From: Liolophura sinensis
Lineage: Eukaryota > Mollusca > Polyplacophora > Chitonida > Chitonidae
Length of the DNA: 64,000 nt
NCBI RefSeq assembly: GCF_032854445.1
Contig: NC_088295.1
Span: 40,969,385-41,033,384 of the forward strand
Direction of reading: 5' to 3'
The notes beneath the pieces are model-generated. The model saw only the letters and a program-made list of their open reading frames with translations. It was not told the origin of the DNA and searched no databases. Below, one piece after another: positions 1-64,000 of this stretch. The stretch's first letter is position 1, and each line of letters begins with the position of its first letter. The position numbers and the translations under genes were made by a program.

Positions 1-2
1 AA

Positions 3-78
3 AAACCTGATGCAGTTGATGTGGCAGAGTGTCATGGCGTTCAAGACAACAATTATCTATCCATGACTTTAAATTTGC
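3..78 (+). CDS. possible upstream exon of the uncharacterised gene
   Basis: The frame starting at base 3 is open to about base 110 and reads as plausible protein (KPDAVDVAECHGVQ and onward). A GT at 79-80 would end the exon with one leftover base, which is the phase needed to join the exon beginning at 578. The donor (TTTGC then GTGACA) is weak, and the left edge of the window cuts the exon. This is a guess based on phase; the piece could equally be intron. Confidence 0.25.
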
Positions 79-577
79 GTGACACTTATGTTCCTTATCT
101 TTTCGTCTGGTGATTTATGGCAAGCACAAGGCTTATCTGTTGTTCCTAAACCGCATTGATTTGAGATTCCTTGCTGATGTTCAGCGAACGGCTGTACTGA
201 CAGCCTTGACTTATTGGACAAGGGCAGGTAATTACATTAAATGGAGATTGCTCTGATGTTGGTTTGGGACCTCCTTTCTTTATACTGGACTGCATACTAA
301 TACTAAGTATATCATGCTTAAAGGACAAAAGACATTCGATTCCTTTTTTTCCATCAAAGTATTTTGGAAAACCAGTGTGGATCGCCACACAATTTCCATT
401 TTTTTGTTAATTTTGGTTAAAAATGAGATAATAATCTCCACATACAGAGGTAAATATGACATGCCAGTGGTCACAGGAAGCAAAGAATCCATTGTGCTTT
501 GCCTAATGACAATATGTTTAAAAACTTCTCTTATGAGTTATAATTTAATAGTTGAATTAAATTATTGCTGATTTCAG

Positions 578-3500
578 AACCATTACAAGCTTTCCTGAAT
601 AAAGAATTGTCAATGACATCCCGTTATGGTGTAGCTCCAATGCGACCAGAGAGAACACAGAGTGCTAAGGGAAGACTAGAAACACCCTTTGATGCAATCC
701 AGAACAGAGAATTTTGTAACCACCTCAATATTAATGGAATTAATGATGGAAGCTCAGAAGCAAAGAAGACTCATTCCTCTACAGTCAAGATATTGCCTCG
801 CAGACCTTTGTCAGCTGTTTCAAGCAAGGCCAAGTCACTGGAGGAGGATCGAAAAAAACAAAGGCCCAAGAAAAACGCATCAAAATGTCTGAAGGCGAAG
901 GCGGATCTCTCTGATGACAGTGGGGATATGTTTAAGTTTGAAATCCAGGGTGCATCGATTCAGAATTCTTCAACAAGAAATGCTGATAACTCTCAAAAAT
1001 CCAGTCAAAGCAATACAAGTAATTGTGCAGAGGATGTACATGCTGGGTGTAACAATAATGAGAAGGAACAGCCCAAGTCTAGCGCACTTTGGTCGAGTTT
1101 AATGCAGAGTGAAATAGGTGACCTTGTCAAAGAATCATGCGTGCAGATCAGTGAAGGTGACAGTTCATGTTTTCTGACTGCAGTGAGAGATGAGCCTGAA
1201 GATGATTCAGAAACTGTCCATGTCCATATGCCTGGTGATTCTCGATCAAGAAGAAGCAGAAAGAGCAGTAGGAGTAGAGCACTGAGGCATAGATCTGCCA
1301 CAAAGAGTGACTGGTTCAGTGTAAAACCTTGTGTGTATAACATGGAGTTAACAGAAGAATCAGCTGACAGTTCAAATGTCAGAAAGGATGAAGGTGACTT
1401 TCCTTACAAACTGAATGCACAACCCAAGGCTGAAACATCAATTGTGCCCGTAGTCAGCGATTTGGTGGAGGATATGACCTTAAAGTCTCACCTAGGAAGG
1501 TAGGCTAAATATGGGACAAGTAAAGTTTAGCAGTCTGTGGCAAATTTTCATTGAAATTCGCAAGTCCTGCCTCCTTTTAAGGCATGAAAAGGTATTATAA
1601 AACAAAGAATGTGGTTTTAACAAAAATGGAGGAAGATATGCATAAAAAGTTAGAAAAAAATTTATATGTCTTAATAACCCCTCTGTTTTATGCATATTTT
1701 TCAGTGATGTCATTTTGACACCTATCACTCTTGATTTCACCACAGCAGGCTACTTAATTTATGGACTGACCACTATGGATTTAGAAAAACTGTATAAACT
1801 GTTTACATCCATTTTTACACCCAAAGAAGAAATCTGAGATGCTTTTTTGTTTTTGTTTTTTTTTTTTTTGATTGGTGTTTTACGCCGTAATATTTCACTT
1901 ATATGACGGCGGCCAGCATTATGGTGGGTGAAAACCAGGCACAGCCGGGGGAAACCCACGATCATCCGCAGGTTGCTGGCAGACCTTCCCACGTACGGCC
2001 AGAGAGGAAGCCAGCATGAGCTGGACTTGAACTCACAGTGACCTCATTGGTGAGAGGCTCCTGGGTCATTACGCTGCGCTAGCGCGCTAACCGACTGAGC
2101 CACGGAGGCCGCCCCTTTTTTGTACTTTTATATGTAAGACCATGTTCTAAACTCCATATTAAGAATTAAAAAGTAAGTGTTTCATGCATCCTTCAACTAA
2201 TTTGTCAAAGTTAAATTGCTATAAAGTGCATCAACATGTAGTGTAGACATTAAGATAAAAATTATATTAATTTAATAAGCACCTCATGGAATTGATTTGG
2301 GCTATTTTTTAAATTTAATTGAAAAAATGGACAATATGATAATAAATTATTAATTCTTTAAAACTAAAATCATTGTCACATAACTTCTTTGGACTGTGTT
2401 TTGAAGAAAACTAATGTATATAATTATTTAAATGAATAAGACCATGTATGTAACATGAAGTCATGTATGGTCCTTCAGTGACATTGTTTTGTTCATTGCA
2501 TGGTAGATCAGCAACTCCTCCACTTACAGACCTAACTAATGTTGTGAAACTAAAATGATGTCTTGTTATCCTTGGAACATAAATCATTCAGATAATAACA
2601 ATAATATTTGTTGAAAAAGTAGTGGGTTAAAAACATTAACTACTGACCAAGCAAAGGAAATGAAGATTGTCATTCAGAAAGGAAATCATAGACTTGAAGT
2701 AACTATGCATTGTTTCTGCATTGGGACCAATTTGTTTGAAGGATTCATTTTAGCAATATGACTAAAATAATGCTGAAATTCTAGTGAAACTCCCAATAAG
2801 ACAAGACAGTAATCATATTGTAATCATCATTCATTAATTTTATTTATGTTTTTTTGTTGTTGTTTTGATCAGACCAATCCCACAAACCCTTGTACCTTTG
2901 AAGGAATTCATCCAGGTGTGTTCTGCAGAGAATGAGAAAAAATTACAGTGTTTAACAGGAATAAACTCTGACAACTGTCTGGTATTTCTGCCTGACTTAG
3001 ACACCTATGATTTAGCCATCATAGATGAAGTACCGTCTGTACAGCATGTGGATGATGACCTACCCTACAAAGAAAGAGTTGTCTCCCCTAAACTATGGGT
3101 ATGGCTTAATCCAGTTTGATATTAAGCTACTTTAGTGTGCAAACATCTATGTCCTAAAGGCAAGGTGAAGTGATAACGATTGAGATTGTCGGCATTGCTT
3201 TCTTAAATTGTAGAAAATATGCATTGTGTTAAAGCCATTGTTATCAGTTCGAGAGGATAAGATGGAAACAAAAGTTTTCTGCCGTTTCCACATTTGTCTG
3301 GTGTGACGTCATGTAAGGACGTATAGCATGAAATGAGGTAGTAATTTCAAACGCGCATGACATCATTCCAGCTTAACTGCCTTACTCGACGTCACATCAG
3401 CCTGATTCATCGTCACATAGGGAGTATTATTACGTCACATCAGGAAAATTTTACAGAATTTGCTGAGGATTTTGTTTCTTAGATATCTTCACTTATTGCG

Positions 3501-6500
3501 GTTAAATAGCGTTATTCAACGTATACTTTTTTTCAACCGTGGTGCTTGCTATACTCCATCGGGTATCCTTCATATCAGTTTAATATTTCAACCTGGCCTC
3601 TCTTTGGACTGAAGTAGCACTTTAATATGAATTATAGACATTATAGAATATATATGTAATTCCCAACTGGAGTAAGATATTATTACACAAAAGCAAGACT
3701 GGATCTACTTCCTGCCTTGATCCAAATAAGATTCTGAATGTCGGAATAGGAGGACTAATGAATTGAGTTATTTGTAGTTTTTTCCTAAAAAATCATTGAT
3801 TTGCCTTCCTGTTGGATGTTCTTCGAGTATATTGAATAATGTGCGCTCTTGATTCCTTCTTTGAATTTGGTAACTTACTGACAACACTTATTTTGTTGAA
3901 TGGATGTCAGCTTTTCATTACTTGCTGACTTGGTGTAATCTGCTTTAAACAACCTACTCTGACCTTCAAACATCCACATACAGATTGTTCTGAAATATTG
4001 CATTCACCATTGCACACATAATGACTGACCCCTGACATCAAACAAAGTTAAACATGTGACTTTTTCTGTAAATATGGACCTATGACAATAATTAGATGAA
4101 AGTTTTTTTTTCAAAAGTAGGTTTGTTTTTAAGACATGCCATTTCAGTATATGTCATGTGAACAGCAGAGTACATGTTCCTCACTGTCATGCCAACTTTG
4201 TGGAATTCTTGAATTCCCTGGAGGACAAGTAACAGTTTATACATGAATGTGGCATTGTTCGCATTTGAGTATTAAAGCAATTGAAAAGAGGTAACTGATT
4301 TAAAATACGGAAAATGTTAATAGACTGTCACATGTTGTAAGGTCACTTTTCCTTTCTTGGAAGTCATTTTAAGAAGAACACTACCATAGATACCAAAGAA
4401 AATTCTAAGATTTGGCATGATGCTGTACCCGTAGCCCATAAACATAAAATATTCTTGAGTATATCTAAGGGACCAGTCAAAAAATATTGAAATGAATCTA
4501 TTTACATGTACATGAATATAGACTTTAGTCTTAATTAGGCAAAGTCTGCTTGCCTAGGGTTGACTCTTAATAGTTTTCATTCTTGATTTGCAGGCTCCAA
4601 AGAAATATGCTCATACGTTTGTAAGTATTTCTGCTGTACATGAAGTTTTAAATTTTTCTAAGCTTTTGAGAGTCCTTTCATCTCAGGGTGGATTGTACCT
4701 TTTTTTCGTTAGTTTTCTTCATGTAAGAAGTGCAACGTATATGCATATTAACAATTGATGGCATTTACTATTTTATCATGTTTTGAAATAGTATTATATA
4801 TATTCAGAAACCAATTGACGTACCAAAATGGAAATGCAATCATAATAAAGGTCATACGGAAAGCTCAAGGTAGGATCATTATTTTGATTGGAATTATTAC
4901 AAAATTCTAGAACTACAGAAGTAATGAATACAGGCTGGTTTGAAACACAAGTTGTCTGAATTTTAACATTCACTTACTACGTTCTTTCATATAAATTTTG
5001 ATACAATTTCATTAACAGTTGTATAACAGTTCAGTTAGGTAGCTAATCATTGATGACATGCAGTGTGTTGGATTTACTTTCCACTCCATACTTCCAGGCA
5101 ACATTTGTTGCTATTTCTGAGCCCATGAATATGGTTGTTAAAACTTGAATTAGATTTCTTGTTGGTTTTTTTGGAGGGGAAATTGAAATTTGGAAGTCAT
5201 CAGTCATTTTTTGGGCGAGCTCAACAGATTTATGTGGTCTGACAACACAGGTATATTGACAGAGACAGAAAGAGAACAGTTGAACTGGTCAGGAAGGAAA
5301 TTCTGGAGTTAGAGGAGTTGCTAAAAGGTAAAAATTTCCAGTCATACTATCAGATATGTCTTATCAGGAGTTCTTGAGTGATTTTGAATGAATGATTTTT
5401 TTCCTGAAGTTATAAACCATTGTCTTGGCCTTATTTTCTATTTCGTACTACACTTAATTTTGCTAAAGACTGATTAAATTAATAAAACTCAGTTTCAGTG
5501 ATGGATGGATATATAATCTATTGATAACTCTTTTATTAATTTCTTTATAGGTATTGCAGTAATTGATAGCGAATGTTTGATGGCCCTGTATCAAGCAGAT
5601 ATTACCAAATTACAAGCAACAGTTAAAGACACCCTAATGAGATGTCCAGAACGGTATGTTGATGATAATGAATAAAACACCAATTAAATAAATAAATTGA
5701 TGATAATGATTGGTGCATGCAGCAGTACTGATGCGTATAATTTAACAATCTTTCGGTGACTTTTTAATGGGCCAATATGGCCATGGCCATTACTATTTTA
5801 CAGGTAATTATGGTCGTATTTTAATAATTTATCATGATTGACAACATAAAATATGGGTCTAACTTGTGCTGTTACATTTATTCACTTATTTGATTGTTTA
5901 ATGCCATTCTGAAGAAGTTTTCACTAAATTAATGTGATTGTGGTCAGTTTTATGTGCCCTGGTTTAATCCCCAAGCAAATCCTTGGCAAACTACTTTCTG
6001 TGTGACATGCAGAAATGTGACATGCATATGACATGCATATGACATGCATATGACATGTAGATGCGAATGCTTTATTGGTGGTCTTCAAGGAATGTTGAGC
6101 AGCGCAAATTGCTCAACGAGAGCTGGCAACCAGTTATTATCACCAAGTTCACACAAACAGTGATGTCAAAGGAATGTAGAAATTTCTTGTCGAAGATCGG
6201 GATTGAACATTCACCTTTTGTGTCCTGACTCCTACTGATTCAAACATCTTAACCACGTGGCCATAGCTTACTCCCAACTAAATGTTAAATTTTGTTCTGC
6301 CCCTCAGGATCAAGCCCCGAGAAAAGCCAGATCATGTGAGTATTTTAGTATACATACTGATGATACATCACACTAAATGAACTTTCAGTATTGTACTTTA
6401 ACTGATATCTTCAGTATAACAAATTGAAACGGTGCTCAAGATAATAATTTGCTTGCTCTGAGTGTTACTGTTTGAGGAAGTGTTTCAAAATATTGTATGA

Positions 6501-7468
6501 AGTGTGATCTGGAACAAGTTCGGAGCAAAGCTCTCCTATACCTCTTTAACTCTCATTTCTTCAGCCTCTTTCATATGTGAAAAGGTTGCGAAATTAGGTT
6601 AGTGCAATATTGCAATAAACTAGAACAAAACTGATTTCAGTGCATCTTTTGATGGGAGTTGACTTCCAAATGGAGAATATTTCATTTATACAATGAAGGG
6701 CAGTTAAGTTCATGGGTGGCGGAAAATAGGCAGACCCCTGAACTATCCCCCTGAACCAGCTGCTAACAATAATCATACATGTTAAGTCGAAGCCAAAATG
6801 TCATCGTGATAAATTCTCAAGGTTGATGTGGAGGACAAGTTTGTGTGGGGAATTTTAATATTTATCTGCATACAGTTTCAGGAGATGTCACCAAATAGAA
6901 GTTATTTAGCAAAATGGGTTGAAACAGACCTTAGCGGCCATAGACATGTTTATTTGACATGCTTGGTAGCTTTAGAAATCAAATTTTAATCAGGAATTTT
7001 TATAAGGCCATGGGATGTGACATGTTCTAGAGCAACAGGAACACGATCTATTGTCCCTCGAAGAAGCCAAACAGGGTTCGGGGCTGCGGAAACAGCAGCG
7101 GCTTTGGGTTATAGACATAACCCGCGCCTGATTCGTTAAAACCAGGGACTAACGTAATTGTCATATTAGACCCAGTTAAAACTGATAACATGGCGGAGCT
7201 TTAGAATGTCGTAAATTGTGCGGTTTTGCTTACTGTGAACAGCTCTTTTAGTACTGTATGGTATTGAATTTTTATTCTTCTCTGGTTTCAGTTTGGATGG
7301 CGAAAGTTCCACAATGATCATGAAGTTATTATTAAACGCATTCGGGAACAGCACGCGGTCTGTCTCAAGGAGTTGGCCAAGTTGGAGGAAGAGGCGGACC
7401 TTACGGACGAGAGGAGATATTTCTCCATACAAATGAATGCCGTTGTTACTTGTGATCAGCCAGTGTAA
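578..7468 (+). CDS. uncharacterised multi-exon protein, 3' part (539 residues in window)
   Basis: Eight exons join in frame: 578-1499, 2873-3098, 4594-4620, 4808-4869, 5251-5327, 5551-5653, 6309-6336 and 7292-7468 (stop TAA). Every junction has GT and AG, and all phases agree. The first exon is preceded by a good acceptor (tgatttcag), so the true start is upstream, probably outside the window. The product begins with a long low-complexity region rich in Ser, Lys, Asp and Glu, with a basic RS-like patch (RSRRSRKSSRSRALRHR). A more ordered part follows (PLKEFIQVC, DLAIIDEVP), then short charged helical stretches likely to be coiled coil (RKEILELEELL, REQHAVCLKELAKLEEE). I see no catalytic motif, membrane segment or familiar domain, and I do not recognise the family. 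The exons of 27 and 28 nt are unusually small. Confidence 0.72.
1690..2205. repeat. dispersed repeat, copy 1, interrupted by a SINE
   Basis: This part of intron 1 of the uncharacterised gene shares diverged blocks with 13665-13850. The shared blocks include acagcaggctact, ggactgaccact, and, on the far side of the SINE, ctaaactcc followed by gtgtttcatg-like sequence. The order of blocks is the same, and the 264-bp SINE at 1851-2114 is missing from the other copy. The family is unknown. Confidence 0.5.
1851..2114 (-). mobile_element. full-length tRNA-derived SINE (family 1) with 9-bp target duplication
   Basis: Read on the minus strand, the element starts with a tRNA-like head (GCCTCCGTGGCTCAGTCGG as A box, GAGTTCAAGTCC as B box). 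A conserved middle (TCCGCAGG and CCCACC blocks) follows, then a tail that reads ACGGCGTAAAACACCAATCA before an A-rich end. The 9-base direct repeat CTTTTTTGT at 1842-1850 and 2115-2123 is a perfect target-site duplication, so this is a complete retroposed copy. Confidence 0.88.
5668..5699 (+). repeat. SINE tail fragment
   Basis: A short stretch ending AAAACACCAATTAAATAAATAAAT matches only the 3' end of the family 1 SINE. No head or middle is visible, so it is a heavily truncated or independently eroded copy. Confidence 0.45.
6019..6062. repeat. 11-bp microsatellite, four copies
   Basis: Four head-to-tail copies of GACATGCATAT, the last diverged, lie in the intron between the 5653 and 6309 exon junctions of the uncharacterised gene. 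Confidence 0.85.
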
Positions 7469-7677
7469 GGACGACCTTATGAAAACTGGAGTGTTCTAGT
7501 CCAATGTTTAACCGTCTAAGGGTATCACAGGGATATGGAAATCTGCGAATTGAACTAAAGACTGTTATAGCAGTGCTTCGTTTAATATTCGTTTACCAAA
7601 GCTTGTGGTTGGAAATTTGTTGTGAAGTTTTTTGACATCGGGAAGTCAGGTTGTGCTATTGATTGAACAAAAATATT

Positions 7678-7683
7678 AATAAA
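7678..7683 (+). promoter_or_regulatory. candidate polyadenylation signal AATAAA
   Basis: AATAAA lies about 210 bases after the stop codon of the uncharacterised gene, in AT-rich sequence and before any repeat. Its position is right for that gene's 3' end; usage is inferred. Confidence 0.4.
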
Positions 7684-7784
7684 TGCCATTGATAAGCGAT
7701 TTTTTTTATGTTCATCTGATCAGGAATGTCAAGAGAAGTGTGACTCTAATGTACTAATTGTCTTGCTGAATTTACTTGCTGACT

Positions 7785-7926
7785 TCGTCTCCGGTCGTAC
7801 GCGGGAAGATCTGTCAACAACCTGCGGATAGTCGTGAGTTTCCTCCCACCATATTACCGGCCGGCGTGGGCACCGTCCTACAATTAAAAAATATTCTTGA
7901 AACACCAATCAAATAAATAAATAAAT
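7785..7926 (+). mobile_element. truncated SINE (family 1), 3' half
   Basis: The sequence keeps the middle and tail of the family 1 SINE: CTCCGGTCGTACG, CAACCTGCGGATAGTCGTG, the CCCACCATA block, then AAACACCAATCAAATAAATAAATAAATA. The tRNA-like head is missing. Confidence 0.8.
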
Positions 7927-9190
7927 ACCGGTCAGGTAGAATTCAGTGGGCTACAGCGATAATGGTTTGTTAACCCAGTTCGTTTGATGGCTCAGTGAAA
8001 ATATAATTCTCAGAAAAAAAAAATGTCTTGTCACCCGTAACTGAGACGACACTGGGACATATTGTGTCAAAACTACCCCGTAGAAATGATACATAAACTT
8101 AGGCTACTACAAATGTCCGTTTGGGTCGGGTCATTACAAAGACTTTTAAAATGCTACTTGTTGCTGTCTCGCCACTGAGAGGTTAGAGCAAGGAAATCGG
8201 AATGGTCTGCCCAGTGTCATTATAATCTGACTGGGTGGGGTGGCATGTCTGGTGTCCTAGTCCTGATGCTGTAGTGTTTTTGTCAGAAAGGAAGAACAGA
8301 TCCATCAGCTGTTTAGATGTGCACCACACCATCATTTCCATCCGTCCCGTTAGTGGGACATGTGACTATAAGACTTCACATTTGTCAACCGTCCTAGCTT
8401 TATTCTTAGTTCACATATCCATGTAACAAGCTACATGAGTGTAGCAGCCGATTCCACAAAGACAGCTTTGATTGAAATAAAAATTTGAAATTGTAATTTT
8501 ACGTCCTTAGACATGTTTGCTTATATATTATAGGAAGCTTTTAAGTTTTGACTTTAAATTCGCATTATGGCGATTATACCTGGTCGCAGTACATGTTGTG
8601 ACTGCGTGGGACGTCATGTATGCATGGCGTTTCATTGTTGGCGTGACACCTACATGAAATGCGAAATGCGAGAACGTATATACAGTGCACACCACCATCT
8701 TGTTGCTCCTGTTCCAACACTGCTAAAGAAAAGATTGAGAAATAGCTTTGGCAAATGTTGCGAGTCACTAAACGCTTTAGTATGCTTTTGGAGTAGCGAC
8801 ACCATTCTTTACAGGACTACTGTATAGGTGCCTTGAAGAAAAGCGTTTCTTTGCCTTTGATTGTGCTTACCTCGTTATAGTTTGAATTCAATTTGGGAAC
8901 TACTTAGGGACTTCAAATCATTATAAATAATGTGGAGAATTATAATTTATGATAACCGTTTCATCGGCTGAGACTGGGAGCATGTCGCTGTTAAACTGGG
9001 ATATGAAGTATGCGGCTGTTATGAGAGAGATGATAAGTGAAACCTGTAAGGGGAAATAATCGCGACACATTTTCATTCTTCGCTAAATTCACCGCTTTGG
9101 TAACCTTACTTCCTTTCCGGCATATTGTGCTTCATTTAATTCGTATGTGACTAGCCACTGTCAACCCCACACAACATCAAAGGTCGAAAA

Positions 9191-12100
9191 ATGACATCTT
9201 ACAAGCTGTATTATTTCAATTACCCGGCGAGAGGGGAACTTCCCCGAATCATCTTGTTGGCTGCAGGACAGAACTTTGAAGATATCAGGTTTTCCAGTCA
9301 AGAATGGCCAAACTTCAAAGCAAGTTGCTACAGCAGAACAACCTACAGTCACCCATGCATGTCGCTCATCAAGCTCTGTGCCTCATATGATGACACAGCC
9401 TTCATTTTGTAAATGGGTTACGTTTAGGTAACGTATTATATTGTACAAAATGCAAAGATCTGGAACCCCTTGAACATTCTATTAATAGAGCATTCTGCTT
9501 AAGCATTGTAATGTATAAGATGTGTTAAGTTTATGACAACTAGAAGATGGTATATGCACATTATACTGAACACAGGTTAACTAGTATACATGTATATGGT
9601 CGAATGCAGGCCATGTTGCCTTTCCAACACCAATGTCGTGTTTGGCGTTTTAGCGTCGAATGTTGAAGATGCTTAAACGCTGGAAAATGACAGGCCCTAC
9701 TCGTAATTACATGTATATAATACATGTTGTTATCTGTGGCCCGAAACGATCGAAGGATATCCAAATAGTCGGCCGTTGTCCATCCGTCTGCTCTTCCAGG
9801 CGCCCAATTAACTGAACCACCCAGCTGCTGACCGACTGTATAGCTGCTGTATTATTATGAATGTCGATTCCCAACATTACACCGATTCGCATCTCGGAAC
9901 AACAGTGATTAACCTAAGCAATTATTAACTGGTCATTTCCAGCTATCAAGTATTCTTTGTTCACCGGTTTGAAAAAATGCTGTCCCATATTCTATTATAA
10001 GTAGGTCTACATACATTTATATACACGTATGGATAGGAAAACGCCTCTTCTCATCAAGTTCCTGGCAAATTTACTTACTTAATACTGCTGCCTAACCAGT
10101 ATGATTGGCATTTTTTCGAATGCTGGACCTCACTTTTTTTCACGGATACTAGTGTTGAATACAATTTATACCTAAACGTTTTAATTTTAGGTAAACTTTC
10201 TGGCTTGAAATGGGATAATGAGAACTCCTCATACAATGAATGACCCATTTAATTGTGAATAAATTGTGAAACATATCGCTTCATGCAGTTACTAGTTTTA
10301 TGACAGAAACATGTACCTATTCTCAGCTTGTTGTATTACCTACAGTTCCTGCGCATATCACCGCCTTTTTTCAGAGATGCCGTTTGATCAGGTGTCCGTC
10401 CTGGAGGTAGACGGCCAGATGATCGCTCAAGAATACGCCATCTCTAAATTCCTGGCCAGGCAATTCGGTATTTGAATTTATGGAAAATAATATGGGAAAT
10501 AAATGAAAGACTTCGTATCTGATTTTAATCTATCGAAATGCGTTATTTATTTGTTTGTTTTTTTATTTATTTATTTGATTGGTGTTTTACGCCGTACACA
10601 AGAATATTTTACTAGTACGACGGTGGTCAGCATTATGGCAGGACGAACCTGGGCGTTGATTAAGGCAGTAACTAAGGTATATAAATTTCAAATATTCTTC
10701 CTAACGCAGTAATAGTTTATACATCATGTAATGTACGCTAAGGTCATGAATGTATAAATGTATTCAAACTCATCCTCTTGTTTCTTGTCAAATTTTCACA
10801 AAACTTTTTCCAATTAATTTTTCATCTACTGGACACAAAACGATAATTTTACAGGACATAAGTCACTTTGATGGGGAATATCGCTATTCGTCCCCAAACA
10901 TTATGGATTTTTTCGTCACCGGCAAGAATTTTTGTTTGCCGTGAGATGATTCTTACAATCAGTATATATAATAATGAATTCTTTTCAGGTTTCTGCAGTA
11001 AGGACAACATGGAGCATGCCAGGGAAGACATGTATGTCTTCTTGTCGGAGGACCTCTGTGGCGAAGTAGAGCCTTTGTTTTTCGAGAAGGACAAGGACAA
11101 GCTGGTATAGTGATTCGATTTCTCCCAATATCATGTGCTGATGTCATGGCCCTGTCTGAATGTTATGTACACGTACATTTAGTAGTAAATTACATGAATC
11201 ATATATCCTTTACAGGGTGTACTACATTTACATATAATATTTAACGATAAAAAATAAACTGATCAAAGATTGGTGTCCATTTTGGTTCCACCGGATGGTG
11301 AGTAATTCGCAATATTACTTGATATTTAATTCGCCAGTCAAAATGACGGAATCTTTATAATTAGGTTTCTTAGAATTCTCCCAACAATCAACAACAAACA
11401 GATCTAAGTGGGAAGATTTGCTAAAACAAGTAATAGAAGTTTGCATACCAACCGTCAACCTGAAAAGAAAGTTGACAAACCTATTATGTTGGATTCCCTT
11501 CCCTTTGTAGGCAGTGATGATGAAAAAGTTTGTGGAACAGACTGGCCCCAACATACTGTCCAGACTGGAGACCGCCTTAGGTAACTGTACATCTGGTTAC
11601 CTGCTTGGTGACAAGGTATGTACGGCCAAGTTGTGGGAGCGTCCGCACCAAGTCGGGGGATCTGGGATCACACCCAGATCTGGTCATACCAAAGGCCTTA
11701 GACATGGTACACGTTGCACGTTGAAAAATTGTTCAATACCCGTGTAAAAACCCAAGCATAGATATATGTACATACGTACATGAAAGACTTATTATAGTTG
11801 ATGAGGGGCCTCCGTGGCTCAGTTGGTTACCGCGCTAGCGGAGCGTAATGACCCAGGAGTCTCTCACCAATGAGGTCATTGTGAGTTCAAGTCCAGCTCA
11901 TGCTGGCTTCCTCTCCGGCCGTACGTGGGAAGGTCTGTCAGCAACCTGCGGATGGTGGTGGGTTTCCCCCGGGCTGTGCCCGGTTTCCACCCACCATAAT
12001 GAAGGCCGCCGTCGTATAAGTGAAATATTCTTGGGTACGGCGTAAAACACCAATCAACTAAATAAATAAATTATAGTTGATGACTAGGGATATAAATGGT

Positions 12101-13132
12101 CGGTGACAGAGTATATAGTTTAAATTTGTGTGAAAATGTTTGATGGCAAGGTACTTGTATACTTGTTCAAGTTAATGACAAACTGAAAATTGTTCGCGAT
12201 AAGGTACTTGCATAATTCTTTAAGTTTAGAGCTTCAAGGTCACGAAGAAACTGATAATGGTTTGAAAGTGTGAATCTTCAAAGTATTTTGATTTGCTCAT
12301 CTTTTAGTGCATGGTCAAATAAACGAGGTGTTGATTCAGTCCCAGTTTTGAACGAGGATGTTTCACCGGAATGATTTCCCACCCGGGGACTATAAGCGGC
12401 CGATGATCTTCATGAAGAGCACTTGTCTTTCATTAATGTGACATACACACTTCCGGTTTCCTCCACACATGACGTTGGCCGCCGTCCTTGTAAAAAATAT
12501 TCAATAATGTAACATACACACTTCCGGTTTCCTCCACGCGTGACGTTGTCCACCGTCATTTTAGATAAATATGCATTAATGTGACATACACACTTCCGGT
12601 TCCCCCACACGTGACAGTGGCCGCCGTCATGTGAGTTAAATATTCTTGAGTACGGCATTAAACACCAATAAATCAATTAATCAAGCAATATCCAAGCTTT
12701 GATCAATGGTTTCCTCGAAGCCGTTCCTCATTCCGTCTTACCCGTGTGCATGCGTATATGCTACACGAGAGGGGATTCACTTCGTTAACGCGCTCAACCT
12801 GTGGTACCGTCAGAACTGCTTGCCCGACATGGTATAATTACACTCTAAAGTGAAACTGTCTTAAACTTTCAATTGACGGGAAATTCCTTTATCTCACAAA
12901 ATGTAAGGAAGACTTTAACCATCGTGTGGTTTGTTGTACATTGTCTTTTTTATCATTGCAGATATCCTGGGCTGACATGGCTGTGTTTTCGAATGTAGGG
13001 GCGATGGAGTACATTATACCAAATGAGTCTGTGACACTGCTGAAGGCTTACCCTAAACTCACGAAGCACCTAGACTTGGTCCGGTCTCACCCAAACATCA
13101 GCGCTTACCTCAAGAAACGACCCACCCCCTAG
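9191..13132 (+). CDS. GST gene A, sigma-class-like glutathione S-transferase, 205 aa, altered G-site
   Basis: Five exons join in frame: 9191-9323, 10375-10467, 10989-11104, 11511-11615 and 12962-13132 (stop TAG). The N-terminal thioredoxin-like domain begins MTSYKLYYF, with the catalytic Tyr expected at residue 8 as in sigma GSTs. The C-terminal helical domain contains the conserved ISWADMAVF. GSTs join glutathione to electrophiles in the cytosol; sigma relatives also include prostaglandin D synthase and cephalopod S-crystallins. Two glutathione-site residues differ from the family: the cis-Pro of the PVLEVDG motif is Ser (QVSVLEVDG), and the Ser of the QS pair is Glu (AQEYAI). The first donor is GTTGCT, far from consensus. 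The closest relative in the window is gene B. It may encode an altered or failing enzyme; the reading frame itself is intact. Confidence 0.88.
10553..10655 (-). mobile_element. truncated SINE (family 1) in intron 2 of GST A
   Basis: TTTATTTATTTGATTGGTGTTTTACGCC and the following TACGACGGTGGTCAGCATTATGG match the tail of the family 1 SINE in minus orientation. It fades out before the head. Confidence 0.8.
11805..12070 (+). mobile_element. full-length SINE (family 1) with 13-bp target duplication, intron 4 of GST A
   Basis: It runs from GGGGCCTCCGTGGCTCAGTTGG (A box) through GAGTTCAAGTCC (B box) to AAAACACCAATCAACTAAATAAATAAA. The 13-base sequence TTATAGTTGATGA occurs directly before (11792-11804) and after (12071-12083), a perfect target-site duplication. 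It is one of the best-preserved copies here, so relatively young. Confidence 0.93.
12438..12680 (+). repeat. about 71-bp tandem triplication of a SINE tail
   Basis: Three units start at about 12438, 12509 and 12581. Each holds ACATACACACTTCCGGTT, a short CCNCCACRCGTGACG-like stretch, then a CCGCCGTC block. Only the last unit continues into the complete SINE end (AAATATTCTTGAGTACGGCATTAAACACC). The array lies in intron 4 of GST A. Confidence 0.8.
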
Positions 13133-13664
13133 TGAACTTCGTAATCATGAATGCATGAACATGCATACAGATGTACTTTTTGAACCAAAAGACAGTTTAA
13201 GGAAGTTTTTTTTTTTTGTTTTTTTTGAAGACAAATTTATTTGTTTGCGTTGCCACCTTAAATCGAATTGCTATGTATTAGTCTGTAGATTGGTGCTCTT
13301 CATATAGTGATACTGAACACAATATTCGCGAAGCTGTTCATACTGCATGCTTAAAGAGGTATGGTGCGAACACTTAGGCTTTTAATTTCCAAAATGTTTA
13401 TTCGATGTTCAACCACAAAAATGCATTGTTAAAAGACACATGAACAGATATACAAACCAAGAGTATGTGTTTAGGGAAATGAAGAAAGATGTGCCAAAAA
13501 ATAATGTGAAAAATATTCGTATTTGAGGCTTTTTTCATATTTTTTAATAACCTCTCTATGTTTTGCTAATTTTCCGTCAATGGTCGGGGATATTCGGAAA
13601 AGACGCCATCATTGAACGCGGGACCAGCTGACGATCCCAATTCCAGCTCTCCTCCCAACAACGT

Positions 13665-13850
13665 TGTTTTGACAGCTATCGTCGCAACAGCAGGCTACTT
13701 TTCGGACTGACCACTGGGAGGAAACAGTAGTTTAAAGACATTTCTACAAGGAAGCTGAGAAGCCAATTCATAATTTAATATATGTTTGACCACACCCTAA
13801 ACTCCGTATAAAGAAATAAAAACCAAGCGTTTCATGTATAATTGAAGCCT
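13665..13850. repeat. dispersed repeat, copy 2, without SINE
   Basis: It shares ordered diverged blocks with 1690-2205 (acagcaggctact, ggactgaccact, cctaaactcc, gcgtttcatg) but lacks the SINE found there. Confidence 0.5.
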
Positions 13851-14918
13851 GGAACAAGCATTTAAAATATTAAGGTATTTCTATTCAATGGTCTTGCCTG
13901 GAGTGCCATGTCAGTATATTGTTCCAACAATCACCGTGAACGAGAATTTCTTACGTGGTTTGTTGCCGAGAAGAACCAACTTACCCCACAGGCCTACCTC
14001 CAACTCTCGGCGCCCTTGGCCAAAGAAAAGGGATGGTATTTATGTTTCATGACCTGTTTCCACGAACAATTGATTGTGTTTGTGACTACTCGCCCGTTAC
14101 TTCTTCAGAAAATGGAATTACATAAATACGCTGTATGACTTTTTCAACGAACTCTGGACTTCAATAATAACAGGAAGTAACGCAAACGCGATGGCATGTC
14201 CTTGGAAACATAGGTTTAACTTGGATTACACGTGTCTAAACTGACGTCTCGTACACTGCATCGTGTAATCCTTGTGATTACACATCTTCATCAACATCAA
14301 CACGCAACATATATCGTTACGCTTTATGTAAATCTACTGTCCATTATTGGGGAAACTAATGTTTGATCGGATACTGTATATGTATTATACTATTCACCAG
14401 CTATTCAGTCGAGTGCCTATAGATCGGTTATCCCTGTCTGATGGATCAAGGCAGTACACATAGCTCTGTGCAAAATGTCGGACTTGGTAAAATGAAGATG
14501 GTCAAATATGAGCTTACCTATATACTAATACAGTGCTCCTTATACATGGTGCAAACATATGCAAGTAAGGATATAGAGATATATAATGTTTTTTTTTTTA
14601 TATGCGAGGTCATTCATAGAAACATGGCTAAGCATAAAGAGTTCAATGTCAACGTGATCTGGTGTAGGTTTTATATATAGGATGTATTTATGTATGTGTG
14701 TAGGCTGTGGATTTTACCTCGTACTTAACAAGTTTGCAGTCATATGTGACTTTATGTATAAAAGTGGCTTGGATAAATAGAGTGGTATAAATCTAATTAA
14801 TAAAGAAAAATAGTTCAACGATTAGAGCTGATCTGCTTGTGTCCCGGCAAAGTGAAAAACTGTGGTGTTAAGTCAGCAGGATTGTGAAGTAAATGGGACA
14901 GGGCGGTTCCCTCCACCC

Positions 14919-15014
<96 letters not shown>
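14919..15014. repeat. compound (AT)n(TG)n microsatellite
   Basis: About 60 bases of AT dinucleotides, with one interruption, are followed by about 34 bases of TG. Read backwards this gives the His-Thr and Tyr-Ile repeats of spurious minus-strand frames. Confidence 0.95.
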
Positions 15015-15017
<3 letters not shown>

Positions 15018-15028
15018 TAACCCTAATG

Positions 15029-15180
15029 GGGTACGTAGAAAGGTCTTCAGCAACTGCGAATGGTCGTCGGTTTACCCCTATCTCTGCCCGATTTACACCC
15101 ACCATATAGCTGGCCGCCGTCGTATAAGTGAAATTTTCTTGCATGAGCACAGCATAAAACCCCAATGAAATAAATAGGTA
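15029..15180 (+). mobile_element. truncated SINE (family 1)
   Basis: It keeps the middle and tail: AACTGCGAATGGTCGTCGG, CACCCACCATATAGCTGGC, CGCCGTCGTATAAGTGAAAT, then AAACCCCAATGAAATAAAT. The head is replaced by the microsatellite, so the repeat may have grown at the truncation point. Confidence 0.8.
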
Positions 15181-15379
15181 AGAAATAATCAGCATGTTTA
15201 CGGTACTACGATAGAGCGTGTGTTATAAGCCTGCTGGCATACGCTATAATGCGGAGTCACAACGTTTTCGTGCGTCGTCCGTACGTGCTTGCTGTACATG
15301 TCACTCTGCTTTTCCGACAGTCTAAGCTCTAGTATACTAGGAGACTGCAGTACTATATCATAGCGCAACGTGAACGAAT

Positions 15380-18300
15380 ATGCCCACCTACAAGCTGTAC
15401 TATTTTGACGTGCCAGCGAGAGGCGAGCTTCCACGGATCATTCTATCGGCGGCCGGTCAGCCCTTCGAGGACATTCGTTTTTCTGGTCAAGAATGGCCCA
15501 AGTACAAACCAAGTAAGATGCCATTCATATTATCGATAAGATCCTATTTTTGTTTGCTCATAGTAAATGTATGTGGACATATGCTGATGCTGAAATTGGG
15601 ACAAGACTTAAACTCTGTAGGCCTATATATTGCCCTTTTGTCTGCAGATGGATGAATACATTATCTTATATCGACTGAAGCAGTTACAGGGTTAAATTAA
15701 GTAACTCATATATCATATATCTGGAACATCCTACTGGACATAGGATTTAACAATAAGTTACCGTCTTATTAATTTATATCCAGCTTATCGAATTTCATGA
15801 ACTCCGGTCTAAGATTCTTTTCGTCTCCGTAAAAATCACACATAATGTGTGTAGCGTGATGGAGATCTATTGGGTCAAGTAGAAAGAAGGATGTCTCGCT
15901 CCACTGCGCTCAGAGGCAATTCACGGTAGGTACTTTGCTCAAAAGTACACAGTTAGGGATGCATACGCCTTACAGCACATGCGCCGCTCTCTGCGTTCGC
16001 TTAACATGTTGGCCACACAGCCCCATTAGTTTTCCATAAGCGACAATGTTAACGTTTAGCGCCGTATCTCAGTCCCAAACATTCCGTGGCCAAATAGCTT
16101 TGGTACATACCTGGCCCAGCCTGTGAGAAAGAAGCCATAAAAATCTTGACATAGGTTGACCTTTCTATGCCGGCAGCTGGGAGGGGGTGCCTAGTCACGC
16201 CAAGGGGACGTCACTTGCAGCCTCATCACCACCTGTCTCCATGTTTCCTCTCGCCCAGAATTTCAAACTTTCATCATTAAAACTCATACCGGCAGGCTGG
16301 CAGCAAAAAAAGGCTTTACACCCTAAAATACACAGAATTAGATTCGTCCGAAAAACGGAAGTTGTAATGGGGGTCTGTGTCCTGTTGGCAAATTTTGTAT
16401 AGAAACCTTGAACTACGCAGAGGTCACAGGGGTCACGGTTATGAGACAGGAAATGATGTCAGAAAACACAAAATAGTCTACTGTATACCTGATTCTAACC
16501 AACACCTGAAACAATTTCATTGATGAATGCTGATTAAATACTTCCGCGCGTGAGTTCTCACTAGTGGTGAGGCTAAGCGTAAAGAAGCCTACGAACGTGC
16601 ATTGCATAGGCTGCAAAGGTCAACCTTACCTTCGCTAGTCGTCCCAGTGAAGCAGCACTAGATAAAAGAGAGGTGGAAATCCGTCCTGCAGAAAGGAGGC
16701 ACACTGCATGCACTATAAGGACTCGTTCGTCGTCATATGACTGAAAAATTGTTAAGTATGGCGTCAAACCCCAAAAACTCATTCTCTTATCCATAGAAAA
16801 GAAACGTAAAGAATCAGATATACCGAACAGTATTTTTTTCTTACTGTAAGGCTGTTCATCCTGTACCTCAAGTGAGAACTTTGGAGCAAGAAAAGGTCTC
16901 GTAACATACAATATGCCTGTCAGAGGAAGTCAGTATACAGTTGTTCTGCCTCTAGAGTAGCGTTTTTATTTATTTATTTATTTGTTAAATTGATGTTTAC
17001 GCCGTACTTAAGAATATTTCATTTTTATGGTGGCGGCCAGCATTATGGAGGGAGGAAATCGGGCTCGAGGAAATCTCGTAGGATCGGAGAAACCAGCGTG
17101 AGCTGAACTTGATCTCCCATCGATCGCATTGGTGAGAGGCATTTGGATCTTTGCTCTGCCCTAACCACTCTGTCAGAGAGGTCCACGGTAACTGTTTTAG
17201 ATTCTAATGGTGGTCTGTCCTCTCTCTAAGAATAATTTACATGATAATTTACTGGTATAGCATGATACCATAACTCGGTCAACATCCTGTAGTATTGTAT
17301 CTTGGTCGATGTCCCCTAATACTGTGTCTCGATCGACATCCCGTAATACTGTATCTCGGTCGACATCCCCTAATATTGTATCTCAGTCGACGTCCCGTAG
17401 TACTTTATCTCGATCGACATCCCGTAATACTGTATCTGGGTCCACGTCCCGTTACACTGTATCTCGGTCGACGTCCTGTAATAGTGTATCTGGGTCCACG
17501 TCCCGTTACACTGTATCTCTTTCGACATCCCGTAATACTGTATCTCGGTCGACGTCCGGTAATACTGTATCTCGGTTGACGTCCCGTAATACTGTATCTA
17601 GGTTGACGTCCCGTAATACTGTATCTCGGTTGACGCTTCGTACTGTATGGGTGGGCGAATCTTCGTCGATGCTATATACACAGTCAAGACGTCACTGTTC
17701 TCGGTATTATAAAAACACTACATCCTTCACACCACGTGTATAGTATCGAAGCATGACAACGACTTTTGCCAAAGGACAAGAAATTGCTACTTTACGTAAT
17801 GACAAAGGAATGTTAGAGTAATTAGACCTACGCACATACCCGTGTTCTGCAGAAATGTCATATTAAATGCGCTGGCACAACTCGGGCTGAGTGAGTTACA
17901 AAAAATTTGTATGCGTACAGTATCTGTGGTGATGAGGGAATCTTACATCTTGGACTAGGTCGACACATGTGGAAGCCGGATAACGCCATCTCCAGAACTT
18001 TGCAAGATAGTATAGTGTCACCCCACCCACATAGCCCCGTTTCCCTCCAATGCATGGGAGCACAAGTGGGAGATGTCAAAGTTACATCGTGGGACGACCA
18101 AAGCACCAAAGCTCCAAAGCTATGGCACCAACGTCTCGTGGCTGCTTTGCAATCGCTTCGTATAACATTGTCCCACGAAGTTGTCATCGCTCCCTGACGC
18201 TTCCATCACTCTTCCACTGCTCCCTGAGACGAAGCCGTACTGACCACACACCCCCATTAACTTTCCATAAGCGACAATGTTAACGTTTAGCGTTGTAGCT

Positions 18301-21300
18301 CAGTCCCAAACATTCCGTGGCCAATAAGCTTTGGTGCATACCTGGCCCAGCCTGTGAGAAAGGAGCCATAAAAATCTTGACATAGGTTGACCGTCAAAAT
18401 CTGGACCTTTCTATGCTGGCAGCTGGGAGGGTGGCCAGCAACGGGTGTCCTCTCGCCCAGAATTTCAAACTTTCATCATTAAAACTCATACCTGCCGAGA
18501 GCTTAGACAATTTCCATCATTTTGATACCAAGCATGCACCTGTACACCAAAAACGACAGGCTGGCAGCAAAAAAGACTAAAATACACAGAATTACATTAC
18601 TCCCGAAAAACAGAAGTTGTAATGGGGGTTTGTGTCCTACTGGATGGAATGGAAGCGAATGCTCTACGTCTTTAATTGTATTTCTTTGCTTCCTGTGGTT
18701 TCTATTGCACCCCAATGCTCCCTGACTCTTCTATTCCAGTGCTTCCATTGCTCCTCGACGCTTCCATTGGCGCGCGATGCTTAATGCATCGCTTTTCGAT
18801 GGATCCATCGGCCCTTGATGTTCAATTCTTAGCTGCCCGATGCTTTCATCTCTACCCGATGCTTCTATCACTTCCCGATTCTTCCATCGGAGCTCGATGC
18901 TTAATACATTACTCCTCGATGCCTAATCCATCGCCACCCGATGCTTCCATGGCTCCCAGATGCCTCTAAAGCTCTCAGTTCCGAATCAGGCCAGTTGTAC
19001 GATGTCTCTGAATGTGTGAATTCATTTTTTTTATATAAATCAGGTAACCCCAGTCATTACCAGAAAAGAATGTAAAAGGCGTGCTTTTTCCCGATTATAC
19101 AATAATCTTATCTCTCAGGGCGGTATTGGGAGACGGGTGGGGACGATGAAATCTTAGGGGTGGGGGTGATGAAAGAATTGGGGAGGGGTGATGTGAACTA
19201 GTCTCGTGAGGCGAAAGAATTTGAAGCAGAGTTGCAGACAAATTCGGAGGGCGAGGAACGATAGACGTAACGGTGGGCGATATTACACTCATATCGAAGG
19301 AGGGTGGAGGAGGGAGGCGATGACAAGATCGTTGTGCTAAGCGATGTTGCTGCGATGTGATGTAATGATGGCCATATGTGAATTCCATACTGTTTCCAAT
19401 AGCAAACCATGAAGGAAATTTTGCACAACGTTATAATTATGGACGGGAATGCAACACAGAATGACTCGACTGGTAGATCTATATTGTCGCCCGTGTCGGT
19501 TACATATAAAATCGTAATCTGTAGGATGACAACATTACATCCCTGCCAACATTTGGAAATAAAGCATGAGATCTTAGTCATCATAGATCTGTTATTATAC
19601 ACACGATATAAATCGAAATATCAAAATTAACTGTCCGTATAGTCAAGCTCTGAGTCTTAGGCTTTGAAGAACAATGAAATGTTAAGCACCCTGTATACTG
19701 TGCTTGTTAATAATTAAAGGTACAAATTAAAAGTTCAAATTGTTCATTATTGGAGGGCATCAATCAGAAATGTCAATCACGAGGATATATAGTCTCTGAA
19801 ACGAACCAGTGGCTGTCGTCCACGACTGGAAACTCGTGGTTGAACTGATTCATCATGACTGTGAGCGGGAGTGGCATCATCAGCAAGGTCGTCGTCATCA
19901 AGGTCAATGTCACTGATGTGATTGTTGGTGGTAGTATCTGAACATGTGTTATTAGATCTCAAAACTTTCATAAATGATGAGTTTCTGGTGATAGAGTGAT
20001 CTCCATGTTTAACGGTGATCGTTGATCCTTTCACTGCGTGGACTCTATACGGGTTGGAGCTGAACAGAGGTTTAAGTTTACCCTTTTTCTGGTTGCGTTG
20101 TAGTACGATATCACCAACACGAATGGTCGCTGACTTAGCCTGTGCGTGAAGATCAACATAATACTTCATTCTCTGTTTGGCGCTATCGTCTTTAACCTGG
20201 ATGTCGGATTGAGATACTGGTTAGGCAAGTTGTGGTAAAGTTGTGCGGTACGGTTTGTTGAATAATAGTTCAGCAGGTGGTTTGTCAGTTGAGCTGTGGG
20301 GCGTTGCACGGTAACTCCTTAAGAATTTGTATAGTTCCTGTTTCCATGGCTTTCCTTCAGCTTCAGATGCACGCATGGCTTTCTGTAAGGTCTTGATGAA
20401 CCTTTCTGCATCACCATTAGCTCTTGGCCAGTACAGCGTGATTCTCCGATGTTTGATAGCTAGGTAATCGAGGAACTGGTGAAACTCTGTACTATTAAAT
20501 GGAGGTCCATTGTCATTTTTCAAAACTGATGGTATACCATGTGTGGCAAATATCTTGTCAAAGGCGGGAATGGTGGATCGCGCAGAGGTACAAGACACCT
20601 TTTCTACTTCAGGGTAACGGGAGTATTCGTCATAGACAATCAGTAAGTCTCCAGAGGGTAATGGCCCAACGAAATCTGCACAGACGTTTTCCCATGGTGC
20701 TTGCGGGAGTGCAGTCATCTTGAGCGGTTCTCGACGGGAAGAGTTTTCAGAGGTTACGGCCTGGCACAGGATACAGTTATGAATGGTTGTCTCCACGAGT
20801 TTATTGATACCAGGGAACCAAACCTTTTGACGAAGCAGTTTCTTTGTTTTGACAATACCTTGATGTCCAACGTGGGCGAGGTCGCACACTCGCTGTTGAA
20901 GGCAGGTTGGTACCACAATGCGGGAACCAAACAGGAGGATATTTCCGTCAGAGTTTACTGATAACTCAGTGTGCACTGTAGCAAAGAACTGAAGCTGTCT
21001 TGCTGTAGCGCTGTCAAACTTTGCGTTAACATTTGGTTTGTAGGCAGATTTCCATTTGTTGCCTTTAACTAAGCCCATTACAGTTCGCAATAGTGGATCG
21101 GCCTTCGTGGCGTCTTGAATTTTTGCGAGTGTTAGCGCTTTCGGAACTGCATGCTGCGTTAGAAAGTTTATGTGTTCCTCAGCCATCTTTTCTTCACAGC
21201 TTGGAGCGTCTGGTGACTGAACAGGGTGTCTGGACAGAAAATCAGCTGGATTGTCATGTCCTGGGCGATATGTTATGTTGTACGAGTATCCTTGAAGCTT

Positions 21301-24300
21301 TAATATCCAGCGTTCAATTCTCGCAGGAGGTTTCGAGCTGGCTTTGTTGAACAATAAAATCAGGGGTTTGTGGTCTGTAACAACTGTAAATGTTCGTCCA
21401 TAGAGACAGAGATGATTGTGCAGTATTCCCCAGGTAAGACCAAGTTCTTCACGCTCTGTTTGACTGTAGCGTTGTTCAACAGGCGTGAGACATCGACTGG
21501 CATATGAGATTATCTTGGTGTGGGAAGAGTCTTTCTGAGTGAGTATCGCTCCGAGTCCTACGGGACTTGCGTCAACTATGAGTTCAACAGGTTTCGATGG
21601 ATCATAATAGGCTATAACACTTTGGTCAGTTAGGCCAGCTTTAATGTCCGTAAATGCCTTCTCTTCTGCTTGGGTCCAGAAGAACACTGTGTTTTGTCTT
21701 GTTAGATCACACAGTGGCTTCGACAAGGTCGCAAGATTGGGGATAAAGCGAGCACAATATTGTACCATGCCGAGGAAGCTTTTAATTTCAGTTGCATTCG
21801 GGTGGTGTTTTTGATGGCTTGCACTTTCTGTGGATCAGGAGAAAGACCATCCTTTGTGAACAAATATCCGAAGAATTCAATCCTCGATTTGCTGAATTCA
21901 CATTTCTCACGGTTCATAGTGAGGTTAAGTGCTCGCATGCGCTGTAAAGTTGCCACAAGTCGTTGATCATGTTCTTGTTGGTCACGCCCATGGAGAAAAA
22001 CATCATCACTAAGGTTAATAACGCCTGCTAGTCCTTGAAGAGCCATTTTGATGTGGTTCTAGAAGACTTCGGCAGCTGAACACACCCCAAAGTTCAAGCG
22101 TTTGTATCTGAAGAGACCCATATGTGTAGAGAACGTTGTGAGGCTGCGGGATTCTGGGTGAAGTTCGATTTGGTGGTGACCAGCATTCAAGTCGAGTTTG
22201 GAGAATATCGTAGATCCATTCAGTTCAGATATGATATCAGAGTGGGAGTTATGTGTCGTTCTCGCTGAATTGCCTCATTTGGTGCGCGCATGTCAACACA
22301 AATTCTGATCTGAGATGGATTTTTAGGTTTCTTGACTACACGGATAGGGGACACCCATGGTGTGAGTACATCACCAACTGGTTCGATATTGTCAAGTTCA
22401 AGTAGTCGTTTGAGTTCTGCTGTCGTACGTTCACGCAGATTAAACGGGAGACATCTGTGGTGGTGAGCGACGGCTTGAACACCTTTCAATTTACCAAGTC
22501 CAGTAAAGCAATCCTTGTACTTAGACACGATTTCATTGGTAAGCGATGTAGGACTGTATTGTATTTCACAAACACACTCTGTGATATTAAGAAGTCCAAG
22601 ATCCACGCATATGCTGTAGCTGAGTAGAGTGTCGCAATTTCTTGGTGTGATGTAGAAGGTTGTTTGCACAGATTTATTTCCGGCTGTGACAGTTGCTGAA
22701 AATTTACCTATTTCTAATGACTGACTAGTGTTATAGGCAAATATCTGCGGTAATTTGTCCATATCACGTGCAGGCTGTGGAGTAAGCTGTGTGAATGTTG
22801 TCTCACTCAACATGTTTACAGTAGCACCTGTATCGATTACAGCTTGGAGTGTTTTTTCGTTGACAGCGACAGTTACTATTGGTTGTTTTGTGAAAATTCC
22901 ATCACTGTGACCGTACACGCTGAATACATATTCATCATCTGAACTAGAGTCAGCAAGGTGTGCAGCGCTTCTGACTTGCTTGACAGATTCAAATTTGCCA
23001 GTGTCATGCTATTGACGTTTTTTCTGTCGGCAAACGGATTCAAAGTGATTAAATTTATGGCAAAATCCACACGCCTTTCCCTTAGCTGGACAGGTTTTTC
23101 CTTCTGGGTGGGGATATGTTGAATTCTGCTGGAGCTACATCCCTGTATAAGCTGGCCTTTGATTTCTCTGTCTTGATCCGAGAATTGGCATGTAAGGGCT
23201 AACTGGAGCAGGCGTGTAGCGTACGTGTCCATTGTTTCGCCTACGTTATGCTTAGTGCTGCGAAATACGTATGTTTCATAGTCAATGTTTCGTCTGGGCT
23301 TGAAGTGAGCATTCAGTTTCTCTAGAGCTACTTCTAGGTCCTCACCTGTGTCCGGTAACGTATCCAGAATATCACTGACTTCTTCGCCGGCGTAATGGAT
23401 TAACAGGGCTCTTTGGCGCTTTTTATTTGCGATATCCATAGCAACTAGAAGATTTTGGAAATGTCGGACACATTTAGTCCATCGTTGAGCTATTGATGAA
23501 GGGTCACTGTGCACGTTGAACGAAGGCAATGTCGGCAGTGACTGGGCCATCGTTATGTTGTTGTTGCAGCCGCCTGTGATGTGCGCCACAATAGCTGAGT
23601 GGAACAAAAGTGACGTAAAATTCACTGGTTTAGAGTTATTTTTCAGTAAAAGGTTAATTCCTGCGTGTTTTCCGAGTCACAAAATGTCTTACTGATAACG
23701 ATGTGTCCATTCTCGTCGCCAAATATAATGTTGTGGGTTGTAATTATGGACAGGAACGCAACACAGAATGACTCGAATGGTAGATCTATATTGTCGCCAG
23801 TATCGGTTACATATAAAATCGTAATCTGTAGATTTGACAACATTACAAACGTCATGTTCAGCCGATGAGAAAACGAAAAACACTTTCTTAACCTACTTTT
23901 CTGTTATCACTTGATGCCTTCCGCTTTGCCCAGAGTGCGCACAGCTTGGTTGCAACAGAAAAAAGTAAAGCACTATCTTTATGATGTTGAACAGTTCGCC
24001 CATAATATCACCTGGTCTGTCACATAATAAATTAACATTTGAGTATAATATGATTACACATACTCGTTGATATTATGAGCGCAAGGGATCACTCAAAAAC
24101 GCCAGCTCATTAACCAATCGGCCAGCGCTCTATTTCTTTTTTAAATTCTGTTTTATTCTTATTTTCCTGTTATGTTGCAAGAATGCACTGAAGCAAGGTA
24201 GGCCTAGGCCTATAGCTCATAAAATCGAAAGATTGGTAGCTTGCTTCAGTAATACTGAAATATCTTTTTTTGCATTAGACAAATGTAACTTTCAGAAAAA

Positions 24301-27300
24301 TTCTTGAGCACGAATTTATACACCGATCAATTAAATACATGCATATATGATGTTCAGCCTTCCGTTACTCAAAACATGCTAATGTTAATGGCAGCTAGAG
24401 GACATGTGCTCCCAAGCCGGATTCACGTATAATTTCGCTATAGTTGCCACACATTACGTAATACCATGGCTTAACAATTATCCATTCTAATTCATGATAA
24501 CATTTACTGAATGCAGTACAGCGTACATCTCTACTCACACAAAAAGTATGTTGCTAAAGAAAAAAAATAAAAACACTTCCTCGAAGTAAAACCCTGTTCT
24601 TGAGTATGACTTGGTTAGTTCACTGTACTATGAAGGATGTCTAACATGCCATCATGAATTCCAGCGTGACGGAATCACATTTGCAAAGGTGTCGCGGTTC
24701 TTTGATATGCGCTACAACGTTACCGCACACTGATCAGAACAGAAACTTACTGTTTTTAACAACGACAGTGAAATTCCCAACATTTTATTGAGAAACCTGT
24801 GTCATATACCGGATTTTTTTTATAGGCCGGAGTTCTGAAATCTCCGTGACGGGATCACATGACTTGGAAGTGCATTCTGTACCACTAGTACATTTCACCC
24901 AAAATGTGCGAGCTGTGACCAGGAATCATGCAAACAAAGTATTCATTGGCAGGCGCCAATGAACTGCCGAGGTATTAGAAGCTTTTTGTATAGAAAACAG
25001 ACCAAACAAGAAAAAAAAACTGAGTATACCGCTGTGACGGAATCACAAAATTATCGTGACGGAATCACGAGTACGATTTTATCATAACTATGGGAATAAA
25101 ATTAGTTCTCGCAATTATTCGATACATTTATTTGAATTTCATGCTGGACAAATTATCCTTACCACCCAAATAAACGTCTTTAATCGGATACCACCTTAAC
25201 TATAAACAGCAACAATGACAAATTGCACTCTGAAGATACCAAATTTAACATGTATTTAGGTTATGAGATGGGTGAGTATACACACATGCAATAAATTCTT
25301 AGAAAATGATTTCATCTGTATCATTGTATTTATCCGTACAATTATTTCTGAAGAGCGTAGCACAACGACAGTTGGGATTAGATACAGAGTTCGCATGTGA
25401 ACAGATCATTGTCATCAATAATGCCACTATCTTCAGCGCATGACTCGTGAAACCATCTATCACAAGGACATTTCAGCCAATCTTCCGCCTTTTTCGGATC
25501 ATCGGAAGAGCCAAAGATCCAGCCACATTTCGCACATGGATACTCCACATTTCTGGCTGAAAGTTGGGCAAGGGGAATATCATCAGATTCAGATGATGGT
25601 TCCTGGTCAACTGCCTCTGTCTCCGATTCATGCCCGGCATCAGATCGCTTGGCAATGTTGTGTATCTTACTATCCGGTGCTGAAGTGTAGAATTTTGATT
25701 TAGTCATTCCAGTCCCACATGTGGTAACATGATGAATGTTGATGGTACCCGGAACTGTTGGCGTCGTTGACCAAACCGTGTCAAGATCAAGCTGTGAACA
25801 CCTGTCATCTATATTCTGCTGAGTCTGTACGGTCACCTGAATTTGCTGAGTGGCAGACATCACTGCTGTGGCAAATGATCCTGCGTCGCTGACGACTGCT
25901 TGTCTGTTCAGAACTTTTCTCTGCACTATTCGTTTGACATTTCCACCGAGTCCATCATTCGGGCCTTTGCCATGACTGGTTGCAGAATAGTTCCAAATGA
26001 TTTTGAGATCGAGTTCACGCTCTAGTTCCCCAATCAGCGAAAAGATGTACCTGTTTTTAAACTGGCTACTAGGTCCATCTGTCTACATAAGCACTGTCTT
26101 CACGTAGGGAAAGTGTTGTTTTATCTGCTTCAGAGCTAAATATGTATATGTTGATACTGCTCTTTTTTCGTGTTCTTTCACATCTGAAACAATCACTGAC
26201 GACCTAATAACGTCTCTTGCCCATGTCATGATGGTGAATATAGAGAGCTGTCTCTGTCGCCAATGGGCCGATTGTATTTCGTCTTGAAAAGATGCCGTAA
26301 AATTTTCGGCAAAGTCCATCTGGAGCATACATGTTGTGCTATCTTGGTGTTTAGCAATAGCTTTATCTTGCTTTGGGGACAGCTGTAAGGTGTGCCTGAA
26401 CCTGACGGTGTCTCTGTACTAGTCACAGTGGTGTCCATATTCCTTTCCCTCCATGCTCGGGTATTCAGCATTGTTTTATTTCGCAGAGTTTCCAACTCAG
26501 CAGTTGTCATCCGTGCCCTCCGCGCCTGCTTCCGTAGCCTGTCATTCTCTTGGTACAATTCCAATGCTTCAGCATCACTTTTCAATCGGTTCCTTCTATC
26601 CCTCTGTCGTTCTGCGGCTGATTTAGGCATGCTGCAATATAACTAGATTGAGCTTTGAACAGATACATAATTGTTGTTATAGTTTGTTTGTATTAATCAA
26701 ACAGGCCTATTTTTTAACCTCAGATTTGTTCAATGTGTACTTTTGTCATCATATATGCTAAACGGAGCTTTTTAAAATTGCACAACAATACCGTATTTAT
26801 ATTCTAATTAAGTCCTTCGCATTGTAAAGCGAAAGTGACGGAATCACATATTGGTAGTGATTCCGTCACACGGTTTGCGTGATTCCGTCACGGTTATGTG
26901 GGATTTGTATTTGTCGTTAAACTCTCGATTTTTTATGTAAAAGACCCTTAACACCGACTTGCCTTTGTATTTTAATCCTCCCTTTAGTAAGACTACTGCA
27001 TGAACTGCAATATTTAAAAAGTAGCACTTTTCGTGACGGAATCACCAAAATCGCACGAATAAACAAGGATATTCACGTAAACTTTTGGCTAGCTAAGTTG
27101 CTTTTTGAACGAATGTTTGACAAAATAACATAAAGTGTGAATTTATCTACAAAATGAGCCATAAATTAGGGCTGAAAACTATTACCTTGCTGAAGATGGG
27201 TCCAGATTAGCGACTGTAAAATCTCACCATGCGTACGCCGGCCTCGTGACAAAGGCCTACAATTTCCGGTTGAAGTTTTCAGCACGCGTAAGACAAATAC

Positions 27301-30300
27301 CTCATGCATATTCAAAAGCTACAGTCAATTTCAGGGCTTTAGGTAGTGCTCTGTTTGGATTTACTACAAGAGTTCCAAAAATGTTATTTTGAAATTTGGC
27401 TTCAGTGGCTCATTTTACGTGGAATTCATGCCATGGCAGAAATACGGATTTTAAAGTTGACAAAGAATGACAAAACTGATCACATTATAAAGTTTATTTT
27501 TTACATATGAAGACAAACGTTAATCGAAACGAAACTTTAACAGCATGTATAAATACACGAAGGAAAGTTTCAGTAAAAGATATTTTTCCGGTTAACGTTG
27601 ATCTTCATACTATAAATTAAAAACACAATGCCTGGTCTGAACGAAAAAATGGCGTCTTTGATCGAGAGTGCATTTTTGGAGGGTTATTACTAAGAAACCA
27701 TCTCTTCTCTGGCCATATAACTTTCATGAGTGCTTCGAGCAAGTTTTGTATTTCTGATTCGGAAATTTATAGAATTGTGCTAAAATTTAGAAATTAGCAC
27801 TTTCTTATCGTACGTCTCTGGGGCCGATTCTCCGCCTGACAGTACCAGGTCCTTTGAAGCGTTAACTAACACGATGGTCGCAAGTATACTAGCTGACCCA
27901 GTCCTACTACTGAAATTGGATGTTACGTTTAAATGCTTTCATACTCCATTGCTACCTTTCAGAGATGCCGTTTGGTCAGGTTCCCGTCCTGGAGGTAGAC
28001 GGCCAGATGATCGCTCAAGAATACGCCATCTCCAAATTTCTGGCCAGGCAATTCGGTACTTTGCACAAGTATTTGTGTTTTTGAAATAAATGCTTCTTTA
28101 CCTAGCTTGAACCGTATTTTAATCTATGTGTGTGCTCGTAAGACTCTTTCACATACAAGGCCCCTTTATAACACGGCATATATTCACTCACTTATAAGTA
28201 CTTTGTATCCAGTGTTTCTGTCTATCTTACCAATATGTGCAGTCCCTGAAGTACGAATAGATGTTATATTTTTGAGCGCTTTGGATCATGCATTGGTAGA
28301 TACCAGAACCCTTAGAGAGGCTTGAGCTTACGTGGAGAAGAACGTAGGAGGTACACGTATATCTCTCATAAGAGCATTGCTTTGGTGGTGGGAAAATGTT
28401 TCCATAAGAAATAAAAATGCCTGGAAAAAGTTTCCCTTGGCACATGCCATTTCTAATCATGAATGCCTGTAGGAAGGAAACTAAGTAAACATGAATTGTC
28501 ATTTTCTTCAGGTTTCTGCAGCGAGGACAATCTGGATCACGCCAGAGAGGATATGTACGTCTTTTTGTCTGAAGACATCTATGTCAAAGTGGAGGAAATA
28601 TTCCACACGAGAGACGATAAGGAAAAATCGGTACTGCACACCTCTTAAAGTGGGGTTTAATTTTACCTGAAATTTGTCGATATTTAGACAGAATTTGAAA
28701 CTGGAGATATCAATTTCAAGTGTTTTCAGATTTATGTATATTCTTCTGTATTTTTCTGGTTATGCCATCGTGTCGCTTTGTTCTTGTCACGACGTATATA
28801 TAGTTCTAGCAGACATGTCTTCCTTAGTTTCTAAACACATGTTGAGACGTATTTCTTAGTTTATACACAATACACATGAGTGAGTAAGTGAGTGAGTGGC
28901 TAGGGTTTAACGTTGTAGTGAACAATTTTTCAGTCATATATCGAAGAAGGAGTCCTTAGAGTGCATGCACGTGTAATGTGCCTCCCTGTTGCAGGACGGA
29001 TTTCCACCGCTCTTTTATCTAGTGCTACTTCACTGAGACGACTTACCGAAGCAAAGGAAGCTGTCCCACCCGAGCCATTACACTGATACGGGTCAACCAG
29101 TCATTGCACTACCCCCTTAATGCTGAACCCATGCAAGGAACCTACACTTCCTCTTTTATAATGTGACCCGACTAACGGTCACCCCGGATCTGCCGTCCCT
29201 GAAGCGGACGCTCTACCAACTGGGCTAACCGGATGTTTGTCTTAAACTGGCTATATAGCATAAAGCATAGAGCGTAAAACCAGAGCAGGGACAACAGTTT
29301 GATAGTTGACAAATGGTAGGTAACAAGTAACCCTATGAAATACGGCTTTTATTTATTTACCTCAGGTAGGGTTTTATTCTAACAATTCATGTAAAAAAAA
29401 AATGGTAGCAAAGAGCACGCATCCTATCAGCGTGGCTTAAGCACATTGAGGTGAAACAAATTCTATTGATGTTAATTGCAATTTATCAGCTGTCACTGGC
29501 CTAGAATTGCTAAATTATAGGACTCATTATATAGGTGTCGGTTCAATACTAACCTCTAACAAGGAATCATCGGTATCCCTTCGATTCCGTACACTATTCC
29601 AGAGGCTTTAGTGCATGGCCATAAGCAATCAATGGCGGTATTTATTTATTTGATTGGTGTTTTCGTCATACTCAAGAATATTTTACTTATACGACGATGA
29701 CCAGCATTATGGTGGGAGGAAACCGGGCAGAACGCGTGGGAAACCCACAACCATCCGCAGGCTACTGGAAGACCTTTCCACGTACGGCTGGAGAGGAAGC
29801 CGGCATGAGCTGGACTTGAACTCACAGCGACCGCATTGGTGAGAGGCTCCCGGGTCATTACGCTGCCCTAGCGCGCTAACCAACTGAGCCAGGAGGCCCC
29901 TCCCTCCACCCAACCCCGCCATTGGCGGTAGTATGGCCGTTTAGATTGTCGCACACGGTGAAATTTGCGGGAGATCACTTGCCCTCCTCCATTGACTCGA
30001 TGGGTACACGGATTTCACGGACTTATAAACCCCAATAAAAACGATCAATAAATATAATTTACCACATATAAACAAATAGAGAATATTTGAAATGTTAAAC
30101 TGTATTCGTGCTAATAATTGCAGGAAGCTTTGAAGAAAAAGTTCGTCAATGAAACCGGCCCTGTTATGTTGTCAAAACTTGAACAAGCGCTGTCCAAAAG
30201 TGCATCAGGCTATCTGGTCAGGGGCAAGGTATGTGGAAGTCAGTTTTCTAAACTAATTCCTGAATTATTACATCTTCCTCCAAATTTACAATTTCTACAT

Positions 30301-30871
30301 TTTGTGTATGTGTGTAGGTGATGGCCACTCTAAATGTGATACATCTTTAAAGTCAGTTTGTTATAGGCCCTGTACCTGTGTTAGACTCGTAACCAATTCT
30401 GCATGATGATCAGTTTACTGACTATAGTTCTCTATAGTTTCCTTCTGCCAGATATGATCTACAGTGCCCAATTCACACAAGAGGAAACATTAACAAAGGC
30501 AATGAACTTGTTGGCTGTCCATTGATATAGTGGCGCTTAATTATTGAGGCAAGGTCATTTGAAATTCACGGTCATCTCATGTAATAATATGTTTAATGCC
30601 TGTTTGTTACTTTTGTTTCTTCATACCTGTTACTGTTTTTATGAAATCAGCTATTCGTCGATTTTTTTTTCTTCGTTTAACTTTTCTTCCACAGTTGTCA
30701 TGGGCTGACTTGGCCGTGTTTTCTAACCTGGGTGTGATGGAGTTTATTTTGCCGACAGAATCTGTGAATCTTCTGGAACATTGTCCTAACATCAGGAGGA
30801 ACATGGAACTGGTCAGGCGCAACCCGAATGTCAACACCTACCTCAAACAACGCCCAAGTCCCAATGCATAA
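15380..30871 (+). CDS. GST gene B, sigma-class-like glutathione S-transferase, 208 aa
   Basis: Five exons join in frame: 15380-15512, 27963-28055, 28512-28630, 30124-30228 and 30695-30871 (stop TAA). All have GT-AG borders; the first donor is GTAAGA. The protein opens MPTYKLYYF (catalytic Tyr expected at 8) and keeps the cis-Pro motif QVPVLEVDG. Like gene A it has AQEYAI, with Glu where glutathione-binding GSTs have Ser. The C-terminal domain has LSWADLAVF. Exon 2 is almost identical to that of gene A (5 differences in 93), whereas exon 1 is much more diverged. Intron 1 is about 12.4 kb and full of mobile elements, so the gene is probably still spliced across a very large insert-rich intron. 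Soluble cytosolic enzyme expected; substrate unknown. Confidence 0.92.
16020..16410. repeat. dispersed direct repeat, copy 1, intron 1 of GST B
   Basis: About 390 bases match 18245-18640 closely. Shared landmarks are CATAAGCGACAATGTTAACG, CAGTCCCAAACATTCCGTGG, CCTGGCCCAGCCTGTGAGAA and AGAAGTTGTAATGGGGG-like sequence. The two copies differ by small insertions, for example about 16 extra bases before the GGACCTTTCTATG part of copy 2. I do not recognise the family. Confidence 0.85.
16637..16790 (+). mobile_element. SINE (family 2) 3' fragment
   Basis: CAGCACTAGATAAAAGAG, GGTGGAAATCCGTCCTGCAG and GACTGAAAAATTGTTAAGTA are reverse complements of parts of the complete family 2 element at 28878-29236. 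The tRNA-like head is absent. Confidence 0.75.
16964..17190 (-). mobile_element. degenerate SINE (family 1)
   Basis: It begins TTTATTTATTTATTTG, continues with TTTACGCCGTACTTAAGAATA, GGCGGCCAGCATTATGG and a worn tRNA-like head ending near GAGAGGTCC. Many substitutions mark it as an old copy. Confidence 0.78.
17282..17640. repeat. 27-bp minisatellite, about 13 copies
   Basis: Head-to-tail variants of a 27-base unit containing CCCGTAATACTGTATCTCGG and a TCGAC hinge. Because 27 is a multiple of three, more than one frame stays open and yields repetitive Ser/Arg/Thr or Tyr/Leu/Arg peptides; these are not genes. Confidence 0.9.
18245..18640. repeat. dispersed direct repeat, copy 2, intron 1 of GST B
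   Basis: Second copy of the unit at 16020-16410, same orientation, about 2.2 kb away. It has an extra block around 18500-18550 (GAGCTTAGACAATTTCCATC) not seen in copy 1. Confidence 0.85.
18720..18970. repeat. degenerate short tandem repeat
   Basis: Roughly ten imperfect units of about 20-25 bases built on CCCGATGCTTCCATCG-like sequence. Related pieces occur just before the dispersed repeat at 18190-18235. Confidence 0.6.
19432..19539 (-). repeat. 3' LTR of the gypsy-type element
   Basis: On the minus strand it starts TGTAATGTTGTC and ends CCATAATTATA, where the partner LTR ends in ACA. At about 108 bases this is very short for a gypsy-type LTR. AACGT flanks it on the outside. Confidence 0.92.
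19777..20220 (-). pseudogene. retrotransposon integrase C-terminal region
   Basis: It reads in the same frame as the RNase H/integrase segment and is separated from it by one TAA at 20221-20223. It contains RVGDIVLQRNQKKGKLKP and a following PYRV, typical of the small beta-rich end of gypsy integrases, then an acidic tail. The frame stays open to 19777. Confidence 0.7.
20221..21768 (-). pseudogene. retrotransposon RT end, RNase H and integrase core
   Basis: An open stretch of 515 codons. The end of the RT thumb region comes first. RNase H follows, with an Asp in VELIVDASPVGLG, a Glu in SQTEREELG and an Asp in VVTDHKPL. Next is the integrase zinc site (HVGHQG followed by CILC), then the core with Asp in CADFVGPLP, Asp in KNDNGPPF and Glu in GDAERF. 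All catalytic acids are present in this piece, but it is cut off from the upstream RT by a frame change and has no start of its own. Confidence 0.9.
21769..22219 (-). pseudogene. retrotransposon reverse transcriptase core, broken
   Basis: The palm motif is recognisable as NLSDDVFLHG (the xxDD box), followed by CEFSKSRIEFFGY. A TAG lies near 22060 just upstream of the box, and frame changes occur at both ends (near 22.2 kb and 21.76 kb), so no continuous RT can be read. Confidence 0.85.
22220..22918 (-). pseudogene. retrotransposon protease and RT N-terminal segment
   Basis: An aspartic protease motif AVIDTGATVNMLS lies near 22834. The RT entry block follows (VSPIRVVKKPK then RICVDMRAPN). The frame ends at 22220 through a shift relative to the RT core. 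Confidence 0.88.
22876..23625 (-). pseudogene. retrotransposon gag-like segment
   Basis: The segment resembles the gag N-terminal part of invertebrate gypsy-type elements: a helical capsid-like domain with WTKCVRHFQNLLVAM, DILDTLPDTGEDLEVALEKL and ETYVFRSTKHNVGETMD. A start at 23550 (MAQSLPTL) is as likely as 23625. The final part of this frame is out of phase; the true downstream CCHC knuckle is in another frame (23030-23071). Confidence 0.82.
23030..23071 (-). other. CCHC zinc knuckle of gag, frame-shifted
   Basis: CGFCHKFNHFESVC fits C-x2-C-x4-H-x4-C, the nucleocapsid knuckle. It is in the protease frame, not the gag frame, and is followed within about 20 bases by TAG at 23009-23011. A frame change therefore lies between the gag domain and this knuckle. 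Confidence 0.85.
23739..23847 (-). repeat. 5' LTR of the gypsy-type element
   Basis: On the minus strand it starts TGTAATGTTGTC and ends CCATAATTACA, with canonical TG and CA termini. Just inside, the minus strand reads ACCCACAACATTATATTTGG; the primer binding site should lie here, but I cannot assign the tRNA. Confidence 0.92.
24666..25068. repeat. left cluster of GTGACGGAATCAC motifs (4 copies)
   Basis: Copies at 24666, 24846, 25034 and 25056, all in the same orientation; the second reads GTGACGGGATCAC. The motif is a gapped palindrome (GTGA, five bases, TCAC). The last two are only 22 bases apart start to start. Confidence 0.9.
25378..26630 (-). pseudogene. transposase-like protein with PHD-like finger
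   Basis: The N-terminal part starts MPKSAAERQRDRRNRLKSD, a basic helix-rich start shared by many uncharacterised invertebrate proteins as I recall them. Near 26400 the frame changes; the rest runs in one frame to 25378. It holds LQMDFAENF, HWRQRQLSIFT, TDGPSSQFKNRY and ATSHGKGPNDGLGGNVKR, which look like the acidic and basic blocks of a DDE-type catalytic core. A C-terminal finger follows: CAKC, then KCPCDRWFHESC, then CELC. An in-frame TAG at 26083-26085 sits right before TDGPSSQFK. With one frame change and one stop it is a young pseudogene. Function is inferred from motif style and flanking repeats only. Confidence 0.65.
26835..27045. repeat. right cluster of GTGACGGAATCAC motifs (4 copies)
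   Basis: Copies at 26835 (direct), 26857 and 26879 (inverted, GTGATTCCGTCAC), and 27033 (direct). The first three are spaced exactly 22 bases apart start to start, the same spacing as the closest left pair. Confidence 0.9.
28878..29236 (-). mobile_element. tRNA-derived SINE, family 2, near complete, intron 3 of GST B
   Basis: On the minus strand the head reads GGTTAGCCCAGTTGGTAGAG then CGTCCGCTTCAGGGACGGC, a tRNA-like A box, and a worn B box (GATCCGGGGTG). The body runs through CGGTGGAAATCCGTCCTGC to an end made of CACTCACT repeats. Partial copies are at 16637-16790, 48890-49320 and 58463-58540. Confidence 0.75.
29267..29515. repeat. diverged dispersed repeat, copy 1, intron 3 of GST B
   Basis: Ordered blocks match 46008-46256: GAGCGTAAAACCAGAG, ACAAATGGTAGGTAACAAGTAACC-like sequence, GGTTTTATTCTAACA with TTCATGT, AATGGTAGCAAA and GGCCTAGAATT. 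The copies are clearly diverged. Confidence 0.65.
29641..29930 (-). mobile_element. full-length SINE (family 1), intron 3 of GST B
   Basis: It runs from TTTATTTATTTGATTGGTG through the complete middle to a tRNA-like head (AGCGCGCTAACCAACTGAGCC, reverse of the A box). ATGGCGGTA-type sequence at 29631-29640 and 29931-29940 (nine of ten bases identical) is the probable target duplication, with about 30 extra bases next to the head. Confidence 0.87.
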
Positions 30872-30983
30872 ACTCTAAACTCTTTGGTATTTTAAGACAT
30901 TTTTGTTGGTAAAATCCACCCATTTATTAACACTGTATAACCAAACCTGGAAAAAATAGTCCAATTTGTATGTTGTTAAATGA

Positions 30984-30989
30984 AATAAA
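30984..30989 (+). promoter_or_regulatory. candidate poly(A) signal of GST B
   Basis: AATAAA lies 113 bases after the TAA stop of gene B. Confidence 0.5.
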
Positions 30990-33900
30990 GGAAATGGTAT
31001 AAGCTCGACTTAAAACTCCAAACATGTATGGCGTCACTTTCTGTCACAATTAAGATTTTCGATTATTTAAATTATTGTTGACTTGCTTTATTTAAAGTTA
31101 AATGTCATCGCACTTAACCATCATTGAGCTGTGATACGTGTTAAGACCTGATAAATAGTGCTTATTTTTTCCAGAGCTATGTGTTTACATGGTATGCACT
31201 TCAGGTTCTAAGCACCATGTACTTGTAGTAATCGGAATGATCAACCACACGGCAGCGAAACTTATACAACTATCCTTTCTGAAATCGGTTCTGAAACAGA
31301 CAGTTATAGATTTCACCCTCGTGTACATTTTCTTGAGGTTTGAAATGATGGGAATTAAAGATTACCTCATACATAGCACCGAATAGGTGGCTCTATGGTT
31401 TTCACTTGCTACACTCGATGTACACGCAGCGTAATGTATTATATCTTGTACGTCTATAACAAGCATGTATACATTTTAACAGCAACATGGCCACCAGCGA
31501 CAGCAGGGTCATATTTAAAAGGCATCTGTACCTACTCACGCTTAGGTTGGCACATACTCAACAGTTGGAGAGCATTTGGAATGTTTAGATACGAACTGAT
31601 CCTAACACTGGTGATACGTGACACCAGGGATACAGCTACATATACTCAATGTATTTACTATATGCATCGATTAATCTTCAAAGACTTGCCTGGCATGACT
31701 GTACTGAATGGCAGTTTTGCTGGCTGGCATCGCTTATGCTAGTCTATATACTACATTAATTATTGATAGATACTTTTACAAATACGAAAACCACATCTGT
31801 AGATTTAAAATGACACACAGGTTATCAAGACCAGGCCTATTACCCACAGGCAACTTAATTCATAAGGCTCTCTACAACCTACTGGTACATCTCAATGACT
31901 GCGCAACTCTCTTTACAGCCTCATACTTAGTTGACGTTTGGATATTGTAGTATGCAGGTTACTAGACATACAGCTTCACTATATCTCCGTTATTGACAAA
32001 CAATAGACCTACACTTGCAACTATATCAGTTCCTTACTAAAAGCCTCTCAAGGTCGTAAGTGGGACAATGATTCAGCAGAAAAGATGATGACTAAGCTAA
32101 TGCTGCTGTCTGGGATGCCCCATTTTCCCAGCTCATAACACACGTTGCTGTTTGTATACGTATACATGCCTTTATTGTACAATCCAATGTGCCTAGAAAA
32201 CCTGTAATGTCAGAAAACTTCAACCACTTACATAGACTGTGTACGTGATCAGTGTGTGAGACGTACGTGTAAGGTAATTAATCATCCTGTTAAATGAATG
32301 TGGTGTGTATGCTACATGTGCAATGTAAATAAATTTTATACATTCACATAATTATATTCACAAGTTGTACACTTCATGCTTAATTTATAATTACCAGTGT
32401 ACAAGTACAAAAGCAGCATACCGTTGATATACATTAGAATTCTACATTTGCGATTATAATTTTTAAACGTCTGGAGTTGTTGTTAGAACATATTTTACAA
32501 GTGAAGTCAAGTGATTAATTTTGAACTAAAGTGCTAATTTTCATTTTTGTCATGGAGGTCTAAGACAACTTTAAGCATTAAAATAAAAATTCTTCATTTG
32601 AATCACAATTTTAGCGCAGTACACTGTTCTGAAATTTAGACAAGTTTCGTGGTCCTGGAGTATGAGGATGAAAGGTAGATAATCCACGTTGGTTGGTTCA
32701 TCACGATACCCTTGCTTGGTGGAGTGCCCGTGTGCGACCTCATCAGCTTAGTTAAATATAGAAAATGATTTTTTTTACGTACATGTACTTGGCAATGCAC
32801 CTCCTTCACTTTGCCCCCAGCAGGAAACTCGACAAGAGTGAATTCGACTGAATGAGTCGATGTATGGTTGCGGAGAGAATCTAATGACAGAAATATAGAG
32901 ACAGCAGGATAGACATACAGATTCCTTCCTTAACATTTATTTATAGATGCTACCATATTGTAAGAACTTCATATTATCAATCGTATTTAAGATTTTATCG
33001 TAAAGAATATTTGCTTGTTCAGCTTATCCCAATCAATAAATTATGCAGTCCGGGGCCCAGTTTCACAAAGCTCTCTTACAAACTCGCAACTACCATGACG
33101 ACGTAATGCCTACAGTACTGTTTGCCGTGGTAGTTCAGTGAACGTGACGTTAAGATTGATTTGCTGAGACTTTGCTGAGTCACTGTTTGGAAGCCCTTTG
33201 TAAACATCGCTCTTTCTACCCTATGTATACAAGGACACATTAAGGAGTGACAACAGTTGAGTTGTGCAACGTGATGGCGTGACGGAGCGAAAGCTGCAGA
33301 AAGCTGCATGAACAAGAATAGAGTAAGAATTTCACTGTTGCCAGGCCAACTAGTAAATGAGATAAACAATGTGGGTCATATGTGCCCATTCATGCTCGAG
33401 CGGAACCTATGCTACATCAATAAACACAACACTTCAAGTAGGTACAACCCTCGTTTCTCTTGTAGTCAAGCTATATTTATTAACTGTGTCAGTGGAGACG
33501 TACAGTACTGTAATAGATGTAACCAAGCTGGGCTTATATGGTGCTGAATACCCCTTGCTGGAATGAACCAGTAAAAAACAGCAGGCATTAGGTCGCCATG
33601 GCAGTTACGTGCTGGTAACGACAAATATGGGTTAATTCGTGTAAATGGAGCCATATGCACTCGAATGAAGGTTCAAGTTGGTCGCTATATCTGGTAAATG
33701 TAGTTTTGTGCCCAGGAAAGTTTGGTTCCGTTATGCTTCAGATTGCACGGTTTCCTTTTCTGCTTTCCCCTGCTGCTGTCATGTTACAACAATATTCTTC
33801 AGCGCAGCGTAAAAAACCTAATTAAATAAAAATATTGAACAGGTCAGCTCAGGTTCATATACCGCTACGTAGATAGAATTTCTTCTATCTCTTCCACCTG

Positions 33901-34492
33901 ATAAATTTCCATCACTGAAACAGCCATAATGAAACATAAGCGAGGTGTACATATGCCTTTCAAAAAGTTGTCAGCCAGCCTTCAGGCTAGCTACTCTACC
34001 AAACCGTTTATTGGTAGATGTAGGGAAAGTGGTTTAACTTGCACAGCTCTTCCATTCACAAAGGGGGGAAAATGACTCTGTTGTGACAGGGGTCAAAGGC
34101 CTCGGGTCTTTTCATTGAGTCTGACACCTGTATACTACTTATGCGGTTCTCTGCTACCGTAAATAGCACGTATTTTATCAGCTATTGGCAGGCGTTGGTG
34201 TATCGCGTGTAGGCCTAATTGTCACTATACGAATATGTATGTTCGTATAATACCTTCTGGTATAGCTCCGTACATAGGTATTATTAGACCCACTTAAAGG
34301 TTCACGGTTAACATACTCATGTAGATGCTTACCCCTAAAGCACGGTTTTCCGAATACCAAGAAAAAAGGATCTGAGGAAAAAAACTAGTAGAATGCATAT
34401 AAATTCTTTTTGCTTGAATTGGGCTTTTTGCGAAGATTTTGTGTCTCGAAACACACGAGAAGTTCGTCTCTCCCTGAGCGACCAACTGCATC

Positions 34493-34905
34493 GGTTATTA
34501 AGGACAAGGGCATCACTTATTATGGAATTAGCGGCATAAGATGTCAAGGATTATCAGTTATCAAGGACAATGCCATCAGTTATCAAGGACTTAACCACAT
34601 CAGTTATCAAAGGTTTAACCACATCAATTATGGAGGACTTAACGGCATCAGTTTTACAAAGAGAACAACATCAGTTACCAACGACTTAAACACTTCAGTT
34701 ATCAAGTACTTAACCATATCAATTATCAAAGGCCTAACCACATCAATTATCGAGAACTTAACGGCATCAGTTTTGCAAGAACAGCATCAGTTATCAAGGA
34801 CTTAACCACATCAGTTATCAAGGACAACGGCATCAGTTATCAAGGACTTAATCACATCAGTTATCAAGGACTTAACCACTTCGAAGACTTTACGATATCA
34901 TTTGT
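34493..34905. repeat. 24-bp minisatellite
   Basis: Imperfect tandem copies of TTATCAAGGACTTAACCACA plus TCAG, with variants in which GGACAACGGCATCAG replaces part of the unit. About 16 units. Confidence 0.85.
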
Positions 34906-35169
34906 CAAAAACCTCATGTGTTCTCATGGAACTGGAGACGTTTTATACTTCTAACCCAGGGAATTCGAAGCGCACGCTTCGAATTTATTGCTCGCGGTAG
35001 ATTGAATAGCGTCATCTTTCCTACTGTTGTCTTTAACCACAATCCAGGATGATGAAATAAAATGACTACGAAATGAATGGTTTGATGACTACATTCATCA
35101 TGAACATTCATTAAACATTCAATAATACTGGATTAGTGATTGGGCTGTTAGTTTTTCTTAGTTATCTTA

Positions 35170-35395
35170 TATGATTGGTGTTTTACACCGTACTAATGAA
35201 TATTTCACTTACACGACGGCGGTTAATCTTATGGTGGGAGGAAACCGGGCAGGGCCATCCGCAGGTTGAGGGCAGACCTCCCCAAGTGTGACTGGAGAAG
35301 CCAATATAAGCTGGGCTTGAAGTTAGAGCGACCGTGTTAGTCAAAGGCTTCTGAGTCATCTTTCCGCGCCAGCACGCTAACCACTTTGCAACGGG
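35170..35395 (-). mobile_element. degenerate SINE (family 1)
   Basis: TGATTGGTGTTTTACACCGT, CACGACGGCGGTTAATCTTA, GTGGGAGGAAACCGGGCAGG and a worn tRNA-like head (CACGCTAACCACTTTGCAACG). Several small deletions. Confidence 0.78.
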
Positions 35396-35605
35396 AAATT
35401 TTTGTCCACATGATTTAAATTTAATCTGAACAGGTCAACAGTGTAACATAAATGCAAGAGTCAAAAAGGCAAATCTGATACAATCTGAAGAAAAATGTCG
35501 CATGAAATGGTGTTAATATCGGTCACCCTCCTCATCTCTTTCCCTCATGGTCTTGAATCTTATATGACATGGACTTTTCACTTTCATGCCACATCTGAAT
35601 CTCAT

Positions 35606-36200
35606 CCGCCTGATGAACACCACACCAAACTCTACACCCACCTCCATTATCGTCCACACCCCGTCCGCCTGATGAACACCACACCAAAATCTACACCCAC
35701 CTCCATTACCGTCCACACCACACCAAACTAGACCCGCCCATAACACCATCCACGCCCAGTCCGTTTGATGAAAACCACACCAAACTCTACACCCACCTCC
35801 ATTACACTCCACACCTCATCCGCCTGGTGAACACCACACCAAACTCTACACCATCCCATAACCAGCATCCACACCCCGTCCGCCTGGTGAGCACCACACC
35901 AAACTCTACACCCACCTCCATTGCTATCCACACCCCGTCCGCCCGGTGAGCTCCGCACCAAATTCTACACCCACCTCCACTACCATCCACAACTCGTGCG
36001 CCCGATGAACACCACACCGAACTCTACACCCACCTGCACTATATACTATCCACACCCCATCCGCCTGATGAACACCACACCGAACTCTACACCCGTCTCC
36101 ATTACCATCCACACCTTGTCCGCCTGGTGGACACCACACCGAACTCTACACCCACCTGCACACCCCGTCCGCCTGATGAACACCACAGCAAACTACAACC
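35606..36200. repeat. 59-bp minisatellite, about 10 copies
   Basis: Each unit has CCGCCTGATGAACACCACAC, CAAACTCTACACCCACCTCC and ATTACCNTCCACACCCCGT parts. Strongly strand-asymmetric: the + strand is nearly free of G. Gly/Val/Trp-rich minus-strand frames are by-products. Confidence 0.92.
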
Positions 36201-37479
36201 ACTCCGAGTAACATCCACAAGTCTATACCACGATATCACGCGACGTTGAGTGCGGTATCTAATAATCTAGTAATCACAGGTTAACGATCTTTCGTTTATT
36301 ATAGGTTTATTTTAATACAAAGAGAGTCTTTTAAAGTTATAAGACCTCGTGAATCCAACACTATAATTATATGACACGTGCTGTTGAGCGATATATGACA
36401 GGTGTATGATATCTGGGATGTTAAATGAAGCACATCGTCTCGAAACTCATGAAACTTCGTTATCACATCATAGAAGTCAGGATCAAATGACATGTCCGCA
36501 TACATCTGAATGTTAACGTGTATTGGAGTGGATGCCTCATTTCTCATTCAGCTTAGGCAAAAGCATACATCTCAGTCAACCCGAAGTTAAACGTGTTAAA
36601 TGAGTTACTACGCAATAGGCACATCTGTTAATTATAATGACCATGCAGTTTTATTCCTATTTGTATGCAGAGTTGAAGGAAAACAGGTTTTCATGACTTC
36701 AGTTTATAATTTCATGTTGTGTAATTCTGTAGTAGTGCACGCCAAAAGAGCAATTTTACCTCAGCGTATCTCACTGCATATAAATATATGAGTCACTTCC
36801 CGAGAATACTCTCTCTGCTACCGCATTCTTACGTATGAGCATCCGGCGTTCTATCTCGTTCTACGTACTGTTCTACGTACTGTGCAGAACGCGCCTCGGG
36901 GTCATTCAGCTGATTTAAGTTGAAATACATACTGCTGTGTGTTGTGTTGCCTGTTGAGTGATAAAAAAAATTATTTTTCAGGTCCATTTAGAGAATTTAA
37001 TATTGTGTTTTTATCTAAACATGGAATTGTCAGTTCGTGTAGGTTTTCTTCATTGAGTTATCTTAAAACTGACTTTTTGGCGTTCACATGATGGACCTGT
37101 TTGTACGAATCTCAGACTAACGCACCAACGTGGAATTAACAAAATGACACTTAAATATAAGTCATTCCTTAGCTGTAAATTAAAACCCCCTCCCCGGCCC
37201 CTCTAACAAATACATTGAAACATCTACAGCTATAAACACCAATGACGACATTCTTGTGACTTTGCACAATTTATCAGGAATAAAAAATCTTCCCTTAAAA
37301 ACAAACAGTTACAGGTTATGCATGAAAAATTCTTTTTAACATTGTTTTAAAAGTCATGTTCTGGAAACATCTAGCGAATGGGTAAGCGCTACAAGCATCA
37401 TTTCCACATATATAGTGACCTAATCAACATTATATATGGTCCTGTTCGTCCGAATATGAAAGTGTATTTACAAATGGAT

Positions 37480-37610
37480 TTATTTTTGTTGTTTGATTGG
37501 TATTTTATGCCATCTGAAGAATACACTTAAGGCTGATTGGCTTTCGGTGTCATATTAACATTTGAAGGAAACCGTACGGGGCCAAGGGGAAACCTCTAAG
37601 TAGATCTTTT
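37480..37610 (-). mobile_element. very degenerate SINE (family 1) tail
   Basis: TTGATTGGTATTTTATGCC, GAAGAATACACTTAAG and GAAGGAAACCGTACGGGGCC follow the SINE order with many changes. It directly precedes the next minisatellite. Confidence 0.5.
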
Positions 37611-37689
37611 TTCATCTCTTTGTATCTGTCTACAGAACCAAGGGGTATCCATTCTAATATATTTGTAATCACGTTTTATATATGTCTAT

Positions 37690-38455
37690 AAATTGAAAAG
37701 AGCCATGGAGAAACCATCCAAGCACATTTTTAATCGCACCATACCTGTCCATATGAACCGAACAGATCTTTGGGGGAAACATCCCAGAACAATTTTAGTC
37801 ACGCCATATCTGTCCATACGAACCGAACAGATCTTTGGGGAAACTATCCTAGAACAATTGTAGTCACGCCATATCTGTCCACATGAACAGAACAGATCTT
37901 TGGGAAAACCATAACAGAACAATTTTAGTCGCGCTACATCTGTCTATATAAGCCATACAGATCTTTGGGGAAACCATCCCAGAAAAATTTTAGTCACGCC
38001 ATATCTGCCCGTATGAACCGAACAGATCTTTGGGGAAACCATCCTAGAACAATTTTAGTCGCGCTATGTCTGTCTGTATGAACCATACAGATCTTTTGGG
38101 AAACCATCGCAGCAAATTTTAGTCACGCCATATCTTTCTTTATGAACCATACAGATCTTTTGGGAAACCATCGCAACACATTTACGTCACGCCATATCTG
38201 TCTATATGAACCATACACATCTTTGGGAAACCATCGCAGCACATTTTAGTCACGCCATATGTGTCTTTATGAACCATACAGATCTTTTGGGAAAACATCG
38301 CAGCGCATTTTAGTCACGCCATATCTTTCTTTATGAACCATACAGATCTTTGGGGGAAACTATCGCAGCACATTTTAACTCACGCCATATCTGTCTATAT
38401 GAAACATACAGATCTTTTGGGAAACCACCGCAACACATTTACGTCACGCCATTAC
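37690..38455. repeat. about 64-bp minisatellite, about 12 copies
   Basis: Each unit contains GAACCATACAGATCTTTGGG, AAACCATCGCAGCACATTTT and AGTCACGCCATATCTGTCTA. Units vary in length by a few bases. Confidence 0.92.
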
Positions 38456-38624
38456 AACATCTCTATAATGGATGAAATTGTAGAACAGAAAAGTTTAGAA
38501 ATGTTTAATCTTTCCCAGTATGAAAGACAGTGGTAAAGGCATGCATATGTAGAAAAAAGGTTGAAACAGAAGCAACTATCTGTCGCTCAGACGCACGCTT
38601 CTGTTGTTTAATTACGGCAGATAT

Positions 38625-38935
38625 ATCCAAATTTTTCAAATTATGCTCAACATACACTTTGAAACAGAAAATGTCCTTTATAATACATTTGATAATCACA
38701 GGTTAAGAAAGACAGATCCAAATAAAAAAAACATCCAAATTTTTCAAATTATGTTCAACATACACTTTGAAACAGAAAATGTCCTTTATGATACATTTGA
38801 TAATCACAGGTTAAGAAAGACAGATCCAAATAAAAAAAACATCCAAAATTTTCAAATTATGTTCAACATACACTTTGAAACAGAAAATGTCCTTTATAAT
38901 ACATTTGATAATCACAGGTTAAGAAAGACAGATGT
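38625..38935. repeat. 108-bp tandem repeat, about 3 copies
   Basis: Three nearly identical units carrying CATACACTTTGAAACAGAAA, TGTCCTTTATAATACATTTG and ATAATCACAGGTTAAGAAAG. The period is 36 codons, so a frame stays open (38604-38963); the translation is lysine/asparagine/phenylalanine-rich without known domain. The high identity suggests recent amplification. Confidence 0.9.
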
Positions 38936-39519
38936 TTGTGATATATCCTTGGTGGAGATATAGAACTTAACAATTTCATGGTAGCGCCTTCATATAAAAC
39001 TATTGGTCACATGCCTGGCAGGTGTATGTTTCACCATATACAAACCTGACAGGAATCACTTTGCACGCACACCTGTTCAATGTAATGAACAACCACATGG
39101 TGATATTAATACATGACGTGTTCGATGCATTAAGTCTCGATCGAGAATGTGTATATTGTGTAATCATTATAAACACGATTTAATGTTTGAGTTGTACCAT
39201 TACTTCATTTTGATTAATACTATTACATATGTTTAATCATAATGTCCCTCTGGCCTGTAACACACAACGTTAGGGACACAACACTACGCTTTCTTCGGTA
39301 TTGCAAACGTGAAGGTTCCATTGAGGGTGTACTCTAAAACCTTATCAAAACACTAGGTACTGTGGCTAAGCAAAATGCTTGTTGAAATTTCCGCCCAGCA
39401 AATATTTAAGCTCTGTGAGATCTATTTTTGGTCGCGGGTTGACCTAAACAATGACTTAACATAAATCCTGCTTGGTAAACTCCGCCCATGTATCCATGTG
39501 ACCTGCGAGCTTCTGGACA

Positions 39520-39526
39520 TATAAAA
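39520..39526 (+). promoter_or_regulatory. probable TATA box of GST C
   Basis: TATAAAA lies 94 bases before the start codon of gene C, within GGACATATAAAACGCACTGG. A start of transcription about 30 bases downstream would leave a leader of roughly 65 bases. Confidence 0.5.
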
Positions 39527-39619
39527 CGCACTGGCTTGTGTGACACAGGCAGCTAGTCGAAAGACATCTACACACCGGCATCTTATCCCCAGGTTTTGTG
39601 ACAAGCCATATCAACAGAT

Positions 39620-42600
39620 ATGCCTACTTACAAATTGACTTACTTTCCTCTTCGTGCCAGAGCGGAGCCAGCACGCCTGATTTTCGCTTATGCCGGGGAG
39701 AAATATGAGGACATCCGAATCCCGTTCGATGAGTGGCCGAAACACAAGCAAAGTGAGTAAATTTATGCCTTCATGTGTTTATCCAGTATTAATGGTAAAA
39801 ATGATAAAGTATATGTAATATTTATGTAATTATGAAAGATGTCTGTAGGATATAGGCCTAGTATCGTTCCACATGGCGAATCCGGGATAAAGAAAAACAA
39901 CTAGCTGTTTGCGCAAATTTGAACATGCTCTCAGCTGCTTTTATATGCTGAACTGGTGTTTTTATATACTTGTACGCAGCACTCAAAATTAAACCAGTAA
40001 GGTATATAGTGATGTATGGTGAGGTACAAACAGTGATATACTGGAGCCAAGGTACACCCAGGGTTTGCAGGGATTGTTGGGGGTGGCGGGGTTACCGTAC
40101 CTCACCTGGACGCCTCACGACGTGAAGCCACAGCTAAGGGATCAAAAGCTGGATTCGAACACGCAACAGTCGACGTCATTTATCCTTTTGTTGTAAAAAC
40201 AGTTTGTGTAATTAAATGTCTTTTTTTTAACTCATTTTTCAAGAGCTTGAACATGCGAATCTACAGACAACTAAAGGGAATACACTTTATATGTGTTTAT
40301 TTACAATGACACTTAACACTGCAACCACGTCAAAAAATAGCGCACCCTGTCCTCTAACTGACAGTGTTGTATGTCAGGACAACACCATGGCAACATGCGT
40401 GTAGCTAAACAAACTGATAACCTGATATATGAAGAAGATTATTTTATGCCGGAAGACGTTCGTGTGTGGCATCAGTCATGGTTGGGTATATCGACAGCCT
40501 CTCGGTACGCCTATTCACTGTGACTCTGCACGGTATAGGACGGTGCTCTGAACCAGATATAGACGCCATGGTTATTCACCTCTAGGTCACAGTGACAAAC
40601 CATTTCTTTTGCTTGAATTTACAGATGCCGGCGTTTCACGGGCATCTATATATGCTCGCCTGTACAAATGAGGTCGGGTAGCCAGGCGAGTACAGGGATG
40701 TACATTGCATAAAGGTCACAGTGTTAACCATATAAAAGCAGCGGGGAGACACTGCACTCTACACCCGAGGCAGAAAAGTCGAGCCTTTTTCACTTTGTAT
40801 TTACTTTTTTATTTGATTGGTGTTTTACCCCGTACTCTAGAATATTTGACTTATACGATGGCCAGTAATTTAAAGTCGGAGGAAACCGGGCAGAGCCCGG
40901 AGTAAACCCAAGACCATCCGCAGGTTGCTGACAGACCTTCCTACCCAGGGCCGGAGAGGAAGCCAACAATAGCTGGACTTTGACAGACAGCGCTGGTGAG
41001 CAACTCCTCAGTCATTGCGTCGCGCGTTGGCACGCTAATCACCTTGGCTCCTTTCTCATCTTTCAGACAACATTATGAACTGATTATGCAGTATGACATG
41101 TACATGTTTTATTCATTCCTTGTTATAGCAAAATGTAACGAGACAGCATTTTTGTTATAACACCTCTATGAATTTCCATGCAATGGTATACGCCTATGTT
41201 CGTTTCTGTCGTTGTGATGCCAGTATATATTGGCCTGTTACAATATCATCACACCACTAACTCACTGACATATACATGCATTGGGGAAAATTGAGGGCAA
41301 TGAAGCAAACGGATTTTTTAAAACTCAATTCAGAAAAAGATGTCATTTAATTATTCAACAGTTATTATAGAACTGGACAAAAAGTTTAAGAAAACAGACA
41401 AAATATGTCTGAACTCATGAATACTAATTTAAAAAACTTCCCCACCAAGTACACATTTGGTGCTCTAAGGAAAAACGAACTGATTTATTTCTAGTTGAAT
41501 GTCAGCCGCATAATTTCTGCACCTTCCCCCCTCCCTTTTCCACACATCCTCACACACCCACCCACATCCCGAAAAAAAGGAGAAACTCCATTGCTGGCTT
41601 TACCATGTACATATCGGCTCAATTAAAAAACACGGTGATAAAAATTCATGGCCTTGTAAAAGATTGAGGTCAAACATATTCAGAACACTGAATGTCCCGG
41701 AGCAGTGCGCAAAGCGCTCCTCTTTGGTGGTGGGTGTTGAAATAAATAGTAGTTACTCCTGGATGTGACAAATGGGCCCGTGGACGCCATGTCTATTAAA
41801 CCTTGTTCTGAACTAAACATTTTCTTTCGCAATAGCAGCAAGCTTACACCAGTCCACTAGAACCTGTGCTAACACCATCATATGCGGTCTCACGTTGGCC
41901 TTTACAACAAATTATAATATTACTGACATTTGGAATGTCAGATCACAAGTGATGAGAATGTACAAGACACGGCTTACATTCTCCCTCCGGCATTGCTATA
42001 GAAACACCAACATTCTGCATGGTCATCGAATTCTCCATCTATGTGTTCACACCATCTATGTAGGTCAGGAATGCCGCAAATAAAGTGGCGCGGAGAGTGT
42101 CTGTCCTGTTGACCCTGAAGTCTTTAACAAACAACGCACAAATTTTAGATTAGCGGTCGTCACCATCAGTACTTGTTCTGCTGGTTCAGTGAGATGTATC
42201 GCCGTAGATACAAACAGATCTGGGATATAAGGTCAAGGGCAAATATCCCCTGCCATGTGGACGCATTAAATGTGCACATTTGTGTGATCAGAGGTCGGGG
42301 CAAGGTATCGGAAAGCTATACAGCAGCCGTAGCCATACTGTCCATGCAGTCGTTGAAGGCATATTCAGCATAGCAAAATCAAAACATACCATAATTAAAA
42401 AGGCGTTATATTCGGCTGTAAGGAAGACTAAGAACGTTTTCTTTTACATTTTTGAGTAATAAGATATTATTACTGATTAAGTTGAGATTGACCTTATGAC
42501 GTCATTCACGCTCCGTCACAACTGATAGTCATGGGTGTTTGACAAAATATCCGATTGTTCATGCTTAAAGTGTTCAAACTCACAACGTAAAGTTAAGAAA

Positions 42601-45468
42601 AGATTTTTTTTTGTATTCTGAATACTAAGAAAAAAACACTTCTTTGTAAACAGTGGCTATACAACATTGGAACATGTCGCCTTCATTTTGGCTATAGTCC
42701 AGAATTATTGGGTCAAGGAAACCGAACAAGAGAACCAAAAACTATTCGCAGGTGCTGGAAGGCTTTCCCAGCATGAGGATGGGTTGGAACACGAAACGGT
42801 CGCTTGCTAACCACTCGGCCACGGATGCCACTCTAACCAAAAAGTTAACAGGCTGGAGTCAAACTTTCCCTGGTTTAATAGCGGGCTTAAATCGGGACGT
42901 TTGTCAGGTACCTGGAGAAGGCCGGTGACGTGATTAGGGGGATGACTCCGGTTTCCTCTCCCATATATTCACGAACACGGCACTAAGTGCCATGCAGTAT
43001 AGCGTTATACCTTCATTTAACAGTACTACACAGTTTGGACCCTGGTATTCTCCAAACAAATTATCTTCAGTAAACCACTTTAATGCAGTAACTAAAGGCG
43101 TGAATTAAATTGTTCAGTGACAGGCACTCGGTAAGAAATTTCCATCAAATTCATTACCTGTGTTATAAATGTCTCTTGGCTTCATTTACAGAAATGCCCT
43201 TCCGACAATTGCCTGTTCTAGAGGTAGATGGGAAGCAACTCTCACAGAGTTACGCCATTGTGAGATATCTGGCCAACGAATTCGGTAAGTTGGGACGTAT
43301 ATATGCTGGGACGGTTAACGCTGCTTTGATCGGAATCATTTTGGCTAGTTTGTGTCAAAATAAACTAGGGCGTCTACGCTGTATCTTAACCAGTCTTGTT
43401 GTGACCAGTATACGGCAGTTTTGGGTGTTGGAAACAAATTCAAAGCACTCTGTTAATCCTCTTTTTCATTGATAAGAGGCGCTTTGCACATAACGCCAAA
43501 TGGAGTTAAATAACGTGTCTAAGAATTCTTTCCAAAAAGTTAATTGTGGGACGAAATGTGGCAATGTTAGAATTCCAGCTGCAATACATATATACAGTGA
43601 ACTTATTTTGTTAATAACGCATTGGTCCTTGTTTAGCGTCAAAAATGAATGAGTATTTTCCGTACAATTGCTGACAGGTTTGGGCGGTAAAAACAAATGG
43701 GAAGCAGCCGAGGCGGATCAGTACACAGGAGCTATCGAGGATTTGTTTGTCGCGACTGCAAGGATACATTTTGAAAAGGACGCGTCTCGAAAGGTATGGG
43801 TAACTTGTGGAAATCCTCCAGCCCACATTAGCCACGTATATTCTTCTGTTCTCTTTCTTAGAACGTCACACGTTTTTGTGTAAGTGTAAACTTCACATTC
43901 ACTGCAAAGTCACAGCAAAAACTAAAAACTGCCGTGTTTTCGCGTTGCAGGGTTGGGCCATCTTGACCTGGCCGTTTAACGTTTCCATTTGTGAGACAAG
44001 TTTGAACAGTGAAGGCCATAGCTTGACAATGATTCTTTTTCAAATTTAGAATATATGTTGTTCCTTTACCCGATTTTATGACGCAGTACATTAAACGGTT
44101 CACGAGCAAAACGTCAGCAAATTGCCAGTTGCCAAATACAAGCTACAAGCACAGTTTTTTTCCGGTGTATATAAATGTTGCAATGGTATTTTATCATATT
44201 TTCCTAAATTACTGTATGTATATAGCCTTCCTGTAAAGGTTGAAATAGTTCATGAAGTGGGCAGAGGTTTTGATATAGTGATATATTATGCAGAAAGTTG
44301 ATGGCGAACATAGTGTTTGTGAGCTTTGCGGGGATTACAAGTGGGTTGTAGTCTCTATTCAGAGCTCACACATTTGGATATTATATTCCACTTGCTACTT
44401 CGTTATCTTTCATTGAGGGCAAGAAGATAAATGTAAATTCCGTCGAAAACAATTAGACATCGGCATATGATTTTGTTTCTCAATATTTCTTTGTCAGGCT
44501 GAGGATTTAAAGAAGTATAAGGAAGGGACTGCCTCTGGTTTTCTCCAACCTTTTGAGGCAACATTGGCGAAAAGTAGCTCGGGTTTCTTGGTTGGCAGTG
44601 GGGTATGTATATTGTAAAACATTCCATAAATTACTGAAGGATTTTCATGCATTAAATCAAGAAGCTCACACGCTCAAAAACCTCAGTCCTGTCCATTACA
44701 TTTAAAATTGAGACCCTGCATCACAGACCTAACCATGAATTGCGCAGACCTGATTTGGTCAGAAAGAACGTAAGCCTGCACATGTGAACAGACATACTGA
44801 GCTTTATGCAGAGTTAAAGGAATCGTGTGGACTTAAAAATAAAAGAAAAATAATGGTCACAACCCCAGAAAATGTGTAGTCATCTTCAGTCTGAATGTGG
44901 ACACATCACATCAGATGACAAGTCTGTTTACAAGTCTGTTTTTAACCATGCATGTCGCACTTACACGTAAGGTTGACGAAGAAAAAGAAAATCTTGTTGA
45001 ACTTCTTTAATGACGATGCTATCAGTTTAATGATCGTGAGTTCTTTTGCTTACCCTCTGTGACAGTATACACATACTATACTTAAGACAAAAACTGATAT
45101 AAAATTCAATTGTAAAAATGACCCATTTCAACGAAATATCAAAATTTCTCGTCAATCACGGGATCCTCGCCTTCTAAAACAAAATGGTGTGAATTCATGT
45201 AGTTCCTTAACTACAGCGTCCTTAGACACCATAATTACACCTTTCATCTATTTAAGGAACTAGTCCAATTCGATTCTGTTTTACATTTCAGTTGACCTAC
45301 GCGGACCTTTGTTTCTTCAACTTGTTGGGATTCATGGAAGGCATGCTGAAGGAGGACGCCAAGGCTATTACATCCACGTTCCCAAACATCCAGAAGCATC
45401 GTCAGAAAATAGAGTCTTTGCCAAAAATTGCTGAATGGATTAAGAAGAGACCGGCTAATGATTTCTAG
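39620..45468 (+). CDS. GST gene C, sigma-class-like glutathione S-transferase, 207 aa
   Basis: Five exons join in frame: 39620-39752, 43192-43284, 43678-43793, 44498-44602 and 45292-45468 (stop TAG), all with GT-AG borders. The protein starts MPTYKLTYFPLRARAEPARL, close to squid sigma GST and S-crystallin N-termini, with the catalytic Tyr expected at 8. The glutathione site is complete: cis-Pro in QLPVLEVDG and the QS pair in LSQSYAI. The helical domain has GGKNKWEAAEADQY and LTYADLCFF. By these residues it should be a working glutathione-conjugating or prostaglandin-isomerising cytosolic enzyme. Its nearest relative is gene D. The only clear TATA box of the array lies 94 bases upstream of the ATG. 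Intron 1 (about 3.4 kb) holds SINE copies but no other gene. Confidence 0.95.
40800..41055 (-). mobile_element. SINE (family 1), intron 1 of GST C
   Basis: TTTATTTGATTGGTGTTTTA, GGAGGAAACCGGGCAGAGCC, AAGACCATCCGCAGGTTGCT and a worn head ending at CTTGGCTCC. Nearly full length, moderately diverged. Confidence 0.82.
42720..42832 (-). mobile_element. degenerate SINE head and middle, intron 1 of GST C
   Basis: GAAACCGAACAAGAGAACC, TATTCGCAGGTGCTGGAAGG and TTGCTAACCACTCGGCCACGG follow the family 1 order from middle to tRNA-like head. The tail is lost. Confidence 0.6.
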
Positions 45469-45781
45469 ATTTTCCTGTTTAAAATATGATGGCATAATAC
45501 CGTGGATATCCATAGGCGTAGATCAGACCCTAAAAACAAGCATTTGACAGAATACAAAGACCCACCCTTGCTACAAAGCTTGGCAACTGTAACCAAAGAA
45601 TGGCAGCATGATGACGAAAACCACGTTTTTGTTTCCAGCGGAACATTGAGTGACAGATGTGTCACGAAAGGGTTTAAAGTCTTCGAAATGTATTGGTATT
45701 AACAAGCATCGAGACTTTCGGTGCACAGTCGTCCATATTTTCTTTACATTCTGATTCGTATATTGATGTACTGAAACATGT

Positions 45782-45787
45782 AATAAA
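45782..45787 (+). promoter_or_regulatory. candidate poly(A) signal of GST C
   Basis: AATAAA, 313 bases after the stop of gene C; no closer one is seen. Confidence 0.4.
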
Positions 45788-46007
45788 TCAATCGTAAAGG
45801 ATCGTGTAATCATTTTTTGTTAATTATTTCTGTTGGAGTCTTTGTTCAAGAATTCACTTTCTCATAAATTCTGTATTCGTGCCTCGCATATACCATTGCC
45901 TTTTTATTTATAGCACTCGTTCATTCGCAAAACCTGTTGTGTCTTGTGGGATTTTACGTGGGGTAAGGAGGATACTATATGACGCATCTGTAAATGACTT
46001 ACGGTAT

Positions 46008-46256
46008 AGAGAGTAAAACCAGAGATGCGACGACAGTATTGACAGTAATTGGCAAATGGTCACACGTAACCAGTGAAGTATGGACGTCTGTCAATTGACC
46101 TCAGTTAAGGTTTTATTCTAACAGTTCATGTCAATGCTTAAATGGTAGCAAATCACACACACCCTAACGCCATGGCTAAAGCAACATTCGGTAAAAACAA
46201 GGAGTGATGTTAATTTTAATGTATAAGACGTCATTGGTCTAGAATTACTCACAATG
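46008..46256. repeat. diverged dispersed repeat, copy 2
   Basis: Partner of 29267-29515, same orientation: GAGTAAAACCAGAG, GGCAAATGGTCACACGTAACC, AGGTTTTATTCTAACAGTTC, AAATGGTAGCAAA and GGTCTAGAATTA. Confidence 0.65.
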
Positions 46257-46561
46257 ATGTGTTTTCATCACATTTAACATAAATAAAATTAAAACAATAC
46301 TAAAGAATGACATCTGGCAGTTGATTAACTTTTAGATAAAACTACTGCCACACTGTGGTGAATAAAATACAAAATTAGGCCCAATGAACACAATCACGTT
46401 ATACTCTCATACACAATGCATTTTTCAATTCAAGTGGCACTTTTGGCGATATGTTCATTCACAACACTTAAAGCACTTGGCGTCCACTATTCGGTGGACT
46501 TAATTCAAAATTGGCTACAGGAGCTCAGTAAGCTTTTCAGTAAACTAACTCGTACCCTTTG

Positions 46562-46826
46562 GGGGCCTCCGTGGCTCAGTTGGTTAGCGCGCTAGCGGAG
46601 CGTAATGATCCGGGAGTCTCTCACCAATGCGGTCGCTGTGAGTTCGTCCAGCTCATGCTGGCTTCCTCTCCGGCCGTATGTGGGAAGGTCTGCCGGAAAC
46701 CTGCGGATGGTCGTGGGTTTCCACCGGGCTCTGCCCGGTTTTCTCCCACCATAATGTTGGCCGCCGTCGTATAAGTGAAATATTCTTGAGTACGGCGTAA
46801 AACACCAATCAAATAAATAAATAAAG
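46562..46826 (+). mobile_element. full-length SINE (family 1) with 11-bp target duplication
   Basis: Runs from GGGCCTCCGTGGCTCAGTTGG to AACACCAATCAAATAAATAAATAAAG. CGTACCCTTTG is repeated exactly at 46551-46561 and 46827-46837. With the copy at 11805 it is the cleanest of the family. Confidence 0.93.
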
Positions 46827-47087
46827 CGTACCCTTTGTATTAATATATGTACAAGCAATTTCTCAATGTTTGATGTATGCTTTATATCAAACATGTTGCA
46901 TAAAAATGACGAGACGAAGTCAAGTAGCAATTATTTACAGGCATGCGGATATATCGGGTGGGCATACAAAATGGGCGGTACTTTGACGCTGCATTGCTCC
47001 ATTATCCTTTGTTCAAACCCTATTGAACCTTAGACAGTCAAATGGCTTAAGTAGTCTGTACACAGGGTTAAAACATAGCCTCAAAAA

Positions 47088-47189
47088 CGCGCGTTCCGGT
47101 GACCCACTATATATATATATATATAGGTGCAGCGCGCGCTTTACTCATGACACCTGACAGATGATGCAATGTGGGTCACCGGAACGCGC

Positions 47190-47220
<31 letters not shown>
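47088..47220. repeat. perfect 20-bp inverted repeat with TA tracts
   Basis: CGCGCGTTCCGGTGACCCAC at 47088-47107 is exactly reverse-complemented at 47171-47190. Inside, a short TA tract (about 47109-47124) follows the left arm. Outside, a longer TA tract (47191-47220) follows the right arm. Both tracts run into AGGTG. Confidence 0.92.
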
Positions 47221-47222
<2 letters not shown>

Positions 47223-47567
47223 TGTACGTATTCATACATGAGTTATGTAACTCCGACACAAACAAAGTATTACTCTAGACGTTATATCAAAACTCAATCA
47301 TAACAACCCGTACTAATAACAGTCGTGGGATTAGATTGTCATCAGTTACACAAGCCTGTTATAACATTGGTGAAATGACTATGCAGAAGTCATGCATCAT
47401 TCTCACGGTCTAAAACTCCATTCATCTCCAGATATAGCCCTTCCACCCCATTTCATCTCCAGTCATGCTTAGACTTCAAGACTGTATGTATGCATTTTTA
47501 CCGTGTACAGGAACTATATTGTTTTTTTCACTACAATGCCCGTTATACATCCACGTTCAATCCATTA

Positions 47568-47745
47568 ATTATTTATTTATCTGACTGAAGTTTTATGCCG
47601 TACTCACAAATAGTGCCAGCATTATAATGGGAGGAAACCGGGGAGAGCCTGGGTGAAACCCACGACCATTCGCACGTTGCTGCAGTACTTGCCACGTACG
47701 ACAGGAGAGAAAGCCTGGGTCATTCTACTGTGCTAGCGTGCAACA
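47568..47745 (-). mobile_element. degenerate SINE (family 1)
   Basis: ATTTATTTATCTGACTGAAG, TTTATGCCGTACTCACAAAT, GGGAGGAAACCGGGGAGAGC and a rearranged head ending GTGCTAGCGTGCAACAAG. It contains internal deletions. Confidence 0.75.
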
Positions 47746-48889
47746 AGTGCAACAAATCATGCAACCTAACCCCACCATCAACCCCCAACCCCACCCCAAC
47801 ACCACCACCCACTCGCCGTTCCCAAACAACACGCACACACCCTCCATTCAATCAAAGACTCGTTTGTCACGTGCCTTCCAGGAAGCCAAGTGACCAATCT
47901 CACCCGCGTGTCGTCTGAGATTTAGCTTCGTTGGCAAATACCCATCCCATTTACTAACTTCAGCCTAGTTTCAATTAATCTGGCAATAAATTTCATCTGA
48001 ATGTCTTAATGTACGTGTTGTTATAACTTATTCTGAAGTCTGTTACTATCTCTGTTGAATTCGTAGAAAGATTAAATTTAATTTTAGGATTAGTTTAGGT
48101 CAGGTTAAACTAAATATAGGGCTAGGACTTAATAAGGGTCAAGTATTCATCCAAGATTCTTTTCGTGGTTTATGTTAAACCTTGTTTTGGAGTTAATTGC
48201 AATTATTCCCCCGCAACGTTCATTATGGCTGACAATTTATATAGCAATGTCTATTTGCACGACTAGATTGACATATCAGTCAGCAGGGTTGTCAATGTGT
48301 TATTGCTGTTCAGTTAGGCTCACTCCCTCAACGACACATGTCGCGTCAAGTGAACATCACACTGTTACCACCATCAGGAACCACAGGAAAACACCAATGC
48401 CAGGCCATGTCACAAGAGGTGAATGATTTTTGACAGATAAATATTTTTTTATCCTTTTTTTTTTGTTTTCATTAGACAAATCGATATATATAGGACAGAT
48501 AGCATCGTGTGAACAAGGTTTTAGATGTTTGTTCAGTAGTGCAGTTTGAGTGTTGTAATGAACTCTGAACGAAAAAATGTTATATTTCATATAACTTCCA
48601 TTATCACTAAGTTCAAAAACCGATAGACATTTGTATGTATACCTTGCTCAAATTATTTTATCAGCCGCCTAAAAAATGCCTATGGACTGATCTACAAAAT
48701 GGACCTTTTGCAAACTGGTTGCATAGAAAACAATCGCTAATCATAATAATCTTACTCTCCAAGATATTTAACATTTCCGCAGAAAACACATTGGATCATC
48801 CTAGATTCTAGCCTAGACATTTTTGAAAACCTATTTATAAAATCGAGTGTGTGGGGAGAGAGGTGGGGAGGGAGGATACGTCGTAGTTA

Positions 48890-49320
48890 ACATTTTTTGG
48901 TCATATGACGACGAGGAGTCATTCGGTGTATGTACATATAGTGTGTCTTCTTGTAGCAGGACGAGTCCATGCTGTCGTCATTGAAACAGGCCAATTTTTT
49001 TTTTTTTTACAAAATTCGGTTTTAAGCATGCGGAATATTTGTGGTTTACTTAATTGTGCATGGGCGATCAGTGATGTGAGGTATTGCTTCAGTAGTTTTC
49101 ACTTCGTAGCAGATGCGAGAGTCGGTAGTCAACACCCTGCCTCTGTATAAGTCATGTGGATATTAATGCAGACACCTCTACTTCGACAATGAAAATTTTT
49201 ACTCGCTTGTCAAGGTGTTTTGCTCTTTAGCATAAGCAAATTTAGTAAGTCTTTAGTACGACCCGACCAAGATTTGATCCCAGGTCTTTTTACTTCGAGG
49301 CGGACACAACTGAAGCGGTC
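48890..49320 (-). mobile_element. degenerate SINE (family 2)
   Basis: GGTCATATGACGACGAGGAG, TTGTAGCAGGACGAG and, at the far end, ACGACCCGACCAAGATTTGATCCCAG followed by CGAGGCGGACAC match the family 2 element at 28878-29236. The middle is largely unrecognisable. Confidence 0.55.
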
Positions 49321-49598
49321 CCATACCAAACGCGAAGTAATTTTTGCTAAACCTTGGATTTAAACACCAAATATCTCTGTTCCTACTACACAATATCAAG
49401 AAATGTCTGGATCCGTTATAACGTATTGTCGCATCCAGCTTCCGTACATAATGCGACCTAGATCCGCTCATTATCATCACGTGACTAGAGGCTTTCGGCT
49501 TGGACTGAGGACAAGCTGTCTTTCTACACACAGCAGCCAGCCAGCCAGCCAGCCACGCTGATCGACCATTTCCCTAAAGATTTTGAGACTCGAGAAAC

Positions 49599-57630
<8,032 letters not shown>

Positions 57631-58462
57631 ATGGCGTTACTATATGGTGGTATCAGTACATTCCGATAGCCCTATACTTAGGCGGGACGCTGTGTAGCAT
57701 ACCCTATTTTTCCTAAGTTTTTAGGACAGGTATTAGTAGTGCTGAAAGCAAAGAAATAATTTCTCCTTCAGTTTTTTTTTGAAAAGTAAAGACATGAATA
57801 TGTTGTGCATTAGGTAGGCTAACCATGTGAAAAAAGAAAGAATCTAAATACTCCAAGGGAAAATTACATGTGTTTTTGCTGAAAAGAGCTGACCAGCTGT
57901 ACCAAAAATTAGGAGAGTTAGGATAGCTCAACATGTGACACTGCCCCAGTAACATGGTGACTGATGATACAAGACGCTACAGAGGAGCTTGTTAACCAAT
58001 GCAAGATTCTGGTTTGATGTCGCGACCAAAGGGTATGATTGACGCAATCTTCATGCGTGTCGTAGACCGTGAAAAATTTCTCTTAAAGCTTTAAATACTT
58101 TTTTTAGTATGACTACTGAACGCATTTACCAACAATATATCTAAAATACCATGTTTTCATGTTACACTTCGTGTTGTTTTTTTTTTCATTCATCTCATGG
58201 TCTTGGTTTGGGTTTTATTTCTTGGCTACTTGGTTTACTGTGTTTGTGCCTTCCTTTTGTATTCGCTGCAAAACCGTTTATGTTCTGTTTTCATCGATTG
58301 GCAAACCATTGTACCATTGTTTGCTACAATGACCTTACGCATCTAGGCATCGGAAAGCCCTTCTGCCTGAGAACTGTTAACTCCGCCGCTTAGAAAGGAA
58401 ACCACTGGGAGGTTCTGGCAGTTGTCGCAAATTCCATGACATATTCTCTCTTTCTCATAGTA

Positions 58463-58900
58463 CTTTGACCGGCCCGGATAGCACAGTTGGTAGATCTTCC
58501 GCTTCGGGATCTTGCATGCCGTGGTGAGAATAAGCGTGTGACCGTAAGCACAATCTGATGTTCTTTGAAGATCACTCGTCCTCCACCAATAAAGCGTATC
58601 TGTCACAAGTGGGAAAATTAGTCACTAATTTGCCAATAATCGGTGGCTTTATTCCGGTTTCCTCTACCCATAAAAAGTGGCTAAAATCGAAGTTTTATCC
58701 CGAGCACTTCAATTTCCTCAACCCATGCATAAAACTGTCACAATAAGTGGAATATTCGACTGCGGCTTCAAGTCAGAAGTTTTCTCAGGTAAATGACCAA
58801 GATCGGTGGTTTACTTCCGGCACTCTGGGTCCCTCCACTCATAAACCTAGCCACCGTCATGTAAGTGAATAAATCTAGAACACGTTAAACACTATAAGTT
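58463..58900 (+). mobile_element. composite SINE: family 2 head with family 1-like tail
   Basis: The head GGCCCGGATAGCACAGTTGG then TAGATCTTCCGCTTCGGGA is the family 2 tRNA-like start. Two tail-like blocks follow, each with ATCGGTGG, a TTCCGG motif and CCCATAAA or CTCATAAA; the second continues into CCACCGTCATGTAAGTGAAT and a worn end. The tail resembles the CCGCCGTC end of family 1. Confidence 0.6.
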
Positions 58901-60475
58901 GATTAGTATTTTTCAACGCCCTTGTTATTCAGCTTGTGCAGAATAGCGCACCGATAGTAATGGCCTGCTGTAATGCTAAAATACTGACAACAGGACAAAC
59001 TAGCAAATGGACAAACATCAAAAGTCCATGAAATCTAAGGTCCTTGATATTAACATTTCAACCAAATTAGCTGAAATTCGGGCCACCTGGTCTGGAGATA
59101 TCGAGTGGAAAAGGTCATTGCCAGTGACAGAATGTCAAAATACTGGCGAAAAGACAAAACAGTGTGAGGCCCCATATACATGTGCAATCTCGAAGTAACC
59201 ATCTTTTGTAACATTTTTTTGGTTAACTATCATTGTGGCACAATTTTCTGTTAGTATTTTTCATAACCTGTAATGAATAACATAAGGAATGAGTGTTCGT
59301 GTGTTTGGGACAGCGTGACTTCAGACGCAAAGGATTGTGGGATCGCGCACTCATTTACCATCCTTGAGACGATCGCCACGTTTTGATTATGTCCTAACGA
59401 AATTCCCTTTTTATTCTTCTTCAGGTATGTAATCATGCAGATTCCTTTAGCCATATGATAGTTGTTGAATGCATAGTTACTTGTATAGTTATGCCGAATG
59501 AGCACATCGTTGTACTAATTAGTAGATTAGCTTGCAAAGTAGTTGTCTATTGGTCATCTTCAGACGTCGGTGTTGTTTCCATTTAATTAACATTACGTAA
59601 TGTTACGCTTCGTATTCGCTAGATTTCGGATTGAAATAACAGTAGTTTTAGTTCAGTATATTTCAGGATAGCTGTGTATTTAATAGTTTGTAACTCCAGT
59701 AAAGCTAGATAGAAAGCCTGAGTGGCTTAGAGGAATATTTCCTTACGTATTTCGTTGTAGAAATCCACGAATGTGTGCGATGTCAAAAGTATGTAAACAT
59801 GGGGGATAACTCCTGATGGAATACGCTCAACATGGGGCGACTACTTTTGTTGGAATAATGGCAATAAGGGGCTTAACTCTAAATGTCAAAAGACAATATG
59901 TGACTGGAGAGTCTAATATATTGTAACTTTCTTTATATTTGTTCCAAAACTGTATAGGGGTTTTGCAGAGCTAACAGTTGTATAAGTATATATAGATTTA
60001 TTTCAGTTAGCCCAAATTTGTGTAAAGCAAACTCATGTCACAATTCATTTAAACACATTGTATTACTTTATTTCACTTAATTTACAGTATCTCATGAAAA
60101 TTAATTATGATTTGTTGTTATTTAAATCGTGCACTCATAAGACATAACACAAAACAACGTTATTCAATTATTTGAAAAATTGTTAAGTAATTGCTTGTTA
60201 TACATTAGCAAACTCCAGACGAAGAGGAGAATTAACAGGGCGACAGAGAAATTACAAAAGTTGGCCATTGCCACAAAGTTTCAAATCGAGTTTCATCAAA
60301 TTACGCCCAACATTTCCGCAAATTTAGCACCGATACGGACGACCAACGCGCAGAATCACAAACCGAAAGAAATTTGAAGAATGTCTTGTAGAATGAAAAA
60401 CTTCCTTGATCGTCGCGCTTACATATATCGTTGAGTATAATCAAATAGATATAAAACTTACTTGTTTCCTTCCAC

Positions 60476-60536
60476 CATAATGGTGCCCATCGTCGTATAA
60501 GTGAAATATTATTTAGTACGGTATAAAACGCCAATC

Positions 60537-60565
<29 letters not shown>
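60476..60565 (+). mobile_element. SINE (family 1) tail only
   Basis: CACCATAATGGTGCCCATCG, TCGTATAAGTGAAATATTAT and AAAACGCCAATCAAATAAAT, then seven ATAA units. A 5'-truncated copy near the 3' end of gene E. Confidence 0.85.
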
Positions 60566-60568
<3 letters not shown>

Positions 60569-60630
60569 AATTACTTCAAAATGCGATGAAATGAAAAAGA
60601 TGCAGTATATATGAAGACAATAAAGTCTGA

Positions 60631-60636
60631 TTTATT
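60631..60636 (-). promoter_or_regulatory. candidate poly(A) signal of GST E
   Basis: AATAAA on the minus strand, about 226 bases beyond the stop of gene E. Confidence 0.45.
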
Positions 60637-60861
60637 CACTGCCCATGCGGCCCCTGTGAAAAAAGACCTTGTACATCCATGAGTGAACAATCATGGAACT
60701 AAAATACAACTCTATCCGATCAGTACCGACATGTAAACACAAAGCAAATTGTTCCTCCAGCCGTCTAGTCTCTAACAGAGAGTATATTTGCGAACTTATA
60801 TGCTGTATTATACTGGCATTAATATTCCATGTAAAAAGAAAAGAGTTCAGTTTGTGTAGAG

Positions 60862-62801
60862 TTATGTTGCGGTCACGGGACGTTTGGCAATCCACGCGGC
60901 TATTTTGGGTAAAGATTCCACTCGTTTGCCGTGCTCCTTCACATGAGAGTACTTGGTGGCGAAATCCTCAGGGAGTTGACTCCAAATCCAGCTCATGAAA
61001 TGCATGAGGGTGAAGTCCGCCCATGTGACCTGAAGAAAGAGGGTAAGCCGTTAGAGTGTATAGCATGCCTCCAAACGACAGCTAAAAAAGTGTTTAATGT
61101 AAGGTTTGTATCATTATTGCAGTAATACCACAGAGCATGCACCAGTTCCAAAGGTACAATCTTTGGATTAATGGCGAAATGTTCTTTCCAGGAAAATAAA
61201 AAACACATAGAGTTAGTACATGTATAATGTCTCTAGAAACGCCAACAATGATGTTGTATATACATATGGTACAGAATTCCTTAAAGTGCTGCTTCAATGA
61301 AAATGTCATGTGTGACAAACTCACAAAAACGAAGGAACCAGACTTACCCCATCTCCGACCAAAAAGCCACTCTTGTTTTCCGCAAGGGTCGACTCGAACT
61401 TTGCCAAAAATTTAGGAGCGGTTTCTTCTTGAAACTTTTTAACCAACTCTGCCTGAAATAACACAAGAAATAAGTTCACAGTACTCGAGTACATGCATGC
61501 AGTTAAGAAGAAAAAGACAATTAGGAAAGGGTTTAGATTATGACCAGAGTAAAAATAAGACTGTGCAAGACTGTTTGATATATTTTACACCATTTTGTTT
61601 CATCCCTTCGTGCAGAGACGAGCAGGACACACAAAATTGTACCAGCAGAGCTGAAACTCTTCCGCAACATCCCAGTATTTTGGGACATTCTTTTCCATCC
61701 CGATGCCAGCACGTGCCCTGACCAACGTTCTCCTCTGACCTTAATCATCGCAATTCACCTAGACGATAGAACGTTTCTTCCAACGTTTACCCACATATAT
61801 CGATAAATCGTCATAAAATTTTGCTACACTGGCATCTGAACTCGGATCTCTTGATAATCTAGCAATCTACCCACTGAGCCAAAAGGAAATTCCAACTACA
61901 TAGCTATACTGCTATAAGTACGGGCTACCGAAAAGCTCTCCGCGTTGCTTCCAGATCCGACGTGGTATGTATTCTTACACAGACATTCAATAGTGCTGAG
62001 AGAAGGATGTTACTCCAGTGATTAGATTAGATTTGATTTGATTGGAGTTTTACGTCGTGCTCAAGAATATGTCACTTATACAATGGTGGCCAGCACTGTG
62101 GTAGAAGGAAACCGGGCAGACCCCGTGAGAACCCCCAGCCCCTTCCAAAGTGATTAGGTTTTCCTCATATATAGCGCCGCCATTTTTACACGATCTGATT
62201 TTCAGTAAATTCCTGGAATAATTGGAAAACTTTGACTGATTCGTTCATATCGTTATAACTTTTGTGATATACCTTTTTCTCTCCCTCCGCGTTATAAATG
62301 TCAATGGTTGGCTTTATAAGATCGTAAGCCGCGCCCGCAAACATATCCACTTGAGCTTCCTCGATCCGAGTTTTCCCAGCCAGGCCTGGAAGACAAAATC
62401 AAGCAGAGATCCAGTCAGTGTTTGTTGATTCTGAATTTTGGAAGTTTACAATGTCAAGACTTAACGTGTGGAGCAGTCGGGAGCTAATTTACATAAGAAT
62501 TCTTTAATTCCAGTGTCGTGATAAAGATACAATCGTTTGAATTCCTATCAGAAAGATGCGTATGTCTTCAAATATTCCTTCCTTCACAGCACATTGCAGT
62601 GATGTCCTTGAGAATACGGCAAAGGCTGCGTTTCTCTTTATGTAGAAAAAATGTACAAAAGTATAACTAATGATGCATTCTTCAGTTGGAGAATCGCCTA
62701 TAACGTACCAAACTCCCTAGCCAGATACCGGGCAATGGCGGCACTGTCAGCTATTTGGACACCATCGACTTCAAGGACCGGGGCCTGTCCGAATGGTGTG
62801 T
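60862..62801 (-). CDS. GST gene E, sigma-class-like glutathione S-transferase, exons 2-5 (exon 1 outside window)
   Basis: Exons on the minus strand: 62709-62801, 62273-62385, 61348-61452 and 60862-61029 (stop TAA), all GT-AG. The phases and the sizes 93, 113, 105 and 168 match the other four genes. Exon 2 has [13 protein letters not shown] with the cis-Pro and IADSAAI, where Ser is kept and Asp stands before it. Exon 4 ends GFLVGDG; exon 5 begins VTWADF and ends [13 protein letters not shown]. No exon 1 (an M-x-x-Y-K-L-x-Y-F start) is seen up to 64000, so it lies beyond the minisatellite at the window edge. Sequence is clearly distinct from both A/B and C/D. Convergent with gene D. Confidence 0.92.
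62030..62155 (-). mobile_element. truncated SINE (family 1), intron 3 of GST E
   Basis: TTTGATTGGAGTTTTACGTC, TTATACAATGGTGGCCAGCA and GAAGGAAACCGGGCAGACCC; the tRNA-like head is missing. Confidence 0.8.
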
Positions 62802-63279
62802 CTGAAATAAAGTATACCGTACTACAAGTACAGATATATCACTTGATTCCAATATGTCATTTCCACAACATCGGGCATGGAGGAAAAGCTGCTTAAATAA
62901 ACTGAATGTTGCGTTTGCAAAGGAAAGTAAATCACATCTTCCCTGTTTTTATGTATAATTTAACATACTTGGAATAAACTTTAGTTATGGTCATTTCAGT
63001 TTACACACAAAAAAATCTCCAACATAATTGTTGTATTTCTTCAGTTACACACAAATCTTTACATCTACATTAAAATTTCAAGCTTTATAGCATCACGCTT
63101 TTACTTTCATTCGTTTAACCATACCGATATGTTTAAAATGAAAAGATGGTTTCACCCATAAGCCCGCATGACAACTGTGTGTTTCACGCACGTGTTACAA
63201 GCACCTCATGCATGCGCAAACAATTATGAATGAAAGAGAGACAACTATTTCATCGACGGACAATAATAAATAAAAATTA
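62802..63279. other. intron 1 of GST E, unique part
   Basis: AT-rich sequence between exon 2 and the minisatellite. I see no exon 1 and no repeat in it. Confidence 0.6.
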
Positions 63280-64000
63280 AGATGAATAAAAATGATACAA
63301 GCAGTCATGCTCAGACAATGATGAATGAAAACGATACAAGCACTCATGCTTAGGCAATGGTGAATGAAAATGATAAAAGCGCTAATGCACAGGCAAAGAT
63401 AAATGAAAATGATACAGGCACTCATGCTCAGACAATGATGAATGCAAATGATACAAGCACTCATGCTCAGGCAATGATGAATGAAGATGATACAAGCAAT
63501 CATGCACTGGCAAAAATGAGGGAAAATGATACAAGCAGTCATGCACAGGCAATGATGAATGAAAATGATACCAGCATTCATGCTCAGGCAATGATGAATG
63601 AAAATGATACCAGCAATCATGCACAGGCAATGATGAATGGAAATGATACAAGCAGTCATGCACAGGCAATGATGAATGAAGATGATACCGGCACTCAGGC
63701 TCAGGCAATGATGGATGCAAATGATACAAGCACTCATGCACAGGCAATGATGAATAATAATGATACAAGCACTCGTGCACAGGCAAAGCTGAAGGAAAAT
63801 GATACAAGCACTAATGCTCAGGCAACGATGAATGAAAATGATAGAAGCACTCATGCTCAGGCAATGATGAATGACAATGATACAATCGATCATACTGAGG
63901 CAATCAGGCAATGATGAATGAAAATGACACAGGCACTCAAGTTCAGGCCATGATGAATGCAAATGATACAAGCAATCAGCACAGGCAATGATGAATGAAA
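63280..64000. repeat. 39-bp minisatellite, at least 18 copies, running off the window
   Basis: Tandem variants of GATGAATGAAAATGATACAA plus GCACTCATGCTCAGGCAAT. The 39-base period equals 13 codons, so both strands stay open over long spans (+ 63357-63914, - 63195-63971). On the + strand the peptide unit is MNENDTSTHAQAM. No splice signals or signal peptide support a gene, and its place in intron 1 of GST E suggests a plain minisatellite. Confidence 0.88.

Follow-up and report, generated by a model that had tools for sequence, protein, structure and literature searches.

The ends of Tn7 and of phage Mu contain several recombinase sites of ~22 bp, arranged asymmetrically at the two ends. Among other DNA transposons, hAT elements create target site duplications (TSDs) of 8 bp, CACTA elements also have TSDs of 2 bp, and piggyBac and Kolobok elements use TTAA as their target. 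In the excerpts available of the relevant papers, Sola elements are described as having a 4-bp TSD, terminal inverted repeats (TIRs) of 11 bp or more, a size of 2 to 9 kb in most cases, and a DDD triad (PMC10741241), with Sola2 showing TIRs of 12 to 21 bp and an AT-rich 4-bp TSD (PMC3627910); Sola1, Sola2, and Sola3 have been reported from bivalves (PMC10294476). Several transposon superfamilies are known to have subterminal repeats. In the CACTA case described, these motifs vary in number, size, and sequence, are required in cis, and are bound by a protein encoded by the element (PMC2613891). For the hAT superfamily, Hermes is described as an octamer in which several BED domains contact the left end extensively (PMC10368747), and Ds as having an 11-bp TIR and some subterminal repeats (PMC3260210).

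The window analyzed here, a stretch of 64,000 bases, contained exactly eight matches to the 13-mer GTGACGGAATCAC when both strands were scanned with up to two mismatches allowed, seven of them exact (Table 1). Shuffled windows averaged 1.08 matches and had at most 5, none of 100 reaching eight, and no match at the same threshold was found in the rest of the 64-kb window outside the element described below. The earlier note had reported eight copies, one with a single change, four on each side of a gene and none within it, and the scan reproduced this layout, with the gene on the minus strand. The reported 22-bp spacing was exact between sites 3 and 4 (starts 25034/25056) and between sites 5, 6, and 7 (26835/26857/26879). 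The description of the motif as a 13-bp quasi-palindrome held only for its outer letters: in the form GTGA-N5-TCAC only GTGA and TCAC pair, hence the palindrome is a short one with arms of 4 bp.

Table 1. Features of the transposon in the window and words repeated in its relatives
Feature	Position or loci	Strand	Basis
Left TSD CCAT (ATGG on other strand)	24649..24652	.	comparison with genomic copies
Whole element, 2778 bp, internal-deletion derivative	24653..27430	- (gene)	ends common to other genomic copies, flanks differ
TIR CATGAATTCCA, 11 bp, tip 3' of gene	24653..24663	+	ends common to genomic copies
Site 1 GTGACGGAATCAC	24666..24678	+	motif scan; start 13 bp from first element base
Site 2, one change (GTGACGGGATCAC)	24846..24858	+	motif scan
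Site 3	25034..25046	+	motif scan
Site 4	25056..25068	+	motif scan; 22 bp from site 3
Third coding piece: TDGPSSQFKN, SHGKGPNDGLGG, C-terminal part	25378..26082	-	reading frames, alignment
PHD-like Cys/His finger, weak profile support	25381..25539	-	PHD_NSD E 0.1, PHD E 0.35
Third Asp codon (SHGKGPNDGLGG)	25954-25956	-	
Second Asp codon (TDGPSSQFKN)	26077-26079	-	
In-frame TAG stop within catalytic region	26083..26085	-	reading frames
Second coding piece: QMDFAEN (first Asp, codon 26314-26316), EIQSAHW	26083..26394	-	reading frames
First coding piece: basic N-terminal region MPKSAAERQRDRRNR..., off gene's frame beyond deletion junction	26226..26630	-	
Internal deletion junction	26372	.	break in L033 alignment, element base 1720
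Predicted 5' intron, would hold sites 5-8	26632..27185	-	donor AAG/GTAATA, acceptor TTGCAG/CATG, by eye
Site 5	26835..26847	+	motif scan
Site 6	26857..26869	-	motif scan
Site 7	26879..26891	-	motif scan
Site 8	27033..27045	+	motif scan
TIR CATGAATTCCA, tip 5' of gene	27420..27430	-	ends common to genomic copies
Right TSD CCAT	27431..27434	.	comparison with genomic copies
Word GTCAACTACGTTAC	L055, L056, L058, L059		repeated-12-mer search, flanking letters added
Word GTCAGTGGTGTTAC	L063, L078		repeated-12-mer search, flanking letters added
Word GTCATTTCCGTAAC	L080		repeated-12-mer search, flanking letters added
Word CCACTCCGTTACC	L060-L062, L071		repeated-12-mer search, flanking letters added
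Word GTCATCTACGTCAC, scattered	L072		repeated-12-mer search, flanking letters added

The genome searched (G000; 609 Mb in 632 contigs) contained 140 exact copies of GTGACGGAATCAC compared with 13 of the reversed control. Loci were drawn from 100 of these 140 sites, and the 22 that were examined held 126 of the 140 copies. The 13-mer is thus not randomly scattered, and the many copies found in the genome bore out the proposal of a transposon as opposed to a single-copy host gene. Together these results support a multicopy DNA transposon of which the 13-mers form part. With up to two mismatches allowed, eight sites were present in 14 of the loci and seven in L041; the diverged copies L044, L070, and L079 had six each and L069 had three, while the fragments L043, L045, and L046 had two, two, and four. 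We considered whether the sites belong to a host DNA-binding protein and are exploited by the element as an enhancer, insulator, or silencing nucleator. Dimeric transcription-factor sites have a short half-palindromic form, which GTGA-N5-TCAC resembles. However, the 14 copies of the 13-mer left outside the 22 loci correspond to the chance level set by the reversed control, and subfamilies within one host use different words, as described below, so that we regard exploitation of a host protein as very unlikely.

The ends of the element were poorly defined by the window alone, the score of the first end search being attained by 20 of 100 nulls. The best pair of ends was CATGAATTCCA together with CCAT; its summed score was matched by 55 of 3,000 nulls, and 14 of 3,000 had a TIR of at least 11 bp with a TSD of at least 4 bp. 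These ends were taken as valid only once other genomic copies agreed. The tip beside site 1 (with one change in L044) was common to all 12 aligned copies, which differed from one another from just outside it onward, and the second tip was seen in 11 of the 12, all except L034. Both tips, with at most one mismatch per tip, were present in 17 of the 22 loci, and an exact 4-bp TSD flanked 15 of these 17; in L036 and L042 it fits only with a one-base shift. TSD sequences among the copies were ATGG, CACA, CTTT, TATA, AGTA, AGAT, AATT, ATAG, AAAA, ATAT, and ATAC. No TSD was readable in the five loci without one or both tips (L034, L043, L045, L046, and L070), and six single-site loci (L047 to L052) were left out of this tabulation. 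An empty site was identified for the sister copy L035, namely an unoccupied repeat in L075 with 89% identity over 287 bp and a single CTTT at the junction. It was thus from other loci in the genome that the ends, the 11-bp TIR, and the 4-bp TSD were defined, and the span of 24666 to 27045 given previously had to be extended on both sides to 24653-27430, plus the TSDs. Copies of the window's own subfamily were 97 to 99% identical to the window copy, which indicates that it moved recently; in the same alignment search it had no nucleotide match in L034, L044, L070, or L079, which are diverged copies.

Several observations were made on the surroundings. The flank to the right of the insertion (27564-27847) was 74% like the joined flanks of copy L068, and both copies may have inserted into copies of one older repeat. 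L038 and L037 have TATA as their TSD and lie in surroundings of tandem or repeated units, and their joined flanks match neighboring units across the junction. A retrotransposon with gag-pol-like frames, by reading of the letters, lies just left of the element on the minus strand (19198-23855) and has 111-bp matching pieces near both ends (92%). The transposon is positioned upstream of an exon-like piece at 27957-28089, which together with pieces at 10369-10412 and 43104-43472 may represent duplicated glutathione S-transferase genes (27957-28000 and 10369-10412 are 93% alike). Long tandem arrays occupy 37706-38452 (unit, 65 bp), 56986-57319 (44 bp), and 63281-64000 (39 bp). Beside the transposon relative in L072, there is an open frame of 278 amino acids (188-1021, minus strand) that may encode a phytochelatin synthase.

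The transposase-like gene reported earlier is on the minus strand, and a deletion and the TAG stop at 26083-26085 break its frame. The distance between sites 4 and 5 was 1,779 bp in the window and 2,525 bp in the longer copy L033 (3,537 bp in total), 746 bp fewer in the window, and as a result of the deletion the catalytic part of the gene is no longer in frame with the N-terminal part. The same span as in the window was found in L035 and L036, and nearly the same span in L065 (1,778 bp, based on the 12-mer) and L037 (1,761 bp). Judged by its reading frames, the window copy is a broken, internally deleted, non-autonomous derivative. L033 is also broken, near the first catalytic Asp, and relatives with long open frames are present elsewhere in G000. 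In a second deletion class of ~1.9 kb (L038 to L042 and L066 to L068), the catalytic core is gone and an N-terminal frame of ~230 amino acids is kept, some copies having it uninterrupted and others having it broken by stops. Both deletion classes, which lack different coding parts, retain the sites and the tips.

These findings bear on whether the sites might instead be transcription control elements, bound by a host factor or by the N-terminal protein of the element so as to turn the transposase gene on or off, and having no direct role in cutting. Sites 5 to 8 sit 205 to 415 bp upstream of the ATG, in the predicted 5' intron (L034 and L044 have donor-like letters at the matching position in the alignment), and the ~230-amino-acid frame retained without the core in the 1.9-kb class could encode a repressor; as a speculation, such a protein might repress the full transposase. 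On the other hand, four of the eight sites are downstream of the gene, one of them 13 bp from the tip, deletion copies unable to make a complete transposase retain their sites, and sites in decayed copies are lost at the neutral rate, as detailed below. Control of transcription as the explanation for the array therefore seems unlikely to us, although sites 5 to 8, which would lie in the predicted intron shortly before the start codon, may have a second, regulatory role.

A DNA pattern for the HGKG...DG.GG block gave 22 matches in genome_contigs, with one clear relative, L013, which was picked up by this protein-coding pattern alone, without reference to the sites; 20 of the 22 were judged to be chance matches. 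A lake-metagenome contig, L007, contains pieces like VNEDWAEKF...QSQYWAQ and GHGKGVWDGLGG (tblastn E value of 0.001) and may hold a distant relative of the transposase. Scans of viral_contigs and of the plasmid collection found no relative. L013, an unrelated contig of 4 kb that is listed under a bacterial metagenome-assembled genome although probably of eukaryotic origin, has an intact 690-amino-acid reading frame that was 33% identical to the window protein over 261 residues (E value of 4e-38). The L013 protein (P0003) had at least 65 matches in G000. An alignment of ten sequences exhibited three conserved Asp residues (D365, D445, and D486) and a conserved His before the third, as well as a basic N-terminal region in the aligned relatives wherever that part was present. 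In 35 rows, not all of them independent since some loci occur twice (L054 is L033 and L057 is L034), Asp was conserved in 26 of the 30 residues read at D365, 31 of 35 at D445, and 31 of 32 at D486. The block SHGKGPNDGLGG, previously singled out as catalytic-core-like, holds the third of these residues. By conservation, the relatives would therefore encode a transposase-like protein with a DDD triad.

The C-terminal end of the protein varies. The PHD-like finger proposed for the window's subfamily showed a weak resemblance to PHD_NSD (13.4 bits; E value of 0.1) and PHD (11.4 bits; E value of 0.35), but both scores are under the curated Pfam cutoffs of 23.9 and 24; the finger also matched the JARID1A PHD in the PDB with an E value of 0.045. 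L013, L055, L063, and L064 have another pattern, which on our reading of the letters would be Tudor-like. The profile search for a transposase family brought no match: none of the Pfam, NCBIfam, and PHROGs profiles recognized the catalytic core in the pieces, the read-through piece, or the relatives, and sequence searches of the PDB with the same set gave no transposase match. Weak matches were obtained for the catalytic piece with phrog_7487 (function unknown; E value of 0.013), for the basic N-terminal piece with NCBIfam RepC_IncLM (E value of 0.0084, far below the cutoff), for the L013 N-terminal region with C/EBP-beta chains (E values of 1.1 and worse), and for 1 of 10 members with Zn_Tnp_IS91 (E value of 0.06).

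The array itself recurs in L013 with another word. Its own 13-mer, GTGTTGGACGTAC, occurs there in eight copies (up to two mismatches; three exact), four on each side of the gene, compared with a mean of 0.01 and a maximum of 1 in shuffled L013. Read in the direction of the gene, successive sites on the two sides are 154, 22, and 22 bp and then 22, 188, and 180 bp apart in the window and 155, 22, and 14 bp and then 21, 188, and 169 bp apart in L013. Four of the six intervals are equal within 1 bp, which was equaled by none of 200,000 random placements that held the outer sites of each arm fixed; the two mismatching intervals are 180 versus 169 and 22 versus 14. The pattern common to both words, GTGNNGGANNNAC, matched the window 10 times (7 being sites; shuffles gave a mean of 1.31) and L013 six times, all at sites. 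The spacing conserved in a relative with a different motif would now back the cooperative binding that had been suggested from the window. The site nearest a tip is 13 bp from it in both elements, and the first site at the far end is at 385 bp in the window and at ~364 bp in L013 if its tips are those marked by the inverted repeat GGGCAATTCCAT; no matching 4-bp TSD was found there. First-site distances of 13 and 385 bp at the two ends of one element are odd for a cleavage complex and count against the sites being docking sites for a transposase.

Differing words were also found in many other relatives by a blind search for repeated 12-mers (Table 1). L055, L063, L078, and L080 have a second type of layout, with 8 to 10 sites spaced by 190 to 192, 154 to 170, 15 to 28, and 19 to 22 bp on the 5' side and by 18 to 19, 19 to 21, and 338 to 351 bp on the 3' side. 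In the stretch of L053 that was covered, only three GTGACTCCCGTGAC-like sites were seen, all on the 5' side and 22 and 170 bp apart. By a fixed rule, a 12-mer was found on both sides of the gene in 12 of 13 relative loci (L013 and 12 from the protein search of G000) versus 0 of 25 overlapping window stretches outside the element, the 12 positive loci representing six words and so not being independent (L013; L054 and L057, which are L033 and L034; L055, L056, L058, and L059; L060 to L062; L063; and L064). The repeated-12-mer search gave no clear word in L073, L075, L076, and L083, and none in L077; several of these loci are decayed. In a tree of the core (35 rows, with L033 and L034 duplicated as L054 and L057 and the 20-residue L007 omitted), midpoint-rooted and hence approximate, members with the window layout and members with the second layout fell into different parts, some of the splits being modestly supported.

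Slippage generates repeated words, and the 22-bp pairs are close together, which would suit an array left behind by tandem or segmental duplication within the element and serving no function. Against such an origin, the DNA beside the sites is unrepeated apart from short matches, the sites occur in both orientations, and their positions are largely conserved in L013 though the word differs. Duplication without function is also contradicted by the strong conservation of the sites over background between two branches (below), and we find it hardly credible.

L033 and L034 represent two branches with a common word. Between their arms, 103 of 104 site positions were identical (99%) compared with 639 of 1,454 other positions (44%), and none of 5,000 random placements was as good. 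The same held between L033 and the decayed copies L070 (75 of 104 in sites versus 604 of 1,454 outside; 0 of 5,000) and L079 (78 of 104 versus 627 of 1,454; 0 of 5,000). When L034 was compared with these decayed copies of its own branch, no difference between sites and surroundings was found, either for L070 (77 of 104 versus 1,130 of 1,499; 3,122 of 5,000 placements) or for L079 (78 of 104 versus 1,082 of 1,499; 2,249 of 5,000). The conservation from branch to branch and the neutral loss in decayed copies indicate that the sites were maintained as long as the elements were mobile but no longer thereafter, which in turn points to use by the element rather than by the host. The common word of L033 and L034 could come partly from exchange between the branches.

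We consider it quite probable, from the sequence comparisons above, that the element is a Sola-like transposon whose eight-site array provides precisely spaced docking sites for its own transposase. In the proposed mechanism, the transposase, with its basic N-terminal region and DDD core, would bind the sites as dimers through half sites like GTNA/TNAC. The fixed spacing, with 22-bp pairs and triplets and ~154 and 188 bp between groups, would assemble both ends into one multisubunit complex, formed before cutting at the TIRs. Transposase and 13- or 14-mer would change together in each subfamily, with the geometry and the outer GTNA...TNAC-like bases largely retained, and the sites of a dead copy would decay neutrally after insertion. 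A broader proposal, which we advance tentatively and with rather more doubt than conviction, is that the transposition complexes of a whole animal transposon clade are built on a rigid framework of ~8 to 10 dimer sites, with near-fixed positions and a word replaced in each subfamily. If so, geometry and not sequence would be the conserved signal in a natural series of transposase-site pairs, and the words would insulate subfamilies living in one genome from each other. A near-constant number and spacing across very diverged proteins, with a changing word, would make transposase-site rules readable from a single genome. Such a series could yield transposases acting side by side without cross talk, and it permits a direct test of whether subfamilies of the clade avoid moving each other's deletion derivatives.

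With regard to known systems, a text search of the literature found no paper on the 13-mers or the protein block. No such array is described in the excerpts available of the freely accessible literature on Sola, subterminal repeats, and related terms. Tn7 and Mu are similar in having several recombinase sites and asymmetric ends but are bacterial. The piggyBac and Kolobok groups were set aside, as the TSDs of our copies vary in sequence, and so were hAT (the TSD is 4 bp, and no BED or hAT profile matched) and CACTA (the tips are CATGAATTCCA, and the TSD is 4 bp). The element had been left unassigned to any superfamily; this can now be narrowed to Sola-like, on the basis of the 4-bp TSD, 11-bp TIR, and DDD, but falls short of proof. 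The 4-bp TSD rests on 15 of the 17 two-tip copies and on the empty site with its single CTTT, the DDD on the conservation of D365, D445, and D486, and TIR and size on the 11-bp CATGAATTCCA and the 3,537 bp of L033. Compared by published traits rather than by protein sequence, true membership in Sola seems likely. The less likely case, a question separate from the role of the sites, is that of another superfamily, unnamed or new, with the same 4-bp TSD. The core is recognized by no Pfam, NCBIfam, or PHROGs profile and Sola is known here by description only, which would suit such a superfamily, whereas the 4-bp TSD, short TIR, longer copies of 3.5 kb, and DDD are all traits given for Sola in the excerpts available (PMC10741241; for Sola2, PMC3627910).

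With hAT, the element would share the contact of several subunits with an end, as described for the left end of Hermes (PMC10368747), and it shares the 11-bp TIR and subterminal repeats of Ds (PMC3260210). With CACTA elements such as En/Spm and Tgm, it shares a short motif repeated at both ends and differing between subfamilies, but those elements have CACTA tips, a 3-bp TSD, and, in the case described, 4 + 24 repeats (PMC2613891), whereas here the number and positions of the sites are near constant, the TSD is 4 bp, and the intact relative L013 has one long reading frame only. With Sola, it shares a DDD-type core, a 4-bp TSD, a short and variable TIR, and the size range, and it differs in its fixed array of eight or nine sites with a subfamily-specific word, which is absent from the available portion of the Sola description (PMC10741241).
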